Below, piece by piece: positions 1 through 64,000 of a stretch of 64,000 nt of DNA. The stretch is from Halomicrobium urmianum (GTDB taxonomy: Archaea; Halobacteriota; Halobacteria; Halobacteriales; Haloarculaceae). Made by a program: the position numbers and the translations under genes. The notes beneath the pieces were generated by a model. It was not told where the DNA came from. It saw only the letters and a list, made by a program, of their open reading frames with translations, and searched no databases. The DNA lies in the NCBI RefSeq assembly GCF_020217425.1, contig NZ_CP084090.1, positions 3,162,001 through 3,226,000 of the forward strand, in the 5' to 3' direction. The stretch's first letter is position 1. Each line of letters starts with the position of its first letter.

Positions 1-512
1 TGGGCGACCTCTTCGAGCGCGACCCGGAGGCGACGGGCGGCCACCGCACCTCCGACCCCTACGAGTTCTACGAGCAGTGCATGGAGATGGCGATGATACG
101 GATCGCCCGCGCCCGGCGCGCGCTGCGCGGTGCCGACCACGAACTCGTGTTCGCCTACACGAGCGGCCTCGACCTGATCGGACACGTCACGTACGACCTC
201 CCGGACCTCCAGATGGAGGCCTACGCCGAGGTCGACGAGTTCGTCGGCGAACTCCGGGACGATCTCCGGGAGGGCGACGAGTTACTGCTCGTCAGCGACC
301 ACGGGCTCCAGAACGGCGTCCACACCCACGAGGCGATGGTGGCCGGGACCGATCCCGCCAGAGTCGCGGAGATCGAGAGCGTTCTGGACGTCCGAGACTC
401 GGTCGAATCGGGACTGGTCGGGCGGGAGCACACCCGCGACAGTCCTCAGTACGAACTCGAAGCCGGCGGGGACGACGTGAAACAGCAACTCGAAGACCTT
501 GGATACATGTGA
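1..512 (+). CDS. Alkaline phosphatase superfamily phosphodiesterase, C-terminal part
   Basis: The open frame enters from the left edge (first full codon at base 3) and stops at 510-512, so only the last 169 residues are present. It contains a GLDLIGH segment, an SDHG motif and an HTH triplet, which are the metal-ligand motifs expected in the type I phosphodiesterase / phosphopyruvate-mutase-like branch of the alkaline phosphatase superfamily. The protein ends in QQLEDLGYM, nearly the same tail as the next protein. The next gene starts two bases after the stop, so they are cotranscribed. The substrate is probably a phospho- or sulfo-ester of a surface glycan, inferred from the neighbours only. 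Confidence 0.7.
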   Translation, partial: GDLFERDPEATGGHRTSDPYEFYEQCMEMAMIRIARARRALRGADHELVFAYTSGLDLIGHVTYDLPDLQMEAYAEVDEFVGELRDDLREGDELLLVSDHGLQNGVHTHEAMVAGTDPARVAEIESVLDVRDSVESGLVGREHTRDSPQYELEAGGDDVKQQLEDLGYM

Positions 513-514
513 CC

Positions 515-1993
515 ATGACTGCACCGAACATTCTCTTTCTCGTACTTGACGCGGTCCGCGTGGATCACGCCTCGACCTACGGGTACGAGCGCGAGACGAC
601 GCCGACGATGTCCGAACTGGCGGACGACGGCGTCCGATACGACCACGCCTTCGCGCCGTCCATCTGGACACCGACCGTTCACGGCGCTGTCTTCACCGGC
701 AGGTACCCGTCCCACACCGGCATCTACGGCAACTCGCTCGGAATCCCGGACGACGACGAGACACTACCGGAGACGCTCCAGCGTCAGGGGTACCGGACCT
801 TCGCGGCGAGCGCAGGTGCGCACATCCGCGCCGGGCGCGGATACGATCGGGGCATCGACGAGTTCGTCGAGACGCGACGGATCTCCCCGGACGTCGACTT
901 CTTTCGCAAAGTCCTCACTGATCGGTCGTTTGCGAGGCAGGTCCTCTTCTCGCTCACGCGTGGCCCGGACGACAAAACCCAGTACAAGTACGACCGCCTC
1001 GAGCGCTTCGTCGATCGATCGATCGACGACGGTGAGCCGTTCTTCGGGTTCATAAACGCCAAGACCGCCCACAACCCGTTCAATCCGCCGCGGCCCTACA
1101 AGGAGATGTTCTGTGACGGGTTCGACCGACCGAGGTGGGAGTTCCTGGAGCGACTCCGGGGACAACTCGGCGGCGAGACCCAGCGCCTCAGGGATCACGA
1201 CACGGAGAAGCTTCGACAGATCAGCAGCAGCGGCGGCGATGGCGTCATGGTCGACGCTGTCGAGATGACTGAGGAGGAGTGGGACGTCATCCGCGCCTGG
1301 TACGACGGCGCCATCAGATACCTCGACGACGTCGTCGGTCGGCTGGTGGCCCACCTCAAGGAGCGGGGCGTCTACGAGGACACGCTGATCGTGATGACGG
1401 CCGATCACGGCGACAACTTCGGCGACCACGGTCTGGCGAGACACGCGTTCTGTCTGTACGACACGTTACTCCACGTACCGCTGGTCATCAAGCCACCGGC
1501 GACCGGTGACGCTGCCTCCGTCGCCGGCCGGACCATCGACGAGCAGGTGTCTCTCGTCGACCTCCACCCGACATTCCTCGACGCGGCGGGTGCATCGATG
1601 CCGGAGTACGACTTCGCGGAGAGCCTCCTGAACTTCGAGCAGCGCCGCTACCACGACTTCACGTTCGCCGAGTACGCCGGATTCGAGGGATCGATCCAGC
1701 GGCTCCAGCGCAAGTATCCCGACTTCGACCCCACGCAGTTCGCTCGGACCATCCAGTCAGTCCGCGACGATAAGCACAAACTAATCGTCGACAACGACGG
1801 GAACAGGGAGCTATACGCGTGGCGAGCGGACCCCGGGGAGACCGAGGACCTCGCCGACCAGCGTCCCGAAGTCGTCGACGCTCTCGAAGCCGAACTGGAG
1901 GGCAGCCTGAACCCGCTCGATTCACCAGGGGATTTCGCCACGCCGGACGACCCGGAGCTCGAAGAGCAATTGCGCGACCTCGGGTACATCTGA
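515..1993 (+). CDS. Sulfatase-like hydrolase (alkaline phosphatase superfamily, Thr nucleophile type)
   Basis: A 492-residue protein. The start at 515 gives MTAPNILFLVLDAVR, the classical N-terminus of sulfatases, with the metal Asp of LDAVR; upstream in-frame codons only overlap the preceding gene. The active-site region reads WTPTVHGAVFTGRYPSHTG. It lacks the C/S-x-P-x-R signature needed for formylglycine, and a Thr sits where the nucleophile aligns, as in the many WT-x-P-x-H arylsulfatase-like proteins. A second metal motif, TADHGDNFGDHG, lies near residue 295, and KHK is near residue 420. The C-terminus is EEQLRDLGYI. The context of a deacetylase and a glycosyltransferase suggests work on a surface polysaccharide. 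The hydrolysed group (sulfate, phosphate or phosphonate) cannot be decided. Confidence 0.8.
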   Translation: MTAPNILFLVLDAVRVDHASTYGYERETTPTMSELADDGVRYDHAFAPSIWTPTVHGAVFTGRYPSHTGIYGNSLGIPDDDETLPETLQRQGYRTFAASAGAHIRAGRGYDRGIDEFVETRRISPDVDFFRKVLTDRSFARQVLFSLTRGPDDKTQYKYDRLERFVDRSIDDGEPFFGFINAKTAHNPFNPPRPYKEMFCDGFDRPRWEFLERLRGQLGGETQRLRDHDTEKLRQISSSGGDGVMVDAVEMTEEEWDVIRAWYDGAIRYLDDVVGRLVAHLKERGVYEDTLIVMTADHGDNFGDHGLARHAFCLYDTLLHVPLVIKPPATGDAASVAGRTIDEQVSLVDLHPTFLDAAGASMPEYDFAESLLNFEQRRYHDFTFAEYAGFEGSIQRLQRKYPDFDPTQFARTIQSVRDDKHKLIVDNDGNRELYAWRADPGETEDLADQRPEVVDALEAELEGSLNPLDSPGDFATPDDPELEEQLRDLGYI

Positions 1994-2009
1994 CGGTGGA
2001 AGACTGACG

Positions 2010-2690
2010 ATGGGTGTCGGAATTACGCGCGCTTCGCTCGTCTGTCTCCGGTTCGACGACTATCACCAGTCTGTCGATCACGATACCTGGGTCGACGTCC
2101 TCTCGCGATACAACGAGCGCGGACTGCGCGGTGTGATCGGTATCGTGCCGAAGTACGAGGGCGAGCGGCTGAATGCCGATGTCGTCGAGTTCCTCCACGA
2201 ACTCGAAGCGGACGGCTGGGAACTCGCACAACACGGCTATACACACGAGGACGTCGGCGAGGGGAGAGGCGGACCACTGTACCTCGAACGGAGCGAGTTC
2301 GCCGGACTTGACCGCGCGGAGCAGGAGCGACGAATCGAAAGTGGACGCGACATCCTGGAGACGCACGGCATCGAACCGGATACGTTCATCCCGCCGTGGC
2401 ACGAGTACGACAGGACGACGCTTCGCGTCCTCTCCGACCACGGTTTCGAGTGCCTGAACGAGGGGCGCTGGCCGGTACCGCGAAACGTCGAGGGCGTGAC
2501 GCTCGTTCCGACCCACATCCCCGCGGTAACGCCGGACATGCTCGCGGTGGGCGTCGTAACGCTCGTGTCACATCCGCATCTCGACGACGCGCCGATGGCG
2601 GATGCGGAACTGGTGTCCGGACGCGAAGACCGATTGCGCACGCCTATCGAGGTGGCCAGGTGGTGGCAAGAACTCGGCCGAGAAAGATAA
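2010..2690 (+). CDS. DUF2334 / polysaccharide deacetylase-like protein
   Basis: 226 residues, starting 16 bases after the sulfatase-like gene. The motifs CLRFDDYHQ near residue 12 and QHGYTHED near residue 75 correspond to the Asp-Asp and His-x-x-x-His metal site of NodB-type deacetylases. FIPPWHEYD near residue 127 is the following conserved aromatic motif of the DUF2334 branch. The fold is a TIM-like barrel. No signal peptide is visible, so it may act in the cytoplasm on a nucleotide-linked or lipid-linked glycan before export. It belongs to a glycan locus with the flanking genes. Confidence 0.75.
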   Translation: MGVGITRASLVCLRFDDYHQSVDHDTWVDVLSRYNERGLRGVIGIVPKYEGERLNADVVEFLHELEADGWELAQHGYTHEDVGEGRGGPLYLERSEFAGLDRAEQERRIESGRDILETHGIEPDTFIPPWHEYDRTTLRVLSDHGFECLNEGRWPVPRNVEGVTLVPTHIPAVTPDMLAVGVVTLVSHPHLDDAPMADAELVSGREDRLRTPIEVARWWQELGRER

Positions 2691-2706
2691 CGGGGCGATA
2701 GGGTGG

Positions 2707-2713
2707 TATTAAA
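2707..2713 (+). promoter_or_regulatory. TATA box for the GT4 gene
   Basis: TATTAAA is centred about 30 bases before the ATG at 2740, the spacing expected for a leaderless haloarchaeal transcript. It argues that the glycosyltransferase starts at 2740 and not at the ATG at 2713, which lies at the edge of the box itself. Confidence 0.5.
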
Positions 2714-2739
2714 TGTTCGTTAGCCACAGTCGAGGACAG

Positions 2740-3897
2740 ATGCGAATTGCGTACGTGACCCCGTACTACAACGGATCCTGCGACGGTCGATACGGCCGTT
2801 TCCTGGACTGGGTCCACACCGCGCGCGACGTTGACAATCCACCGTTCGAGTTCGACGTGTATGCGTTCACCGCCAGTAACCCGGACGGCACGCTCGCGTC
2901 GACGGCGCACGGCTACCTTGGCGACGCGGAGTCGCTCTGGGGGACGAAGAAGAACAAGCCGGAGTTCCTCCTCAACGCGCCCCGGATCGGGCGTGCCCTC
3001 CGTGAGAATGAATACGACCTCGTCCACGTCGTTCCGATGGACACCATCGTTTATCCCACCGTCCTCGCGGCCGCCCCAGACGTCCCCGTCGTCGTTGGCC
3101 CGAACATCGGCGGTTGGTCACCGGTACGGGATGTCCCCCACTGGGATGAAGGGACCGCCGACTACGTCGAGAATCGTCTCCGGTTCGGGCTGAAGAACGC
3201 GCTTGCTCGTCTGGGCGAGTTCGATCACGCCGTTGCGTTTAGTGAGCATCACCGGGACATGCTAGAATCGTTCTCCATCGAACGCCCAGACACGACTGTC
3301 CTCGAAGCGGGCGTCGACCTGCGTTTCACGCCCGGTGAGGACGATACTATCGGCGAGCCACCGGAGCTGCTCTACGTCGGAGACTTCTCCCATCACAAGG
3401 GCTATTACCAGTTTCTCGACGCGATTTCACGACTTGACGTTCCGGTGACGGCGAGGCTCCTTGGCGCCGGGGACCCGGATCGACGGCGTATCTCGGAGCT
3501 AGGACTGGAAGAGACCGTTACGGTAGAGGGGTTCGTCCCGAGGAGTGAGCTCCCGGAGTACTACCGTCGGGGGGACCTCCTCGTCGTTCCGACGATCGAC
3601 GAAACCGCCGGGACGAACGCGCAGATCGAAGCGCTGGCCTGTGGAACGCCGGTCGTCCTGACCGACAAGCCGGGCGTCAACGAATTCGCGCCGGCAGGTG
3701 CGTCAGTCGCGTATTCCCCCCGTGGGGTACCACGACTGGTTGAGGCACTCGAAACGGCGCTGGTCGATCTCGAATCGATGACCGAAATCGCACGCCGAGA
3801 GGCGCCGAACTACCGAGCAACGGGGACCCTCGAACAGCTCTTCGATCTCTATCAGACGTTACTGGCGGAGAGCGACGACGGCCGAGCGCAGCGGTGA
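2740..3897 (+). CDS. Glycosyltransferase family 4
   Basis: 385 residues from the preferred start MRIAYVTPYYNG. An earlier ATG at 2713 would add nine residues of weak character. The N-terminal Rossmann domain is followed by a donor-binding domain with LLYVGDFSHHKGYYQF near residue 210, VEGFVPRSELPEYY near 260 and ETAGTNAQIEALACGTPVV near 285. The last is the E-x7-E pattern that binds nucleotide-sugar in retaining GT4 enzymes. It probably transfers a sugar to a surface polysaccharide or lipid-linked oligosaccharide; donor and acceptor are unknown. It has its own promoter, so it can be expressed apart from the three genes upstream. Confidence 0.8.
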   Translation: MRIAYVTPYYNGSCDGRYGRFLDWVHTARDVDNPPFEFDVYAFTASNPDGTLASTAHGYLGDAESLWGTKKNKPEFLLNAPRIGRALRENEYDLVHVVPMDTIVYPTVLAAAPDVPVVVGPNIGGWSPVRDVPHWDEGTADYVENRLRFGLKNALARLGEFDHAVAFSEHHRDMLESFSIERPDTTVLEAGVDLRFTPGEDDTIGEPPELLYVGDFSHHKGYYQFLDAISRLDVPVTARLLGAGDPDRRRISELGLEETVTVEGFVPRSELPEYYRRGDLLVVPTIDETAGTNAQIEALACGTPVVLTDKPGVNEFAPAGASVAYSPRGVPRLVEALETALVDLESMTEIARREAPNYRATGTLEQLFDLYQTLLAESDDGRAQR

Positions 3898-3966
3898 CCC
3901 TCGTTTCCGACATCCAAACCACTAGACGGCGGTCGGCGACACGGTGGTGACGCACAGGGATTTGCG

Positions 3967-4821
3967 CTACTCGCCGTCATGTCTCTGAGGCTGACTCTCG
4001 TACTCCCACACCAGCTCGAAGTACCGCTTGAGCCCGGCCACGAAAGACGCGTTCTCCGTGATAGCGGCCTGGCGCATGTGATTGGGAACGTCGTCCTCCT
4101 GGACGAGCAAAATAGCCCGGCCGCTGTCGTAGTCCATACTGGGATCCGCAATCGTCCCGCGCCAGGGTAGCCGCTCCGTACTGTATCGAACCTCGACGTC
4201 GGGGAACGTCTCGGTGATCTCGTCGACGATCTCGCGCTGGGTCGCCCTGTTCTCGGGGGAGAGGTGGTCGGGGTGGAGTAGCAGGATCGAGACGTCGACG
4301 CCACGGTCGCGCGCCGTCTCGAACGCCGGCCGCACGGCGCCGAAGTACTCGAAGCTCTTGGAGATGACGACCACCTCCTCGTCGGCGCGCTCGTAGACGC
4401 GGCGGGTCTCTCGCTCGCTGGGTTCGCCGACGTCGACGACGTGGAACAGCTCGGCGGTGGGCGAGATGTCCTCGCTGGCGCGGCGGTACTGGGGCTCGTA
4501 CTCGTCGAGGAACGGCTCGCGGAGCTCCTCGATCCGGGTCTCGAACTGCTCGTACTCCTGGCGGCGGTTCTCGACGGCGCGGTCCAGCAGCTCCTCGGGC
4601 GGCTTGGGCTGGTACTGCTTCGGACGACCTGGGATGACCTTCACGAAGCCCCGGTCGGACAGCGCGTCGAGCACGCCGTAGATGCGGGCCTTGGGGACGC
4701 CCGTGGCCTCGGCGAGGTTCGGGGCCGTCGTCCGACCGAGCCGCAGCAGTTCCGTCAGCGCCGTCTCTTCGTACTCTGTCAGCCCGAGGAGGTCGAACAC
4801 GTCGTCGGCGCCGTCGGCCAT
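3967..4821 (-). CDS. TrmB-family transcriptional regulator
   Basis: 284 residues. The first about 90 residues form a TrmB winged helix (FDLLGLTEYEETALTELL, then VPKARIYGVLDALSDRGFV), followed by a coiled-coil linker (about 85-115) and a C-terminal effector domain. It is shorter than the sugar-sensing global TrmB of Halobacterium, so it is a paralogue and not clearly that protein. The start at 4821 fits a leaderless promoter (CTTTAGTA on the minus strand, 27 bases upstream). Across the divergent region is a perfect palindrome (4881-4905) that fits the published TrmB site pattern TACT-N8-GAGTA. This suggests that it regulates itself and the small gene at 4905. Confidence 0.85.
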   Translation of the reverse strand: MADGADDVFDLLGLTEYEETALTELLRLGRTTAPNLAEATGVPKARIYGVLDALSDRGFVKVIPGRPKQYQPKPPEELLDRAVENRRQEYEQFETRIEELREPFLDEYEPQYRRASEDISPTAELFHVVDVGEPSERETRRVYERADEEVVVISKSFEYFGAVRPAFETARDRGVDVSILLLHPDHLSPENRATQREIVDEITETFPDVEVRYSTERLPWRGTIADPSMDYDSGRAILLVQEDDVPNHMRQAAITENASFVAGLKRYFELVWEYESQPQRHDGE

Positions 4822-4844
4822 GTCCGTCCCAACGGGTCGGCGCC

Positions 4845-4852
4845 TACTAAAG
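4845..4852 (-). promoter_or_regulatory. TATA box of the TrmB-family gene
   Basis: CTTTAGTA on the minus strand is centred 27 bases from the ATG at 4821, which predicts a leaderless transcript. Confidence 0.5.
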
Positions 4853-4880
4853 CGGGCCGGAACCTATTTGTCGCTGGCAT

Positions 4881-4905
4881 TAGTTACTCACATACTGAGT
4901 AACTA
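4881..4905. promoter_or_regulatory. Perfect 10-bp inverted repeat, candidate TrmB-family operator
   Basis: The arms are TAGTTACTCA (4881-4890) and TGAGTAACTA (4896-4905), separated by CATAC. The right arm ends on the A of the ATG of the small gene at 4905. Inside it is TACT-N8-GAGTA, which matches the site described for Halobacterium TrmB (TACT-N7/8-GAGTA). It lies about 60 bases upstream of the divergent TrmB-family gene and directly over the start of the small gene. Occupancy would be expected to repress the small gene and possibly activate or autoregulate the regulator. Confidence 0.65.
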
Positions 4906-5009
4906 TGCCTGACGACAGCACCGACCGGGCCCACGTGGAGGACGTCGAAGACGGCTGTGGCTGCGCCGAGGTGTGGGAGCACCTGAGCGAGGAGCGAAGC
5001 GACGACTGA
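4905..5009 (+). CDS. 34-residue cysteine-containing haloarchaeal peptide
   Basis: ATG at 4905 and TGA at 5007-5009. The peptide is acidic and has a CGCAEVWEHLSEERSDD C-terminus, with two Cys in a C-x-C pair. I recognise the general type: short conserved haloarchaeal proteins with a GCGCAEVWEHLSE-like end. I know no function. A single CxC pair suggests metal or thiol binding, perhaps as a dimer. The palindrome that ends on its start codon indicates tight control by the divergent TrmB-family regulator. Confidence 0.6.
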   Translation: MPDDSTDRAHVEDVEDGCGCAEVWEHLSEERSDD

Positions 5010-5117
5010 CGGGCGGTCGGCTCCGAGAATAGCGACTCGCGGCTCGCGAGTTACCTCCCTGCGGTCGGCCTCGCGGTTCGCGTGTCGTTCGCTTCGCTCA
5101 CTCCCGCTCGTTCGTCC

Positions 5118-5146
5118 GGCGACGCTTCACTTCGTTCGGCGTCGCC
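5118..5146 (+). terminator. GC-rich stem-loop downstream of the small peptide gene
   Basis: GGCGACGC (5118-5125) and GCGTCGCC (5139-5146) can pair around a 13-base loop. It lies between the 34-residue gene and the AglJ promoter, within a stretch of CG-rich low-complexity DNA (5010-5155) with no other feature. It may end or stabilise the upstream transcript. Confidence 0.3.
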
Positions 5147-5190
5147 TGCACCCAGCAGACTTTTGCGCGCAGAGCGTGCATATCGGGGCG

Positions 5191-6255
5191 ATGGCCGACC
5201 GCGACGACGTCTGCGTGCTCGTGCCGACCTATCAGGAGGCCGAGACCATCGGCGAGGTTGTCTCGGGCTTCCGCGAGCGCGGATTCGACAACGTGCTGGT
5301 GATTGACGGCGGATCGACCGACGGGACCCGCCGGGTCGCCGAGGACGCGGGCGCGCGAGTCGTCACGCAATCGGGCTCGGGCAAGGGGCAGGCGGTCCGC
5401 GAGGCGATCGACCGGCACGTACGCCAGCCGTACGTCCTGATGCTCGACGGCGACGCGACCTACCGGCCCGACGACGCCGACCGGATGCTCGAACCGCTGT
5501 TCGAGGGGGAGGCCGAACACGTCATCGGCAACCGCTTCGCGGACATGCGGCCGGGGGCCATGACGCGGCTCAACCAGGTGGGCAACCGGATCATCAACGC
5601 CGCCTTCTCGGTGATCCACGGCCGGGACCTCGTCGACATCCTCTCTGGCTACCGTGCGTTCACGCTGGAGTCGGCCCGCAGGCTCCCCCTGTCGGCCGAC
5701 GGGTTCGGCATCGAGACCGAACTGGCCGTCGAGTGCGTGAAGAACGGCGTCACGACGTCGGTGGTGCCGATCACCTACGAGCCGCGGCCCGACGAGTCGG
5801 AGACGAACCTGCGGCCGTTCCGCGACGGCGCCCGAATCGTCTTCACCATTTACCGGATGGCGAAGACGAACAACCCGCTGTTCTACTTCGGGAGCGTCGG
5901 CATGCTGAGTACGGTCGGCGGCCTCCTCGTAGCGCTGTACGTCGCCTACGATTGGTTCGTCGCGAGCACGTCCCACGAGGTCCTCGCAGTGGTCGCTGCC
6001 TCGGGGATCCTCTTCGGCGTCCAGTTGCTGATGTTCGGCGTCCTCTCCGACATGATCGTGACGGTCAACCGGGAGCAGACCCGCCGGATCGAGCGGATCG
6101 CGCGCCAGCTCGGCGAGGACGACTCGCCGTCGGTCGATCCGGCCGCGCAGCCCGGCGATACCGCAGATCCGGCCGGGGAAGCGGCCGTCGACGGCGGGAG
6201 CGACGGGGCTCCCGAAGCGGCCGGCGACGGCGAGACGTCGGCCGGGGACGACTGA
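5191..6255 (+). CDS. aglJ: AglJ-type dolichyl-phosphate glycosyltransferase (GT2)
   Basis: 354 residues from MADRDDVCVLVPTYQEAETI. A TTTT element at 5161 lies about 28 bases upstream and supports this start over the ATG at 5176. The GT2 domain has LVIDGGSTDGT and LMLDGDATYRPDD (the DxD region), then DILSGYRAFT and GFGIETELAVE. Two transmembrane helices follow (about residues 230-250 and 260-280), then an acidic, disordered tail of about 60 residues that is longer than usual. AglJ adds the first hexose to dolichol phosphate for N-glycosylation of the S-layer glycoprotein at the cytoplasmic membrane face. The motif set matches AglJ closely as I recall it; a DPG-synthase-like paralogue is the alternative. 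Confidence 0.8.
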   Translation: MADRDDVCVLVPTYQEAETIGEVVSGFRERGFDNVLVIDGGSTDGTRRVAEDAGARVVTQSGSGKGQAVREAIDRHVRQPYVLMLDGDATYRPDDADRMLEPLFEGEAEHVIGNRFADMRPGAMTRLNQVGNRIINAAFSVIHGRDLVDILSGYRAFTLESARRLPLSADGFGIETELAVECVKNGVTTSVVPITYEPRPDESETNLRPFRDGARIVFTIYRMAKTNNPLFYFGSVGMLSTVGGLLVALYVAYDWFVASTSHEVLAVVAASGILFGVQLLMFGVLSDMIVTVNREQTRRIERIARQLGEDDSPSVDPAAQPGDTADPAGEAAVDGGSDGAPEAAGDGETSAGDD

Positions 6256-6301
6256 GCGCCGCGGCCGGTGGTCGGCGGGCCGCCGCGTTTCAATTTCGGC
6301 T

Positions 6302-6637
6302 TTAGAAGGGAACGAGGGCCTTGAGTTGCGAGAGCAGGCTGTTGCCGGTCGCTTCGCGCCTGGACTCGAAGACCGGATGGAGCGCGTTCAGCAGTTCCTG
6401 CTCGTGGTCGAACTCCCTGGCGTCGACCTCTTCGAGGGCCTCCTCCAGCGTGATGGTGTGCCCGGTCGCGTCGAAGGGGATCTCGAGGTGTCCGAGCCGG
6501 TTGGCCAGCGACCGGGCCTCGATCGGGTACTCGACGTCGGCCTCGCTCAGGCGGGCGTCGAGCGCGGCGATACCGAACTCGATGACGTCTGGCTCGTCGT
6601 CGTCGTTTGCCGGTGGCCGGACTCCCATTGGGGTCAA
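6302..6637 (-). CDS. DUF5789 family protein
   Basis: 111 residues. The body contains EFGIAALDARLSEADVEYPI, then EIPFDATGHTITLEEALEEV and ELLNALHPVFESRRE, the pattern of the small haloarchaeal DUF5789 family. No catalytic residues, metal site or membrane segment are visible. A shorter start at 6628 (MGVRPPA) is possible. A second member of the same family lies at 25541-25885. Function unknown. Confidence 0.7.
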   Translation of the reverse strand: MTPMGVRPPANDDDEPDVIEFGIAALDARLSEADVEYPIEARSLANRLGHLEIPFDATGHTITLEEALEEVDAREFDHEQELLNALHPVFESRREATGNSLLSQLKALVPF

Positions 6638-6793
6638 CCACGGCCCCCATGAGCGAAAAACCCTGCGTTCTGCCCCGTCGGGACGATGGAGCCGTCACCG
6701 CCCGCACTCGCGTCCCCCGATGACGCGCCCGTCACCCGGTGACAAAAGTGTTATAAAGATGATAAGTACGCGGAGCCCATAAGGACTCCTGCT

Positions 6794-6859
6794 ATGAGAC
6801 GAACCGAACTCATCGGAGCGAGTCGACGGCCGAACGACGAGCGGGAGGTGGTCCGCTGA
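6794..6859 (+). CDS. Possible 21-residue leader peptide coupled to doxX
   Basis: ATG at 6794 reads MRRTELIGASRRPNDEREVVR and its TGA overlaps the ATG of the DoxX gene (ATGA at 6856-6859 region). A TTATAAAG box at about 6750-6757 lies upstream. The overlap would couple translation of the two frames. Its composition is basic, unlike normal halophile proteins, so it may be only a leader. Evidence is limited to the overlap. Confidence 0.3.
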   Translation: MRRTELIGASRRPNDEREVVR

Positions 6860-7278
6860 TGGCCTTCCTCTCCGGACCGGCGGCGGTGCTGTTCCTCGTG
6901 AGCCGGGTCCTCTTCGGCGCCGTCATGGCGTTCATGGGCCTGAACCATGTCCTGAACGTCGACCAGATGACGCCCTACGCGGAGATGAAAGGCGTTCCCG
7001 CCCCGCGGTTCTCGGTGCTGTTCAGCGGCGGGATGCTGCTGGCCGGCGGACTCGGCATCGCGGCCGGCGCCTTCCCCGTTCTGGCCGCCGGTGCCGTCGC
7101 CGGCTTCCTGCTCGTGGCGACGCCCACGATGCACGACTTCTGGGCGGCCCCCGAGGAGGACCAGCAGGACGAGATGAGCAGCTTCCTGAAGAATCTCGTC
7201 GTGCTCGGCGCGTCCGTCGCCTTCCTCGCGGTCGGCGGGCTGGCGTGGCCCTTCGCCGTCGGCGTCGGCCTGTTCTGA
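6859..7278 (+). CDS. DoxX family membrane protein
   Basis: 139 residues with four predicted transmembrane helices (about 8-28, 55-75, 78-95 and 112-135). The pattern MGLNHVLNVDQMTPYAEMKG after helix 1 and the GGMLLAGGLGIAAG helix are typical of the DoxX/SURF4-like family. Members are linked to thiosulfate:quinone oxidoreductase subunits or to oxidative stress complexes, but most archaeal ones have no known role. A 21-codon frame overlaps its start. Confidence 0.8.
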   Translation: MAFLSGPAAVLFLVSRVLFGAVMAFMGLNHVLNVDQMTPYAEMKGVPAPRFSVLFSGGMLLAGGLGIAAGAFPVLAAGAVAGFLLVATPTMHDFWAAPEEDQQDEMSSFLKNLVVLGASVAFLAVGGLAWPFAVGVGLF

Positions 7279-7289
7279 CGCAGCGTTTC

Positions 7290-7332
7290 GGTATTTACTA
7301 CCACTTAATACCATCTTGAGGTATTAAATACC
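7290..7332. repeat. Tandem GGTATT/AATACC inverted repeats
   Basis: GGTATT (7290-7295) pairs with AATACC (7307-7312), and a second copy, GGTATT (7320-7325), pairs with AATACC (7327-7332) over a single base. The four half-sites sit just after the DoxX stop in an AT-rich island between two + strand genes. They may be operator half-sites of the downstream gene or a transcription end signal. Confidence 0.4.
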
Positions 7333-7504
7333 ACACCACCCGTCCGCTTCCCGCCTCAGCGAGCGTCGGCGCTGTTCACTCCGACGGTCTCGACCGATCG
7401 AAAGACGCGGACGACGAGTGGGACTGATCGTCCGGTCGTCAGCGGCGCGCGAGCGAGTGCGAACGGTGCGTCACGACTAAGCCGCCCGCGTCCAACGGCC
7501 GCAC

Positions 7505-9169
7505 ATGGTCGTCGAGTGGGTGCCGTCGTGGGTTCCGCTGCGCGCGTTGACCGTGGTCGCCGCCGTGGGGCTCTCCGCCGCCGCGGCCCTCCGGCTTGGC
7601 CGACTGGGCCGAAACGCAACCGATCGGCTCCGCACCCGCTTCCTCTTCGGCGTCCCCTGGGGGACGGTCGTCACGATGGCGCTGGTCGTCGCCGTGTACC
7701 TCTTCGCCCAGGGCGGGCTCGCCCGCCCGCGGAACCCGGTGGTCGTCGCCTTCCGGTCGTGGTCGTACTTCTACCCGCTCGGGATGCTCGCGGCGGCGTT
7801 CACTCACGGGAGCCTGCCGCACCTGACGGGCAACGTCGTCGGCACGGTGGTCTTCGGGACCGTCGTGGAGTCCGCCGTGGGACACTACCCGCGCGAGCGG
7901 GGCGTGTCGACGTTCTCCTCCTGGCGGCGCAACCCCTACGCCCGGGCGCTCGCCCTCCCCGTCGCCTGCGTCGCGGTCGGAATCCTCTCCTCGCTGTTCG
8001 CGCTGGGCCCCGTGATCGGCTTCTCCGGCGTCGTGTTCGCGCTGGCGGGCTTCGCGCTCGTCGTCCGGCCGGTCACGGCCGCGCTGGCCATCCTGGCCAA
8101 CCGCGTCGTCGGCCTCGTCGTCACGGCGCTGCGGAACCCCGAAGTGACCGCGGTCGCCCGCCCGCGCGTGATCACCCCCTGGTGGGCCGACGTCGCCATC
8201 CAGGGCCACGCCGTCGGCGTCCTGACCGGCGTCCTGCTGGCCGTCGCGTTCGTCCACTACCGGGAGGAGTGGCCCGACCCCGCTCGCCTCTGGTTCGGCC
8301 TGCTCGCGTTCGCGACGCTGCAGGGGCTGTGGGCGATCTACCTCCCGCAGAGCAGCAGCCGCTACGTCATGTTCCGGTGGGCGGGCACGGCGCTCGTGTT
8401 CGTCCTCGCGGCCGTCGCTGCACTGGCCGCGGCGCGGGAGCGGTTCCCCGGCGACGGCGAGCACTCGTCGCTCGATGCAGCCGCAACCAGGCTGGCGCGC
8501 CTCGGCGCGCTGGCCGTCATCACCGCACTGGTCCTCGGGCTCTCCGCGGCGGCCGTCCCGTACAACGTGGCCGACGTCGGGACCGAATCCGCGCCCGGCC
8601 AGTCCGTCGAGGTCAGAGACTACTCCGTCGGCTACGCGGAGGACGTCCCCCACGAGTACGTCAACGCCGTCTCGATCCCCTACTTCGACGACCCCGCGTC
8701 CGTCAACGCCAGCGGGGTGATCGTCACCAGCGACGAGCGGAACATCTGGTACCCGCTGGTCCTGAAACAGGAGCTCGCAAATCGCGGCCGGGCGCGGGTC
8801 CTGCTCGGCGGCGTCGGCTGGCGCCGGCCCGTCTTCGCCGACCGGACCGGCTGGCGCCCCGCCGGCAACGGCACCGTCTACAGGATCCATCTGCGGCCGG
8901 CCGGCGGCGAGCGGACGCTCGCCTACGAGTCCCCGCCTCGGCGGGCGGATCCGGTGATCGACGGGCGCAACGTGACCGTCCGGCCGACCGACGGCGGGTT
9001 CGCACTCACCGTCACCCGCGCTGGCCAGCGCCTGGGGAGCCTCCCCGTCCCCGAGGACGGCGCGCGCGTCACCGAGGCCGGCCTCACGTTCGCGCGCAAC
9101 GGGACCGACGTGACCGCCAGCCGCGGCGGGACGCGGGTCACCGTCGCGACGCGGGAGACGTACAACTAG
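7505..9169 (+). CDS. Rhomboid family intramembrane serine protease with extra C-terminal domain
   Basis: 554 residues. The rhomboid core is visible: FTHGSLPHLTGN (oxyanion His/Asn, N110), GFSGVVFALAG (nucleophile S174) and IQGHAVGVLTG (catalytic H235), embedded in hydrophobic helices. More helices run to about residue 370. A C-terminal about 190-residue domain without helices contains N-x-S/T sites and probably faces outside. Rhomboids cut transmembrane segments of substrate proteins. The soluble extension is longer than in simple archaeal rhomboids and might select substrates. It appears to be a single-gene unit. Confidence 0.85.
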   Translation: MVVEWVPSWVPLRALTVVAAVGLSAAAALRLGRLGRNATDRLRTRFLFGVPWGTVVTMALVVAVYLFAQGGLARPRNPVVVAFRSWSYFYPLGMLAAAFTHGSLPHLTGNVVGTVVFGTVVESAVGHYPRERGVSTFSSWRRNPYARALALPVACVAVGILSSLFALGPVIGFSGVVFALAGFALVVRPVTAALAILANRVVGLVVTALRNPEVTAVARPRVITPWWADVAIQGHAVGVLTGVLLAVAFVHYREEWPDPARLWFGLLAFATLQGLWAIYLPQSSSRYVMFRWAGTALVFVLAAVAALAAARERFPGDGEHSSLDAAATRLARLGALAVITALVLGLSAAAVPYNVADVGTESAPGQSVEVRDYSVGYAEDVPHEYVNAVSIPYFDDPASVNASGVIVTSDERNIWYPLVLKQELANRGRARVLLGGVGWRRPVFADRTGWRPAGNGTVYRIHLRPAGGERTLAYESPPRRADPVIDGRNVTVRPTDGGFALTVTRAGQRLGSLPVPEDGARVTEAGLTFARNGTDVTASRGGTRVTVATRETYN

Positions 9170-9214
9170 GTGCGGTCGGAGCACCGGTGCCGCGACCCGG
9201 AGCGGCGGCCGACC

Positions 9215-9844
9215 TCAGCGGCCCCACTCGATCCGGAACACCTCGGCCGAGATGGTCCGGGACTCGTCGCTGTGGTGGTCGAACTGGCGCGGCAGCTCGA
9301 ACTCCGCCGCGTAGGAGTCGGTGACCTCCCCGCCCTCGTCGCCGGCGAACGACTCCACGAACTCGCGGCTGCCGGCGTTGTGGATCGAGTAGGAGACGCC
9401 CGCGAGGTCGGCCGTCGTCGCCAGGAACGCCCGGTCGGCGTGCTCGTTGCCGGACTGCGCGCCGAACGGCGGGTTCATGACGACGGTCGTCTCGGCGGGA
9501 TCCGTCGAGAGCGGCGCCTGCTCGGCGTCGCCCCGGACCCAGGAGACGGACGTCGACGAGGCGACCTTGCGCTCGTTGTCCCGCGCCGTCCGCAGCGGGT
9601 CCGGGTCGAGGTCGAGGCCGACCACGCGCTCGGGCCCGCGCAGCGCCGCCCCCAGCGCGAGCATGCCCGTCCCGCAGCCCAGGTCGACCACCGTCCGGCC
9701 CTCCAGGTCGCCGCGCAGGTCCGCCAGGTGGATCAGGTGGGCCGCCAGCTCCGGCGGCGTCCGGTACTGTTCCAGCGGCGCCTTCGGGTCGTCGAACCCC
9801 GCGACGACGCCGAGCTGCTGGGCGAGGGCGCGCTTCGTTGCCAT
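9215..9844 (-). CDS. METTL5-like N6-adenine rRNA methyltransferase
   Basis: 209 residues from the ATG at 9844. A longer frame upstream would run antisense into pcm. GFDDPKAPLEQYRTPPELAA at residues 16-35 is the EQY-T motif of METTL5-type enzymes, VVDLGCGTGMLALGA (52-66) binds S-adenosylmethionine, and NPPFG (124-128) is the N6-adenine methyltransferase catalytic tetrapeptide. Eukaryotic METTL5 makes m6A in the decoding-site helix of 18S rRNA; the archaeal role is inferred to be similar on 16S rRNA. A GCTTTTGGAT element 26 bases upstream suggests a leaderless mRNA. Confidence 0.8.
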   Translation of the reverse strand: MATKRALAQQLGVVAGFDDPKAPLEQYRTPPELAAHLIHLADLRGDLEGRTVVDLGCGTGMLALGAALRGPERVVGLDLDPDPLRTARDNERKVASSTSVSWVRGDAEQAPLSTDPAETTVVMNPPFGAQSGNEHADRAFLATTADLAGVSYSIHNAGSREFVESFAGDEGGEVTDSYAAEFELPRQFDHHSDESRTISAEVFRIEWGR

Positions 9845-9982
9845 CGGCGTACATTCTTTCCGCGCATCCAAAAGCGTTGGCGTATTTCCGGCAGTAATCC
9901 GTCGGCGGCGACGCGGGCGACGCGATCGGCGGGCGGCCGAGGCACACAGAAGGCTGAACGGGCGTCGCCTCGTAGTCCGCAC

Positions 9983-10642
9983 ATGGACGACGCGGAGGCC
10001 GAACGAGCGTGCGAGGACCTCGTCGCCCACCTCCGGACGGCCGGCGAGATAACGTCCGACCGGGTCGCAGAGGCCGTCGGAGCCGTGCCGCGCCACGAGT
10101 TCGTCGACGACTCGGACCGCGAGCGAGCCTACGAGGACCGGCCGTTCGACGTCGGGCACGACCAGGTCGTCACGGCACCCCGCCTCGTCGCGCGGACCTC
10201 GGAGTTACTCGAAGTAGCGCCCGGTGACGACGTCCTCGAAGTCGGCACGGGCAGCGGGTACCACGCGGCCGTCCTCGCCGAACTCGCCGGCCCCGAAGAC
10301 GTCGTCACGGTCGAGCGACGCCCGGACCTCGCCGAGCGCGCCCGCCGGGTGCTGGACCGGACGGGCTACGGCGGCGTCTCTGTGATCGTCGGCGACGGGT
10401 CGCGCGGTCTCCCCGGGGTCGCCCCGTTCGACCGGATCAGCGTGGCCGCGGCCGCGCCGGACGTTCCGTCACCGCTGCGCGACCAGCTCCGCGACCCGGG
10501 CCGGCTGGTGCTCCCGCTCGGACCGCGCGAGGGGCCGCACGAACTCGCGCTGTTCGAGAAGCGGAACGGCGCGTTCGACCGGAGCCGGCACGGGAAGGCG
10601 CAGTACGTGCCGCTGATCGGCGCGCACGGGTTCGACGAGTAG
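9983..10642 (+). CDS. pcm: Protein-L-isoaspartate O-methyltransferase
   Basis: 219 residues starting MDDAEAERACEDLVAHL. The family pattern is present: VPRHEFVDD (35-43), QVVTAPRLVAR in place of the usual ISAPHM loop (61-71), and motif I VLEVGTGSGYHAAVLAEL (84-101). The enzyme methylates isoaspartyl residues to start repair of aged proteins in the cytoplasm, using S-adenosylmethionine. It is divergent from the METTL5-like gene with 138 bases between them. Confidence 0.85.
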   Translation: MDDAEAERACEDLVAHLRTAGEITSDRVAEAVGAVPRHEFVDDSDRERAYEDRPFDVGHDQVVTAPRLVARTSELLEVAPGDDVLEVGTGSGYHAAVLAELAGPEDVVTVERRPDLAERARRVLDRTGYGGVSVIVGDGSRGLPGVAPFDRISVAAAAPDVPSPLRDQLRDPGRLVLPLGPREGPHELALFEKRNGAFDRSRHGKAQYVPLIGAHGFDE

Positions 10643-10667
10643 GAGGGAGCGTGATCGCCGGGCCGGG

Positions 10668-11765
10668 TCACTCGGTCGACGCGCTGTCGGGGCCCTGTGG
10701 GAGCTCGATTACGAACCTGGCACCGCCGTCCGGACCGTTCTCGGCCCACACCTCACCGCCGTAGGACGAGACCATCGCCCGGACGAAGAAGAGGCCGAAC
10801 CCGGTGCCCGACGACGACGCGCCCTTGTTGCCGCGCTCGAACACCTCGCTGCGACGGTCTTCGGGGATCCCCGGTCCGTCGTCGTCGACGGTTATCCTGA
10901 CCGCGTCCGCTCCGGCGCGCTCGGCGACGGTGACCGCGATGGCGTCGCCGCCGTGCTCGACGCTGTTGGTCAACAGGTTGCCGAGCACGTCACCGAACAG
11001 GTCGTTCGCCATCACGCTCGCGCCGTCGGGGCAGTCGACGTCGATCGTCACGTCGTCGTCGTCCATCGATCGCACGCGGTCGGCCTGTGAGCCGACCACC
11101 GGCGCGAGGGCAACCGGTTCGAGCTCCGTCGGCCGCTCCGTCGTCAGCGTGTCGAGGGTCGACCGGACCTTCCGCGTCAGGTCCACGATGTTGTTGCTCC
11201 ACCGGAGGATCGTCTCCGCGTACTGCTCGCGCTCGCCGGAGAGGTCCGACGAGAGCATCGACGCGCGGCTCTGGACGACGTTCATGCCGTTGAGAAGGTC
11301 GTGGCGGAGGATGCTGTTGAAAAACTCCATCTGCTCGGTGCGCCGCTGGAGCTCCCGCTCCTGTTTGCTCCGCTCGACCGCGTACCTGAGCGCGCGCATC
11401 AGCCGGTCGGCGTCGATGTCGTCCTTCGGGAGGTAATCCTGCGCGCCGGCCCGGATCGCGTCGATCGCCATCTCGTCGTTGTCGAGTCCGGTGAGGACGA
11501 TGACCGCCTGGTTCGGGTGGTGCTCAAAGACGCGTTCGACCGTCGCTAGCCCGGTCGTCGCCTCCAGACCGAGGTCGAGCAGGAGGACGTCGTAGGCCCC
11601 GTCGGCGAGCTTGTCGAGGCAGGCCGACATCGTCTCGACGTGGACCAGCGAGATGTCGCCGACGAACGCCCTGACCGACGACTGGTCCAGCACGCGCCGG
11701 ATCAGCGTCGCGTCGCCCTGGTTGTCCTCGACCAGCAGCACGGGGACATCGTCTGTCACTGCCAC
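10668..11765 (-). CDS. Receiver-histidine kinase hybrid sensor
   Basis: 365 residues. Residues 1-130 form a receiver domain (VLLVEDN, phosphoacceptor Asp in LLLDLGLE, PKDD near 115). A short helix leads to the kinase: FFNSILRHDLLNGMNVV (H-box), NLLTNSVEHGG (N-box), DDDGPGIPED (G1) and GTGFGLFFVRAMV (G2). There is no membrane segment, so it acts in the cytoplasm. It begins four bases after the preceding response-regulator stop, the third gene of a minus-strand signalling operon (14248 to 10668). This receiver-first layout is common in haloarchaea; the signal is unknown. Confidence 0.85.
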   Translation of the reverse strand: MAVTDDVPVLLVEDNQGDATLIRRVLDQSSVRAFVGDISLVHVETMSACLDKLADGAYDVLLLDLGLEATTGLATVERVFEHHPNQAVIVLTGLDNDEMAIDAIRAGAQDYLPKDDIDADRLMRALRYAVERSKQERELQRRTEQMEFFNSILRHDLLNGMNVVQSRASMLSSDLSGEREQYAETILRWSNNIVDLTRKVRSTLDTLTTERPTELEPVALAPVVGSQADRVRSMDDDDVTIDVDCPDGASVMANDLFGDVLGNLLTNSVEHGGDAIAVTVAERAGADAVRITVDDDGPGIPEDRRSEVFERGNKGASSSGTGFGLFFVRAMVSSYGGEVWAENGPDGGARFVIELPQGPDSASTE

Positions 11766-11769
11766 GGGA

Positions 11770-12213
11770 TCACTCCGGCGGGATCTTCACGACCGTCAGC
11801 CAGAACTCCTCGATCCGGCCGACGACGTCGAGGAACCCGTCGAAATCGACGGGCTTGGTCAGGTAGGCGTTCGCGTTCAGGTCGTAGGACTTCGCGATGT
11901 CCTCCTCTGCCGCCGAGCTCGTCATAACGACCACGGGAATGCGACGCAGGTCGTCGTCGTCACGGAGCTCCCGCAGGACCTCTTTCCCGTCCTTGCGGGG
12001 CATGTCGAGGTCCAGCAGTATGAGGTCCGGACGGCGCGCATCGGCGTGTTCGCCTTCCTGTCGGAGGTAGCCCAGCGCCTCGACGCCGTCTTCGACGACG
12101 TGGAGGTTGTTGGCTATCTGGCCTCGTTCGAGGGCCTTTCGCGTCAGCTTGACGTCGCCCGGGTTGTCCTCGGCGAGCAGTATCTCGACGGGCTTGCCCT
12201 GTTCTCCGCTCAT
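11770..12213 (-). CDS. Single-domain response regulator (Rcp1-like)
   Basis: 147 residues, one receiver domain: [18 protein letters not shown] (acid pocket), [17 protein letters not shown] (phospho-Asp), [12 protein letters not shown] (switch Thr/Ser) and [11 protein letters not shown] (Lys). It has no output domain, as in Rcp1-type regulators that work with phytochrome-like kinases. Its ATG overlaps the stop of the kinase upstream by four bases (12210-12213), so translation is coupled and the kinase is its probable partner. Confidence 0.85.
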
Positions 12214-14248
12214 CGCTGTCTCTCCCCCACGCCGCCTGGTTCGGGCGGAAGCGTGAATCGGAAGGCCGTCCCGTCGCCCGGTTGCGAGTCGATCCAGATG
12301 TCGCCGCCATGGCGCTCGACGATCCGCTTGCACACCGCGAGCCCGATCCCGGTCCCGCCGCCGGACCCGCCAGTCCGGAAGATGTCGAAGACGTCGTCCT
12401 GCCGATCGAGCGGGACCCCGGGTCCGTCGTCCGCCACCGAGAACTCCCAGCAGTCGTCCCGCTCGGTCGCTTCGACCGCGATCCGCGCGCCCCCGGTGTC
12501 GTCGTCTTCCGGTACGCCGTGCTCCACCGCGTTCTTGACGAGGTTCTGGAACACCTGCCGCAACTGGTCCGGATCGGCGACGACGGTCGGTAGCTCGCCG
12601 CGGTCGACGGTCGCGCCGTGGTCGTCGATCAGCAGCGCGAGCTCGGCCAGCGCGTCGTCCAGTACGGCCGACGCGTCGATCGATTCGGGGTCCTCGGCGT
12701 GCGTGTGGACGCGGGAGTAATCGAGGAGGGCGTCGATCATCTCGCGCATGCGGTCCGCGCCGTCGACGGCGTACTCCAGATACTCGTCCGCCTCCGCGTC
12801 GAGTGCGCCGTCGTACTCGTCCGCCAGGAGACTCACGTAACTCGACACCATCCGCAGCGGCTCCTGCAGGTCGTGGGAGGCGACGTACGCAAACTGCTCC
12901 AGGTCCTCGTTGGACTGTTCCAGTTCCGTCCGATAAGCCCCCAGTTCCTCGTCGCGTTGCACCCGGTTCAGCGCCGCGGTCGCCGTCCGACTCAGGACCT
13001 CGAGGAGGTCTCGCTCGTACGCGCTCAGCCGCTCCCCCGGCGGCGTTCCCACTGTCAGGGAGCCGTAATTACCCAGGGGAACCACCAGGAGGGAGCCGAC
13101 GTCGATGCTCACCGGCGTCGTCTCCGCGAGCGCGTCCCCGTCCTCGACGAGCCTCGACTCGCCGCCCTCGACGATCTCGTACAGTCTGTCCCCCGACGTT
13201 AGGACGGGGAGTTCAGACAGGTCCTCGGCACCGACTCTGTCGAGGACGGCCTCAGTCGCCGCGAGGGGAACGAGCGATCCCGTCTCGGCCTCCTTCCCGC
13301 GGACGACGGTCACCGGACAGTCGATCACCGACTCCGCGACGTCCACGACGGTCGCGGCGACGCTTTCCTCGTCGCGTGCGTGGAGGAGGTCCGTCAGCGC
13401 CTCGTTCAGCGATCCCATACTCAGCTCCCGCTGTTTCAGGTCGTCTACGTTCCGGGTGAAGCCGGCGACGTACTCGATGTCGCCCGAGTCGCCGACCACC
13501 GGCTCGGCGTGGACGCTGAGCCAGCGGGTCTCGCCGTCCATCGTCACGCGGTACTCGAGGTCGGCCGGTTCTCCGCTCGAGACGCGCTCCATCTCGTCGG
13601 TGATCGCATCGATGTCCGCGGGGTGGACGCCTTCCAGGAAGTCCCCAGGATCCTCGATCAGATCGGCCACCGAGCGGTCCCAGACCTCCTCGTACGCCGA
13701 ATTGACGACGACGGTGTCCTCCCAGTCGCCGGTGAACATCCAGAGGAATCGGTGGTGTACTCCGTTAGGCGCAGGAGCAGGCGATTGCTCTCGGCGAGCG
13801 CGACTCGAGAGCGCCAGTCTTCGGCGACGGTCTCGATGCGCTCGGCCATTCGGTCGACGGTCTCCGGACCGTCTCCGGCCCGGAAGTATCCGTCGGCCCC
13901 GGCGTTGATCGCGTCCGTCGGAGTGGTGTCCGTCCCCGCCGTCGCGTAGACGACGACGGGAACGCCGTCGCGCTCGTCCCGCACACTCGCGAGGAGTTCG
14001 AGAGCGGTCGAGTCCGGGAGGTCGGTGCTGGCCACGACGCAGTCGACGCCGCCGTCCGCGACTCGTTCGACGGCGGCCGTCGCGGTTTCCGCCCCGATCA
14101 GTTCCGCCGGTCGGGCCCGCCGCTCGAGCGCGTCGGCGAGCGACGTCCGGTCCTCAGCCGGGACGGCCACGGCCAGCACGGTGAGAGCTGACCGGTCCCG
14201 GTCGAGCGGCTCGACGTACGTGGAGGCGGTCGATACCCGATCCGTCAT
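12210..14248 (-). pseudogene. PAS-GAF histidine kinase split by a single-base frameshift
   Basis: Two frames join at about 13740-13752. The upstream piece (from 14248, MTDRVSTASTY) holds a receiver-like domain and ends correctly with LLLRLTEYTTD, then runs out of frame. The downstream piece (12210-13739) begins inside a PAS domain at MFTGDWEDTVVVNSAYEEVW. Adding one T after GAT restores TTDFLWMFTGDW, the usual haloarchaeal PAS start. The remainder has PAC, GAF, HisKA ([17 protein letters not shown]), N-box [17 protein letters not shown] and [11 protein letters not shown]. It is either a real inactivating deletion or a sequencing error in a T run. If intact, it would be a soluble kinase feeding the coupled regulator. 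Confidence 0.75.
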
Positions 14249-14521
14249 GCGTGGGTCAGTGAGTGAGTCATAGCTGTGGGCTCGACGCTGGAGCACGAGA
14301 CGGAGCGGGTGCCACTCTGTCAGGAGAGTAGACGGCCTGCGACGTCGGTGCTCGGTCGTATGCGTTTCTCAGGCGGACCCTCTCTTAAAAGAACTCGCCT
14401 GCGGCTATCAGCTGTGATAGCGCTGGAGCGGTCTCACGCCGGCAGCCGTTCGGTGGTCCGGGACACGCCGAGCGGTCGAACTGCTCGACGAGAGTCAGAA
14501 GCGGCGCGACTGGAGCGCGCC

Positions 14522-15568
14522 CTACCAGGTCCCGTGGAAGGTGTCGAACTGCAGCTCCTCGAGGTCCTCCTCGCCGACGGCGATGCGGTACTCCTGGGGC
14601 GTGAGCATCGGCTTCTTGAACTGCGGGCCGTCGTCGGTCGTGATCCGCGGACAGCCAGTGTTGACGTAGGCGTCCATCCCGAAGTTGGTCAGCCGGTCCG
14701 GCGTGACCTCGTCCATGGTGATGAGGTAGGCGTTCTCGTTGTTCTCGACGATCTCCTGGGCCTGGTCCCAGCGGCCCTGTCCGATCTTCGTACAGAAGAT
14801 GACGCCCCAGTTCTCGGCGTCCATCGCCTTGTGGACGGCGGCGTAGCGCTGCTTGATGAACTTCTCCGTGTCGGCCACGTGGACGGCGTTGTTGACGGGG
14901 TCTGCGATGACGACCTTCTTCTCGGGGTGCTCCATCGCCAGCCCGAGCGGGTGGAACTTGCCGCCGCCGACGTACAGCACCTGGTCGGCGTCGACGTCGG
15001 CGCTGGCGTAGTTACAGCCCAGCACCTGGCCCTCGTGGGTGAGGCGGTCGTCGCCCTTGCGCGTGTGGACGGTGTAGCCGCGCTCCTCCAGCCAGCCCTT
15101 CATCTCGTCGAACTTGTTCATGTGCTGGGCCGTCGTGACGAGGCCGACGTCCTCCTGCTCCTCCGGCGGGGCCAGTTCGTCCTCGCGGGCCTGCTCCATG
15201 ATCGGGAAGACGTCGACGTTGGAGAACAGCGGCACGTAGATGATCTTGTCCGACTCCTTCATCGGGGAGTGGCCGAAGTGGACGAACACGTCCGTCCGGC
15301 GCATCAGGTAGGTGTCTAGGTCGCAGGCGCCGTAACAGGGCTGCCCGGAGATCATCACCTGCACGCCGTCGGGCAGCTCCTCGCGGAGGTCGTCGGCGAC
15401 GGCCGGACCGCGCCGCTTCAGCCCCTCCGGGAACTGCAGGCCGACCGTCTCGGCGTCCCGCTCGTCGACCGCCTCGGCGATCCGGTCGATCTCGTAGTCC
15501 CACTCCCGGTCGTGTCGCAGCGACAGACCGGTGTTGCGGAGGTCCCCCTCCGTCCGCTCTTGACTCAT
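14522..15568 (-). CDS. dph2: Diphthamide biosynthesis enzyme Dph2 (radical ACP-transferase)
   Basis: 348 residues. Three well-spaced Cys motifs that ligate the unusual [4Fe-4S] cluster are present: GQPCYGACD (about residue 77), VLGCNYASAD (about 182) and NTGCPRITTDDG (about 303). VGLQFPEGLKRRGP and YVGGGKFHPLGLA are also family signatures. The enzyme cleaves S-adenosylmethionine to move a 3-amino-3-carboxypropyl group to a His of elongation factor 2, the first step of diphthamide. GTTTTAC on the minus strand about 28 bases upstream indicates a leaderless transcript. Confidence 0.9.
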   Translation of the reverse strand: MSQERTEGDLRNTGLSLRHDREWDYEIDRIAEAVDERDAETVGLQFPEGLKRRGPAVADDLREELPDGVQVMISGQPCYGACDLDTYLMRRTDVFVHFGHSPMKESDKIIYVPLFSNVDVFPIMEQAREDELAPPEEQEDVGLVTTAQHMNKFDEMKGWLEERGYTVHTRKGDDRLTHEGQVLGCNYASADVDADQVLYVGGGKFHPLGLAMEHPEKKVVIADPVNNAVHVADTEKFIKQRYAAVHKAMDAENWGVIFCTKIGQGRWDQAQEIVENNENAYLITMDEVTPDRLTNFGMDAYVNTGCPRITTDDGPQFKKPMLTPQEYRIAVGEEDLEELQFDTFHGTW

Positions 15569-15653
15569 TGGAGCGGTTTAACTGCTCAGTGCGTAAAACC
15601 GCAGCGCTTCAACACTGTCCGCGGCGTCGGCGCTCACGGCGCGCGCTCGCCGA

Positions 15654-16970
15654 TCAGTCCATGACCGCTTCGAGCCGCCGCTCGACCCGCTCGACGTTCC
15701 CCTCGAGGTCGCGGACCATCTGACTCTGGGTCTCGTTGGCGGTCGCGATCTCGTCGACGGCCTGGGAGACGTCCGCAGCGCGGCGGGCGACCTCGTCGAT
15801 CATGCTGGCGATCTCCTCCGCGCTCGCCGCCTGATCGTCCGTCGCCTCGGCGATCTCCCCGACCCCCTGGTCGGTCTCCGTGACGGCGGTCAGGATCGCC
15901 TCCTGGTTGTCCAGCACCGCCTCCAGGTCCGACAGCACCTGCTGGACGGCCTCCGTGGTCTCCTCGACGTTACCGGCGGTGTCGTCGGCCATCTCCCGCA
16001 CCTCGTCGACGATGCGCTCGACCTCGTCGGCGTGCTCCTTGGACTCGTCCGCGAGGTCCTTGATCTCGTCGGCGACGACCGCGAACCCCTCGCTGTTGCC
16101 GTCGCTCCGGGCGGCCTCGATGTTCGCGTTCAGCGCCAGCATGTTCGTCTGATCGGCGATATCGTCGATCACTTCGACGAACTCGTCGATCGCCTCGACG
16201 CGGTCGCGCAGTTCCAGCGCGTCCTCGGCCACCTGCTCGGAGGCGTCGGCGACGGTCTCGACGCGGTCGATCGTCTCCGACGCGGTGTCGACGGACTCCT
16301 CGGCAAGGTCGCGGGCCTCGGCGCTCTGGTTGCTGACCTCCTCCGCGCTGGAGGCGATCTCCTCGATGGTCGCGCTGAACTCGGAGACCTCGGACTGCAC
16401 CTCGTCGAGGTCGCCGGCCTGCGCGTCGGCGGTCTCCCTGATGTCGTCGGATCGATCTGCGACCGCCGTCGCGGACTCGCCGAGCTCGGCGACAGCCGCC
16501 TCGACGTCGTCGGTCATCCGGGACTGGAGGTCCCGCAGCTCCTCGCGCTGCTCGACGACGTCGGTCACGTCCAGCAGCAGTTCGACGGCCCCGACCACCT
16601 CGCCGCCGGGGCTCGTGATCGGGATCCCGACCGCACGCGCGTGGGCCGTCGTCCTGTTCGGTTTCTCGGCCGATCGGAACTCCTCCTCGCGGACGGGTTC
16701 GCCCGTCCGGACGACCTTCTCGGCCAGCGTCTCTGACTTCCCGTCGGTCCCGAACACGTCGTAGGCGTTCGTCCCGACGGCCTCGCTGGCCGACAGCCCG
16801 AGGAGGGCCTCGACGGCCCCGTTCCAGTGCGTGATGTCGCCGCGCTCGTCGACGACGAACGCCGCCTCCGGCAGGTCCGCGATCACCGACTCGAACGCCT
16901 GCCGCCAGAACTCCCCGTTCCCGTCGCCCATCGCCGTCGTCAGTTCGCCCGCAGTCGTTTGCTGTCCCAT
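15654..16970 (-). CDS. Soluble chemotaxis-type transducer with PAS domain
   Basis: 438 residues and no transmembrane helix. A PAS domain (about 25-140, FVVDERGDITHWNGAVEALL) is followed by a long coiled coil with the methyl-accepting signalling domain. The conserved hairpin tip IADQTNMLALNANIEAAR is near residue 275, followed by GFAVVADEIKDLADES. It should bind CheA/CheW and report a cytoplasmic stimulus sensed by PAS (redox or ligand unknown). A GTTTAGT box 27 bases upstream of the ATG fits a leaderless mRNA. It is a single-gene unit; no other che genes are in the window. Confidence 0.9.
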   Translation of the reverse strand: MGQQTTAGELTTAMGDGNGEFWRQAFESVIADLPEAAFVVDERGDITHWNGAVEALLGLSASEAVGTNAYDVFGTDGKSETLAEKVVRTGEPVREEEFRSAEKPNRTTAHARAVGIPITSPGGEVVGAVELLLDVTDVVEQREELRDLQSRMTDDVEAAVAELGESATAVADRSDDIRETADAQAGDLDEVQSEVSEFSATIEEIASSAEEVSNQSAEARDLAEESVDTASETIDRVETVADASEQVAEDALELRDRVEAIDEFVEVIDDIADQTNMLALNANIEAARSDGNSEGFAVVADEIKDLADESKEHADEVERIVDEVREMADDTAGNVEETTEAVQQVLSDLEAVLDNQEAILTAVTETDQGVGEIAEATDDQAASAEEIASMIDEVARRAADVSQAVDEIATANETQSQMVRDLEGNVERVERRLEAVMD

Positions 16971-17175
16971 GGTTCTGGGAGAACGAAACCCGGACTAAAC
17001 GCTTGCGCCCGATTATAGGCGTTGATACCGACGCACGATAGATGATGTGGGTTTCGCCTGCCGCGGTACCGTGGCGGCGCTCCGCGGATCGCCGTCGCGG
17101 GAGCGCTGCTCCGCCGGCACCGTCCGCCCGTCGCGAGCGGCGACCACCGGCCCGTACGGTCCGCGGTTTCGGCAG

Positions 17176-17183
17176 GTCTATAC
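17176..17183 (+). promoter_or_regulatory. TATA box for the ylbF-like gene
   Basis: GTCTATAC is centred 28 bases before the ATG at 17208. Confidence 0.5.
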
Positions 17184-17207
17184 CCCGCGAGACGTAACCA
17201 GTCGGTG

Positions 17208-17606
17208 ATGAGCATCGAGACCGAGACCGGCGAGGTCACCCCCGAGAGCCGCGTCGCTGAACTCGCCGCCGAGTTCGGCGAGGCGATCACCGAGCTCCCC
17301 GTCTACCAGAAGTTCGCCGAGGCCAAGGAGCGCGTCGAGAACGACGACGAGGCCCAGGAGAAGATCCAGGAGTTCGAGCAGATCCGCGACGAGTTCATGA
17401 TGGCCCGCCAGACCGGCGAGGCCGACCAGGAGGCCATGCGGACCCTCCAGGAGGCACAGGAGGAGCTCCACTCCCTGCCGGTCATGAGCGACTACCTCGA
17501 GGCACAGAGCGAACTGGAACTGCGCCTCCAGGAACTCAACGAGATGGTCTCCGAAGAACTGGTCGTCGACTTCGGCGAGAAGGCGGGCGGCTGCTGCGAA
17601 GACTAG
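17208..17606 (+). CDS. YlbF family regulator
   Basis: 132 residues, almost wholly helical, with the YlbF/YmcA pattern ELAAEFGEAITELPVYQKF, then IQEFEQIRDEFMMARQTGE and LEAQSELELRLQELNEMVSE. The C-terminus ends GGCCED, a Cys pair reminiscent of the Fe-S-binding Cys of the bacterial YlbF-YmcA-YaaT complex. In Bacillus that complex affects RNase Y and phosphorelay function; the archaeal role is unknown. The start at 17208 is set by the TATA box; a GTG just before it is ignored. Confidence 0.75.
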   Translation: MSIETETGEVTPESRVAELAAEFGEAITELPVYQKFAEAKERVENDDEAQEKIQEFEQIRDEFMMARQTGEADQEAMRTLQEAQEELHSLPVMSDYLEAQSELELRLQELNEMVSEELVVDFGEKAGGCCED

Positions 17607-17657
17607 TTCCCGCGAGCGCCGTCGGCGCGAGCGGCTCTATTCGCCGCCGTCAGAGTG

Positions 17658-17684
17658 GTTCGAGAGAGATTCGCTCTCTCGAAC
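17658..17684 (+). terminator. Perfect 11-bp stem-loop after the ylbF-like gene
   Basis: GTTCGAGAGAG (17658-17668) and CTCTCTCGAAC (17674-17684) flank a five-base loop ATTCG. A second palindrome (GCCGGCC-TGC-GGCCGGC) follows near 17721-17737. The intergenic stretch 17607-17865 otherwise holds only the TATA element (ATTTAG, 17836-17841) of the next gene. The stem could end the ylbF transcript or act as a processing signal. Confidence 0.4.
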
Positions 17685-17865
17685 GACTTCGCTCTGCTGG
17701 GCCCTCGTTCGCTTCGTCGCCGGCCTGCGGCCGGCTTCCAGCGGGGCCGAAGGCCCAGGTCGGCGCACGAGGACCGCGTTTTCTGGCCGAGCGGTCCGTC
17801 GGAGGCGGACCCGCGGCGAAACAGTAGTGTCAAGCATTTAGTGTCTCGCGCTCCCAGTCTGCCCA

Positions 17866-19674
17866 ATGGGAACATCGGGGTCGACGCCCGGGGTCGACCG
17901 GCAGGACGTCCGGGCCGTTTTCGCACGACTGGAGGAGTCGACTACGCCGCTCACGACCACCGAAGTATCCGGGGAACTCGACTGCGACGATCAGACCGCG
18001 GACCAGTACCTGTCCGACCTCGTCGAGCGCGGCGAGGTCGAATCGAAGCGGGTGGGCGACTCCCACCGGATCTGGTGGTGGAGCGAGGACCGCGAGACGA
18101 GCCCCCCTGGCGACGCCGCGGACGACGTCCACGAGAACGAGCGCGAGCGGGAGCTACGGCGGACGGAGCGCCGATTCGAGGCGGTCTTCGAGGACCCGAA
18201 CATCCTCGTCGGGTTGCTCGATCCCGACGGGACGGTGCTGGACATCAACGAGACGGCGATGGAGTACATCGACGCCGACCTCGGTGATGTCCGGAGCGAG
18301 CCCTTCTGGGAGACGCCCTGGTGGGGCACCGGTGACGGGGTGCAGGACGACGTCCGGGAGTGGACCGAGCGGGCCGCCGACGGCGAGTACGTCGACTTCG
18401 AGGCCGACCTCACCGACCCGGACGGCGAACGGTACGTCCTCAGCGGGTACTTCCGGCCGGTCACGGACGACGACGGAGAGGTCGTCTCGATCATCGTCTC
18501 CGACCGCGACGTCACCGAGCGCAAGGAGCGCGAGCGACAGCTGCGCGAGCGCGAGCGCAGCCTCCAGCGGTACAGGGAGTACACCGACGACGTCCTCGAC
18601 GCGGTCGACGACATCTTCTACCTCCTCGACGACTCCGGGGCGCTGCAGCGCTGGAACGAGAGCCTCCACGAGGTGACGGGGTACGCGGAGGACGAGGTCG
18701 CGTCGGCGAACGTCGTCGAGTTCTTCGACGGGGACGGCCGGGAGACCATCGCCGACGCCGTCGCCGAGGGGTTCCAGACGGGGAGCGTGCAGGTCGAGGC
18801 GGACGTGTGCACGAAGGACGGCCGGCGGATTCCCTACGAGTTCGTCGCCTCGACGCTCGAGGACCCCGAGGGCAACCGCGTCCTCGCGGGCATCGGCCGG
18901 GACATCACGGACCGCCGGAAGTACGAGCACCGACTGGAGGCGTCCAACGAGCGACTGGAGCAGTTCGCATACGCGGCTTCGCACGACCTGCAGGAGCCGC
19001 TGCGGATGGTCTCCAGCTACCTCCAGTTGATCGAATCGCGGTACGCCGACAAGCTCGACGAGGACGGCCGGGAGTTCATCGAGTTCGCCGTCGACGGCGC
19101 CGACCGCATGCGCGACATGATCGACGGGCTGCTGGAGTACTCCCGCGTCGAGACCCGGGGCGATCCGTTCGAGCCGGTGGACCTCGACGAGGTGCTCGCG
19201 GACGTGCGCGACGACCTGCAGATCCGGATCGAGGAGAGCGACGCCGACGTCACGGCGGACTCGCTCCCCCGCGTCGAGGGCGACCCCGGACAGCTCCGGC
19301 AGGTGTTCCAGAACCTGATTGACAACGCCATCGAGTACTCCGGCGACGCGCCGCCCACGATCCACGTCGGCGCTGAGCGGTACGAGGGGCGAAGCGCCTC
19401 GAAACGGGGCGGCGACGCAGCGGAGAGCGGCACCGAGTGGGTGCTCTCGGTCAGCGACGAGGGGACCGGCATCCATCCCGACGACGTCGACCGGGTGTTC
19501 CGGGTGTTCGAGCGCGGGCCCGACGCCGACGACCACGAGGGCACCGGCATCGGGCTGGCGCTGTGTCGCCGCGTCGTCGAGCGCCACGGCGGTGACGTCC
19601 GGATCGACTCCGAGCCCGGTGAGGGGACGACCGTCTTCTTCACGCTCCCCGCGGCGTCGGCGAGCGGGGAGTAA
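17866..19674 (+). CDS. Winged-helix / double-PAS histidine kinase
   Basis: 602 residues. Residues 10-75 form a winged helix (RAVFARLEESTTPLTTTEVS, then YLSDLVERGEVESKRVG, ending HRIWWW). Two PAS/PAC units follow (about 100-225 and 240-350), then HisKA ([20 protein letters not shown]), N-box NLIDNAIEYSG, SDEGTGIHPDD and GTGIGLALCRRVVERHGGD. The kinase half is close to that of the frameshifted kinase at 12210-14248. An N-terminal DNA-binding-like fold on a kinase suggests direct DNA contact or a degenerate HTH used for protein contacts. No partner regulator is adjacent. ATTTAG lies 28 bases before the ATG. Confidence 0.85.
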   Translation: MGTSGSTPGVDRQDVRAVFARLEESTTPLTTTEVSGELDCDDQTADQYLSDLVERGEVESKRVGDSHRIWWWSEDRETSPPGDAADDVHENERERELRRTERRFEAVFEDPNILVGLLDPDGTVLDINETAMEYIDADLGDVRSEPFWETPWWGTGDGVQDDVREWTERAADGEYVDFEADLTDPDGERYVLSGYFRPVTDDDGEVVSIIVSDRDVTERKERERQLRERERSLQRYREYTDDVLDAVDDIFYLLDDSGALQRWNESLHEVTGYAEDEVASANVVEFFDGDGRETIADAVAEGFQTGSVQVEADVCTKDGRRIPYEFVASTLEDPEGNRVLAGIGRDITDRRKYEHRLEASNERLEQFAYAASHDLQEPLRMVSSYLQLIESRYADKLDEDGREFIEFAVDGADRMRDMIDGLLEYSRVETRGDPFEPVDLDEVLADVRDDLQIRIEESDADVTADSLPRVEGDPGQLRQVFQNLIDNAIEYSGDAPPTIHVGAERYEGRSASKRGGDAAESGTEWVLSVSDEGTGIHPDDVDRVFRVFERGPDADDHEGTGIGLALCRRVVERHGGDVRIDSEPGEGTTVFFTLPAASASGE

Positions 19675-19729
19675 CGCGCCTCGCGATGCGTCCGAAATCG
19701 TTTAGCGGCCGGTGTGACCACTGTGGGGT

Positions 19730-20557
19730 ATGGTTCACAGCGACTGGGGCGACTGGCTCGTTCGCGCGGTAGAGGACGCCGACCCGGACGGACTGGCCGT
19801 CTGGTACCTCGGGTGTAACGGATTCATCCTGAAGTCGAGCGGCGGGACGACCGCCTTCATCGACCCCTATCTGGGCATCGGTGATCCGCCGCGGACGGTC
19901 CGGATGGTCCCGATTCCCTTCGATCCCGAGGACGTCGCGGCGGCCGACGCCGTGCTGGCGACCCACGAGCACGTCGACCACGTCCACGGGCCGAGCCAGG
20001 CGCCGATCCTGGCGAACACCGGTGCCGACTTCTACGGGGCCGACGCCAGCCTCGACGTCGTCGAGGAGGAGGGCTGGACCGAGGAGTGGGGCGTCGACGA
20101 GGGCCAGCTCAACGAGGTCGAGGAGGGCGACGAGTTCGAGGTCGGCGACCTGACGATCCACGTGGAGCCGGCCAACGACCCCGACGCCGAGCACCCGGTG
20201 TCGTACGTCGTCGAGCACGGCGACACCACCTTCTTCCACGGCGGCGACGCCCGCCCGGGGGACTTCGAGTCCGTCGGCGAGCGCTACGACATCGACGTCG
20301 GCGTCCTCGCGTTCGGCACCGTCGGTATGATCGACGACAAGGCGACCGGTGAACCGAAGCGGACGCGCTGGTACAGCGACGAGAACATGATCGTCGAGGC
20401 GGCCAACGAGCTGCAGCTGGACGCGCTCGTCCCGACCCACTGGGACATGTGGAAGGGGATGACTACCGACCCGACCGTCCTCCACAACCACGCGCGTTCG
20501 TTCCCCTATCCCGAGGGTCTGGAAATCCTCCAGATCGGTGACAGGCTGGACCGCTGA
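19730..20557 (+). CDS. MBL-fold metallo-hydrolase (UlaG-like)
   Basis: 275 residues. The metallo-beta-lactamase motif is THEHVDHVHG near residue 85. Further ligands are supplied by HGGDAR near 166 and by PTHWDMW near 235, and the strand FIDPYLG is typical of the L-ascorbate-6-phosphate lactonase-like branch. It should bind two metals and hydrolyse a lactone or phospho-ester; the substrate is unknown. TTTAGC lies 27 bases upstream of the ATG, indicating its own promoter. Confidence 0.8.
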   Translation: MVHSDWGDWLVRAVEDADPDGLAVWYLGCNGFILKSSGGTTAFIDPYLGIGDPPRTVRMVPIPFDPEDVAAADAVLATHEHVDHVHGPSQAPILANTGADFYGADASLDVVEEEGWTEEWGVDEGQLNEVEEGDEFEVGDLTIHVEPANDPDAEHPVSYVVEHGDTTFFHGGDARPGDFESVGERYDIDVGVLAFGTVGMIDDKATGEPKRTRWYSDENMIVEAANELQLDALVPTHWDMWKGMTTDPTVLHNHARSFPYPEGLEILQIGDRLDR

Positions 20558-20615
20558 AGGGACGTAACCGGCCGCTACGCCGCCGTAACGTATCATTTAG
20601 CTAGTAGTACGTATC

Positions 20616-20622
20616 TTTAATA
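20616..20622 (+). promoter_or_regulatory. TATA box of the coiled-coil protein gene, with ACGTATC repeats
   Basis: TTTAATA is centred 27 bases before the ATG at 20646. Two copies of ACGTATC lie just upstream (about 20587 and 20609), a possible upstream control element. Confidence 0.45.
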
Positions 20623-20645
20623 CCGTCCGTACGTGGTGTAGGGGT

Positions 20646-21833
20646 ATGAGCGATTCACAGGCGTACGAGGAGGTGACCGTGGCCTCAGACGGGGTGACCG
20701 TGACGAAGCGGTACGAGGCCGACGAGTTCCCCGTCCCGGCCATCGCGTTCAACTTCAGGTCCGAGCGGGGTGAACCCGTGACGGTCCACCTCTCCGACGT
20801 GGTGCCGGAGGACGTGGCCGTCGAGGACCTGGGCTTCCACCCGGAGTACGGCAGCGAGTTCTGGACCATCGACGACGACGAGATCGCCTTCGAGCGCGAG
20901 ATCGAGGCGGACTCCGAGTTCACGACCGTCTACGGCATTCGGGCGACCGGGACGGACAACGTCAAGCAGTTCCTCACCGAACCGAACCTCGAGTCGGTCG
21001 ACCCGCCCCTGGAGGACGACGAGGGCGAACTCGTGGGCGACGGGACCGACGCCGTCAAGGACGTCATCTCCGGCGACGCCGACAGCGTCCCGGGGCTCGA
21101 CGACGTCGACGACGAGGACATCGAGACGCTCGACCTGAAGGACCCCAACGGCGAGGGCGGCCAGCGGTCCAACGGGCAGGCGACGGCCGACGGTCAGGCG
21201 GGGGCCGGCGGGCAGACGGCCGCCGACGCGGCGACCACCGCGACGGCCGCCAGCGGGAGCGTCGTCGAGGCCATGGCGGAGGAGATTCGCAACCAGAACG
21301 TCGACAAGGAGGACGTGGAACTGCTCCGGAAGGCGCTGGACCTCGCCGGCGACGAGACGAGCGGGAGCGTCCAGGCTCGCGTCGAGAAGCTCCAGGGGGA
21401 CGTCAGCGAGGTGCTCGCCTACGCCGACGCCCTCGAGGAGTTCCTCGACGAGAACGGCACCGGCGACCAGCTGATCGAGGAGTTCCGCGACGAGGTCGAG
21501 TCCTTCGAGTCCGACCTCGAGGAGTTCCGGTCGACCATCTCGGACAACGAGGAGGCCATCTCCGAGCTATCCGACGACGTCGAGACCGTCGTCGGCGAGG
21601 TCGACGACGTGGGCTCGCAGGTCGACGACGTGGGCTCGCAGGTCGGCGACGTGGAGTCGCAGGTCGAGGATCTGGAGGCCCAGGTCGAGGACTACGAGTC
21701 CGAGCTGGACGAGCTGCGCGAGCAGGCCGCAGGCGAGGACGTCGAGGAGCGCATCGACCGGATCAGCGAGGACATCCAGGAGCTGCAGGAGTGGCGCGAG
21801 CAGCTGTCGTCGGTCATCGGCGGCGGCGAGTAG
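20646..21833 (+). CDS. Coiled-coil protein with N-terminal beta domain, unrecognised
   Basis: 395 residues. Residues 1-110 form a beta-rich domain (TVTKRYEADEFPVPAIAFNF, then FHPEYGSEFWTIDDDEIAFE). Residues 150-205 are a low-complexity linker rich in Gly, Ala, Thr and Gln. Residues 210-395 are a coiled coil with regular seven-residue spacing, including the VDDVGSQ repeats encoded by 21-base DNA repeats. No membrane segment is visible. I do not recognise a function; the architecture suggests a scaffold or partner-binding protein. The HisG-like gene starts 45 bases downstream and may be cotranscribed. Confidence 0.7.
   Translation: MSDSQAYEEVTVASDGVTVTKRYEADEFPVPAIAFNFRSERGEPVTVHLSDVVPEDVAVEDLGFHPEYGSEFWTIDDDEIAFEREIEADSEFTTVYGIRATGTDNVKQFLTEPNLESVDPPLEDDEGELVGDGTDAVKDVISGDADSVPGLDDVDDEDIETLDLKDPNGEGGQRSNGQATADGQAGAGGQTAADAATTATAASGSVVEAMAEEIRNQNVDKEDVELLRKALDLAGDETSGSVQARVEKLQGDVSEVLAYADALEEFLDENGTGDQLIEEFRDEVESFESDLEEFRSTISDNEEAISELSDDVETVVGEVDDVGSQVDDVGSQVGDVESQVEDLEAQVEDYESELDELREQAAGEDVEERIDRISEDIQELQEWREQLSSVIGGGE
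21600..21704 (+). repeat. 21-base in-frame tandem repeats
   Basis: Five units of 21 bases are in frame. Units 1 and 2 (21600-21620, 21621-21641) are identical, unit 3 (21642-21662) differs at a few bases, and units 4 and 5 are diverged. They encode VDDVGSQ, VDDVGSQ, VGDVESQ, VEDLEAQ and VEDYESE, one coiled-coil heptad each. This is recent expansion of heptads by slippage or unequal crossing-over. Confidence 0.8.
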
Positions 21834-21878
21834 CGCAAACCGGGCCGGTTTTACCGTCGGCGGCCGTCTCCACGCCCG

Positions 21879-22775
21879 ATGACGACGATCAGCGTGGCCG
21901 TTCCCCGGAAAGGGCGGCCCCTCGAGGCCGTCCTGGAGCGGCTGGCGTCGCGGGCCGACGCGACCGAGGTGGCCGACGACGTGATCTCGACGCTGCAGTA
22001 CGAGAAGGCCGTCACCAAGGACGAGTCCGACGCCGACAGCGGCGTCTACGAGCGACTGGCCGAGTACAGCGACCTCTCCGCGCCGACGGAGCCGGAGTAC
22101 ACGCTGCTGCGCGACGACCGCGAGGGCAAACCCCGCCGCGTCGTCTTCGACAGCCTGACCGTTCCCGTCGACGGCGTCGACGTCAGGCTGGTCGGCCGCG
22201 AGGAGCCGTTCCGCGCCCTCCGCAAGCACGAGTTCGCGCTGGGGTTCGACGCCGCCGACCTCGTCCTGGAGGAGGTCGTCCAGCTCCGGGGCGAGCCGCT
22301 GACCGACGTCGCCTCGATCAACGAGCGCATCGACCCGCTGGACACCGACGTCCGCGTCATCACCGGGATGGGCGACACCGTCCACCACACCCTGCTGGCG
22401 ATGCCCGGGGTAGCCGACTCTATCGACGCGGACCTGAACCGCGAGTTCGTCGACGCCTACGAGGGCCCGCTCTGTATCTCCCCGCGGTACGAGCGACTCG
22501 TCTCCGCAGTGGTCGGGACCGACGCGCTCGAGGGGGTCTCCTTCACCCATCCCGAGGAGGGTCAGGAGGAGGAGGCTGCCATCGCCGAGACGGGACTGGG
22601 CGTCTACCTCACCGTCTCGGGCTCGACGGCCCGCGAGCACGGCCTGCTCGTCGGTGACGCGCTGTTCCCCAGCGAGACGGTCCTACTGGAGAACAGCGCA
22701 GAGGCCGACGGCGCCGCCGAGCGGATCAGGGACCTCCTCGTCGGCGAGGCCGAGACGGCGCTGCCGATCCAGTGA
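21879..22775 (+). CDS. HisG-like (ATP phosphoribosyltransferase fold) protein
   Basis: 298 residues. The start ISVAVPRKGRPLEAVLERL mirrors the VPNKGRL opening of HisG, and the region near residue 230 (AETGLGVYLTVSGSTAREHG) followed by FPSETVLLENS mirrors the TG-x-TL-x-NG and S-x-A-x-LI-x-N motifs. The middle part lacks an obvious PRPP loop, so catalytic ATP phosphoribosyltransferase activity is doubtful. No other his genes are near. It may be a degenerate PRT-like protein paired with the coiled-coil protein just upstream. Confidence 0.5.
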   Translation: MTTISVAVPRKGRPLEAVLERLASRADATEVADDVISTLQYEKAVTKDESDADSGVYERLAEYSDLSAPTEPEYTLLRDDREGKPRRVVFDSLTVPVDGVDVRLVGREEPFRALRKHEFALGFDAADLVLEEVVQLRGEPLTDVASINERIDPLDTDVRVITGMGDTVHHTLLAMPGVADSIDADLNREFVDAYEGPLCISPRYERLVSAVVGTDALEGVSFTHPEEGQEEEAAIAETGLGVYLTVSGSTAREHGLLVGDALFPSETVLLENSAEADGAAERIRDLLVGEAETALPIQ

Positions 22776-22850
22776 TCCACCGGGTTCGCGGCCCCTCACG
22801 CCGTCGGTAACACCGGTGCTACCCGGTGACGCGGACGCCAGAGAGAGTAT

Positions 22851-22858
22851 AAGACGAG
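22851..22858 (+). promoter_or_regulatory. Likely TATA box of the quinone-stress pair
   Basis: A GTATAAGA element lies about 75 bases before the ATG at 22929, giving a predicted untranslated leader of about 45 bases. The gap 22776-22928 holds nothing else clear. Confidence 0.35.
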
Positions 22859-22928
22859 CGAGGCCGTACGATGGAGTACGACCCGGTTCTCCGGCCGTCG
22901 ATCAGGGAGAGCCGGCCATACCCCACTC

Positions 22929-23909
22929 ATGCAAGTGAACGGACTCCACCACGTGACGGCCGTCGCGAGCGAGCCGGACCGGAACCTGTCGTTCTACACC
23001 GACGTCCTCGGGCTCCGGTTCGTCAAGCGGACCGTCAACTTCGACGATCCGACGACGTACCACCTCTACTACGGCAACGAGGCCGGCGATCCCGGGACGG
23101 TACTGACCTTCTTCCCGTTCGGGACGACGCGGCAGGGCCAGCCCGGTCGGGGGCAGGCCACGCGGACCGCGTTCGTCGTTCCCGACGGCTCGCTCGAGTA
23201 CTGGCGCGACCGCTTCGCCGAGCGCGGCGTCGACCACGACGATCCGGCCGAGCGCTTCGACGAGCGCGTCCTCCGGTTCGAGGACCCCGACGGCCAGCCG
23301 CTGGCGCTGGTCACCGGAGAGAGCGACGTCGAGCCCTGGGCCGACGGGCCCGTCCCCGAGGACCACGCGATCAGGGGCTTCCACGGCGTCGAACTGGCCT
23401 CGGCGGACGTCGACGCGACGGCGGACGTCCTCGGCGTGCTGGGCTACGAGCGCGTCGCCGAGGCGGACGACCGGGCCCGCTACGCGGTCGACGGCGACCG
23501 CGCGACGGTGATCGACCTCGTCACGGGCGACGGCCAGCCGGGGCGGCCCGGTTCCGGGACGGTCCACCACGTCGCCGTCCGCGCCGAGGACGAGCGAGCG
23601 CAGGACGAGTGGAGAAAGCGCCTGCGGGACGCCGGCCAGCGCGTCACCCAGCGGAAGGACAGGCGGTACTTCCAGTCGGTCTACTTCCGCGAGCCCGGCG
23701 GTATCCTCTTCGAGATCGCGACGGAGGAGCCCGGGTTCACCTGCGACGAGTCGGTCGACGAGCTGGGCACGGACCTGCAGCTGCCGCCGTGGCTCGAAGA
23801 CGACCGCGAGACCATCGAGGCCCAACTGGAACCGCTCGAACCGCCCGCGAGAGCGGACGATGAGGCGGGTGCGAAAGCGGAGACGGAAGCGGAAGCGGAG
23901 GGGATCTGA
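22929..23909 (+). CDS. VOC-family ring-cleaving dioxygenase (MhqO-like)
   Basis: 326 residues with two vicinal-oxygen-chelate modules. The start is NGLHHVTAVASEPDRNLSFY (metal His), the second module has GTVHHVAVRAEDE (His), and FREPGGILFEIATEEPGF supplies the Glu ligand. FVKRTVNFDDPTTYHLYYG is the family pattern of MhqO/LinE-type hydroquinone dioxygenases. An Ala/Glu-rich tail of about 20 residues is extra. The esterase gene follows with no gap (TGA then ATG), the order also seen in bacterial mhq loci that detoxify quinones. Confidence 0.8.
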   Translation: MQVNGLHHVTAVASEPDRNLSFYTDVLGLRFVKRTVNFDDPTTYHLYYGNEAGDPGTVLTFFPFGTTRQGQPGRGQATRTAFVVPDGSLEYWRDRFAERGVDHDDPAERFDERVLRFEDPDGQPLALVTGESDVEPWADGPVPEDHAIRGFHGVELASADVDATADVLGVLGYERVAEADDRARYAVDGDRATVIDLVTGDGQPGRPGSGTVHHVAVRAEDERAQDEWRKRLRDAGQRVTQRKDRRYFQSVYFREPGGILFEIATEEPGFTCDESVDELGTDLQLPPWLEDDRETIEAQLEPLEPPARADDEAGAKAETEAEAEGI

Positions 23910-24548
23910 ATGGTCGACGGACCCCACGCCGGCCAGCCCGTCCGGACGGCCGGCACCGACCTCGAGGCGGCGGACGCAGCGGTCGTCGCGGTCCACGGCC
24001 GCGGCGCGCGCGCCGAGTCGGTCCTCTCGCTGGCCGGGGAGTTCGATGTCGACGGCGTCGCCTACCTCGGACCGCAGGCCGCGGGCAACACCTGGTATCC
24101 CAGCCGGTTCGTCGCGCCCGTCGAGGACAACGAGCCCCACCTCTCCTCGGCGCTGTCATTCGTCGACGAGACGGTCCAGCGGGCCGTCGACGCCGGCGTC
24201 GACCGCGAGCGGATCGCCCTGTTGGGCTTCTCGCAGGGCGCTTGCCTCGCCAGCGAGTACGTCGCCCGGAACGCGCGCCGCTGGGGCGGCCTCGCGGCGT
24301 TCAGCGGCGGCCTGATCGGTCCGCCGGGCACCGAGTTCGAGTACGACGGCGACCTCGACGGGACCCCGGCCTTCGTCGGCTGCAGCGACTCGGACCCGCA
24401 CATCCCGGAGGAGCGCGTCCACGAGACGACCGATGCGCTGACGGACCTCGGCGGGGACGTCACCGAGCGCCTCTACCCGGGCATGGGCCACACGATCAAC
24501 CAGGACGAGGTCGAGTTCGTGGCCGGCATGCTGGCCGACCTGGCGTAG
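23910..24548 (+). CDS. Alpha/beta hydrolase, phospholipase/carboxylesterase family (MhqD-like)
   Basis: 212 residues. VVAVHGRGARAES (oxyanion region) is near residue 26, the nucleophile elbow LLGFSQGACLASEY is near residue 108, Asp is in GCSDSDPHIP near 157, and the catalytic His is in PGMGHTINQDE near 192. The family matches MhqD/YodD-type carboxylesterases. It starts directly after the dioxygenase stop, so the two are one transcript and probably one stress-detoxification module. Confidence 0.8.
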   Translation: MVDGPHAGQPVRTAGTDLEAADAAVVAVHGRGARAESVLSLAGEFDVDGVAYLGPQAAGNTWYPSRFVAPVEDNEPHLSSALSFVDETVQRAVDAGVDRERIALLGFSQGACLASEYVARNARRWGGLAAFSGGLIGPPGTEFEYDGDLDGTPAFVGCSDSDPHIPEERVHETTDALTDLGGDVTERLYPGMGHTINQDEVEFVAGMLADLA

Positions 24549-24567
24549 GAAACGTACCGTTCGGCCG

Positions 24568-25236
24568 TCAGATCTGGAGCTCCGGCTCCAGGTCGGTCGA
24601 GACGGCGTTCTCGATGATCGTCTTGTGCGCCCGGCGGATCCGCTCGGAGAGGGCCTGGTGAGAGACGTCGAACTCCTCGGCCAGTTCCTGCAGCGTCGTC
24701 TCGCGCGGGATGTCGTAGAACCCCGACTCCAGCATCCGCTCGAGGATCTCGTGTTGCTCGGCGCTGAGGCCGTACCGTTCCCGACCGGTCGACGACGTCA
24801 GGTCGTGGATGGTCTCGATCTCGAAGTTGACGCCGAAGGCGTGACAGCAGTCGTAGGTCGTGGACACGCAGTCCCGCCGGGGATACATGATCCGGAGTCG
24901 CCAGCGGCCGTCGCGGGCGAGCGCCCGGAGCACCGTGTTGTTCCCCTCGAACAGGACGTTCAGCAGGATCCGCGTTCGGGCGTCCCACTCGACCTGAAAC
25001 ATACTCCGGCCTTCGAGCGTGTCGACCTGCTGTACGCCGGCGAGGCTCTCGTCGTCGGCCATCACCTCGGTCAGCCTGTCGGGGTCGGCCCCCCGGGCGA
25101 TCAACAGCGGCAGCACCTCGTCGGAACCGGCGTCGACGGTCCGGACCGCCTCGAACTCCACGCCCGGGACGGCCGAGAGGGTCTCCTCCAGGCCGACCTG
25201 GTCGGCCGGGACCGACGCCTCGATGATCGTACTCAT
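24568..25236 (-). CDS. Bat-type HTH_10 transcriptional regulator
   Basis: 222 residues from MSTIIEASVPADQVGLEETL. An upstream extension of the frame is non-coding in character. The N-terminal about 150 residues are the bacterio-opsin-activator associated sensor domain. The C-terminus carries HTH_10: LSAEQHEILERMLESGFYDI, TTLQELAEEFDVSHQALSER and RRAHKTIIENAV. The two adjacent Cys in YDCCHAF may be redox-active. It is convergent with the quinone-stress pair and could sense related stress; that is an inference from position. Confidence 0.85.
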   Translation of the reverse strand: MSTIIEASVPADQVGLEETLSAVPGVEFEAVRTVDAGSDEVLPLLIARGADPDRLTEVMADDESLAGVQQVDTLEGRSMFQVEWDARTRILLNVLFEGNNTVLRALARDGRWRLRIMYPRRDCVSTTYDCCHAFGVNFEIETIHDLTSSTGRERYGLSAEQHEILERMLESGFYDIPRETTLQELAEEFDVSHQALSERIRRAHKTIIENAVSTDLEPELQI

Positions 25237-25540
25237 CGTGACTCCGCGGCTGTGATCGGGCCCACGCTCGCCGTGGGTCGGTTTCCGCCGCTCGAGCGCC
25301 TGCCTGTCGACGTCGATGTCACGCTCTGTCGCAGCACGTCTTCCACTGGTGCCGTCGGCCACTTTGTTATAGTTCAGATGTACGGGGAAACGTCGAGTTA
25401 CCCGGTCGACGCGCCCGAGACCGCCGCTTAAGGCGGTCCTTCCGGACGACGCCTCTGTGGCGACCGGCCGCAACTGCCTACCTAACTGCCTTTCACTTGC
25501 CGGGGGAACCGCCTTCCCCTCTCCTGACCTACAGTATCGT

Positions 25541-25885
25541 ATGCCGAACGAAGACGACGCCGACGACGGAGCCGGCGACGAGGACACTCGTGAACTCGGC
25601 GTCGAACTCGGATCTCTCGAATCGGACCTCGAGTCACACGAGTATCCCACGACCGCAGACGACCTGATCGAGGAGTACGGCGATCACGAGATCGAGCTCC
25701 CCGGCGGGGCGACGACGGTCGAGGAGGTGCTGAGCACCCAGAGCGATCAGGAGTTCGAGTCGGCCGACGGCGTCAAACAGCGCATCCTCAACGACGTCGG
25801 TTCCGAGGCGGTCGGCCGCGAGGGGTACAGCGACCGGGGCGGCTCCGACGAGGGTGAGTCCGGCGGCGACCCCCAGTCGCTCTGA
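25541..25885 (+). CDS. DUF5789 family protein (second copy)
   Basis: 114 residues. The core is EYPTTADDLIEEYGDHEIEL, then GGATTVEEVLSTQSDQEFES and VKQRILNDVGSEAVGREGY, the same layout as the protein at 6302-6637 but acidic at both ends. The start MPNEDDADDG is chosen because residues upstream of it look non-coding. Function unknown. Confidence 0.7.
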   Translation: MPNEDDADDGAGDEDTRELGVELGSLESDLESHEYPTTADDLIEEYGDHEIELPGGATTVEEVLSTQSDQEFESADGVKQRILNDVGSEAVGREGYSDRGGSDEGESGGDPQSL

Positions 25886-25979
25886 CTTCCCCCCAGTCGC
25901 AATCGCTTCGTTCTTGCATGCGACCCCTGCCACTGCAGGCGGCCAGTCCCGGGAGCGAGCCGTGAGCGCCGCTGACCGG

Positions 25980-26999
25980 ATGCGACGGGTCGGCGCGTCG
26001 GTCCGGCGGATCGGCGGGAGTCTCGGGCTTCGGTCCGCGGTCGAGAACCCCGTTCACTGGTTCCTGCTCTCGGGGAACCGCCACGCCGTCACTACCACCC
26101 TCTTTGCGGTCGTGTTCGCGACCATCCTGGTCGTCGGGACGGTCTGGCCCTTCGAGATGCGGCAGGTCCTGACCGAGACCGGGTCCGTCCAGACCATCCT
26201 GAACACGCTGCTGAGCGGCATCATCCTGCTCGTGTCCATCGTCGTCTCGATCAACTCCGTCGTGCTCTCCTACGACCTGGCCTCGATCGGACAGCAGCGC
26301 GAGCGCATCGAGAAGGCCATCCAGTTCCGGTACGACCTGGGCGATTACGGCGACCCAGGCTCCAAACCGACGAACCCGTCGATCTTCCTCGACGCGATTC
26401 TCGCCGCCGTCGACGACCGAGCGTCGAACCTCCAGTCCGCCCTGGACGGCGCCTCGGACGGGGAACTCCGGCGCGAGACCGAGTCCTTCGCCGTCGCCGT
26501 CCAGGAGAGCGTCGCGCAGTTCGACGAGCGCCACGACCGCGGCGACGCCGACGAACTCGCCGTCCTCTGGGCCGGTCTCGAGTTCGACTACACCCAGCAC
26601 ATGGACCGCTCGCAAGACCTGCAGATGCGCTACGCCGACAGCGACGACGACGCGGTCACCGGCGCGCTCGACGACCTCGTCGAACTCTTCGAGCTGTTCG
26701 CCACCGGCAAGGAGTACTTCAAGACGCTCTACTACAGCCGCGAGTTCTCGACGCTGTCCCGGACGCTCATCTCGGTGGCGCTCCCGGCCATCGTGATCAA
26801 CGCCACGTCGATTCTGGCCATCGACGCCGGCCTGTTACCCGACGTGTGGCTGCTGGGACTCCCGCCGCTGTTGACCTTCGTCGCGACGACCTTCGCCGTC
26901 TCGCTGTTGCCGTTCCTCGTGCTGACCTCGTTCACGCTCCGGGTTGCGACAGTCGCCAGAATGACCGTCGCCGCTGGTCCGTTCGCCCTCGAAACCTAG
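25980..26999 (+). CDS. Haloarchaeal multi-pass membrane protein, unrecognised
   Basis: 339 residues from ATG 25980; a GTG at 25962 is an alternative start. Two helices near the N-terminus (about 40-65 and 78-105, TILNTLLSGIILLVSIVVSI) are followed by a long acidic cytoplasmic or external loop of about 145 residues. Two more helices lie at about 265-285 and 290-320. The N-terminus is basic, fitting inside orientation. No transport or catalytic motif is visible. It follows the DUF5789 gene closely and could be cotranscribed. Confidence 0.65.
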   Translation: MRRVGASVRRIGGSLGLRSAVENPVHWFLLSGNRHAVTTTLFAVVFATILVVGTVWPFEMRQVLTETGSVQTILNTLLSGIILLVSIVVSINSVVLSYDLASIGQQRERIEKAIQFRYDLGDYGDPGSKPTNPSIFLDAILAAVDDRASNLQSALDGASDGELRRETESFAVAVQESVAQFDERHDRGDADELAVLWAGLEFDYTQHMDRSQDLQMRYADSDDDAVTGALDDLVELFELFATGKEYFKTLYYSREFSTLSRTLISVALPAIVINATSILAIDAGLLPDVWLLGLPPLLTFVATTFAVSLLPFLVLTSFTLRVATVARMTVAAGPFALET

Positions 27000-27037
27000 G
27001 CCCGCGGGACTTCCGCTGTTCCCACGCGAGTCCGCCC

Positions 27038-28195
27038 TCAGACGGTCTGTCCGGACGCCCGGGCGTCCGGCAGCGTCGGATCGACGGTCAGCGTCGCCAC
27101 GTCGGCGCGCAGCCAGTCCGCGGCAGCCAGTCGCAGGTCCCGTGCGCGCGACTCCGTGATCGTCGACTGCCCGGAGATCTGGTCGGCCAGCGGGCTGTAC
27201 GCGGACGGATCCAGCCCCATCCGCCGCAGGTAGGTCTGGACCTGCGGTTCGTCCGGACCCAGCTCGATCGCCCGCGTGACCAGTTCGCAGAGGTCCTCGA
27301 ACGGCGGGACGCGGATCTCGTCCGACCCGATTTCCGGCTCGCCGACGGCGACCGGTTTCTCGTCCGTCTGCCGGACCACGCGGCCGACGTCGAAGGCCAG
27401 CCGGACGGCCTGGCTCGGCAGGCAGGTGTCCGGGGCGCGCCACTCGACGGTGGGCAGCTCGTCGCGCAGTCGCACCGGGCTCAGGACGGTGTCCTCCGGC
27501 GTGAAGTGGTCGGCGACGACGCCCTGGCTCACCCCGCGTTCGGCGGCCATGCGGCCGAACCGTCGGTACGCAGATTCCACCGCCGCCCGCCACTCGCCGA
27601 CGTCGTCGACGTACGACCACAGGTCGCAGAAGTCGGCGAACTGCCCACCCTCTCGCTGGCGGTAGGCCTGGGCGCGCGAGCAGTGCTCGCGGCGCTGCCC
27701 GCAGTAGTAGGGCGAACTGCTCACCAGGGCCAGCGCCGGGTCCAGCGCCGTGAGCAGGTTCAGGGCGCCGACGCCGGCGGACTCGCGTTGCTCGTCTCCC
27801 GAGCCCGGCCCCGCGCTGCTCGGCCGGACGCCCCCGCGCTCGAAGTGGACGTGCGTGCCGGCGCAGTTCTTCGTGCTGACGATCTCGTCGTCGTAGATGG
27901 CCTCGAAGGCCTCGCCGCGCTCGGTGGTCGCGTCCGGGCTGGCCTCGGTCAGCGGCGTCCCGAGCGGCACGAGTCGGTGCCCCTCGCTCCCGGCGGCGCT
28001 CATCGCGGCCTGCAGCGTCCGCCGGAGTTCGCGCCGCAACGCGCCCTCGCGCTCGTGCGGCGTCGTCTTCACTTCGATCAGCGGTGCGACGAACTCCGGT
28101 TCGATCAGCTCGTGGCGGTCAGCGAGGTACTGACCGTCGGTGAGTCGGCCCGACTCGTCGACGACCCAGAACTCCATCTCGATGCCCAGATTCAT
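27038..28195 (-). CDS. gshA: Glutamate-cysteine ligase family protein (GCS2)
   Basis: 385 residues from MNLGIEMEFWVVDESGRLTD, the GCS2 start motif (GIEMEF). Further family motifs are FVAPLIEVKT, NCAGTHVHFERG near residue 120 (nucleotide/metal His) and VEWRAPDTCLPS near 250. Haloarchaea use gamma-glutamylcysteine, not glutathione, as the main thiol, and this enzyme makes it from Glu and Cys with ATP. The symbol is given by family and organism; a related amine ligase is the alternative. Confidence 0.75.
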   Translation of the reverse strand: MNLGIEMEFWVVDESGRLTDGQYLADRHELIEPEFVAPLIEVKTTPHEREGALRRELRRTLQAAMSAAGSEGHRLVPLGTPLTEASPDATTERGEAFEAIYDDEIVSTKNCAGTHVHFERGGVRPSSAGPGSGDEQRESAGVGALNLLTALDPALALVSSSPYYCGQRREHCSRAQAYRQREGGQFADFCDLWSYVDDVGEWRAAVESAYRRFGRMAAERGVSQGVVADHFTPEDTVLSPVRLRDELPTVEWRAPDTCLPSQAVRLAFDVGRVVRQTDEKPVAVGEPEIGSDEIRVPPFEDLCELVTRAIELGPDEPQVQTYLRRMGLDPSAYSPLADQISGQSTITESRARDLRLAAADWLRADVATLTVDPTLPDARASGQTV

Positions 28196-28714
28196 AGTAG
28201 GGCGGTGTCGTGAACCCGCTCTCACGCACCGTATCCGTTGAAGGTGACAGCCGGAATTGAGGCGACCGCCTGCGCGTGCCACGAGTTCAAGTACGGCGAC
28301 CGGGAGAGACGCCGACGGCCGATATCTGAAGGGTTTCACGCCGAACGGGCGGCCGGCAGTTCTCGACGCCTGCCCGAACGCGGCGTCGACGAGCGCTGTA
28401 AACGGGGTTCACGCCCGATCCCTGCACCGGCGGGAAACTCTCGTCGGCCTTTTATCCGGCTCCCCCTGCGACTGCAAGGTGCCCCACCAGTTTCGTATCG
28501 TCATATGCGATTTATTCGGTGTCACTGCGCCACTGCTGCAGGAGATCGAGCACTCGCGTTGCCGCGACAACAGCGACTGAGACCGGGCTGTGCCACCTGC
28601 CCCTGGAGTATCCCTATCTCCGTTTATCAGCCAGTCCACAGTAACCCTGGCCTCTGCCAGCATAACCGATTCATTACAAAGCCGCTGACTAGCGTCGGGT
28701 TACGGTGTAGGCCC
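28196..28714. other. Intergenic region, no clear gene
   Basis: 519 bases between the divergent gshA and DUF1328 genes. Frames here (for example 28257-28580) have non-halophile composition and no recognisable product. AT-rich elements at about 28450 (CTTTTATCC), 28510 (GATTTATTC) and 28670 (ATTACAAAG) could be promoter boxes; the last is about 41 bases before the DUF1328 ATG. A short non-coding RNA started from the first two cannot be excluded. Confidence 0.4.
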
Positions 28715-28930
28715 ATGATACACACCACAGCGGTTCACGCCCTCGAAACGATCGCCGGCGTCCCCCTGCAGTTCTCCGGGGACTTCCTGTCCCTGGCGAT
28801 CCTGTTCTTCGTCCTGGCGATCATCGCAGCGGTCGTCGGTGCACGCGGCGTCGCCGGTATCAGCATGGAGATCGCCAAGTGGCTGGTTATTATCTTCATC
28901 GTCCTGGCGGTCATCTCGCTGGTACTCTGA
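28715..28930 (+). CDS. DUF1328 (YtjA-like) small membrane protein
   Basis: 71 residues with two transmembrane helices: [20 protein letters not shown] and [16 protein letters not shown]. The [16 protein letters not shown] link is the DUF1328 signature. Bacterial members respond to envelope or redox stress, but no molecular role is known. The start at 28715 gives [15 protein letters not shown]; the in-frame upstream extension is not protein-like. Confidence 0.8.
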
Positions 28931-29018
28931 CGCACGGCGCGGCCCCCTCGCTTCGAGCCCGGGCTCCACCTCGCTGTGCTCGGCCTCTGAGTTCGCACCT
29001 TTTCACCGGATAACCCAG

Positions 29019-29036
29019 ACGTAGTCGCGACTACGT
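29019..29036. promoter_or_regulatory. Perfect 18-bp palindrome
   Basis: ACGTAGTCG followed directly by CGACTACGT, with no spacer, 109 bases upstream of the Bat-like pseudogene. A perfect dyad of this length with no role as a stem is most easily read as a dimeric regulator site. Confidence 0.4.
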
Positions 29037-29144
29037 TGCTGGTCGATCCGTCGTACGCACTGAGAACGTGCGGGGTGGCTCCGACGGCAGGAAAGACGCT
29101 CCGTCAACGGAGAATCAAATACCGCTCCACGGGGTACCTGGCGC

Positions 29145-30181
29145 ATGGCCGACGCGGAAGGGGACGTGCTGGCGGAGACGCTGGCCGCGTTCGATGACGC
29201 GGGGTCCCCCTGTGCGCCGCTCCCGACGAGCGGGGTGGCCGAGGCGCTAGACGTCACGCGCCGGTCGGCGTACTCGCGCCTCGACCGACTCGCCGGACGG
29301 GGCGACGTGCGCACGAAGAAGGTGGGTGCGAAGGGTCGGATCTGGTGGACGCCGCCTGACGAACGGGACGACGCGGCTGACGGCCTCCCGGCCGACGTCG
29401 AACCCGGGCAGACGCTCCGGCGACTCGTCCCCGGGACGGTGTATCGCCGCCGCGCCGACTGGACGACCTGCGTCAGCGACGACCGCGAGGGGCTCACTGG
29501 CTACGATTCGTCGTCGCTGGAGCGCGGCAACGTGACCCGGGCGGACGACGTCGTCCACCCGGCCGACGCCGGACAGGTGAGCCGGGAACCCGGCGACGAC
29601 GGTCGGTTCGACGCCACCTACCGGATTCGGACCGCCGACGGCGAGACGCGGTGGGTCCGCGACTGGGGCTACGACGCCGGCGACGGGGTCGTCGAGGGAA
29701 TCGTCACCGGCGTCACTGGACGGACCCGAACGGAGCGGGAACTCGAGGAGGAGGCGTTCGAGCGGATCGACGACGCGTTTCTCGCCGTCGACGGCGAGTG
29801 GCGGCTCACCGACGTCAACGACCGGGCGGCGGACCTGATCGACAGGGACGCGACCGGCCTGATCGGTCGAGCCGTCTAGGACGAGTTCGAGGAGGCCGCG
29901 GCACGCCCTTCCGGCGGGAACTCGCGCGCGACGGAGACGCGGGAGGCCGTCTCCTTCGATGGGCACTACCCGCCGCGTTCCTCGTGGTTCTCCGTCTCGG
30001 CCTCCCACTCCGAGACGGGCCTGTCCGTCTCCTCCTGGGACGTCACTACGCCGGGTTCTTGGAGTGGCCCCGCGAGGCCAGCGGCGAGGAGGTCGCCGAA
30101 TCGCTCGACGTCAGCTCGCCGACCTTCAACCAGCACCTCCGGAACGCCCAGCAGAAGCGACTGGACGTCGTCCTGGCGTAG
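29145..30181 (+). pseudogene. Decayed Bat-like HTH-PAS-HTH_10 regulator
   Basis: The first 244 codons hold an N-terminal HTH (VTRRSAYSRLDRLAGRGDV), one PAS and the start of a second PAS, ending at TAG 29877-29879 exactly where the family has Trp (GRAV-stop-DEFEEAA). After the stop the same frame still reads PAS remnants (VSFDGHYPPRSSWFSVSA), with small local shifts near 29905-29935. A different frame then supplies the C-terminal HTH_10 (EWPREASGEEVAESLDVSS, then TFNQHLRNAQQKRLDVVLA) up to 30181. The GAF and Bat sensor parts are missing. So the gene has a nonsense change, frameshifts and an internal deletion. Confidence 0.75.
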
Positions 30182-30506
30182 CGTTCCCCGGTGTGTCCGT
30201 GTCGACTCTCGGCGGTGGATGGCCGCTCGTCCGTTGCCGGCCGCGTGACAGTTCGTGGCGGAATCGTTCGCGTCCGCAGCCAGCAAAATTTATGTGCTCG
30301 AGTTTAGGATTATTGTGAACGGGAATGATCGAATAATACCGAACAGTATCGGAGTGAGCGATCGACGACGCCGCAGTCGGCCACCGACCGGCGAATAGTC
30401 GTCAGTCGGGTCGGACACGGAGGGGACGGGAGTCGTCGACCGGCGACCGAATCGGAGCGCAATCACCGCCGTGCCGTGCAGGCACGGGGACAGACCGAGA
30501 TCAGCT
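30182..30506. other. Intergenic region with AT-rich promoter patch
   Basis: 325 bases between the Bat-like pseudogene and the GH5 gene. An AT-rich segment at about 30284-30345 contains AAAATTTATG and TTTAGGATTATT, good TATA candidates. Transcription from there would give the GH5 mRNA a leader of 150-190 bases. No gene or strong hairpin is visible. Confidence 0.4.
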
Positions 30507-31925
30507 ATGCACGAGACCAGCGATCGCGATCGAGGCGCACAGCACGCGAACGACCAGCCGCGGACGACGACGGGCAGACGGGAGTTCGTCAAGCTCGTCG
30601 GCGCGGGAGCGACGGTGGGGGCGCTCGGTGGATCGACGCTCGGCACGGCTGCGGGGCTGCCGGGGGATCCGACGCCGCGGCTCCACCGGGACGGCAACGT
30701 CGTGCGCGATCCGAGCGGCAACCAGGTGACGCTCCACGGGCTGAACGTCGTCGACCCGCGGCGGGCGAACGCGAACGTCGACTGGACGCTGCCCATCGAG
30801 GACCTGATCGAACTCGCGACGAACCCCGACGAGGGCTGGAACGCGCAGGTGATCCGCCTCCCGCTCCAGCCCGTCGACATCGCCGACCCGACGGGCGACT
30901 ACGGCGAGCCGGAACCGGGTAACTTCGATCAGACCCGACTGGAGTCGTACCTCGAGAACCACGTCGACAGCGCCGTCGAGGCCTGCAGGGAGCGCGGCGT
31001 CTACTGCATCGTCGACTATCACCGCCACCGGACGACCGACTTCACCACGGCAGCCCTGGACGAGGAGGTCACGATGTTCTGGGAGACGGTGGCGCCGCGG
31101 TACGCCGAGGACAGCCACGTCCTCTACGAGGTGTACAACGAACCCATCGGCGCGAACCGGGGCGGCTACGGCTCGGACCAGGCGGAACAGAGCTTCCTGC
31201 GCTGGCGGGAGACGGCCCAGCAGTGGGTCGACGTCATCCAGAACGAGGCGCCCGAGGCCCCGGTCATCGTGGGCTCGCCCAGCTGGTCGCAGTACACCTA
31301 CCTCGCCCCGGACAACGAGTTCGAGGGTGACAACCTGATGTACGCCGGCCACGTGTACGCCCATGAGTACCTCCGGCCGCTCTCGGAGTCGTTCGGTGCG
31401 CCGGCCGAGGAGGTGCCCGTGTTCATGACGGAGTGGGGCTTCGACTCCACGGGCGGCAGCGAGTCGCACCTCAACGGGACGGTCGACACCGAGGGCGAGC
31501 AGTTCCAGTCGTTCTACGAGGAGTACGACCACGTCCACTCGACGGCGTGGATCCTCTCGCACTTCTGGAGCCCGACGATGGTCGACGAGAGCTACGAGGT
31601 CGCCACGGAGTACGGGAGCCTCGTCCAGGACTTCCTCGAATCGAAGGCAGACGTCCAGCGGCCCGGCGACGGTGACAGTGGTTCCGACCCCGTCGAACCC
31701 CCGGAGGAGAACCGCCCGTCCTGGCCCGGGAACGCGACCGACCCGGACGGCGACGGCCGCTACGAGGACCTCAACGGCAACGGCGAGGCCGACTACTCCG
31801 ACGTCGTCGAGTACTTCAACGGCATGGACAGCGAGGGGATGCAGAACGACGTCCAGTACTACGATTACAACGGCAACGGCGACGTCGACTACGCCGACCT
31901 CGTCGAACTGTTCAACCAGATCTGA
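30507..31925 (+). CDS. Tat-exported GH5 glycoside hydrolase (cellulase-like) with C-terminal dockerin-like module
   Basis: 472 residues from MHETSDRDRG. Residues 24-50 are a twin-arginine signal (GRREFVKLVGAGATVGALGG). The GH5 barrel (about 55-385) has VTLHGLNVVDPRR, VDYHRHRT, the acid/base Glu in LYEVYNEPIG (E212) and the nucleophile Glu in VFMTEWGFD (E309). After an acidic linker, residues 410-472 hold two EF-hand-like dockerin repeats, DLNGNGEADYSDVVEYF and DYNGNGDVDYADLVELF, preceded by TDPDGDGRYE. The family is mostly beta-1,4-glucanase. A cohesin-like membrane protein is encoded at 36048-36890, so the enzyme may be tethered to the surface. Confidence 0.85.
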   Translation: MHETSDRDRGAQHANDQPRTTTGRREFVKLVGAGATVGALGGSTLGTAAGLPGDPTPRLHRDGNVVRDPSGNQVTLHGLNVVDPRRANANVDWTLPIEDLIELATNPDEGWNAQVIRLPLQPVDIADPTGDYGEPEPGNFDQTRLESYLENHVDSAVEACRERGVYCIVDYHRHRTTDFTTAALDEEVTMFWETVAPRYAEDSHVLYEVYNEPIGANRGGYGSDQAEQSFLRWRETAQQWVDVIQNEAPEAPVIVGSPSWSQYTYLAPDNEFEGDNLMYAGHVYAHEYLRPLSESFGAPAEEVPVFMTEWGFDSTGGSESHLNGTVDTEGEQFQSFYEEYDHVHSTAWILSHFWSPTMVDESYEVATEYGSLVQDFLESKADVQRPGDGDSGSDPVEPPEENRPSWPGNATDPDGDGRYEDLNGNGEADYSDVVEYFNGMDSEGMQNDVQYYDYNGNGDVDYADLVELFNQI

Positions 31926-32226
31926 TCGGGCCTGCAGCGGTCACGAACTGACCATCGCCCGGTCGCTGTCCGATCCCGGGGTAGAGGTCCACACGGTAGC
32001 CGACCCCTGATCGAGCAGACGTTCACCTCGGACGCTCGCGGCGACTACAGTTCCCTCTCAGGCTGAGATGACCAGCCGTGAGTGTCGATGGTCCCCCTCG
32101 ACAGGCCACGTTTGATATAGCGACATACAATTTACGTGTTGTGAGGGCGGCGGAATGTCACAGAATTATACTAAATATAAATTATAATAATGCCCGGTCA
32201 ACTGCGCGAGTGTCCCCGAACAGCGG
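31926..32226. other. AT-rich convergent intergenic region
   Basis: 301 bases between the convergent GH5 and integrase genes. Bases about 32110-32195 are markedly AT-rich (TTTGATATAG, then a run of ATTATA/AAATATAAATT repeats at 32164-32190) in a genome that is otherwise very GC-rich. It may hold the GH5 transcript end or an insertion target for the integrase. No gene visible. Confidence 0.4.
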
Positions 32227-33264
32227 TCACAGCAGCGAGTAGACGTTGCGCTCGTACACTTCCCGGACGCGGTCGCCCCAGTCGTGGGTGTAGGTGTCGA
32301 TGATGTCCTGGGCGACGTCGCCGCGGAGGTACTTGACGATGCCCCGGTCGCCGGTGCGGTCCCGGAGGTGCGTGGTGAAGAAGTGTCGGAAGTAGTGGGG
32401 CGTGACGTTCTCGGCGGCCCCGCCGCCGTCGCGGTACCAGCCCCGGTCTCTGGCGTGGCTCTCGACCAGGTGATGGACCATATCGGGCGTCAACCGCTTG
32501 CCCCAGTCACCGCTCGTACTGGTGAACAGCGGCTCGGCCCCGCTTCTCGCGTCCGGTCTGATCGCCAGCCACTCGCGGAGGACCGCAGCGAGTTCGTCGT
32601 CGACGGGAATCGTCGTGTCCCGCTTGCGCTTGTTCGAGGCCGTCCGCTCCTCGCCGTTGACGACAGCGCCGCGCGCCGGCGTCGACGAGACGAACAGCGA
32701 GTTCGACCGCCCCTCGATCTGGCCGCGAACGGGCGTCTCCGGGCCGACGCCGACGCCTTCGAGGTTGAGATCGCGACGATCGAGGTTGCACAGTTCCCCG
32801 ACGCGCATGCCCGTCTTGAGCAGCGTCACGACGACGGCCCGCTCCAGGGGATGCGTGATCGAACCGACGAACGCACGCATCTCCTCGACGCTGATCTCCC
32901 GGCGAGTGGGGTCGGTGTCGATGGTCTCGTCCATCTCCTCCATCACCAGCGTCATGGGGTTGGCGTCGAACGCGCCGACTTCGTTCATGTAGGCGTAGAA
33001 CCGATGGAGGTAGGAGGCGTAGGTCGCCACCGTCGACTCGCTCTTCTCGCCGCGGAGCTCGTGGACGTACGCCATGCAGTCCCGGTGGCTCGCGCTCTCG
33101 AGGGGGACCGGTCGGGCCCCCTCCGTGAGGAACGCCTCGAAGTCGCGCAGCACGCGCTCGTAGTACTGCCGGGTGCGCTCGGTCTTCCCGTGGTAGGTGA
33201 CGTCCTCGAGGAAGTAGGCGACGGGGTCCTCGTCGACCGCCGCCTCGTCGGCGCGGGAACTCAT
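32227..33264 (-). CDS. Tyrosine recombinase / integrase (XerC/D-like)
   Basis: 345 residues from MSSRADEAAVDED. The N-terminal SAM-like core-binding domain (about 12-105) is followed by the catalytic domain: TGMRVGELCNL (R154), HYFRHFFTTHL (H290, R293) and IIDTYTHDWGDRVREVY (nucleophile probably Y325). A Lys-rich hairpin NKRKRDTTIP supplies the catalytic Lys. All active-site residues are present. The ATG overlaps the DUF5805 stop by four bases, so both are made together. It could be the integrase of a decayed element or a resident recombinase. Confidence 0.85.
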   Translation of the reverse strand: MSSRADEAAVDEDPVAYFLEDVTYHGKTERTRQYYERVLRDFEAFLTEGARPVPLESASHRDCMAYVHELRGEKSESTVATYASYLHRFYAYMNEVGAFDANPMTLVMEEMDETIDTDPTRREISVEEMRAFVGSITHPLERAVVVTLLKTGMRVGELCNLDRRDLNLEGVGVGPETPVRGQIEGRSNSLFVSSTPARGAVVNGEERTASNKRKRDTTIPVDDELAAVLREWLAIRPDARSGAEPLFTSTSGDWGKRLTPDMVHHLVESHARDRGWYRDGGGAAENVTPHYFRHFFTTHLRDRTGDRGIVKYLRGDVAQDIIDTYTHDWGDRVREVYERNVYSLL

Positions 33265-33674
33265 TCGATCGTGTACCCCCCGTTGCGTCCACTGTAGCGG
33301 ACCTCGTCTCTGGACTGGAGGTCCTGCAGCGTCTCCTCGAGTCGATCCTCGACGTTCTCGGTCAGCGCGGCGACGAGTGCGTCCCACTCGTAGAACTCGC
33401 CGTCGGAGAGAATCTCCAGAACCCGGTCTTCCAGACGCTCACCCCTGGGGTCAGGGCCGGAAGGCCGGCCTTCGTCGGCGTCCTCCTGAGCGGCCGTCTC
33501 GTTGCGCTCTATCCCCTCGAATCCGCTCCGGCCGGCCTGAACCATCGATCGGACGAACTCGCTGAGGCTCATGTCCAGTTCGTCGGCGTGGCGCTTCCAC
33601 TCGTCTTTCTGATAGGCCGGGACGTACGTCTGCACCCGGGCCCGCGAGGTGTCGACGTCCTCCTCGGTCGCCAT
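33261..33674 (-). CDS. DUF5805 family protein, integrase partner
   Basis: 137 residues from ATG 33674; the frame also has a GTG at 33683. Residues 8-45 (RVQTYVPAYQKDEWKRHADE, then LDMSLSEFVRSMVQAGRSG) look like a ribbon-helix-helix DNA-binding unit. Residues 80-137 look like a winged helix (RVLEILSDGEFYEWDALVAA, then LEETLQDLQSRDEVRYSG). The four-base overlap with the integrase gene points to a joint role, such as a recombination directionality factor or repressor. Confidence 0.7.
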   Translation of the reverse strand: MATEEDVDTSRARVQTYVPAYQKDEWKRHADELDMSLSEFVRSMVQAGRSGFEGIERNETAAQEDADEGRPSGPDPRGERLEDRVLEILSDGEFYEWDALVAALTENVEDRLEETLQDLQSRDEVRYSGRNGGYTIE

Positions 33675-33714
33675 ACTCGTCACTCGGTCCCCGGATACAT
33701 GAATCTAACCCACG

Positions 33715-33861
33715 TTCACGGATAAGAGAGGTTATCTGTGGTAGTAACGTCCTATTTCACAGACCTCGGCCGACTTCTCCCGGGTTCGGCTCCGCATTAT
33801 GACACCACTTTCACGGATAAGAAATATCGACCGACGCTGGCCCGTGCTTGTGTTTATCTGT
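33715..33861. repeat. Repeated GATAA motifs upstream of the integrase operon
   Basis: TTCACGGATAAGA occurs twice exactly (33715-33727 and 33810-33822). Each copy is followed by a near-inverted partner: TTATCTGTG at 33732-33740 and TTTATCTGT at 33853-33861. The first pair is a near dyad (8 of 9 bases) around 33729. The set lies 40-190 bases upstream of the DUF5805-integrase operon, fitting operators for the DUF5805 protein or integrase arm sites. Confidence 0.5.
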
Positions 33862-34225
33862 CGTGGTCGTTCGGTCCGCTCCGAAACGCGCTCGGTCCTT
33901 GGCGCTACACGATGCTGTCGCTGTCACTTCGGACAGCGTGCCCGAAGCAGAGTCAGAAGGATCACCCCAGATCGGGACCGTCACAGAGTCGCCGATCCGG
34001 TGTATCCTCGGTGGCGGTCCGTCGTAGGCACGCCCCAGATTGTGCCGTGTCGCGTCGACCTCGATATCGTCGAACGTATGTCGGTCCGACATCGACTGAC
34101 GTCGTTCCGACCGTGTGGGCGGGCAGTCGAGCGGCGATTAGCGACGCCCAGTTCGCCGTCGAAAGCGGCTTCCGATCGAGTCGCCACCTCCGGCGACACG
34201 CTTCGCGGGCACTCGCGGGCCGTAG

Positions 34226-34306
34226 ACACGGCCCCAGGCCGTGTGTAGTGCTCCGATTCGGTGGTTCTCTGTGTGACCCTCACAGAGATTATCCCGCCTC
34301 AGGCGG
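34226..34306. other. Cluster of three perfect stem-loops
   Basis: Within 81 bases: ACACGGCC / GGCCGTGT (34226-34233 and 34237-34244, loop CCA), TCTCTGTG / CACAGAGA (34266-34273 and 34281-34288, seven-base loop) and CCGCC / GGCGG (34294-34298 and 34302-34306, loop TCA). They lie in the gene-free region. Such spacing suggests a structured RNA, but both strands are symmetric, so the sense is not known. Confidence 0.35.
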
Positions 34307-34918
34307 CCCTGACGGCCCTCCAGCAGTCGGACGCCGAATCGGCGGATCGCGGAGTGCGCCGACGTCCCGTCGTCGACGGACGACAGCAAGTCACGCACAC
34401 CCGGACGGTGCTCTGCTGCTCGATCTGAACGATCCAGTCCCACTCCGAGACAGCGACGGCGAGTCGACGGTCCCGCAGTCGGGGAGGAAGGGCTTCGCGA
34501 GTCGGACGGCGGGTTCTGCGACGCGTCCGCCCCGCCCAGGCGCAGTCGGGCCGACGCTCGGCGCGCTTCCGGCCGGTCCGCTCTGCTTGTTACCACGGCT
34601 GGCGACCGTCCCAGTCGACCCCGTGTCCGGCGCTCCTACCCCCCGGTCGACCGCCGGAACTGGCCACAGACCGGCCTCGAGTTCGCCCCAGTGGTTCGGG
34701 AGCAGTCCACTGCCGCCGGCGTGGGATCGAGCTGAGGCGGTGCTTCGTTCCGCCTGGCGAAAACCGATGTGGGACCCGGTTGCGAGACCGGTCCGACGGA
34801 TTCGGGGTGGTAGTCTCCGAGAGTGACTGGGCCCCCGTCATCCCGGACGGAGCCCGACGTCTCCCTTTCGCCCTACTCGTCGTCGGGGGGAAGGAATCTC
34901 CCGGTCGGCGTTGAGTTC

Positions 34919-34981
34919 TCCGGGCGTCCGGCGACAGCCCGGACGGAGGTATGCCGGAGACCACGAAACCGGCCGTCCGGG
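34919..34981. other. Overlapping, mutually exclusive inverted repeats
   Basis: TCCGGGC (34919-34925) can pair with GCCCGGA (34937-34943). CCCGGACGG (34938-34946), which shares those bases, can pair with CCGTCCGGG (34973-34981). Only one stem can form at a time. A further GC stem (GGGAC / GTCCC flanked by G/C runs) is at 34991-35015. Confidence 0.3.
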
Positions 34982-35728
34982 AACGCTACGGGCCGGGACC
35001 GCTGTCCCGGGCCCCCTCGCGCCCGCTGCCGGCCGGTTAGGTGGCTCGATTCGGTACGCGACGCACCGGCGAGGTCGGCGCGCACCGGGCTACCCAGTCG
35101 GCCGAACACCACAACGGAGACCGGACTGGGGGACTCCTCGTCGAAGCCGTTCGGGACCGCAGACCAGTCGTGGCGGGGGCTTCGTCCCACTATTCGACGC
35201 AGACCGTCGGCGAGCGATGGCACCGGGCGAGGGTACGCGACGCCCGTCGTCGCGGGCGAGTAGCGAGGCTCGGTCGACGGGCTGGAACGTGGGTTCCGTG
35301 CCGCTACCAGCGGCGGCCGAAGAGCGTCCGGGCGAAGGCGTCCGCTGGCCTGAGGTAACCGGACCGGAGCGTCCGGCAGGAACCTTCACTCCGACAGGCG
35401 TGGGGGAACCCGGCGACGCATCACCTAGACGAGCGGCGGCCGTGACGTCGATAGGCCAGCCGGGGCCGAAGACGCAACTCGACGACGGTACGGTGGCCTC
35501 CGGTTATCGTGGCGGGGATCGCTCGGTTGTCGTACCGCGGACGCTTCTGACGAGGCCGATCGAGGTAGTCGCGACCACCGGTCGTGTCTCGAGCGCTCCC
35601 TCCCGAATCGGTGGCGTACCTAGCTCTGCCCTGCCAAACATGTCATACGTCGGTGGTTTCCCGAACAGCCGGATCGCCAGCTGACGTACACATAAATCAC
35701 ATGCCGCTATATCATTTTCCACACGACT

Positions 35729-35747
35729 GGCAGGGAATCTCCCTGCC
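35729..35747. other. Stem-loop after an AT-rich promoter-like patch
   Basis: GGCAGGGA (35729-35736) and TCCCTGCC (35740-35747) flank the loop ATC. Immediately before it is an AT-rich stretch (about 35690-35718, CATAAATCA, CTATATCATTTTC) of the kind used as a haloarchaeal promoter. It may be the start of a short RNA, or a terminator read from the minus strand. Confidence 0.3.
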
Positions 35748-36047
35748 CGTTCACCGTCCCGAAAGTCCCGTCCTCAGAGCCCAACACCGGCGTCGCCGCT
35801 TTCGAGGGTCCCGGAGAACCGGGCTGCCGTCGCCGCGCCGGTAGCGACGCTGTGTCCGCACCCGCTGGAGGAGTGCCAGATCGGATTCGTCGAGTGCTGC
35901 CTCGAGCTACCGGCGGACCTTGGGGCGGTCTGAGCGCTCGAGGGAGGCGATCGCAGGAGATCCGACGGATGGCCGTTCTATCCCAGGCCACTCGCTCGTC
36001 TCGCTTGTGGGCTCACCCCCGCTCAGACGCCGAGAGAGGCCGCCCGG

Positions 36048-36890
36048 TCATCCTCGGACGCTCCAGTATACGGCCCCCGCGACGGCGAGCAGGGCGACGA
36101 TTCCGGCGACGACCGCGAGCGTCGGTATCCCGCTCTCGGACTGCGACGGCGTTGCCGTCTCGGTCGGCGACGGCGCGCCACCGCCCGTGGACGTCTCGTT
36201 CGCGGCGGTCGTCGCCGTCGGCGTGTGCGTGTCCGTGGCCGTCGGGGACGCCGTCGGCGTGGGGGTAGCCGACGGCGTCGGGGACGCCGTCGGTGACGCC
36301 CCGTCGTCGGAGCCCGAGCCGTCAGAGCCAGAACCGTCGTCGCCGTCGTCACCGTCGCCCGAGTCCGACTCGTCACCGCCGTCCGCCCCACCTCCCTCGG
36401 TCGGCGTCGATCCGGAGCCGACTGTCAGCGTCCGGCCCTGCGTGTCTGCCACGTCGTAGGAGCGCCCCTGCTCGTCGCCCAGGGCGGCGACCGAGAGGGA
36501 CAGCCGCGCGACGCCGTCGCGCTCCGTGCGCACGGTCACGGTCGCTATGTCCACGGGACCGTCGTCCAGCGTGTCCATCCCCGTCGCGGAGAGGTTCACC
36601 TCGTCGGTCCCCGTCGGCTCGTTCGCGTGGGCCGGGTCGTCGGCGTAGTCGACGGCCCGGACGCTCGCGACCGAACTGTCGTTGGTCGACACGGTCGCCT
36701 CGAAGGACCCGACGCCGCCGGCCGCCTCCCCGACGACGTCGTACGTGACGCTGGCACCCAGTTCGACCGCGTCGTTCTCCGGCGATAACATCACGTCCGT
36801 CGTCCCGGCGGCTGCCGCCACTCCGGCGGCTGCGGCCGTCAGGACGGCGAGTGCGACCATCCCCGCTCCGACGGTGCGCGTTAATTCCAT
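36048..36890 (-). CDS. Membrane-anchored cohesin-like domain protein
   Basis: 280 residues. A signal peptide (1-28, VGAGMVALAVLTAAAAGVAA) is followed by a beta-sandwich domain (about 33-158). Its pattern ENDAVELGASVTYDVVG, GVGSFEATVSTNDSSVASVR, VDIATVTVRTERDGVARLSL and YDVADTQGRTLTV is that of archaeal and bacterial cohesin domains. Residues 160-250 are an acidic then Ser/Thr/Pro-rich stalk suited to glycosylation, and 255-277 is a C-terminal membrane helix. It would display one cohesin at the cell surface. It is divergent from the giant dockerin-bearing gene at 36950, and a dockerin-bearing GH5 lies 4 kb away. No cohesin-dockerin binding is proven. Confidence 0.75.
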   Translation of the reverse strand: MELTRTVGAGMVALAVLTAAAAGVAAAAGTTDVMLSPENDAVELGASVTYDVVGEAAGGVGSFEATVSTNDSSVASVRAVDYADDPAHANEPTGTDEVNLSATGMDTLDDGPVDIATVTVRTERDGVARLSLSVAALGDEQGRSYDVADTQGRTLTVGSGSTPTEGGGADGGDESDSGDGDDGDDGSGSDGSGSDDGASPTASPTPSATPTPTASPTATDTHTPTATTAANETSTGGGAPSPTETATPSQSESGIPTLAVVAGIVALLAVAGAVYWSVRG

Positions 36891-36905
36891 AGTAAATACC
36901 GCTAC

Positions 36906-36947
36906 TATATACCATTAAATGTATTCAAAATAAATCAGGTTTTAATC
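36906..36947. promoter_or_regulatory. Divergent promoters of the cohesin and giant dockerin/toxin genes
   Basis: On the minus strand ATTTAAT (36914-36920) lies 27 bases from the cohesin-gene ATG at 36890. On the plus strand AAAATAAATC (36927-36936) and GTTTTAATC (36939-36947) are candidate TATA boxes for the start at 36950 or a nearby GTG. The two genes share less than 60 bases of AT-rich DNA, so joint control is likely. Confidence 0.5.
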
Positions 36948-36949
36948 GG

Positions 36950-39900
36950 GTGTCTCAGGTGGCTGGAACGCAACGCGGACGGGGTGGCCGAGTGGAACTG
37001 GTGAGTGATCATCTCAGACCGGTGCTGGCGCTGGCACTAGCGGTACTACTCGTGACGAGTCCGATAGCGGCCGCCGTCCCCGCCGGCGCGCTGGCCACGG
37101 CGGGGAACGATGCGAAAGTGGGTAACGACGGCGGCGACGTCGGATCGGTCGGCAACGACGGGCCGGCCGTGACCCCGCCGGACGCTGTCGTCGGGTCACA
37201 GCGGCCGACCGATCCGGACGGCGACGGGCTGTACGAGGACGTCAACGGCGACGGCGACGTGAACGTCGTCGACAGCCAGGCGCTGCTGGCCCACCTCGAC
37301 GACCCGGCGGTCGTCGACCACGCCGGGACGTACGACTTCACCGGCGACGGGCGGACGGGGGCCAGCGACGTGCAGTGGCTCTACGTCCGCGCGGTCGGGC
37401 CCGACGACGAGGACGCCGACGGCGACGGACTCGACAACGAGCGGGAGGTCGCCCTCGGGACGAACGCTTTCTCGAACGACACCGACGACGACGGCATCTC
37501 CGACTGGGTCGAGACGGACGGCGGCCGGCCCGTCGACACGGACGCAGACGGCGTGATCGACGCGCGCGACAGCGACAGCGACGGGGACCGCGTACCGGAC
37601 CTGCGGGAGGGGACAGACGACACCGACGGCGACGGTCGGCCGGACTACCGCGACGTAGACGACGACGGCGACGGGGTGCCGACGCGGATCAAGGTCCGCG
37701 ACGGGGCGAACTTCTCGCACGACGTCGACTTCGACGGGACGCCGAACTGGCGCGACGCGGACGCCGACGGCGGCGGCGCACCCGACGGCGAGGAGGGGAC
37801 CGGCGACGCCGACGGCGACGGGATGCCGAACTACCTCGACAACGACCGCGACAACGACGGCCTCCCCGACGGCTACGAGCGCAACGTCACCGGGACGGAT
37901 CCCGCCGACAACGACAGCGACTCGCCGAAGACGGACTACGACGAGGCCGACAACGGCGTCATCGACGGGATGGAGGACCACGACCAGGACACCCTGGGGA
38001 CCTACCGGGAGTACACGCTCGGGACGGATCCGTTCGACGACGACACGGACGGCGACGGACTGACGGACGGCTTCGAGAGCCGCTATCCCGAGTTCGATCC
38101 GCTGGCCGAAGACACGGACAGTGACGGCATCCTCGACGGGGCGGCCGACCCGGACGGCGACGGCCTCGACAACGCCGCCGAGGACGCCAACGGGACGCGG
38201 TTCGACGTGGCCGACACGGACGGCGACGGGCTGACGGACGGCCGCGAGGTGGAACTCGGGACCGACCCGACCGTGCGCGACTCCGACGGCGACGGCCTGC
38301 CCGACGCGGAAGAGCTCGAGCTGGGCACCGATCCGCTCGACGAGGACACGGACGACGACGGCGTCCTCGACGGATCGGAGACGTTCGAGACGACGGCCGA
38401 CGACGAGGAGACCGGCGTCTCCGTCGCGCTGCGGGGCGGCGGCGACGTCGCCGGCGACGTGACCGTCGAGCCGAAGCCGACCTACTTCGGGGGGACGAAC
38501 GCAAGCGCCGGTCCCACGGTCAGGGTGATCAACCGGACCGACTTCGAGAACGCGACCGTCGCCATCCCGATCGACGACGGGGCCCCCGAGTCGGTATACG
38601 ACGACCTCTCCGTCTACAAGTGGAACGGCTCGGCGAACGACACCTGGACGCCGGTGGAGACGACAGTCGAGAACGGGATGGCGCGGGCGACGGTCGATTC
38701 CTTCTCGTACTTCACGGTGCTCGACGCCGACGAGTGGGTCGACGCGACGAACCTCGACCTCGGTGAGATAGTCAGTCTCAACGAGTCCGGCAACGTCACG
38801 TGTACGGACGCCTGCGAGACGCGCAACGGCACCACGCTCGTGCTGGGCGGCGAGCCCACGGCGCGGAAGATCACCGTCGAGCAGGGCGACCGGACGTTCG
38901 ACGTCGTCCCGCTGAGCAACGGCCAGACCATCGAGAACTTCTACGACTACGGCGACGCCGAGATCAACTCGCCGCTGCCGGTCGCCAAGAGCGACACGAG
39001 CAGGCTGTTCTTCTGGTCCGGTCCGGACGGTCTGAGCCTCGTGCTGGTCCACGACAAGCCCCGCGACGGCTCCGGAGCGGCGGTCTCGTTCGACATCACG
39101 GACCTGCCGACCGGCGAGGGGAACTGGGTCGTCGAGGACGATCCGAACGACTTCCACAGAGACGCTGCCAGACCGACCGCGCCCGACTGGACGTGGTCCA
39201 GCGACAACACCGACGGCGGGGCGTTCCGCGGCGGCCTGACCAACGCTTCGATCACTATCGATCCGAAGTTCAACGGGGCGGCAGATCGGAGTCCGCTGAC
39301 GTCGGGGCGGCTCGACGGCTGGGAGGTCCTGACCGGCCGGGCGACCGATCCGCGGAACCACTCGCTGGCCACGGACGAGCCGATCACCGTCCACGTGCCC
39401 GACGACCCCAGCGAGAACGAGTCCGGGAATGCGACCGCGCCCGGCGACTCCGGGTCGGCCTCGCTGACCTACGACCTCGAGCGCGGGACGGACGACATCT
39501 CGATCGTCTACCAGTCCGAGCAGACGGACGTCTCGCCCGGCGCCAGCGTCACGGCGACCGGGCCCAACGGCACGACGGTCTCGCAGGACCTCTCTATCGG
39601 CACCGTCGGCACCGTCATGGAGACCCTGAACGTCTCCGAACTCGACCACGGCGAGGTCGACGTCGACGTCGCGGCCGACGGCGTCAACCTGCGGACGCAA
39701 CTGGTCGCGCGGGAGACGTTCGACGCGGACGGGGACGGCATTCCCGACGCCGTCGAGGAGCAGCACTGGACGATCCCGACCGCGAGCGGCGGGACCTTCT
39801 CGACGTCGCCGACGAACGCCGACAGCGACGACGACGGCATCCCCGACGGCGAGGAGGTCGAGTTCAAACGCGAGGTCATCGACGGCGAACTCCGGACCAC

Positions 39901-40144
39901 ACTGGCCGTCGTGCGGTCGGATCCGACCGAGGTGGACAGCGACGACGACGGGCTGACCGACCCCGAGGAGAACCGCGGGTGGGACACCCACCTCGCGATC
40001 AACGTCGGCCAGGCCGAGGCGTTCGTCGAGGCGCGCAAGAACGGCGGCGACGCCCTCGGCGCGCTGTTCCACCAGAACATGAGCGCCGACCCGCTGCAGG
40101 CGGACGCAGACGGGGACGGGCTGACCGATCCGGAGGAACGGTGA
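36950..40144 (+). CDS. Giant exported protein with dockerin-like module and thrombospondin type-3 repeats (N-terminal part of a candidate polymorphic toxin)
   Basis: 1064 residues to an in-frame TGA at 40142-40144. The start may be GTG at 36950 or GTG at 37001. A signal peptide (about 19-45, VLALALAVLLVTSPIAAAV) is followed by a dockerin-like pair (87-149: DVNGDGDVNVVDSQALLAHL and DFTGDGRTGASDVQWLYVRA). Next come about ten Asp-rich D-x-DGDG Ca-binding repeats (155-480), then beta domains with N-x-S/T sites (480-960) and more D-x-DGDG repeats (970-1064). The last repeat is cut at DPEER, and the same frame resumes at once with LGLNPNVADSDGDGVPDGEE. The TGA therefore falls inside a repeat, as a nonsense change would. 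The cohesin-like gene is divergent. Confidence 0.75.
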   Translation: MSQVAGTQRGRGGRVELVSDHLRPVLALALAVLLVTSPIAAAVPAGALATAGNDAKVGNDGGDVGSVGNDGPAVTPPDAVVGSQRPTDPDGDGLYEDVNGDGDVNVVDSQALLAHLDDPAVVDHAGTYDFTGDGRTGASDVQWLYVRAVGPDDEDADGDGLDNEREVALGTNAFSNDTDDDGISDWVETDGGRPVDTDADGVIDARDSDSDGDRVPDLREGTDDTDGDGRPDYRDVDDDGDGVPTRIKVRDGANFSHDVDFDGTPNWRDADADGGGAPDGEEGTGDADGDGMPNYLDNDRDNDGLPDGYERNVTGTDPADNDSDSPKTDYDEADNGVIDGMEDHDQDTLGTYREYTLGTDPFDDDTDGDGLTDGFESRYPEFDPLAEDTDSDGILDGAADPDGDGLDNAAEDANGTRFDVADTDGDGLTDGREVELGTDPTVRDSDGDGLPDAEELELGTDPLDEDTDDDGVLDGSETFETTADDEETGVSVALRGGGDVAGDVTVEPKPTYFGGTNASAGPTVRVINRTDFENATVAIPIDDGAPESVYDDLSVYKWNGSANDTWTPVETTVENGMARATVDSFSYFTVLDADEWVDATNLDLGEIVSLNESGNVTCTDACETRNGTTLVLGGEPTARKITVEQGDRTFDVVPLSNGQTIENFYDYGDAEINSPLPVAKSDTSRLFFWSGPDGLSLVLVHDKPRDGSGAAVSFDITDLPTGEGNWVVEDDPNDFHRDAARPTAPDWTWSSDNTDGGAFRGGLTNASITIDPKFNGAADRSPLTSGRLDGWEVLTGRATDPRNHSLATDEPITVHVPDDPSENESGNATAPGDSGSASLTYDLERGTDDISIVYQSEQTDVSPGASVTATGPNGTTVSQDLSIGTVGTVMETLNVSELDHGEVDVDVAADGVNLRTQLVARETFDADGDGIPDAVEEQHWTIPTASGGTFSTSPTNADSDDDGIPDGEEVEFKREVIDGELRTTLAVVRSDPTEVDSDDDGLTDPEENRGWDTHLAINVGQAEAFVEARKNGGDALGALFHQNMSADPLQADADGDGLTDPEER

Positions 40145-41806
40145 CTGGGACTCAACCCGAACGTCGCTGACTCCGACGGGGACGGGGTCCCCGACGGCGA
40201 GGAACACGAGGGCGACGGCGACCCGGCGATCCACGACCACGAGGCCCCGACGGTCCACCCCTACGAGGTCGGTGCGAACAACGTCCAGCGGACGAGCTAC
40301 ACGGTCGAGGTCGGCGTCAGCGACCCGAGCGGGTTCACGACAGTCGAGTTCCACAAGAAGGGCAATTGGCAGGTGCAGATCACCGAGGACGCGGAGACGG
40401 CCGACACCTACCGCCGCACCTTTAGCGTCGACCGGGGCTACCTCGACCAGATCTTCACGGGCGTCAGCAGTTTCGTCACCCCGGCAGACGTCGACGTGCG
40501 GACCGTCGACGTCCACGGCAACGACGACCACCGCACGCTGCAGGGGCCGGACGGCTTCGGCGAGGTCGCGCGGACGTACGACCAGCTACCGATCGAGGCC
40601 AGCGAGACGGGCTTCGTCGGGCTGATGAGCTTCTCCTCCGGGGTGACGACGGTCGCCGGCGAGGCCATCTTCGGCATCGTCGAGATGCTCACCAACCCCG
40701 TGCAGTACGCCCAGCAGATGATCCAGTTCACGGAGATGATCGCGAACAACCCCTCGATCATCACGAAGTTCCCGGGGATGATGGCCGAGCAGATCAGCCA
40801 GCAGCACGAGACCCGCAATCCGTTCGACGGCGGCGACGAGCACTACGCCACCTTCGGCGGCGGCTGGTCGTTCGGCTACGCGACTGGGACGGTCGCGCCC
40901 GCGGCGGCCTCCGGCGGCGGGAGCGTGCTCCAGAAGGGGCTGAGCAGCTCCCGGAAGCTCCAGCGGCTGGTCGACGCGGCCGACTCGGCGGTGCCCTCGC
41001 GGACGCCGACCGCGCTGCGGCCGGGCGTGCTGCGGCGGGCGGGCAAGATCGACCGGCGGCTGCCCGACGTGAACGTCCGAACGGGGACGCTGAGCGCGCG
41101 GCTGAACGACCTCCCCGGGCCGAAACGGCAACAGGTCGTCGACCAGTTCGACGAACTGGACGACGGGACGAGGCAGTATCTGGGCCGGTCTGACGTCGAC
41201 GCGCCGGCCAGCGAAGCGGCCGACCTGTTCCGCAACGCCGGGCCGAGCGGCCGGCGGGCGCTGAGGGAGGTGTCGGACGTCGACGAGGAGGCGGCGGACA
41301 TCCTGTTAGAAATCGACGACGCGAACACCCAGCGGCGTTTCGTGCGGGCACTCGAGAACGGTGAGGTCGACGAGACCGAGCTGGCGAGCGCGCTCCGCCG
41401 CTACGACACCTACGATTCTGACGGACAGCGATTCGCCAGCGACGTGATCAAACAGACCGGGGACGACGGTCCCAGGTTGCTCTCGACCGACGTCTGTAAT
41501 AGCCCCTGTCACGGGACCGTCCGCGCCGTCTACGAGTACACCGACGGCTACAACGGAGTAACGCTGTCAGACCGAGAAGCGAAAGACCTGCTCCAGGCGT
41601 ACGACGAGGCAGATGATATAACGGATCGCCCCGGCGCGAACGGACCGGGAACCGTGCAGGAACGACTCAATGAGCTCGGCACGAGGAACGACGGCGGCGA
41701 ACGGGTCGACGGCGTCGACCGGAGCATGAGGTCTGTTTCGGGCGACGGGAGCGGTTACGCAGAAATCGCCGGAGAGACGAGGATCGCCTCCGACGCACTC
41801 GACTAG
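40145..41806 (+). pseudogene. In-frame continuation of the giant protein: pretoxin-like region
   Basis: Codons 1066-1618 of the same frame as 36950, between the TGA and a TAG at 41804-41806. It finishes the Ca-binding repeats, has an Ig-like strand set (about 40250-40420), then a hydrophobic helical part: GFVGLMSFSSGVTTVAGEA, FGIVEMLTNPVQYAQQMIQF and GGGWSFGYATGTVAPAAASG. Gly/Ala helical stretches of this sort precede toxin domains in bacterial polymorphic toxins. The rest (40960-41806) is a charged helical domain with one pair of Cys (CNSPC). Translation could restart at internal codons such as GTG 40373, but no promoter is visible. Confidence 0.55.
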
Positions 41807-42217
41807 GGATCCGTCAGCAAAGGCGAGGTCCACCTCCAGCGAGAGATTGACTCAAGCGACGTACCGAACAGTCTCTCGAAGTCCAGTTCCGAGGTTGACG
41901 TGGAACTTGACTCGGAGGTCACGATCGACGACGAGACGTTCGATTCGCCAGCGATGGAATCGAAGAACTACGACCCAGATGCTTACAGTGAGTCGTTCAT
42001 CGAGAACGTCTTCGCCGAACGCGTGAGCGCGAAGTTCGCCGCGCAGGCAGGAGCCGGGAGAGACGAACTCGTGCTTGTCGTACCCGATGATTTCAAAAAC
42101 ACTTTCAGCGATGAACTAAGCGGAATACCCGATACGGTTCAACGCAGACTGAACAACAACGGTGTGAACGCAGATCCACGAGTGGAAATAGTGACATACG
42201 ACGACATAGGTACCTGA
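41807..42217 (+). pseudogene. In-frame C-terminal candidate PD-(D/E)XK nuclease toxin domain
   Basis: 136 codons after the TAG, still in the frame of 36950, ending at TGA 42215-42217. Landmarks in order are KGEVHLQREI (helix Glu), SSEVDVELDSEV (Asp), MESKNYDPDAY (E-x-K), then helix FIENVFAERVSAKFAAQAGA and strand DELVLVVPDDF, ending VEIVTYDDIG. E...D...E-x-K with following alpha-beta-beta elements is the restriction-endonuclease-like fold pattern. It is read as the C-terminal toxin of the giant protein. The DNA is richer in A and T than the flanks, as is common for exchanged toxin tips. A shorter frame starts at GTG 41900. Confidence 0.55.
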
Positions 42218-42219
42218 AA

Positions 42220-43389
42220 ATGCCCAACGGTATCGCAGTGATCGAGTGCTACGCGTCTCGTCCGCCAGAGAACGTGCTGGACGTCGCGTTCACAAGCGCC
42301 GAGTTAGCGGGGTTTGCGACTGACGAGGCCCGGGAAAATGCACAGGCAGGAGCCGACAATGCGACTGTCTTCAACGTCAGTTACGGCTCGCAGAACTTCC
42401 GCTTCTTTTTCACCCTGGACGAGGACCGGAGCCCCGGGAACCCGCTACTTCGGGTAGACTGTGACGAAGCGATCTACCCGTCGGAGGCAGACAGTGAGGC
42501 TGCCTACCGAGACCTGATGGATGCCCTGTTCGAACTACTCTGCCGGCTTGCTGTCGGCCTGAACGTCGACTACGCCGCTCTGTTCAATCCCGAAAATCGC
42601 AACGCATTGGCGCATAGCCGACCATTCGACGACGGTATATCCGAACTCCCTCGCCTGGGGATCTACGCTCAACGAGTCGTCGACCAGTTCGGTGGTATAG
42701 ACGCGATGTTCGACTCTCCGCCGTGGTACACGGCCGAATTAGACGAAGACAAAACCGTAATCGCCGACGCTGAATCGGGATGGCTCGACGGGCCGTGGCA
42801 ACCGCCGACAGAGGCACCGTATCTCGTCGATGCCCGCTTCGACACTACCGCGACACCGGCCGTCGATCGGGAGTTAGCCGATCCGTTCGGGTCGTTCGCG
42901 ACGGGGGCTTACGGGGCAGATCTGTGCGTTCCGCGGGAGCAGATTGGGCCCGAGTTCCGCAACGAGGACCTCGAGCTGGTCCGCGCGTACGTCGACGAGC
43001 AGCGGGACCTGCGACGCGTCGCGGACGACTCGTTCGTCCGCAACGTCGTTACCGATACCACCTCGGACAACGTGGAGGTCGTCAAACAGCAGTTAGCCGA
43101 GGTTCCCGCGGACGCGAGAGAAGGTGATTTGACGGTCTCCACGCTGCTGCCCGGAGCGATTCCGCCATCGTTCGTCCGTCTGGACGAACCCGACGGGGAG
43201 AACGTCGTCACCCGCGTGATGAATCTGGACGTCGACACGAACAAGGTCGAACTGCTGATCTCGCTGGGACGGGCGGCCCAGCACGGTGACGGAATGGACG
43301 TCGCCACGATCGAGTCGGCACTGGACGAACTTGCCGGCTTGGAAGACAGCGACGTCGTCGAACGCTGGATCGAACGGGAGTTCCTCTGA
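42220..43389 (+). CDS. Candidate immunity protein for the toxin
   Basis: 389 residues. Its ATG is two bases after the toxin stop, the position of immunity genes in polymorphic toxin loci. The protein is acidic and soluble, with no signal peptide or membrane helix, as needed to neutralise a nuclease in the cytoplasm. It may be two modules: 1-220 (FNVSYGSQNFRFFFTLDEDR, then YAALFNPENRNALAHSR, then PPWYTAELDEDKTVIADAES) and 220-389, ending in a helical VATIESALDELAGLEDSDVV. I recognise no family. The role is inferred from location only. Its start region has more A/T than the flanking genes. Confidence 0.6.
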   Translation: MPNGIAVIECYASRPPENVLDVAFTSAELAGFATDEARENAQAGADNATVFNVSYGSQNFRFFFTLDEDRSPGNPLLRVDCDEAIYPSEADSEAAYRDLMDALFELLCRLAVGLNVDYAALFNPENRNALAHSRPFDDGISELPRLGIYAQRVVDQFGGIDAMFDSPPWYTAELDEDKTVIADAESGWLDGPWQPPTEAPYLVDARFDTTATPAVDRELADPFGSFATGAYGADLCVPREQIGPEFRNEDLELVRAYVDEQRDLRRVADDSFVRNVVTDTTSDNVEVVKQQLAEVPADAREGDLTVSTLLPGAIPPSFVRLDEPDGENVVTRVMNLDVDTNKVELLISLGRAAQHGDGMDVATIESALDELAGLEDSDVVERWIEREFL

Positions 43390-43503
43390 GGCGGTGGTCG
43401 TCCCGGAAGGGCGGTCGGAACCCGGTCGACGGCTCGGTCTCACCGCGATCGAACGCGGACGCGCGGAGCCGCTGCCGACGTCGACGAAAAGCCGCGGCGT
43501 CGA

Positions 43504-45420
43504 TCAGTCCTGCTCGGGTTCGCTGGTGGACTGCGAGGGGCCGCCGGAGAAGACGAACTCGTGTTCGGCCTCGGTCTCGAAGCGCTCGAGGATGTCGCCC
43601 AGCGGGCGGGCGTAGCGCTTGAGCCGCTCGGCGCGCGAGGAGACCTCGTTCAGCTCGGCGGCCTGCTCCTCGGCGGCACCGGCGACGTTCTCGGACTCGG
43701 CCATCATGCCCTCGCTGGTGTCGGCAGCGTCCTGCAGTTCGGTGGCGACGGAGCGGAAGCCCTCCAGCGCGTCGCTCACGTCGACGTCGGCCTCCGACTC
43801 CAGGTCTTCGAGGCTGGCGACGAGTTCGTCGAGGTCCTCGGAGATGGCGCGGAGGCGGTCCTGCTGGTCGTAGGCGTCGTCGGAGATCTTCTGGATGGAC
43901 TCGGCGACCTGTTCGGAGGCGTCGCGGACGGACTCGGCGCTCTCGAGGACGACGTCGCTGGAGTCGGCCACCTCGTCGGAGAAGCTCTTGAGCTGGCCGG
44001 TCGTCTTCTCCAGTTCGTTCATCATCTCGTTGAACTCCCCGGCGATCTGATCCATCGCCTCGTTCTCGCCGTCGGTGTCCATGCGGCTGGTCATGTCGCC
44101 GGCGGCGGTCTCCCCCATGACGGCGCTGAACTCCTCGGCCTTCTCCTGGAGGTAGTTGTTCATCTCCATGGCCTCGGCGCGGGAGACCTCGGCCTCCTTG
44201 CGGGCCTTCTCGGCCTCCTCGATCTGTCGCTTCAGCGAGTCGCGCATGTCGGCGAACCCGTCGTACAGCTGGCCGATGTTGTCGATCCGCGCGGAGGCGA
44301 TCTCGACGTCGAGGTTTCCATCGCGCATCTCGTCGGCCTTGCGCCGGAGCCGATCGATCGAGGTAGCGGTGTTGTAGCCCAGCGCGATGCCGACGCCGCC
44401 GATCATGACGACGGCGGCCAGCGTCGCAAGGATGCCGCCCCGCTCGATGTCGTTCACCCAGCCGAAGACGGCCGATTCGGGCGCGTGGACGAGGACGACC
44501 CAGTCGGTCGACGGGACCGGCGCGTACCCGACCGTGTACGGCTCGTCGAGGACGTTCTCGTTGGGTTCCATCGAGGCGGTGACGCCCGCCGCGGCGTGTT
44601 CACCGTGCCCGCCGTGGCCGTCGCCGCCGCCGTGCTCGCGCAGGTGATTCGCCTCCTGGATCGGTCCGTCGGCCTCGCCGTTGCTGTACGACTGCAGCAC
44701 CTCGCTGCCGACGCCGTGGCCCTCGCGGGCCTCGTCGATCATGATCGTCCCGTCGCTGGCGACGACCTGCGTGAAGCCGCCGCTGGCTCGTTCCGCGCCC
44801 TGCAGGTCGTCGGCGATACCGTGGGGGTCGTACTCGATCAGCAGGAACCGGTTGTCGGACGCCGAGACGGGGCTGAGGAAGCCGACGACCGGACCGACGT
44901 CGGTCAGATACACCTCGGACATCCGGACGTCACTCGACTGGGAGAAGTTCTGGTTGGCGAGCCAGTCCCGGTTGACCTCGCTCGCGGGGGTACCGCTGTT
45001 GAGCGAGGTGCTCGCCTCGATGCTCGTCCCGGAGATGGAGCTCTCGACCACGTGGATAGCGCTGACCTCGGCGGGCAACTCGGACTGCTCGTTCCGGAGC
45101 GCCACCTCGAGCCCCTCGTCCCCCGCCCAGACGTCCTGGTTGGAGACGAGGCTCGTCGTCAGTCGATTCTGCCCGATCCACTGTTCGACCAGGTCGGCCT
45201 CCTGGCCGGCCACGTTCTGGTACTCCGCCTGGACGTTGGCCTGCGTCTGGCTCTTGACCTCCTGGGTCGCCGCGATGCCGATGACCCCGATGGAGAGGGC
45301 CATCACCACGAGGACGATGCCGAACTTCAGGGCGAAGCTTCGCCTGACGACGTCCGGCGTCACCCCCTGGAGGACCGATTCCTCGGCTCGTTCTACCCCG
45401 GAACTCCCCTCCCCGGCCAT
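43504..45420 (-). CDS. Membrane transducer-like protein with Cache-like sensor and HAMP, lacking the CheA/CheW tip
   Basis: 638 residues from ATG 45420. TM1 is about 31-51 (FGIVLVVMALSIGVIGIAAT), an external Cache-like sensor spans about 55-320 with a His-rich loop (HGGGDGHGGHGEH), TM2 is about 327-348, and HAMP follows (NTATSIDRLRRKADEMRDGN). The cytoplasmic part is a long coiled coil with a HAMP-like repeat (SRMDTDGENEAMDQIAGEFN). The conserved signalling hairpin of chemoreceptors, clearly present in the protein at 15654, is absent; at that place is DDAYDQQDRLRAISEDLDEL. It may not join chemotaxis arrays but act on another partner. The His cluster could bind metal. Confidence 0.7.
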   Translation of the reverse strand: MAGEGSSGVERAEESVLQGVTPDVVRRSFALKFGIVLVVMALSIGVIGIAATQEVKSQTQANVQAEYQNVAGQEADLVEQWIGQNRLTTSLVSNQDVWAGDEGLEVALRNEQSELPAEVSAIHVVESSISGTSIEASTSLNSGTPASEVNRDWLANQNFSQSSDVRMSEVYLTDVGPVVGFLSPVSASDNRFLLIEYDPHGIADDLQGAERASGGFTQVVASDGTIMIDEAREGHGVGSEVLQSYSNGEADGPIQEANHLREHGGGDGHGGHGEHAAAGVTASMEPNENVLDEPYTVGYAPVPSTDWVVLVHAPESAVFGWVNDIERGGILATLAAVVMIGGVGIALGYNTATSIDRLRRKADEMRDGNLDVEIASARIDNIGQLYDGFADMRDSLKRQIEEAEKARKEAEVSRAEAMEMNNYLQEKAEEFSAVMGETAAGDMTSRMDTDGENEAMDQIAGEFNEMMNELEKTTGQLKSFSDEVADSSDVVLESAESVRDASEQVAESIQKISDDAYDQQDRLRAISEDLDELVASLEDLESEADVDVSDALEGFRSVATELQDAADTSEGMMAESENVAGAAEEQAAELNEVSSRAERLKRYARPLGDILERFETEAEHEFVFSGGPSQSTSEPEQD

Positions 45421-45678
45421 CACCGGGTCACCCCGCGTTCACCGGTATCGGCGGTTCCAGAACCACTCGACCGTTCAACTGCCGCTGGTCGACGCGTCGT
45501 CCCACAGTCCATAGGTTTGTGTGCAGAATTAGTTCACATAAGCCTTTGGAGCGTTACATCTGTGAATCAGTCGATTGCCCGACGTATCCGCGGACCGGGA
45601 GACGGCCCGGGTGGCCCGGGGCGAACGCGGCCGGTGAGCGTGAACCTGAGACGAGCGCGCCCGGTGAGTTCGAGGGGA

Positions 45679-45684
45679 TTTATA
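45679..45684 (+). promoter_or_regulatory. TATA box of the KDG kinase gene
   Basis: TTTATA lies 27-28 bases before GTG 45709, giving a leaderless mRNA that begins at the GTG. The rest of the intergenic region 45421-45708 holds a promoter-like AATTAGTTCACATAAG patch (45528-45543) for the minus-strand transducer gene. Confidence 0.6.
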
Positions 45685-45708
45685 CTGACCCGCGGCCCAC
45701 GGGCGCAC

Positions 45709-46662
45709 GTGACTGACCTCGTCACCTTCGGGGAGACGATGCTCCGCCTCTCCCCGCCCGACGGCGAACGCATCGAGACGGCCGATCAGTACGACGTCCA
45801 CGTTGCGGGGGCCGAGAGCAACGTCGCGACGGCGGCCCAGCGGCTCGGGCTGGATACCGCCTGGACGTCGAAGATTCCGGACTCGCCGCCGGGCCGGAAG
45901 GTCGCCAACGAACTCCGCAGCCACGGCGTCACCGTCGACGTCGTCTGGAGCGACGAGGGCCGGCAGGGCGCCTACTACCTCGAGAAGGCCGAAGCCCCGC
46001 GGGGCAACAACGTCATCTACGACCGGCAGGACGCCGCCGTGACGACCGCCAGCACGGAGGAGCTTCCGGTCGACCGAGTCGAGTCGGCCGAGGCCTTCCA
46101 CACGACTGGCATCACGCCGGCGCTGTCCGACCGGCTCGAGGAGACGACGGCGGACCTGCTGGCCGCCGCGCAGGACGCCGGGACCACGACGTCGTTCGAC
46201 CTCAACTACCGCTCGAAGCTCTGGGAGCCCGCCGAGGCCCGCGAGGTCCTCGAGGACCTGTTCCCGGACGTCGACGTCCTCGTGGTAGCCGAGCGCGACG
46301 CCGAGAACGTCCTCGACCGGAGCGGCGACGCCGAGTCCATCGCCCGCGGTCTGGCCGACGACTTCGGCATCGACGTCACAGTCGTCACGCGCGGGTCGCG
46401 CGGCGCGCTCGCGCTCGCAGACGGGGACGTGTACGAACAGCCGACGTTCGAGGCGAGCAACGCCCACCCCGTCGGCACGGGCGACTCCTTCGTCGGCGGA
46501 TTCCTCTCACAGTACGTGCGGGGCGCGGACGTCCCGGACGGTCTCGAGTACGGCGCTGCGACCGCCGCGCTGAAGCGGTCGGTACCCGGCGACCTCGCCG
46601 TCGTGACCGCCGACGAGGTCGAGGCGGTCATCGAGGGCGGCACCGCCGAGATCTCGCGGTAG
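45709..46662 (+). CDS. kdgK: 2-keto-3-deoxygluconate kinase (PfkB family)
   Basis: 317 residues from GTG 45709, VTDLVTFGETMLRLSPPDGE. The long upstream frame is a shadow of the transducer gene. PfkB features are AGAESNVATAAQRLG (sugar site), FDLNYRSKLWEP (a KDG-kinase hallmark) and GTGDSFVGGFLSQY (catalytic Asp in the anion hole). It phosphorylates KDG to KDPG, the committed step of the haloarchaeal semi-phosphorylative Entner-Doudoroff pathway. Pyruvate kinase follows 131 bases downstream under its own promoter. Confidence 0.85.
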   Translation: MTDLVTFGETMLRLSPPDGERIETADQYDVHVAGAESNVATAAQRLGLDTAWTSKIPDSPPGRKVANELRSHGVTVDVVWSDEGRQGAYYLEKAEAPRGNNVIYDRQDAAVTTASTEELPVDRVESAEAFHTTGITPALSDRLEETTADLLAAAQDAGTTTSFDLNYRSKLWEPAEAREVLEDLFPDVDVLVVAERDAENVLDRSGDAESIARGLADDFGIDVTVVTRGSRGALALADGDVYEQPTFEASNAHPVGTGDSFVGGFLSQYVRGADVPDGLEYGAATAALKRSVPGDLAVVTADEVEAVIEGGTAEISR

Positions 46663-46728
46663 CGTCCGTCCGATCGCCGGACGGGAGCGGGACGGCTCAC
46701 CGACAGGACGGTGACGGGTCGCCAACGC

Positions 46729-46736
46729 TTTTATCC
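46729..46736 (+). promoter_or_regulatory. TATA box of the pyk transcript
   Basis: TTTTATCC is centred about 25 bases before the upstream ATG at 46757, which places the transcript start at or next to that ATG. Confidence 0.5.
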
Positions 46737-46756
46737 CCACCGTCGTAGCTCACGCT

Positions 46757-46801
46757 ATGAACGGTTGCGTCGCCCATCGAGGAGGGCACAGCGATGCGTA
46801 G
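46757..46801 (+). CDS. 14-residue leaderless upstream ORF overlapping pyk
   Basis: MNGCVAHRGGHSDA then TAG at 46799-46801. Its ATG is at the predicted transcript start and its stop lies eight bases into pyk in another frame. The pyk ribosome binding site is inside it. Ribosomes that begin on this leaderless ORF would pass over the pyk start, so it may tune pyk translation. Confidence 0.4.
   Translation: MNGCVAHRGGHSDA
46779..46786 (+). promoter_or_regulatory. Shine-Dalgarno sequence of pyk
   Basis: GAGGAGGG lies seven bases before the pyk ATG at 46794. It is a strong match to the archaeal 16S 3' end and fixes the start; most other genes in the window lack such a site. Confidence 0.65.
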
Positions 46802-48542
46802 CGCGAAGATCGTCTGCACGATCGGACCGGCCTCGGAGTCCGTCGAGACGATGACGGAGCTGGCCGAGGCGGGGATGTCGGTCGCGCGGCTCAACGCCAG
46901 CCACGGCTCGCCGGAGCACCGCAGGGAGATGATCGACCGCATCCGGGAGGTCGACGCGACGACCGACGAGCCCGTCGCGGCGATGCTGGACATGCCCGGT
47001 CCCGAGGTCCGGACGGCGGCGATCCGCGACGAGATCCACCTCGAGGAGGGGTCGACGGTCCGGTTCGTCGAGGGCGACGAGGCGACCCCCGAGGAGGTCG
47101 GGCTCTCGGTGTCGATCGAGTCCGTCGAACCGGGCGACCGCGTGCTGCTGGACGACGGGCGCATCGAGACGACCGTCGAGCGCGTCGAGGACGGGACCGT
47201 CTACGCACACGTCGAGAGCGGCGGCGAACTCGGGGCCCGGAAGGGCGTCAACGTCCCCGGCGTCGACCTGGACCTGCCGACGATCACCGACAACGACAGG
47301 GCGGAACTGGACGTGGCCGCCGAGAAGGAGCCCGACTTCGTCGCGGCCTCGTTCGTCCGCTCGGGCGAGGACATCTACGAGATCGAGTCGGAGATGGAGG
47401 AGCGGGGCATCGACATCCCGATCATCGCCAAGATCGAGCGCGCGGGCGCGGTCGAGAACCTCGACTCCATCGTCGACGCCGCCTACGGCGTGATGGTCGC
47501 CCGCGGCGACCTCGGGGTGGAGTGTCCCCTCGAGGACGTCCCGATCATCCAGAAGCGGATCATCCGGAAGTGCAACGAGGCGGGCGTGCCGGTCATCACG
47601 GCCACGGAGATGCTCGACTCGATGATCGAGTCGCGCCGACCGACCCGCGCCGAGACCTCCGACGTGGCCAACGCCGTCCTCGACGGGACGGACGCGGTCA
47701 TGCTCTCCGGGGAGACGGCCATCGGCGACCACCCGGTCCGCGTCGTCGAGACGATGGACAGCATCGTCCGCTACATCGAGGGCAGCGACGAGTACGCGGA
47801 GACCCGTGAGCAGCGCGTGCCCGCTGCCGACAACACGCGGACCGACGCGCTGGCCCGCTCGGCCCGCTTCCTGGCGCGGGACATCGGCGCCTCCGCGGTC
47901 GTCGCCGCCTCCGAGTCCGGCTACACCGCCCAGAAGGCGGCCAAGTTCCGGCCGTCGATCCCCGTGGTCGCGACCACGCCCAGCGAGCGGGTCCGCCGGC
48001 AGCTCGCCCTGAGCTGGGGCATCATCCCGGTGACGACGGAGTACACCAGCGGGGGCGCCGACGACGTCATCCAGAACGCCGTCCAGTCGGCGCTGGACAC
48101 GCGCGCCGCCGAGGGCGGGGACACCGTCGTCGTCCTCTCGGGCATGATGACCGAGCTGGAGGGGATCAACACGGCCAACATGCTGAAGGTCCACGTCGCC
48201 GCCGAGACCATCGCCCGGGGTCGGTCCGTCGTCGACGGCCTCGTCACAGGCCCGATCCACCACGCGCCGGACGGCGACCTGACCGACGTGCCCGAGGGCG
48301 CGGTCGTCTCGGTCCCCGCGGGCTTCGAGGGTGAGTTCGCCGGCGACCCCGAGTCGATCGGCGGCCTCGTCGACGCTCACGAGGGCATGACGAGCTACGC
48401 CGCCATCGTCGCGCGCGAACTGGGGATCCCGATGATCTCCGACGTCGACCTGCCGGACGTGGCCGACGGCACCGTCGTCACGCTCGACGCCGAGCGGGGC
48501 GTCCTCTACGAGGACGCCGTCGGTGAGCGGGGCCGGAACTGA
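46794..48542 (+). CDS. pyk: Pyruvate kinase
   Basis: 582 residues, MRSAKIVCTIGPASESVETM. Barrel motifs are ARLNASHGSPEHRREM, IIAKIERAGAVENLDSIV (catalytic Lys), GVMVARGDLGVECPLEDVP and VITATEMLDSMIESRRPTRA. After the C domain (about 355-475) there is an extra about 100-residue PEP-utilising swivelling domain with AHEGMTSYAAIVARELGIP, usual in haloarchaeal enzymes. It converts PEP and ADP to pyruvate and ATP. Expression is under a leaderless-uORF promoter with an internal Shine-Dalgarno site. Confidence 0.95.
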   Translation: MRSAKIVCTIGPASESVETMTELAEAGMSVARLNASHGSPEHRREMIDRIREVDATTDEPVAAMLDMPGPEVRTAAIRDEIHLEEGSTVRFVEGDEATPEEVGLSVSIESVEPGDRVLLDDGRIETTVERVEDGTVYAHVESGGELGARKGVNVPGVDLDLPTITDNDRAELDVAAEKEPDFVAASFVRSGEDIYEIESEMEERGIDIPIIAKIERAGAVENLDSIVDAAYGVMVARGDLGVECPLEDVPIIQKRIIRKCNEAGVPVITATEMLDSMIESRRPTRAETSDVANAVLDGTDAVMLSGETAIGDHPVRVVETMDSIVRYIEGSDEYAETREQRVPAADNTRTDALARSARFLARDIGASAVVAASESGYTAQKAAKFRPSIPVVATTPSERVRRQLALSWGIIPVTTEYTSGGADDVIQNAVQSALDTRAAEGGDTVVVLSGMMTELEGINTANMLKVHVAAETIARGRSVVDGLVTGPIHHAPDGDLTDVPEGAVVSVPAGFEGEFAGDPESIGGLVDAHEGMTSYAAIVARELGIPMISDVDLPDVADGTVVTLDAERGVLYEDAVGERGRN

Positions 48543-48671
48543 TCCGGATCTCGATCCGCCGCGGGGAGGCTTTCGTCCCGCGGTAGTGGCCACTTTATCC
48601 GCAGGTACGCGCCGCCGGGGCCGCGCAAGATATGTGTAGTTAAGTAGCGGACGGCCGACCGCTCAGGTACA

Positions 48672-49634
48672 ATGGCCGCTTACGCAGGGGTCGACCTCGG
48701 CGCGACCAACGTCCGCGCCGTCGTCGGCGACGAGTCCGGTCGGGAACTGGGCTCGTCGGCCGGCGGGACGCCGCGTGGCCCCAACGGGATCGCCGTCACC
48801 GAGGCCGTTCTGGAGACGCTCCGGGACGCCTGTGAAGACGCCGACGTCGCGCCCGGTTCGATCGAGGCCGCCGGTATCGGTTCGATCGGTCCGCTCGACC
48901 TGGCCGGCGGCGCCGTCGACAACCCCGCGAACCTGCCCGACACCATCGACCGGATTCCGCTGACTGGCCCGGTCGGCGAACTCATCGACTCCGATCGGGT
49001 CTACCTCCACAACGACACCACCGCCGGCGTGATCGGCGAGCGCTACTTCAGCGACCGTAACCCCGACGACATGGTCTACCTGACCATCTCGTCGGGCATC
49101 GGCGCCGGCGTCTGCGTCGACGGCTGCATCCTCGGTGGCTGGGACGGCAACGTCGGCGAGGTCGGCCACATGACGATCGACCCCACCGGACTGATGACCT
49201 GTGGCTGCGGTGCCGAGGGCCACTGGGAGGCGTACTGCTCCGGGAACAACATCCCCCGCTACGCCACCGCGCTGCACCGCGAGGACCCCGTGCCCACGGA
49301 GCTCCCGGTCGACGACGGCGACTTCGGCGCGGCGGAGGTCTTCGCCGCCGCCAAGCGGGGCGACGACTTTGCCGAGTACGTCATCGAGCAGGTGGGACAC
49401 CTCAACGCGATCGGCATCGCCAACATCGTCAACTCCTACGCCCCGCTGGTCATCTACGTCGGGGGCGCCGTGGCGCTGAACAATCCCGACGCGGTCCTCG
49501 AACCGATCCGCGAGGAGATCCCGCCGAACCTGATGGCGAACCTCCCCGACGTCAAGCTGACTCAGCTTGGCGACGACGTCGTCGTGATGGGCGCGCTCGC
49601 GTCGGCCATCACGGGCGGCACCGGCGAGCGATAG
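48672..49634 (+). CDS. ROK-family sugar kinase (glucokinase-like)
   Basis: 320 residues. The start AAYAGVDLGATNVRAVVGD is the phosphate-binding loop, HNDTTAGVIGE carries the catalytic Asp (D115), and GEVGHMTID holds the sugar-binding Glu and metal His. The zinc motif CGCGAEGHWE (177-186) has His where the ROK consensus C-x-C-G-x-x-G-C-x-E has the third Cys. Haloarchaeal glucokinases belong to this family; together with kdgK and pyk it fits a hexose-degradation cluster. TAGTTAAG (48637-48644) is the likely TATA box. Confidence 0.8.
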   Translation: MAAYAGVDLGATNVRAVVGDESGRELGSSAGGTPRGPNGIAVTEAVLETLRDACEDADVAPGSIEAAGIGSIGPLDLAGGAVDNPANLPDTIDRIPLTGPVGELIDSDRVYLHNDTTAGVIGERYFSDRNPDDMVYLTISSGIGAGVCVDGCILGGWDGNVGEVGHMTIDPTGLMTCGCGAEGHWEAYCSGNNIPRYATALHREDPVPTELPVDDGDFGAAEVFAAAKRGDDFAEYVIEQVGHLNAIGIANIVNSYAPLVIYVGGAVALNNPDAVLEPIREEIPPNLMANLPDVKLTQLGDDVVVMGALASAITGGTGER

Positions 49635-49675
49635 GGGACGCCGCCGACGACCGCAGTCGCTCCCGGCCGCCGGGG

Positions 49676-50848
49676 TCACTGCTGGAGGTCGTACAGCCGG
49701 CGGAACGCCGTCGGCGGGAACCGCAGCTCGACGCGGCTGGGCGGTCGACCGCGCCCGTCCCACTCCTCGGACTGGACGCGCTCGACGACCCCGATCTCGG
49801 CCATCTCGTAGAGGAAGCGCTTGACGGTCCCCGGCGACAGGTCGACGTCGGGGTCCGAGCTGACGGCCTCGGTCGTCGCGGTGACCGAGGCGCGGTCGTC
49901 GGCGTCGAGGTCGACGAGCTTGCGCAGGACGACCAGTCTGTTGTCCGGGAGCGCGAACACCCTGCCCAGCGAGACGCAGGGCTCGGGCACCTCCTCGATG
50001 GCCTCGGCGACGTCGTCGTCACCGAGCGCGCTCCGACCGGCGCGGTCGGCGCGGTCGGCCGCGACGAAGACGACCGCCAGCGCGTCGTGGGCGTTGCCGT
50101 CCGCCCACTCGGCGACGCGACGCGCCAGCGCGTGGTCGACCGCCCGCCGGGCGAGTCCCGCCGACATGCGCGCCATCAGGAGGTCGACCAGCGCCTGTCG
50201 GCGGTACGGGTCGACCTGGACGGCCGACGCCGTGTACCTGGTCAGCGCCACGTCGTCGGGATCGGCCCGCCCGACGGCGAGCCAGCTCACGTTGCTCGGC
50301 AGGCTCGCGAAGCGGTCGATCAGCTCGTCGGCCCCGGCGGTCCCGGGCCCGTCGACGTGATCGACGGCGACGACGGCTCCGGGTGACGCTCCCAGCACGT
50401 CGTGCAACCGGTCGCGGAGCTCGTCGGTGCTGATCCCGTGCTCGGGAACCGTCCCCTCGACGAGGGCGTCGAGGACCGCGTGGTAGAACTCGAACTCGCT
50501 CGCCGTCGACCGCCCGTCGACGTAGACGAACCGCGGGGCCGCCCGGGTCGCCGCGCGGGTGCTGGTGTGGATCACCGAGCCCCGGTCGCCGCACAGTCGT
50601 TCGAGCTCGGCGAACAGGGCCGTGACGACGGCGGACTTCCCGGCACCCGCGGGTCCGTACAGGTACGCGTTCGGCGGGAGCGACCCGTCGAACACCGGAT
50701 CGAGGTGATCGAGGAGGCGCTCGAGGACGGGACCGCGGTCCGAGGGCTCGTCGACGTGGGCGACGGGCGACAGCGACTCGTAGTCCCGGATCAGGCGCGG
50801 CTGGCCGTCCCGGCGCTGGCGTCGCTTGATTCTCGCTTCGATGTCCAT
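49676..50848 (-). CDS. Orc1/Cdc6-like AAA+ ATPase with altered Walker B
   Basis: 390 residues. AYLYGPAGAGKSAVVTALF is Walker A (65-72), but the Walker B position reads AVVAVDHVDG with His in place of the catalytic Glu (H164). A winged-helix C-terminus is present (about 300-390, SPGTVKRFLYEMAEIGVVER). It is a diverged member of the haloarchaeal Orc1/Cdc6 set. ATP hydrolysis may be weak. The short upstream gap (50849-50922) shows no origin recognition box repeats. It may serve a plasmid-like or regulatory role. Confidence 0.75.
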   Translation of the reverse strand: MDIEARIKRRQRRDGQPRLIRDYESLSPVAHVDEPSDRGPVLERLLDHLDPVFDGSLPPNAYLYGPAGAGKSAVVTALFAELERLCGDRGSVIHTSTRAATRAAPRFVYVDGRSTASEFEFYHAVLDALVEGTVPEHGISTDELRDRLHDVLGASPGAVVAVDHVDGPGTAGADELIDRFASLPSNVSWLAVGRADPDDVALTRYTASAVQVDPYRRQALVDLLMARMSAGLARRAVDHALARRVAEWADGNAHDALAVVFVAADRADRAGRSALGDDDVAEAIEEVPEPCVSLGRVFALPDNRLVVLRKLVDLDADDRASVTATTEAVSSDPDVDLSPGTVKRFLYEMAEIGVVERVQSEEWDGRGRPPSRVELRFPPTAFRRLYDLQQ

Positions 50849-50922
50849 CCTTGTGTGGTCGGGTACCGGTAGTCTGGTGACGACGTACTAAATTCGGTCG
50901 CCTGCCGCCGGTGCGGGGTGGA

Positions 50923-51987
50923 TCAGAGGTACCCCGCGTTCGGCAGGACGCCGATCGCCGCGAGGACCGCGACGACGAGCATGGCGACCGTGATGGCCAT
51001 CGCCGGCGGGTCGACGTGAGTCCCCGAGTGCGCGTAGAAGACGCGCTGGGTCAGCTCGCCCAGGAGGCCGCTGACGGCCCCGAACGCGCCGGCCGCGAGC
51101 AGCGCGGCGACGCTGCCCGCGACGGGAGCGACGACGACCGCCCCGACCGACCCGATCAGCGTGATGTGGTGGGTCACCGGGATCTTCTCGACGCCGAGGT
51201 TCAGGAACAGCAGGCTCATCGCCGAGATGGCGTAGCCGAGGAAGACGCTGCCCGTCTGGATCCAGATGTAACCGCCGAGGATCCCGCCGACGAGGCCGAC
51301 GGCCGCGACGCCCGGCCACTGATACTGGTGGGGGAGCCACGGCTCGGTCGCCAGCCGCTCGCGCTCGACCCCGCCGTCGGTGACGACGCGCGTCTCGCCG
51401 CGCTCGAAGGGGGACATGTCGAGCAGGCCGTCGCCCGCGGCGGTGCCGACGAGCGGGTAGCCGAAGGCGAGGCGAGCGAGGAAGGCGGTCGCCACGACCG
51501 ACAGCGCGATGGTGTCCGTCGGCGTCCCGATCCCGGCGCCGACCTGGTTGATCAGCATGCCGACGGCGCCGAAGACCGCGCCGACCGCGAGGATGTCCGG
51601 CTTCGTGCCGAACGCGTACAGGATGTCCTTCCCGAAGTGGTAGTCCCAGCCGTCGGGCTCCATCTCGGGGTGCTTCTTTCCGGCGTAGGCAGAGGCGGCC
51701 ACGCCGCCGGCGAAGGCGACGTGCGGGCCGGTGACCGCCCCGAAGCCGATGACGCCGGTCACGCCGACGGCCAGTTCGGCCCCGTCGAGCCCGCCGAGGG
51801 CGGCGACCTCGCGCTGGAGGATCGCGAGCCCCTCGCCGAGGAAGACCACGAAGCCCGTGAAGACGAACGCGGGGAGCGCGCCGAGCGCGGCGCCGAACGC
51901 GCCGCCGGCCAGCGCCGTGATCAGCAGCAGGACGAACTGCTCGACCTCCATCCCGACGAGCGGCACCTGGAGGAGGGCGGCGTCCAT
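50923..51987 (-). CDS. Multi-pass membrane protein of the glycerol operon, putative glycerol transporter
   Basis: 354 residues, about nine hydrophobic helices rich in Gly and Ala (for example FVLLLITALAGGAFGAALGA). A loop AGKKHPEMEPDGWDYHFGKD and a second polar loop of about 35 residues (about 190-225) break the helices. It is not an aquaporin: no NPA motifs are seen. Its ATG is one base after the glpK stop, so it is in the glpK operon. Haloferax has a similar glpK-linked membrane protein thought to move glycerol. Uptake is inferred. Confidence 0.65.
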   Translation of the reverse strand: MDAALLQVPLVGMEVEQFVLLLITALAGGAFGAALGALPAFVFTGFVVFLGEGLAILQREVAALGGLDGAELAVGVTGVIGFGAVTGPHVAFAGGVAASAYAGKKHPEMEPDGWDYHFGKDILYAFGTKPDILAVGAVFGAVGMLINQVGAGIGTPTDTIALSVVATAFLARLAFGYPLVGTAAGDGLLDMSPFERGETRVVTDGGVERERLATEPWLPHQYQWPGVAAVGLVGGILGGYIWIQTGSVFLGYAISAMSLLFLNLGVEKIPVTHHITLIGSVGAVVVAPVAGSVAALLAAGAFGAVSGLLGELTQRVFYAHSGTHVDPPAMAITVAMLVVAVLAAIGVLPNAGYL

Positions 51988-51988
51988 C

Positions 51989-53521
51989 CTACTCCTCCCG
52001 CGCCCAGTCCCTGGCCCGCTCGACGGCCTCGCCCCAGCGCTCGTACTTGGCGTCGACCTCGGCGGCGTCCCGCTGGGGTTCGAACTCGCGGTCGACCTGC
52101 CAGTTCTCCCGCAGTTCGTCCACGGAGTCCCAGTAGCCGACCGCGAGGCCGGCGGCGTAGGCCGACCCGAGCGCGGTCGTCTCGTCGACCTCGGGGCGCA
52201 CGATCCTCGTCTGGAGGATGTCGGCCTGGAGCTGACAGAGGAAGTCGTTCTTGACAGCGCCGCCGTCGACCCGGAGCTCGGTGGTCTCGACGCCGGCGTC
52301 GGCCTCCATCGCCTCCGCGACGTCCCGGGTCTGGTAGGCGATGGACTCCAGCGTCGCCCGGACGATGTGTTCCTTCCGCGTGCCGCGGGTCATCCCGACG
52401 ATGGTCCCGCGGGCGCGACCGTCCCAGTGGGGAGCGCCCAGCCCGGTGAACGCGGGGACGAGGTAGACGCCGTCGGTGGAGTCGACGCTGCGGGCCAGCT
52501 CGGCCGTCTGGGCCGCGTTGTTGATGAGGTCGACGTCCTCGAGCCACTCGACGGCGGCGCCGGTGATGAAGATGGAACCCTCCAGCGCGTACTGGACTGG
52601 TTCGCCCGAGCGCTGGAAGCCGATCGTCGTCAGCAGGCCGTGATCGGACTCGACGGCCTCCTCGCCGGTGTTGGTCAGGTAGAACGACCCCGTGCCGTAG
52701 GTGTTCTTGGCGTCGCCGCGGTCGAAGCAGGTCTGGCCGAACAGGGCGGCCTGCTGGTCGCCCAGCGCCCCCGCGACGGGGACCTCGGCGCCCAGGAAAC
52801 CATCGGGGTCGGTCGTGCCGTAGTACTCCTCGTCGGAGGAGGGTCGGACCTCGGGGAGCATCGCTTCGGGGACGCCGAACTCCGCCAGTAGCTCCTCGTC
52901 CCACGCCATCTCGTGGATGTCGTACAGCATGGTCCGGGAGGCGTTAGTCACGTCGGTGACGTGGTTCCCGGTCAGGTTGTAGACGAGCCACGAGTCGATC
53001 GTCCCCATCAGGAGGTCGCCGGCCTCGGCGCGCTCGCGGACGTCCTCGCCCCGCGAGGCAGTCAGCTTGAGCGGCTCGGCGTTGTCGAGGAGCCACTCGA
53101 CCTTCGTGGCCGAGAAGTACGCGTCCGCCTCCAGGCCGGTCTTCTCACGGATCCACGCGACCTTGTCCGCCTCCTGCAGTTGCTCGACGCGATCCGTGGT
53201 CCGGCGGTCCTGCCAGACCAGGGCGTTGTGGACCGGCTTGCCGGTGTCCGCGTCCCAGACCAGCGTCGTCTCGCGCTGGTTGGTGATCCCCACCGCCTCG
53301 AGTTGCTCGGCGTCGATACCCGCGCTCTCGAGGGCGTCGGTCACGACCGCCGTCGTGTTCTCCCAGATCTCGAGGGGATCGTGCTCGACCCATCCGGGCT
53401 CCGGGTAGATCTGTTCGTGTTTCTCGTACGCGTTCGCGACGACCTGGCCCCCGTGGTCGAAGACCATGAACCGGGTACCGGTCGTCCCCTGATCGATGGC
53501 GCCGACGTATGTGTCCGTCAT
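51989..53521 (-). CDS. glpK: Glycerol kinase
   Basis: 510 residues from MTDTYVGAIDQGTTGTRFMV (ATP-binding start of the FGGY family). WVEHDPLEIWENT, ITNQRETTLVWDADTGKPVH, NALVWQDRRTTD and GDQQAALFGQTCFDRGDAKN are glycerol-kinase signatures, and VDGGAVKNDFLCQLQADIL is the second FGGY motif. It makes sn-glycerol-3-phosphate, which the divergent GlpABC oxidises. AGTAAATAAC on the minus strand (53546-53555) is its TATA box, 29 bases from the ATG. An upstream in-frame ATG is not needed. Confidence 0.95.
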   Translation of the reverse strand: MTDTYVGAIDQGTTGTRFMVFDHGGQVVANAYEKHEQIYPEPGWVEHDPLEIWENTTAVVTDALESAGIDAEQLEAVGITNQRETTLVWDADTGKPVHNALVWQDRRTTDRVEQLQEADKVAWIREKTGLEADAYFSATKVEWLLDNAEPLKLTASRGEDVRERAEAGDLLMGTIDSWLVYNLTGNHVTDVTNASRTMLYDIHEMAWDEELLAEFGVPEAMLPEVRPSSDEEYYGTTDPDGFLGAEVPVAGALGDQQAALFGQTCFDRGDAKNTYGTGSFYLTNTGEEAVESDHGLLTTIGFQRSGEPVQYALEGSIFITGAAVEWLEDVDLINNAAQTAELARSVDSTDGVYLVPAFTGLGAPHWDGRARGTIVGMTRGTRKEHIVRATLESIAYQTRDVAEAMEADAGVETTELRVDGGAVKNDFLCQLQADILQTRIVRPEVDETTALGSAYAAGLAVGYWDSVDELRENWQVDREFEPQRDAAEVDAKYERWGEAVERARDWAREE

Positions 53522-53865
53522 GTGTGCTCCGTTGTGGTCGGACGGGTTATTTACTGCTGATAGCCGACCTAGCGTTAACAATACGGAGAATCATCATAAA
53601 TGTTGCTGCCGGTACGGGCGGCCCGGAGGAGCGCGCCTCGATCGGGTGAGGGGGCTCGCCAGTGTCAGTTACAGTCATTTCACTTCCGGAAGACGTCCAC
53701 AAACGTCCCAGACGGAGCAGCGTTCCGAGGACCGACGTACGATGCGAAGTCGCTCCTCCTCGTCTCCGCATACGGCTTCCTCGGGGCTGTCAGAAGCAAA
53801 TTTACCATCGAACTGTACCCGTCGGTAAAATAAAGTAGCTGGCCGAGAAACGCTTCGGGCGATAG
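53522..53865. promoter_or_regulatory. Divergent glpK / glpA control region
   Basis: 344 bases. The glpK TATA box is at 53546-53555 (minus strand). TAAAATAAA at 53826-53834 is the glpA TATA box, about 36 bases before the ATG, leaving a leader of a few bases. Between them are AT-rich patches (53575-53600, ACAATACGGAGAATCATCAT) suited to a repressor such as GlpR. No gene is seen; open frames here are short and non-acidic. Confidence 0.5.
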
Positions 53866-55602
53866 ATGGCATCGACACCCCACGTCGCCGTCGTCGGCGG
53901 CGGGTCGACCGGGACGGGCATCGCCCGGGACCTCGCGATGCGCGGGCTGGACGTCACGCTCGTCGAGCAGGGGAACCTGACTCACGGGACGACCGGCCGG
54001 ATGCACGGCCTGCTCCACAGCGGCGGCCGCTACGCCGTCTCGGACCGGTCCAGCGCCGAGGAGTGCATCGAGGAGAACCGCGTGCTCCGCGAGATCGCCG
54101 CCCACTGCGTCGAGGAGACGGGCGGCCTCTTCGTCAAGCGGCCCGAGGACCCCGAGGAGTACTTCGAGGAGAAACTGCGCGGCTGCGAGGCCTGTGGCAT
54201 CCCCGCGGAGGTGCTCTCGGGCCGGGAGGCCCGCCGTCGCGAGCCCCACCTCGCCGCGGACGTCGAGAAGGCCATCGCCGTCCCGGACGGCGCGGTCGAC
54301 CCCTTCAGGCTGGTCGTGGCCAACGCCGCGAGCGCCGGCCAGCACGGCGCCCGGATCGAGACTCACTCGAAGGTGACCGACCTGCTGGTCGAGGGCGGCG
54401 AGGTGGTCGGCGTCGAGGTCGAACACGGCGCGAAGAGCGGCGAGCGCGTCCACGGCGTCCAGTCCGGCCGAGAGCAGATCCGCGCCGACCACGTCGTCAA
54501 CGCGACCGGGGCGTGGGCCGGTCGCGTCGCCGAGATGGCCGGCCTCGACGTCGCCGTGCGGCCCTCGAAGGGCGTCATGACGATCATGAACGTCCGGCAG
54601 GTCGACACGGTGATCAACCACTGCCGGCCGAAGGGCGACGCCGACATCGTCGTCCCCCACGAGACGACGGCCATCCTCGGGACCACCGACGAGGAGGTCT
54701 CTGATCCCGAGGACTACCCGGAAGAGCAGTGGGAGGTCGACCTGGTGATCGACGAGCTCTCGGAGCTGATCCCGATCCTCGCGGAGGCCCGGACGATCCG
54801 CTCGTTCTGGGGCGTCCGGCCGCTGTACGAGCCGCCGGACGTGGGCAGCGAGGACCCGACCGACATCACCCGCGACTACTTCCTGCTCTCCCACGCCGAC
54901 CGCGACGGCGTCCCCGGGCTGACCTCTATCGTCGGCGGCAAGTTCACCACCTACCGCATGATGGCCGAGGAGATCGCCGACCACGTCTGCGACCGGTTCG
55001 GCGTCGACGCCGACTGCCGGACGGCCGACGTCCCGCTTCCCGGCAGCGAGGACGTCGACCTCCTCCGGGACTACATGGACGAGTTCGGCCTGCGATCGCC
55101 CATCGGCCGCCGCAGCGTCGAGCGCCTCGGCTCACGGGCCGACCGCGTGTTGCGGACGGACGAGCCCAACCCCGTCCTCTGTGACTGCGAGGGCGTCACC
55201 CGCGCGGAAGTCCGGGACGCGATCGACGACGTCGGCACCGACCTCAACGCCGTCCGGATCCGCACGCGCGCCTCGATGGGGAACTGCCAGGGCGGGTTCT
55301 GCTGTCACCGGCTGGCCGCGGAGCTCCACCCCGAGCACGGCGAACCCACGGTCCGTGACTCCTGGGACGACCTGCTACAGGAGCGCTGGAAGGGCCAGCG
55401 CCACGCCCTGTGGGGCCGGCAGCTCTCGCAGGCCATGCTCAACTACGCGCTGCACGCGACGACGCAGAACCGCGACCGCGATCCGGCCGCCGGCGGGCCG
55501 CCGCTCGACTACGACGCCTTCGACGACGGACCCGGGGCGACGGACGGACCGAGCGACGGCCGGTCGCCGACGGCGACCGACGGGGGCGACCATGGCGATT
55601 GA
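53866..55602 (+). CDS. glpA: Glycerol-3-phosphate dehydrogenase subunit A
   Basis: 578 residues. [20 protein letters not shown] is the FAD-binding motif and [16 protein letters not shown] the substrate loop of the GlpA/GlpD family. The C-terminal part holds a BFD-like [2Fe-2S] domain: [11 protein letters not shown], then [21 protein letters not shown] 40-residue acidic tail follows. GlpA oxidises glycerol-3-phosphate to dihydroxyacetone phosphate on the inner membrane face. glpB starts inside its last codons. Confidence 0.92.
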
Positions 55603-56854
55603 GTCCGACGTCCTCGTGATCGGCGGCGGCCTCGCGGGGCTCACGGCCGGCATCTCGGCCGCGCGCGAGGGCGCCCACGTGCGACTGATCACCCACAAGC
55701 AGAGCACGCTCAGGCAGGCCTCCGGGCTCGTCGACGTGCTCGGCTACGTCGACGGCGAGCCGGTGGCGGATCCCTTCGCGGCCGTTCCCGACCTCCCCGC
55801 GGACCACCCCTATCGGATCGTCGGCGAGTCCGGCGTCCGCGAGGGACTCGCGCTGTTCGACGACGTCACCGACTACCGCGGCGACCACACCGACCGGAAC
55901 GCCCTGGTCCCGACCCACGGCGGGACGGTCAAACCGACGGCGCGGTACCCGGCGAGCGCGGCGGCCGGGCTGGCCTCGGACGACCGGGACGCCCTGCTCG
56001 TGGGCTTCGAGACGCTGGTCGACTTCGACGCCCCGCTGGCCGCCGACCACCTCGGAGCGGCCGGCGCGCCCTTCGCGGCCGACGGCGCAACCGTGCGCTT
56101 CCCCGGGGACCTCAGGCCGGACGCGAAGGTGACGCGCTACGCCCACCTGCTGGACGAGAATCGACCGGTCGACGTTGACGGCCGGCGGCTCCCCGCCTGC
56201 GAGGCCCTCGCCGAACGCGTCCGGCCGCACCTCGACGGCCACGAGCGGGTCGGGTTTCCGGCGGTCCTCGGCGACGACGACCCCGCCGCCGTCCGGGCCG
56301 CGCTGGCAGCGGAACTCGGTGCGGACGTGTTCGAGGTCCCCATGGGACCGCCGTCGTTGCCGGGCCTGCGCCTGGCTGACCGCCTGTACGACGCGCTCGA
56401 CGAGGCGGGTGCGAGCCTCGAGACCGGCGTCCCCGTCGTCGACCACGAGGGCGGCGACCGAATCGAGCGCGTGCTCGTCGACCGCAAGGGCGCGACGGTT
56501 CCCTACGCGGCCGACCAGTACGTCCTCGCGACTGGCGGCCTCGTCGGCAAGGGCGTCGAGTCCGACCGCGGGGGCGTGCGCGAACCGGTGTTCGACTGCC
56601 GCGTTCCCCACCCCGCCGACCGGTACGACTGGTTCGAGGACGGCGTCTTCGGCGACCACGCGTTCGCCCGCTTCGGCGTCGATCCGGACGGCGAACTGCG
56701 GCCGACCGACGAGCGCGGCGACCCCGAGTTCGAGAACGTGCGCGCCGCCGGGAGCGTGCTCGGCGGCTACGACTTCCCGGCCGAGAAGTCCGGTGCCGGC
56801 GTGTCGCTGGCGACGGGCCGCTCGGCCGGCGTACTGGCGACGGAGGCACTATGA
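55592..56854 (+). CDS. glpB: Glycerol-3-phosphate dehydrogenase subunit B
   Basis: 420 residues, [20 protein letters not shown], an FAD/FMN-binding fold, with [17 protein letters not shown] early and [20 protein letters not shown] near the C-terminus, as in anaerobic GlpB. It overlaps the end of glpA by 11 bases and the start of glpC by four, so translation is coupled. It links GlpA electrons to GlpC. Confidence 0.9.
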
Positions 56855-58323
56855 CTGGCGAGGACACACAGGATTCGAGTGACGGAGGCGCACAGGACGG
56901 CGCGGACGACCCCGACGTCGAGACCGACGGCGGCGCGGTCGGTCCCGGCGACGGGCGAGACGACGCCGGGTTCGCGCCCGCGGAACCGACCGCCGGCGAG
57001 GACTTCGAACCCGTCCAGGTGTTCCCGGACGAGGAGACGATGGACCTCCGGCCCGGGGCGGACGACTGCTACAAGTGCTCGACCTGCGACGTCAACTGCC
57101 CGGTCGCCGAGGTGGACGACGACTTCCCCGGCCCGAAGTTCCAGGGACCGGAGCAGTGGCGCCTCAAGCAGAACGAGGAGGACTACGACGTCGACGAGTC
57201 GATCACCTCCTGTTCGAATTGCATGCGCTGCGACGACGCCTGCCCGTCGGGCGTCCCGCTCTCCCAGATGCACAACGAGGCCCGCGGCGAGTTCGTCCGC
57301 GAGGAGATGTCGCTCCTCTCCCCGAAGTACTGGCGTAACCGGATCCTCGCCAACTACCGCGTCTCGGCGCAGGTCGCCAGCGTGGTCCCGCGGCTGGCCA
57401 ACGCCGCGATGAACTTCGGGCCGGCGCGCTGGGTCATGGAGAAGACGCTGGGCGTCACCAGCGAGCGCGAGTTCCCCGAGTTCGCCGAGCAGACGTTCCG
57501 CGAGTGGTGGACCGCCCGCGGCGGCGCGGCGGCGTCCCGACAGAACGCCCGCGAGGCCCGGCAGCGTCGGGGCGACCCGGTCGACGCCGACAGACGGGTG
57601 GCCTACTTCCACGGCTGCTACGCCAACTACAACACGCCCGAGGTGGCGAAGGCGCTGGTCCGCGTCTACGAGCACTTCGGCTACGAACTCGTCGTCCCGG
57701 AGCAGCGCTGCTCGGGGACGCCGATGTTCGCCAACGGGATGCTATCGGACGCCCGTCGGGACGCCGAAGTGAACGTCTCCTCGCTGGCCGACCTCGTCGA
57801 TCGTGGCTACGACGCGGTCTGCTCCTGTACCTCCTGCTCGATGGCCATCCGCCAGGAGTACCCGGAGCTGTTCGACTTCGAGGGCACCGGCGAGGTGGCC
57901 GGTAGCACCTTCGAGGCGCTGGAGTACCTCCGGATCAACGAGGACCTGCGGGGCGAACTCGCCGACGCGAGCGTCGACGGGTTCGACGACCTGGCCTACC
58001 ACGCGCCCTGCCACGCCCGCAACCAGGGGCTCTCCCGACAGGCCGTCGAGCTGTTCCGCGAGCTCGACGGGGTGGCCGTCGAGGACGTCGGCGACTCCTG
58101 CTCCGGCATCTCGGGCACCTACGGCTGGAAGGCCGAGAAGTACGACGTCTCCATGGAAATCGGCGAGGAGATGTTCGAACACATGGAAGACGCCCCGGGC
58201 GAGACCGGCCTCACCGAGTGCCCGACCTGTTCGATGCAGATGGAACACGGCACCGGCTACGAGATTCGCCACCCGCTAGAAGTAATCGAGGAAGCGCTCG
58301 TCGACGACCGCGTCGGCGTCTGA
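56851..58323 (+). CDS. glpC: Glycerol-3-phosphate dehydrogenase subunit C (Fe-S)
   Basis: 490 residues. An acidic N-terminal extension of about 70 residues precedes two ferredoxin-type clusters: CYKCSTCDVNCP near residue 74 and SCSNCMRCDDACPSG near 122. Two CCG-type cysteine domains follow (about 245-335 with CSGTPMF and CSCTSCSMA; about 370-470 with HAPCHARNQG, CSGISGTYG and CPTCSMQ). GlpC docks GlpAB to the membrane and passes electrons to menaquinone. It is the last gene of the glpABC operon. Confidence 0.92.
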   Translation: MTGEDTQDSSDGGAQDGADDPDVETDGGAVGPGDGRDDAGFAPAEPTAGEDFEPVQVFPDEETMDLRPGADDCYKCSTCDVNCPVAEVDDDFPGPKFQGPEQWRLKQNEEDYDVDESITSCSNCMRCDDACPSGVPLSQMHNEARGEFVREEMSLLSPKYWRNRILANYRVSAQVASVVPRLANAAMNFGPARWVMEKTLGVTSEREFPEFAEQTFREWWTARGGAAASRQNAREARQRRGDPVDADRRVAYFHGCYANYNTPEVAKALVRVYEHFGYELVVPEQRCSGTPMFANGMLSDARRDAEVNVSSLADLVDRGYDAVCSCTSCSMAIRQEYPELFDFEGTGEVAGSTFEALEYLRINEDLRGELADASVDGFDDLAYHAPCHARNQGLSRQAVELFRELDGVAVEDVGDSCSGISGTYGWKAEKYDVSMEIGEEMFEHMEDAPGETGLTECPTCSMQMEHGTGYEIRHPLEVIEEALVDDRVGV

Positions 58324-58379
58324 GCGCCGTTCGTTGTCGCCGCGGACGACCCGTGCGGCTCGTCGCCGCGATCCCGTCC

Positions 58380-58829
58380 TCAGTCGCCGCGGACGAACGT
58401 GACAGGCGCGGGCGACTCCAGCATGACCTCCTGGGCCGTCGAGCCGAAGACGGCCTTCCCGGTCGGCGAGCGCTTGCGGCCGCCGACGATCACCAGGTCG
58501 GCGGACTCATCCTCCGCCATGGAGACGATCTGCTCGCCATGGTTCCCGACCCGTCCGGTGATCCGGTAGTCGATGGCCGCCTCGTCGAGGCTGGCGGCGA
58601 TGTCGCGGACCGTCGAGTGCCGCCGCGCGACCTCGTCGGGCGTGGCCTCCGACGAATTAGCGAAGTCCAGCCGTCCGACCGCGCTGTCGAACTCCTCGTC
58701 GGTGAACACGTGGACGAGGACGATCGTGGCCCCGGCCGGCCCGGCGATGTCGACGGCCGCCTCGGTCATCGCGTCGATCCTGTCTCTGTCTCCCGGCCCG
58801 AGGGCCAGCAAGACGGTGTCTAGTGCCAT
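58380..58829 (-). CDS. Universal stress protein (UspA family)
   Basis: 149 residues from MALDTVLLALGPGDRDRIDA. The ATP-binding pattern G-2x-G-9x-G(S/T) is seen in VGGRKRSPTGKAVFGSTAQE, with LESPAPVTFVRG closing the fold. It is a single Usp domain. It is convergent with glpC and has its own promoter, so the neighbours give no clear role. Confidence 0.85.
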   Translation of the reverse strand: MALDTVLLALGPGDRDRIDAMTEAAVDIAGPAGATIVLVHVFTDEEFDSAVGRLDFANSSEATPDEVARRHSTVRDIAASLDEAAIDYRITGRVGNHGEQIVSMAEDESADLVIVGGRKRSPTGKAVFGSTAQEVMLESPAPVTFVRGD

Positions 58830-58966
58830 ATGTTGACGTTTCCGCGGCGGTACAAATGTGTTCGGGGCGCGACAGGACATGGGGCGTGAAATCTACGACA
58901 GCTGCGGTGAAATGAATCTGCGAAGCGGTCGGTCGAGCGACGCTCCCGGCCGCGGCGGCGCCGGGA

Positions 58967-61663
58967 TCACCCGGTGTTCTTCATCCCGGCGGCGACGCCC
59001 TGCACCGTCAGCCGGAGGGTGCGCCGCTCGGTCTCGGTGAGGTGGGACTGGTCGAGCAGGCTGACCTGCAGGAGGTTCAGCGGGTCGACGTAGGGGTTGC
59101 GGCGCTCGAGGTTCTCCTCGAGCCAGTCGCGGCGCAGCAGGCTGTCCCGGCCCGTGATCTCCTTGACGAGGTCGACCGTCTCCTCGTACTCCTCGCGGAC
59201 GCGCGGGAAGATGCGCTCGCGCAGGTCCTCGTCGGCGAGGTCGGCGTACTTCTCGGCGATCTCCATGTCGGTCCGGGCCAGCGCGAGCGACGCGTTGTCC
59301 AGCTTGGTCCGGAAGAACGGCCACTCCTCGTACATCTCCTGTAGCGTCTCGACGTCGCCGCCGTCGTCGAGGTACGCCTGGATGCCCGTGGCGATGGAGT
59401 ACCAGCCGGGGACGATACAGCGGGCCTGCGTCCACGAGAACACCCACGGGATGGCCCGCAGATCGTCGACGGAGCGATCCTCGCTGCGCGAGGCCGGCCG
59501 CGAGCCCATGTTGAGGTTCTCGATGACCGTGATCGGCGTCGCCTGCTCGAAGTACTCCACGAAGCCGTCGGTCTCCAGCAGGTCCACGTACTCCTCGCGG
59601 GCGGCCTCGGAGGCCGTCTCCATGGCCGCCTCCCACTCCTCGGGAATCTCCTCGACAGGCTCCTGCATCGCCTCGTAGCGGGCCCGCATCTGGGCGTCGA
59701 GCATCTGCTCTAAGTTCCGCTCGGCAATCGACGGGTTGGCGTACTTCTCGGCGATGGTCTCGCCCTGCTCGGTGAACTTGATCTGCCCGGAGACGGTCTC
59801 GTTGGGCAGCGCCAGCATGGCGTCGTTCATCGGGCCGCCGCCCCGGGAGATGGAGCCGCCGCGGCCGTGGAACAGGCGCATCTCCACGTCGAAGTCGTCG
59901 GTGATGCTGGCGAGGCGCTTCTGGTTGCGGTAGAGGCTCCAGTTCGCCGCCAGGAAGCCGTTCTCCTTGTTGGAGTCGGAGTAGCCCAGCATGATCTCCT
60001 GGACGCCGTCGCGGGCCTCGAGCGCCTGCGAGTAGGCCTCGTTCTCGAAGAGGGTGCCCATGATGCGGCGGGCGCCGTCGAGCGCGTACTTCGACTCCAG
60101 CAGCGGGACGATGTCGAACCCGCAGTAGCCCGGCAGGTCGACGATTCCGGCCTGGTCGCCGAGGAAGAGCACTTCCAGCGCGTGCGACGGCTCCTCACAC
60201 CAGGAGATGGCGTACGTGTCGATGGCGTTGACGCCGAACTCCTTCTGCCACTCGGCGGCCCTGCGGAACCGGCGGATGACCCGCTCGGCGTCGTCGGAGA
60301 GCTCTTCGGTGGCCTCCATGTCGATGACCTGATCGTCCTGGAGGATGGCGTCGGTCAGCAGTTCGACGCGGCCGTCCTCGTCGCGGTCCTTGTAGTCGAT
60401 GCCCTCGCGTTCGAGCGCCTCGTCGATGGCGTCGGTGTGCATCGCGCGGTGGTCGCGCAGGTCGAGGCTGGCGAGGTTGAAGCCGAACGTGTCGACCTTG
60501 CGCACCAGCGGGTCGACGTGTGCCTCGGCGATGACCCCGGCGCCGTTCGCCCGGAGGTCGTCGGCCAGGATGCGGAGGTCCGCGAGGAACTCGTCCTCGT
60601 CGTCGTAGCCGCCGGAGCGGACGTCACCGACGCGCAGCACCGACTCGCGCATGAGCTTGAGCTTCTGGCGGTAGGGCTCGTCGGGGTAGCGCTCCTCGGC
60701 CTCGTCGGCCACGCCGGGGAGGTCGTCCTTGTGCTCCGCGAGCCGTTCGTCGAAGGCCTCGCCCGTCTCGATGTTGCTGGCGTCCTGGCTCAGGATGCCG
60801 GACATCTCCTTGAGCCGGTCGCGGTACATCGGCAGGACGACCTCGCGCTGGCGCTCCAGCGTCTCCTCGGTCACTTCGGGCGTGACGAAGGGGTTGCCGT
60901 CGCGGTCGGAGCCGGCCCACGAACGGAACTCGTAGAGCTTCGGGACCTCGACGTCCTCGTCGAACTCCGCCTCGACGGCCCGCTCCAGCTCGTCGTACAC
61001 GTCGTCGATGACGTCGAAGAGGACGTTCTCGAGGTACCACTGGACGTTCAGCGCCTCGTCGGTCACCTCGGGCCGGCGGTCCCGGACCTGCGGGGTCTGC
61101 CAGAGGCTAGTGACCTCCGCCTCGAGGTCCCGCTCGACGTGCTCCTCTTCGCGGTCGGTGAGGCGGACCTCGTCCAGCGTCTCGAGGTCGTGGGCGACGT
61201 TCCGGAGCTTGGCCTTCACCGTCTTCCGGCGGGCCTCGGTCGGGTGCGCCGTGAACGTCGGCTGGATGAGGACGTCCTCAAGCACCGCCTGGATCGTCCG
61301 GGCGTCGGCGCCCGCCTCGGAGAGCTTCCGGACGGCGTCCGCGACGCTGTCCTCCAGCGTGCCCTCCTGGGTCCCCTCCCGGATCTCGCGGACCCGCTCG
61401 CGCTCCTCGGCGAGGTTGATCAGCTCGAAGTACGTCGTGAACGCCCGGGCCACGATGTCCTGCATCTCGGGGTCCAGACGCGCTATCGTCTGCTCGACGT
61501 CCTCCCGGGAGTCGGCGTCCCCGCGGCGATACTCGACCGACGACGTCCGGATCTGTTCAACTATGTCGAACGCTTCGGTCGAGCACTGCGCCTCGACGAT
61601 GTCGCCGACCAGTTCTCCGAGCTCTCGTACGTCTTGATTGATCTCCCTGGCGTGCAAAGTCAT
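58967..61663 (-). CDS. ppc: Phosphoenolpyruvate carboxylase
   Basis: 898 residues, the bacterial-type enzyme. FTAHPTEARRKTVKAKLRN (catalytic His), then VMLGYSDSNKENGFLAANW and RLFHGRGGSISRGGGP are the main active-site motifs, and the terminus GVAAGMKNTG is the canonical C-terminus. It fixes bicarbonate on PEP to make oxaloacetate, refilling the citric acid cycle. A 9-bp inverted repeat stands between the TATA box and the start (61668-61690), suggesting control by a repressor. It competes for PEP with pyruvate kinase at 46794. Confidence 0.95.
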   Translation of the reverse strand: MTLHAREINQDVRELGELVGDIVEAQCSTEAFDIVEQIRTSSVEYRRGDADSREDVEQTIARLDPEMQDIVARAFTTYFELINLAEERERVREIREGTQEGTLEDSVADAVRKLSEAGADARTIQAVLEDVLIQPTFTAHPTEARRKTVKAKLRNVAHDLETLDEVRLTDREEEHVERDLEAEVTSLWQTPQVRDRRPEVTDEALNVQWYLENVLFDVIDDVYDELERAVEAEFDEDVEVPKLYEFRSWAGSDRDGNPFVTPEVTEETLERQREVVLPMYRDRLKEMSGILSQDASNIETGEAFDERLAEHKDDLPGVADEAEERYPDEPYRQKLKLMRESVLRVGDVRSGGYDDEDEFLADLRILADDLRANGAGVIAEAHVDPLVRKVDTFGFNLASLDLRDHRAMHTDAIDEALEREGIDYKDRDEDGRVELLTDAILQDDQVIDMEATEELSDDAERVIRRFRRAAEWQKEFGVNAIDTYAISWCEEPSHALEVLFLGDQAGIVDLPGYCGFDIVPLLESKYALDGARRIMGTLFENEAYSQALEARDGVQEIMLGYSDSNKENGFLAANWSLYRNQKRLASITDDFDVEMRLFHGRGGSISRGGGPMNDAMLALPNETVSGQIKFTEQGETIAEKYANPSIAERNLEQMLDAQMRARYEAMQEPVEEIPEEWEAAMETASEAAREEYVDLLETDGFVEYFEQATPITVIENLNMGSRPASRSEDRSVDDLRAIPWVFSWTQARCIVPGWYSIATGIQAYLDDGGDVETLQEMYEEWPFFRTKLDNASLALARTDMEIAEKYADLADEDLRERIFPRVREEYEETVDLVKEITGRDSLLRRDWLEENLERRNPYVDPLNLLQVSLLDQSHLTETERRTLRLTVQGVAAGMKNTG

Positions 61664-61667
61664 TACA

Positions 61668-61690
61668 TACCCCTCCCGAGTGGAGGGGTA
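61668..61690. promoter_or_regulatory. Perfect inverted repeat at the ppc promoter
   Basis: TACCCCTCC (61668-61676) and GGAGGGGTA (61682-61690) with loop CGAGT. Directly upstream is AGTTTTACC on the minus strand, the likely TATA box, about 27 bases from the ATG at 61663. The repeat fills the space from the TATA box to the transcript start, the place of a repressor operator. It could also form a stem if transcription starts further upstream. The rest of the gap to 61900 has only a possible TATA patch (TAGTTATATGAATG, near 61798). Confidence 0.6.
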
Positions 61691-61900
61691 AAACTTTAGC
61701 GAAACCGAGACTTAATGTCGAGAATCCGCTACGTTTTCTACACGTACTTTCCGACGAGATTTTCCGCCACAGTCCGTCGACCGGCCGTCTACCCAATAGT
61801 TATATGAATGACGGTTCGTGGTAGGGAGACGCCTGTTCGGTATCGTTGAATGTCTGCCGGAGCGCTATCGTCCGCGACCGGCCCCGGTTCGCTACGCCGG

Positions 61901-62647
61901 TTAGAGGTAGGCCGCGTCCCACTGGTCTGCGAGGTGCTTGTTCCCGCACTCCTCGCACTCGAGGCGTCCCAGCGAGTCGGACCCGATCTCGACGCTCCCG
62001 CAGTTCGAACAGAAGTAGCCGTAGGCGTCCTCGTCCGCCGGGTCCTCGTACGTCCGGAAGAAGGGACCGTCCGTCCCCGGCACGTCGTCGTCGGCGTCGA
62101 CGGTCCGCTCTCGGCCGTCCACCGTCACCGTGTCGGGGACGTCGACGGGTTCGTCGTCGGCGACGGGGGCCGCTGGGTCCGGGTGCCTGTAGACGTACGC
62201 GTGGAAGGACTCCTCGGCGAACTCGATCTCGACCTTCTCGCCGCGCTCGTAGCCGAACTGCTCGCAGAACTGGTCGCCCTCGGGGTCCTCAGCGAGGACG
62301 GTGCCGATCAGCGCGCTGTCGCCCTCGGCCGCGACGTCGCGGGCGTCCTCGACGAGCGCGGTGCCGGCGCCCTGTCCGCGGTGGCCCGGTTCGACGTGGA
62401 GCCACCGGAGGATCGCGTGGTCGCCGACCTCGACGTCGGCGAACCCGAGCACCTCGCCCTCCTCTTCGGCGACGCGTATCCGGTTCGCGTCGCCCTCGAC
62501 CCGCTCGCGGACTGCGTCCTCGGAGAGCACCGCGGCCACGATCGTCTCGATCTGGTCCGGGGACAGCGAGTAGGAAGTCTGGAAGGACTGCTCGGCGATC
62601 CGCCTGATCCGCCCGGAGTCGTCCGCCTCGGCCGCTCTGACGTCCAT
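61901..62647 (-). CDS. GNAT acetyltransferase fused to a zinc ribbon
   Basis: 248 residues. The GNAT domain (1-150) has LRWLHVEPGHRGQGAGTALV, the acetyl-CoA pyrophosphate loop (R/Q-x-x-G-x-G/A). After a linker, the C-terminus (about 210-240) has CSNCGS and CEECGNKH, a four-Cys zinc ribbon. The ribbon may recruit the enzyme to a nucleic acid or protein target. Substrate unknown. Confidence 0.8.
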   Translation of the reverse strand: MDVRAAEADDSGRIRRIAEQSFQTSYSLSPDQIETIVAAVLSEDAVRERVEGDANRIRVAEEEGEVLGFADVEVGDHAILRWLHVEPGHRGQGAGTALVEDARDVAAEGDSALIGTVLAEDPEGDQFCEQFGYERGEKVEIEFAEESFHAYVYRHPDPAAPVADDEPVDVPDTVTVDGRERTVDADDDVPGTDGPFFRTYEDPADEDAYGYFCSNCGSVEIGSDSLGRLECEECGNKHLADQWDAAYL

Positions 62648-62840
62648 GCCGCCACGTCGCCGCCGCGGCGATTAACTGTGCTTGCGACCTCGTTGCCGGG
62701 TCCCCTCGCTCGACTGCAGACTGGTGCCCCTTGGTTGCGAGAAACCGGCGACCTCGCCGAATCCCGGGCGGCGGCGTCGAGCGCCCACCACTTTCATCTA
62801 CAGTGTCAGGTTGAAGGTGGACGAATCACATGAACTACAT

Positions 62841-63692
62841 ATGCACTTCACCAGCAACGACGGGGTCCGTGCGAGTTCACGCGGCTGGGCCCGTCGAGAG
62901 CGGCCCGACGGGGTTCGACTCCGCTACGAGACGGCGGGTCCAGACGACGCCACGGCGGTGGCGTTCGTCGAGGGACTCGGCTACGGCACCTGGATGTGGG
63001 GCTGGCAGCGCCCCGCGCTCGCCGAGTCGTATCGGACAGTGGTCTGGGACAACCGCGGCACCGGCGAGTCGGACGAACCGGAGGGGCCGTACACGACGGA
63101 GGAGATGGCCGGCGACATGGCGGCGGTCCTCGACGACGCCGGGGTGGACCGCGCGCACCTCGTCGGCGCGAGCCTCGGCGGGATGATCGCCCTCCAGTAC
63201 GCGCTGGACTACGACGGCGCCGCGTCGCTCTCGCTGCTGTGTACCTCGGCCGGCGGCGACGAGGCCGTCCCGATGCCGGACGACGCGCGGGCACGCGTGT
63301 TCGACGTCCCCCGTGGCCTCGACCGGGTGGAGTCGATCCGGTACAGGATGCGGCCGGCGTTTACGGACGACTTCTGGGACGCGAACCCCGAAGTGATCGA
63401 CCGCATCGTCGACCGGCGCCTGGAGACGGATCCCTCCGATCGGGCCTACGAGTGGCAGGCCGCGGCGGCGACGTCGTTCGACGCGACCGACCGCCTCGAC
63501 GAGGTCGACGTCCCCGCGCTCGTCCTCCACGGCACCGACGACCGCGTCGTGCCCGTCGAGAACGGCCGGCTGCTGGCCGACGGGCTCCCCGACGCTCGCC
63601 TGGAGACCGTCGCCGGCGGCTCCCACCTGTTCTTCGTCGAGCGGAATGAACTCGTGAACGAACGGCTGCTGTCCTTCCTCGACGATGTCTGA
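62841..63692 (+). CDS. Alpha/beta hydrolase
   Basis: 283 residues from MHFTSNDGVRASSRGWARRE; the true start may be a little later. Nucleophile elbow LVGASLGGMIALQY, acid Asp in GTDDRVVPVENG, and catalytic His in AGGSHLFFVERNE are all present, with VVWDNRGTGESD of the family. No signal peptide. The AMP-dependent synthetase starts inside its last codons, so the pair could act on one acyl or ester compound. Confidence 0.8.
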   Translation: MHFTSNDGVRASSRGWARRERPDGVRLRYETAGPDDATAVAFVEGLGYGTWMWGWQRPALAESYRTVVWDNRGTGESDEPEGPYTTEEMAGDMAAVLDDAGVDRAHLVGASLGGMIALQYALDYDGAASLSLLCTSAGGDEAVPMPDDARARVFDVPRGLDRVESIRYRMRPAFTDDFWDANPEVIDRIVDRRLETDPSDRAYEWQAAAATSFDATDRLDEVDVPALVLHGTDDRVVPVENGRLLADGLPDARLETVAGGSHLFFVERNELVNERLLSFLDDV

Positions 63693-64000
63693 GCACGGTC
63701 CCCAGCGCTGGGTCGGGAACTGGAGCGGCCGGCGAGCGGCGCTGACCCCCGACTGGGTCGGCCTGGTCGACGCCGCGACCGGCGCGGAGTACACCTACGC
63801 CGACCTCGACCGTCGGGCGAACCGGACCGCCCGGCTGCTGGCCGAGTACGGGGTGACGGCCCCAGACGCTCGTGAGGAGCGCGCGGCAGCGGACCACGAA
63901 CCCGGGAGCGTGACCGTGCTCGCACGGAACCGTCCGGAGTACGTCGACCTCTTCTTCGCCACGGGGAAGACCGGCGGCGTCCTCGCGCCGCTGTCCTACC
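63685..64000 (+). CDS. AMP-dependent acyl-CoA synthetase / ligase (ANL family), N-terminal part
   Basis: ATG at 63685 overlaps the hydrolase stop by eight bases; the frame runs off the right edge (105 codons visible). TYADLDRRANRTARLLAEYG and VTVLARNRPEYVDLFFATGK are the usual N-terminal motifs of ANL adenylating enzymes. The AMP-binding core lies outside the window, so substrate class cannot be told. Confidence 0.8.
   Translation, partial: MSEHGPQRWVGNWSGRRAALTPDWVGLVDAATGAEYTYADLDRRANRTARLLAEYGVTAPDAREERAAADHEPGSVTVLARNRPEYVDLFFATGKTGGVLAPLSY

Follow-up and report, generated by a model that had tools for sequence, protein, structure and literature searches.

TrmB of Halobacterium salinarum (VNG1451C) and Haloarcula hispanica (HAH_1548) carries a TrmB-type helix-turn-helix (HTH) domain and uses a palindromic operator with TACTC and GAGTA half-sites. 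The published TrmB motif, TACT-N7-8-GAGTA, covers spacers of both 6 and 7 bases between these half-sites (PMC4158304), and gapII is a known TrmB target (PMC10817205). In Pyrococcus furiosus, the TrmB-family member TrmBL2 is an abundant chromatin protein. TrmBL1 of P. furiosus and Tgr of Thermococcus kodakarensis recognize a TATCAC-N5-GTGATA site in a global glycolysis regulon, and the place of the palindrome relative to the TATA box determines repression or activation. For TrmB-family members, a site located downstream of the TATA box leads to repression (PMC4706686; PMC4158304), whereas a site upstream of it can allow activation (PMC4706686). CsmR of Haloferax has another motif, TATCA-N4-TGATA (PMC13286277).

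We analyzed a 64,000-nucleotide stretch of haloarchaeal DNA (hereafter, the window) that contains a TrmB-family gene and, next to it, a perfect palindrome. On the basis of the sequence comparisons described below, we consider it probable (roughly 0.8) that this palindrome serves as operator for the TrmB-family paralogue encoded divergently, which would control a regulon of two promoters, those of a microprotein gene and an SQD1-like gene, through repression that is relieved by a ligand.

The proposed repressor (3967-4821, minus strand) is a 284-aa protein with a winged HTH, a long helix and part of a TrmBL2-like effector region. It matched the TrmB HTH family PF01978 with 68.4 bits (gathering score 25.6). 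The sugar-binding sensor domain PF11495, which marks the TrmB/TrmBL1 branch and is absent from TrmBL2-type members, was not reached (19.2 bits versus 22.2, over residues 142-192 only). The haloarchaeal TrmB model NF047392 (cut-off 500) gave the regulator only about 40 bits; the true TrmB ortholog of the genome, encoded at C1:3246891-3247934, scored 612.8 bits. As judged from these profile scores, the regulator is a paralogue within the TrmB family rather than the TrmB ortholog. By sequence profile, the nearest solved structures were TrmBL2 and TrmB chains; TrmBL2 of P. furiosus (E 6e-14) is also similar in size (264 aa) and was ranked first by Foldseek when the predicted fold of the regulator was used as the query. 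The AlphaFold model used for this search was built from 5 sequences and was weak (pLDDT 61.8), with low confidence past residue 216, and the overall fold is all that was taken from it. In contrast to TrmBL2, the regulator would act on few targets through a short, defined palindrome. It contains no cysteines, which makes it improbable that the protein itself senses thiols.

Direct reading of positions 4881-4905 confirmed the perfect 10+5+10 inverted repeat described in the initial annotation, with the left arm TAGTTACTCA (4881-4890), the loop CATAC (4891-4895) and the right arm TGAGTAACTA (4896-4905). The reported TACT-N8-GAGTA pattern was present as well, with 8 bases between TACT (4885-4888) and GAGTA (4897-4901). 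As had also been stated, the palindrome lies between the regulator gene and a divergent gene for a 34-aa peptide, and the ATG of the latter begins at 4905, the last base of the palindrome. Shuffling of the window predicts about 0.2 palindromes with 10-bp arms and a 5-base loop. However, when loops of 3-12 bases were allowed with the same arms, the window contained 10 repeats versus 3.75 expected; the palindrome by itself is therefore weak evidence, and its rarity was dropped as proof. These 10 comparable palindromes would suit a chance or non-regulatory inverted repeat, but we consider such an origin extremely improbable and already contradicted by conservation, since the sequence and spacing are constant over many genera. 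The conserved core, TTACTC-N7-GAGTAA (4884-4902), occurs just twice in the 4.25-Mb genome, while its reversed control gave 0 matches there and 5 in 293 genomes. When up to 2 mismatches were permitted, the 19 matches in the genome did not exceed the 21 of the reversed control, and such sites were disregarded for this reason. The proposed operator, to which no strand is assigned, thus rests on its sequence, on its conservation upstream of orthologues and on its two places in the genome. A further perfect palindrome in the window, GTTCGAGAGAGATTCGCTCTCTCGAAC, occupies positions 17658-17684.

The second genomic site (C1:951723-951741) stops 3 bases short of the ATG start codon of a gene outside the window (C1:951745-952926) that encodes a 394-aa protein with full-length homology to SQD1 (1qrr, 1i24; E=1e-70). 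The 394-aa protein thus resembles the plant enzyme responsible for synthesis of sulfoquinovose, a sugar that contains sulfur. The alignment revealed that the SQD1 catalytic residues Thr145, Tyr182 and Lys186 (numbered along chain 1qrr) are kept, as in SQD1 and Agl3, the UDP-sulfoquinovose synthases. The protein differs from these enzymes in that P replaces R101 and V replaces E148, and it scored 360 bits on the curated UDP-sulfoquinovose synthase equivalog model NF041015, below the cut-off of 575; we call it SQD1-like because of these differences. Directly 3' of the SQD1-like gene is a second NAD-dependent epimerase gene (L189:10937-11905), and a similar epimerase neighbour was observed in L191 (G214) and L192 (G210).

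Comparison of 293 genomes of the order established by computation the conservation and spacing of the site, its specificity for two targets and its co-occurrence with the regulator. At 69 of 103 loci, TTACT-N9-AGTAA lay no more than 400 bp upstream of the regulator orthologue, with identical spacing in all. About one-third of the regulator loci had no nearby palindrome, in part because the peptide gene is not adjacent to the regulator there. The peptide motif was present at 70 of 102 regulator loci, and the palindrome accompanied it at 69 of these 70; its absence from orthologous gene pairs, named in the initial annotation as a refuting outcome, is therefore not what was found. Regulator orthologues were present in 101 genomes, the SQD1-like gene in 122 and the site in 102, and regulator and SQD1-like gene occurred together in 100 of the 101 regulator genomes. 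TTACTC-N7-GAGTAA was detected in 92 of the 101 genomes with the regulator versus 10 of the 192 without it. Fisher p-values for co-occurrence were far below 1e-40 but are inflated, as they overstate independence among related genomes. A better test for this reason was provided by the 22 genomes that have the SQD1-like gene and in which a search for the regulator ortholog found none; the site was missing anywhere in 18 of these and present in 4. The site tracks the regulator gene and not merely the target gene (92/101 versus 4/22).

Three genomes of the same genus (G001, G002 and G004) lacked the regulator, the SQD1-like gene and the site. Family-wide, the core was found in 61 of 77 genomes. Among the 80 exact sites listed, 72 were at an SQD1-like or regulator gene, and 46 of the 49 SQD1-like genes checked had an exact site within 12 bp. 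In several lineages, the SQD1-like gene is located near the regulator. One more of the listed sites (G232 C12:130792) lies 2 bases ahead of a relocated peptide gene. Exact matches explained by neither a regulator nor an SQD1-like start were observed at G206 C9:520223, G208 C37:48664, G047 C1:635595 and G134 C2:5903, the last two about 250 bp past the SQD1-side site. The loci L131 (G045) and L132 (G018) have a degenerate operator upstream of the regulator (TTACTCATTTTCTTAGTCAC), though the regulator and the SQD1-like gene are present, which possibly reflects decay or changed specificity.

The initial annotation had suggested that the paralogue kept the TrmB site while controlling a new target. 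The comparisons support a link of the site to the TrmB-family paralogue and a new target; the second proposed target, the SQD1-like gene, lies outside the window and was beyond the view of that annotation. The retained site was correct with respect to the TACTC and GAGTA half-sites but not the spacing, which is 7 bases here versus 6 in the gapII site of the same genome (TTACTC-N6-GAGTAA); the gapII-type operator TACTC-N6-GAGTA was found neither at 4881-4905 nor at the corresponding sites of the relatives, where the spacer is 7. Under strict criteria, the TrmB site at gapII was matched in the genus only, and a relaxed scan with shuffled controls was then used. Among 30 gapII promoters of the family, a spacer of 6 was present in 15 (1.2 in shuffles) and a spacer of 7 in 4 (1.45 in shuffles). 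The palindrome literally matches the published TrmB motif (PMC4158304), and TrmB of Har. hispanica binds the promoter of HAH_0188, which encodes a protein of <50 aa (PMC10817205); the palindrome could thus be read as a site of the true TrmB and a part of its glucose-responsive gluconeogenesis regulon, with the paralogue incidental. We regard this as very unlikely given the enrichment of spacer 6, and hardly of spacer 7, at gapII. Moreover, spacer-7 sites go with the paralogue, whereas the three same-genus genomes without it retain only the spacer-6 gapII site. Among the 15 TrmB ChIP peaks in Har. hispanica, not one carries the annotation of an epimerase or glycosyltransferase gene; the entry for HAH_0188 shows no divergent neighbour, in contrast to the palindrome locus (PMC10817205). 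The preferred reading is that the paralogue would act as a dedicated local regulator of two promoters, compared with the at least 15 targets of TrmB, and that its dimer would contact both TTACTC half-sites, 7 bases apart.

The promoter geometry points to the probable mode of control. In 72 peptide-side promoters, A+T content peaked 17-23 bases before the palindrome; an A+T-rich, TATA-like element was centred about 20 bases before the operator in these promoters and about 13 bases before it in 44 SQD-side promoters. This peak corresponds to the predicted TATA element of the microprotein promoter, CCTATTTG (4863-4870, plus strand). Counted 27 bases on from the TATA-like element, the transcription start is predicted to fall within the operator at both promoters, that of the microprotein near 4894, inside the palindrome. 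The contact between operator and start codon seen once in the window was the rule at both targets, where the operator touches or overlaps the start codon (+1, +2 or -8 relative to the operator end for the peptide; 0 to +5 for SQD1-like genes). Since the operator is downstream of the TATA box and over the predicted start, repression is favoured as the likely mode at both promoters. The site would then set the mode as in TrmBL1 and Tgr, even though the operator sequence and the regulon of these proteins differ. With its operator just past the TATA box and at the start codon, the bound regulator would block RNA polymerase, and a ligand would relieve this repression.

On the regulator side, the palindrome is upstream of the predicted TATA element of the regulator gene, CTTTAGTAG (4844-4852, minus strand), about 27 bases before its ATG; TTTTA-type elements occupy this place in relatives. 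This arrangement, together with the activation from upstream sites known in the family, would fit a paralogue that binds the site yet activates its targets, or mainly activates its own gene. We consider that unlikely, because both conserved targets have the site downstream of the TATA box and over the predicted start, and at loci away from the regulator, too, the palindrome accompanies the peptide and the SQD1-like gene. Repression of the two targets therefore remains the mode that we favour.

The first proposed target (4905-5009, plus strand) encodes the 34-aa microprotein with a GCGC motif, a member of a conserved family for which Pfam and NCBIfam searches gave no match. It had been described as a C-x-C peptide; the second Cys is indeed kept in 20 of 20 aligned peptides, but the first is not invariant and many relatives have DGAGC, so that the motif reads DG(C/A)GC-x-E(I/V/M)WE. 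Residues H10, G17, G19, C20, E22 and R31 are invariant in this alignment. A family member was found in 265 of the 293 genomes, and the genome studied here has three. In several genomes sampled, an additional family member is transcribed divergently from a gene for a nitrite/sulfite reductase of the ferredoxin type, whose product matches PF01077/PF03460 and falls below every curated NCBIfam cut-off. This second microprotein was observed in L217:3008-3193 (same genome as the window, C1:2035007 onward), L221, L222, L225, L226 and L227; a DUF7119 gene is located downstream in L217, and relatives of it are present in L221 and L225. Known SQD1 enzymes, such as Agl3, take sulfite (PMC4245038). As one microprotein member adjoins a nitrite/sulfite reductase gene and the operator-controlled copy would have its regulator in common with an SQD1-like enzyme, we tentatively propose a sulfite link, in which the microprotein might be a dedicated partner that channels or senses sulfite or sulfur under a TrmB relative whose specificity diverged from that of TrmB by one spacer base. 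We keep this link speculative, since nitrite could instead be the substrate of the reductase.

The gene after the microprotein gene is aglJ (5191-6255, plus strand), which encodes an S-layer glycoprotein N-glycosyltransferase (TIGR04182, 464 bits; cut-off 325). It is the neighbour in 42 of the 70 loci with the peptide and has no operator of its own, and its position is consistent with a surface-glycan role. At about 510-3897 in the window, beside the regulator, we observed sulfatase-like and polysaccharide-deacetylase-like genes (both assigned by eye) and a GT4 glycosyltransferase gene (Pfam); together with aglJ, these look like a surface-glycan island. Har. hispanica reportedly has an N-glycan containing sulfoquinovosamine. 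We infer that the two targets may take part in making a sugar of the sulfoquinovose type, which the S-layer N-glycan might receive. The SQD1-like product could just as well enter sulfolipid synthesis; the SqdB operon of Haloquadratum walsbyi was read in this way in the genome paper (PMC1544339).

If the proposed regulon is correct, a regulon of two genes and an exactly defined site could be assigned to an unstudied subgroup of the TrmB family, and the genome would offer a clean case in which two related regulators are told apart by half-site spacing (6 or 7). An unannotated microprotein family, found in most of the haloarchaeal genomes searched, would be tied to an SQD1-like enzyme and a nitrite/sulfite reductase, and its function would therefore become testable. 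Candidate genes for haloarchaeal sulfosugar synthesis and its control follow from the regulon. If the sulfite reading is also true, sulfite would be handled by an archaeal protein of about 35 aa that is widespread but unannotated.

Follow-up and report, generated by a model that had tools for sequence, protein, structure and literature searches.

The window analysed here is a stretch of 64,000 nucleotides from the haloarchaeon Halomicrobium urmianum. On its forward strand, the reading frame 30507-31925 encodes a 472-aa GH5 glycoside hydrolase with a Tat-type signal (RREFVK) and a C-terminal dockerin of the 'VV' type. The catalytic domain covers residues 110-350 (30834-31556; PF00150, E 1.9e-26 in a Pfam scan), and NEP and TEWG motifs were seen by eye in the translation. 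The dockerin (31737-31922) consists of a DPDGDGRYED extension followed by two complete Ca loops, DLNGNGEADYSD and DYNGNGDVDYAD. Relative to the Pfam cut-off for Dockerin_1 (PF00404) of 22.9 bits, it scores lower when the whole protein is scanned with hmmscan (20.5 bits) and higher in a PF00404 search of the genome (26.4 bits). These matches bear out the initial annotation, which had read the gene as a GH5 enzyme with dockerin-type C-terminal repeats.

The cohesin stalk and its giant neighbour

A membrane protein carrying a cohesin on a glycosylatable stalk had been placed about 4 kb from the enzyme, and both the spacing and the architecture are correct. Encoded on the reverse strand at 36048-36890, this protein reads as a signal peptide, a single cohesin-like module (36414-36803), a low-complexity Ser/Thr/Asp/Pro-rich stalk (36123-36413) and a predicted C-terminal transmembrane helix (36060-36122; GIPTLAVVAGIVALLAVAGAVYW), with stalk and helix identified by eye in the translation. 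One integrase gene and one DUF5805 gene lie between it and the GH5 gene. The protein has no match in Pfam, where the cohesin model PF00963 gives none at E ≤ 1. Its module was assigned to a cohesin subgroup, group I, from a profile match, a subgroup tree and PDB profile matches. It reaches 139-141 bits against profile A1, of which it is itself a row. A profile of 76 haloarchaeal relatives finds cellulosomal cohesins in the PDB (5lxv, E 1.3e-4), and scaffoldin cohesins make up 9 of the 11 PDB matches of the all-module profile. The group I profile alone gives weak PDB matches (E 0.02-0.14) and is related to that of group II, the better-recognised cohesin subgroup (hhalign probability 99.4%, E 6.5e-22). 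An AlphaFold2 model of the window cohesin, made from 4 sequences, has a mean pLDDT of 36, too low to be of use. A search of viral contigs for these cohesins found none.

A giant dockerin-TSP3 gene on the forward strand (36950-42217) starts at a distance of 60 bp and is transcribed divergently from the cohesin gene. It occupies one frame in three parts (36950-40144, 40145-41806 and 41807-42217), open apart from a TGA at 40142-40144 and a TAG at 41804-41806. Uninterrupted homologues of 1716, 1820 and 1885 aa are found at L046, L048 and L064, respectively. Given the two stops, the product in this genome may be limited to the 1064-aa dockerin-TSP3 part. A Pfam search of the C-terminus for a toxin tip gave no match. 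The gene directly downstream (42220-43389, forward strand) resembles the genes that follow the giants at L046 and L048. Its product has no match in Pfam or NCBIfam and is possibly a partner of the giant, for example an immunity protein.

The giant's dockerin (37208-37393; DVNGDGDVNVVDSQALL, DFTGDGRTGASDVQWLY) is of the 'QQ' type and has the highest PF00404 score in the genome search, 33.5 bits, with a second Ca loop that deviates at positions 3 and 9. This stronger dockerin, encoded next to the cohesin gene, had been overlooked in the initial annotation. Like the GH5 dockerin, it combines two F-hand Ca loops with a genome-search score above the PF00404 cut-off, as in type I dockerins. The initial annotation had proposed a comparison of the two. 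They are of different types, 'VV' and 'QQ', and 34% identical in the alignment; the GH5 dockerin is 60-89% identical to the other enzyme dockerins of the same genome.

Orthologues of the 36048-36890 protein occur at L046, L047, L048 and L064. In all, five genomes encode a cohesin of the window type next to, and divergently from, a giant dockerin-TSP3 protein, and in the four besides this one no glycoside hydrolase was noticed at the locus. The giant is likely to be the ligand of the neighbouring cohesin.

Cohesins and dockerins across haloarchaea

Among 116 Halobacteriales genomes, 45 carry cohesins, 45 carry dockerins and 34 carry both (Fisher p 8e-11). At 45 of 65 cohesin loci a PF00404 dockerin lies within 3 kb, where uniform placement would give 1.0. 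In Halococcoides cellulosivorans, 17 cohesin modules stand against 71 dockerin matches, of which one is marginal; all nine of its dockerin proteins that were scanned have a glycoside hydrolase domain match. In a genome of another family, a three-cohesin scaffold is encoded amid three GH-dockerin genes, an independent scaffold cluster with glycoside hydrolases (L084).

Two groups, I and II, emerge from the cohesin tree, with the window cohesin in group I; the deepest fork of the tree has an SH-aLRT support of only 84% and is drawn open. Dockerins with Q14 in repeat 2 adjoin group I cohesins, the group found beside 'QQ' dockerins. The 'VV' type of the GH5 dockerin occurs beside group II cohesins, which include those of a five-module scaffold. 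The Q14 rule was derived post hoc. A simpler rule, any Q at position 14 of either repeat, was rejected as it leaves 11 discordant loci (eight group II with Q, three group I without), and a whole-sequence Mantel test was therefore used instead. Here, cohesin type follows the type of the adjacent dockerin with r 0.78 over 60 loci and 0.59 for distant pairs. Species history is addressed solely by within-genome swaps, under which the matching gives p 0.0016 in six genomes.

This evidence bears on two alternative explanations. The first takes haloarchaeal dockerin-like ends to be stand-alone Ca-binding, stabilising or substrate-binding modules that have no cohesin partner. Haloarchaeal dockerins, where mentioned, have indeed been read as substrate-binding (PMC10963439, PMC13260240), and 11 of the 45 dockerin-positive genomes lack a cohesin match at the threshold used; a deeper cohesin profile leaves ten of these without a match and gives one marginal match. 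The caution in the initial annotation that such repeats often have no known cohesin partner holds in part. Dockerins, however, strongly co-occur with cohesin-like modules, adjoin them and match them in type, and multi-cohesin proteins stand beside dockerin enzymes, which makes stand-alone modules an unlikely explanation.

The second alternative concerns the cohesin side. Single modules have weak Pfam scores (11 of 76 match PF00963 at E ≤ 0.1), and the weak PDB matches of the cohesin profiles include integrin, CBM2-like and sliding-clamp chains, as could be expected if the modules were generic adhesion or spacer domains of beta-sandwich type, clustered with other secreted proteins and playing no plug-and-socket role. 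We regard this as slightly less probable still. Cohesins are the top PDB match for every cohesin profile used, and type matching persists under within-genome swaps. Moreover, PKD modules, which are also surface beta-sandwiches, almost never adjoin dockerins: when the coordinates of about 150 PKD-module matches listed in the same genomes were compared by eye with those of the dockerins, one lay at a distance of 3 kb or less.

Dockerin enzymes and scaffold elsewhere in the genome

The count of dockerin-like termini across the genome, proposed in the initial annotation, gave 16 full matches. Their cargo comprises five GH5 and three GH10 enzymes, a GH16 and others, with an apparent frameshift separating the GH16 and one GH5 from their dockerins. 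About 12 other GH5, GH10, GH16 and accessory proteins share the general dockerin type of the GH5 enzyme in the window. The genes are mostly scattered over the genome; frameshifts affect several of them (L054, L055, L056). An initial PF00963 search of the genome returned a single match, later one of at least 10 cohesin modules. With about 16 dockerins and this number of cohesins, the 'minimal' set envisaged at the outset does not describe this genome.

About 0.8 Mb from the GH5 gene and outside the window, C1:2396.1-2399.1 kb (L053:11102-14107) encodes a 1001-aa scaffold with five group II cohesins and a diverged dockerin of its own. It adjoins two more GH5-dockerin genes and a single-cohesin membrane protein (C1:2399.4-2400.0 kb); another such protein is encoded at C1:1746.8-1747.4 kb. 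By reading, these single-cohesin proteins end in a membrane helix or a PGF-CTERM-like C-terminus. The N-terminal domain of the scaffold has no match in Pfam or the PDB, and a carbohydrate-binding module (CBM) there, which we had considered, was not demonstrated; the scaffold of genome G133 has a sub-threshold CBM5/12 match. The genome holds two features of a cellulosome, several dockerin-bearing glycoside hydrolases and, outside the window, a multi-cohesin scaffoldin.

Two putative systems and their relation to known cellulosomes

The initial annotation had joined the GH5 enzyme and the window cohesin into one set, and this pairing is probably wrong. Such a minimal one-cohesin surface tether would have in its favour that both modules are present 4 kb apart and that their sequences are compatible with cross-type binding. 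It nevertheless appears unlikely, as the GH5 dockerin resembles the enzyme dockerins of the genome far more than that of the giant, the window cohesin belongs to the group found with 'QQ' dockerins, four other genomes keep cohesin and giant with no glycoside hydrolase noticed there, and the same genome has a GH-linked group II scaffold. The original proposal stands in its general form: a surface-tethered, polysaccharide-degrading cohesin-dockerin system has good support, both in this genome and across the clade.

We consider it quite probable that the window instead holds one member each of two separate systems. The analysis shows module architecture, gene neighbourhood, co-occurrence and module-type matching; from these we infer binding, export, anchoring and assembly. 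The GH5 enzyme would be exported by Tat and plug its 'VV' dockerin into group II cohesins encoded elsewhere, with the five-cohesin scaffold as the predicted receiver. The scaffold's own dockerin may in turn be held by the two single-cohesin membrane proteins. Since about 12 GH5, GH10, GH16 and accessory proteins share the general dockerin type, they would be expected to assemble into a cellulosome-like complex on the surface. In the second system, the single-cohesin stalk 36048-36890 would hold the divergently encoded giant at the surface.

More broadly, we favour, with somewhat less confidence, the view that haloarchaea have true cellulosomes, i.e. multi-enzyme complexes against plant polysaccharides that are carried on scaffolds, anchored in the membrane and built from type-matched pairs, plus a second, orthogonal set for the display of giant proteins. 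The clearest case would then be Halococcoides cellulosivorans. If true, haloarchaeal dockerins would have found their missing partner, and it would become clear how cell-bound enzymes can attack insoluble polysaccharide in saturated brine. Protein engineering would gain cohesin-dockerin pairs that tolerate salt and differ in specificity.

Published cellulosomes come from bacteria and fungi. In archaea, a survey of 2010 did not find any of their components (PMC2838879). Work on haloarchaea that degrade cellulose or mannan leaves the organisms' own cohesins or scaffoldins unmentioned (PMC10267330, PMC10963439, PMC13260240), and neither kind of protein is described for haloarchaea in the literature searched.

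The X82 module of Clostridium perfringens NagJ (2jh2, 2ozn), which is cohesin-like and has a dockerin partner, is one of the best PDB relatives of the window cohesin's subgroup; unlike the modules here it is bacterial, and the matches are weak (E 0.04-0.05). Archaeoglobus fulgidus resembles the present case in having archaeal cohesin and dockerin modules, which are few and not known to be linked to polysaccharide enzymes. Their specific binding is cited in PMC9012536 as reported by Bayer 1999 and Haimovitz 2008. ANME archaea have scaffoldin-like proteins that, as here, combine a dockerin with cohesins, up to five in number (PMC9012536). Their common cargo consists of ABC-transporter binding proteins, whereas here it comprises glycoside hydrolases, PhoX phosphatases and giant surface proteins.

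Compared with the CipA-type cellulosome of Clostridium thermocellum, the system proposed here is archaeal and halophilic, with Tat-type signals on enzymes and scaffold, an extra DPDGDGxYED segment in the dockerins, mostly scattered enzyme genes and no recognised CBM on the scaffold. Instead of SLH or sortase anchoring, it would use a membrane helix or a PGF-CTERM-like end. GH5 and GH10 enzymes with dockerin tails occur in both systems, as does a multi-cohesin scaffold bearing a diverged dockerin; the single-cohesin proteins here, predicted to be membrane-anchored, would add a further likeness.

The GH5 enzyme, the single cohesin and the giant protein

The GH5 gene of Halomicrobium urmianum (30507-31925) matches the Pfam family Cellulase (E 1.9e-26) and ends in a Dockerin_1 match, which scores 20.5 bits in the protein scan and 26.4 bits, above the cut-off, in the genome search. 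Both dockerin loops, DLNGNGEADYSD and DYNGNGDVDYAD, carry ligands at positions 1, 3, 5, 9 and 12, which bears out the two dockerin-type terminal repeats of the initial annotation. Haloarchaeal dockerins generally have an extra N-terminal segment, D-x-D-G-D-G-x-Y/F-E-D, ahead of the two canonical loops (31737-31772 in the GH5, 37208-37243 in the giant protein described below), which looks like an additional Ca site.

By reading, the protein encoded at 36048-36890 on the minus strand has a signal peptide, followed by one beta-rich module and a Ser/Thr/Asp/Pro stalk, and ends in a membrane helix. A Pfam scan assigned it no family. Orthologues occur in a close relative (G006), HArc-gm2, Haloarcula vallismortis and the MAG QS_6_64_34. 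A profile of 76 haloarchaeal modules, among which PF00963 is the commonest Pfam family (11/76), retrieves ScaC (5lxv, E 1.3e-4) and 2vn5 and 1g1k (0.011) from the PDB, scaffoldin cohesins making up nine of its 11 matches. The modules form two subgroups, whose profiles align at E 6.5e-22 (hhalign). Group II by itself finds 5lxv at 6.6e-6, whereas group I has weak PDB matches (E 0.02-0.14), the top five being a scaffoldin cohesin and NagJ chains; the NagJ module is cohesin-like. As AlphaFold2 reached a pLDDT of 36 with four sequences, the predicted cohesin fold of the window module rests on these profiles. The haloarchaeal profile and the predicted membrane helix agree with the single-cohesin membrane protein annotated near the GH5.

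On the opposite strand, 60 bp from the cohesin gene, starts a giant protein (36950-42217, plus), in which the genome's best dockerin (33.5 bits) is followed by TSP3 repeats. The gene is broken by a TGA (40142-40144) and a TAG (41804-41806); its homologues in loci L046, L048 and L064 of other genomes are open frames. Partial copies of the C-terminal region lie downstream in L046, which hints at a polymorphic toxin locus whose tips can be exchanged.

Cohesins and dockerins across Halobacteriales

Among 116 Halobacteriales genomes, 45 encode cohesins, 45 encode dockerins (PF00404) and 34 encode both, against 17.5 expected (Fisher p 8e-11). A PF00404 dockerin lies within 3 kb of 45/65 cohesin loci (1.0 expected), and the haloarchaeal dockerin profile adds dockerins at several of the remainder, e.g. 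L069, L101, L111 and L116. For PKD modules, a common surface domain used as a control, a by-eye comparison gave one dockerin neighbour among the roughly 150 matches listed. Of the 11 genomes with dockerins but no cohesin match, a deeper profile left 10 without one, the eleventh having a marginal match only; some haloarchaeal dockerins may therefore have different partners or none.

The cargo beside single cohesins is varied: giant TSP3 proteins, a PhoX phosphatase (L069), a PQQ beta-propeller (L085) and malectin-PKD proteins (L082, L127). Many haloarchaea keep a pair in which a ~880-aa protein precedes a single-cohesin protein whose end is PGF-CTERM-like or a membrane segment (L067, L068, L069, L102, L103, L106, L107, L111, L116). 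The profile detects a cohesin module in the ~880-aa protein, which Pfam identifies in L069 as PhoX alkaline phosphatase plus dockerin; the pair suggests a surface-tethered phosphatase.

Matching of dockerin and cohesin types

A tree of 114 cohesin modules separates group I (47 rows, including the window cohesin) from group II (67 rows, among them the five scaffold modules of the H. urmianum genome and its two anchors). In dockerins beside group I, both repeats mostly have D-x-Q at position 14, whereas beside group II this position is mostly V, I or D. Over 60 loci, distances between cohesins track those between dockerins (matrix correlation r 0.78, 0/5000 permutations as high; r 0.59 for distant pairs); partner swaps inside genomes reduce r (p 0.0016).

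By its sequence, the GH5 dockerin is of the kind found beside group II. In the alignment it is 60-89% identical to the other enzyme dockerins of its own genome but 34% identical to that of the giant. The proposal that the GH5 and the group I window cohesin form a minimal surface-tethered, cellulosome-like set is thus not upheld. Type matching instead places the GH5 in the putative scaffold system and makes the giant the putative partner of the window cohesin. A tyrosine recombinase and a DUF5805 protein are encoded between the GH5 and cohesin genes (32227-33674, minus), a mobile-element setting that could account for a chance closeness of the two.

Enzymes with a proposed scaffold and anchor

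The genome encodes 16 full dockerins by the haloarchaeal dockerin profile, in answer to the count proposed initially, and ten cohesin modules at E <= 1e-5. Dockerin cargo comprises GH5 (window, L053 twice, L056, L061), GH10 (L054, L058, L135), GH16 (L054), fn3, DUF1349 and proteins without family. The key locus is L053 (C1:2391-2400 kb), where all genes lie on the same strand and encode a GH5-dockerin, a GH5-fn3-cohesin-dockerin, a 1001-aa protein (1032 aa from the longest start) in which five tandem cohesin modules precede a C-terminal dockerin, and a single-cohesin membrane protein of 199 aa. Judged by domain content, the locus combines enzymes with a scaffold and an anchor. Another single-cohesin protein, ending in a PGF-CTERM-like segment, is encoded at C1:1746.9 kb. 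The five scaffold cohesins occupy other group II clades than the two anchors, and the scaffold's dockerin is unlike those of the enzymes (44% identical to that of the GH5). A two-tier assembly would fit this, in which scaffold and anchor cohesins would take separate dockerin kinds. Apparent frameshifts cut dockerins off from catalytic parts at L054:3532-4635, L055:5207-5878 and L056:5112-6969; these and the giant's two in-frame stops may reflect decay or assembly error.

Halococcoides cellulosivorans HArcel1 has 71 dockerin matches, one of them marginal. Of its 17 cohesin modules, many sit in multi-module proteins, one of which has a PGF-CTERM-like end; all nine dockerin proteins scanned have a GH domain match (GH5, GH10, GH39, GH43). 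In G133, a genome from another family, a three-cohesin protein that bears a Tat signal, fn3, PKD and a sub-threshold CBM5/12 is encoded among dockerin genes of the GH5, GH10 and GH5 families. In genomes of a genus group including Haloarcula vallismortis, operons (L127, L128) join a dockerin cargo with cohesin-cohesin-dockerin adaptors and a protein that has cohesin only. Operons of giant dockerin cargo, cohesin-dockerin adaptors and a cohesin-only protein were seen in L127, L128, L129 and L130, with malectin/PKD cargo in L127.

Haloarchaeal dockerins have been taken as substrate-binding (PMC10963439, PMC13260240), and neither dockerins nor cohesins appear in the main text of a comparative study of haloarchaea that degrade cellulose (PMC10267330). 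We found no report of an archaeal cellulosome in the literature searched, which covers subscription journals thinly, so that one may have been missed. Scaffoldin-like proteins occur in ANME archaea, but their cargo is transport-related (PMC9012536).
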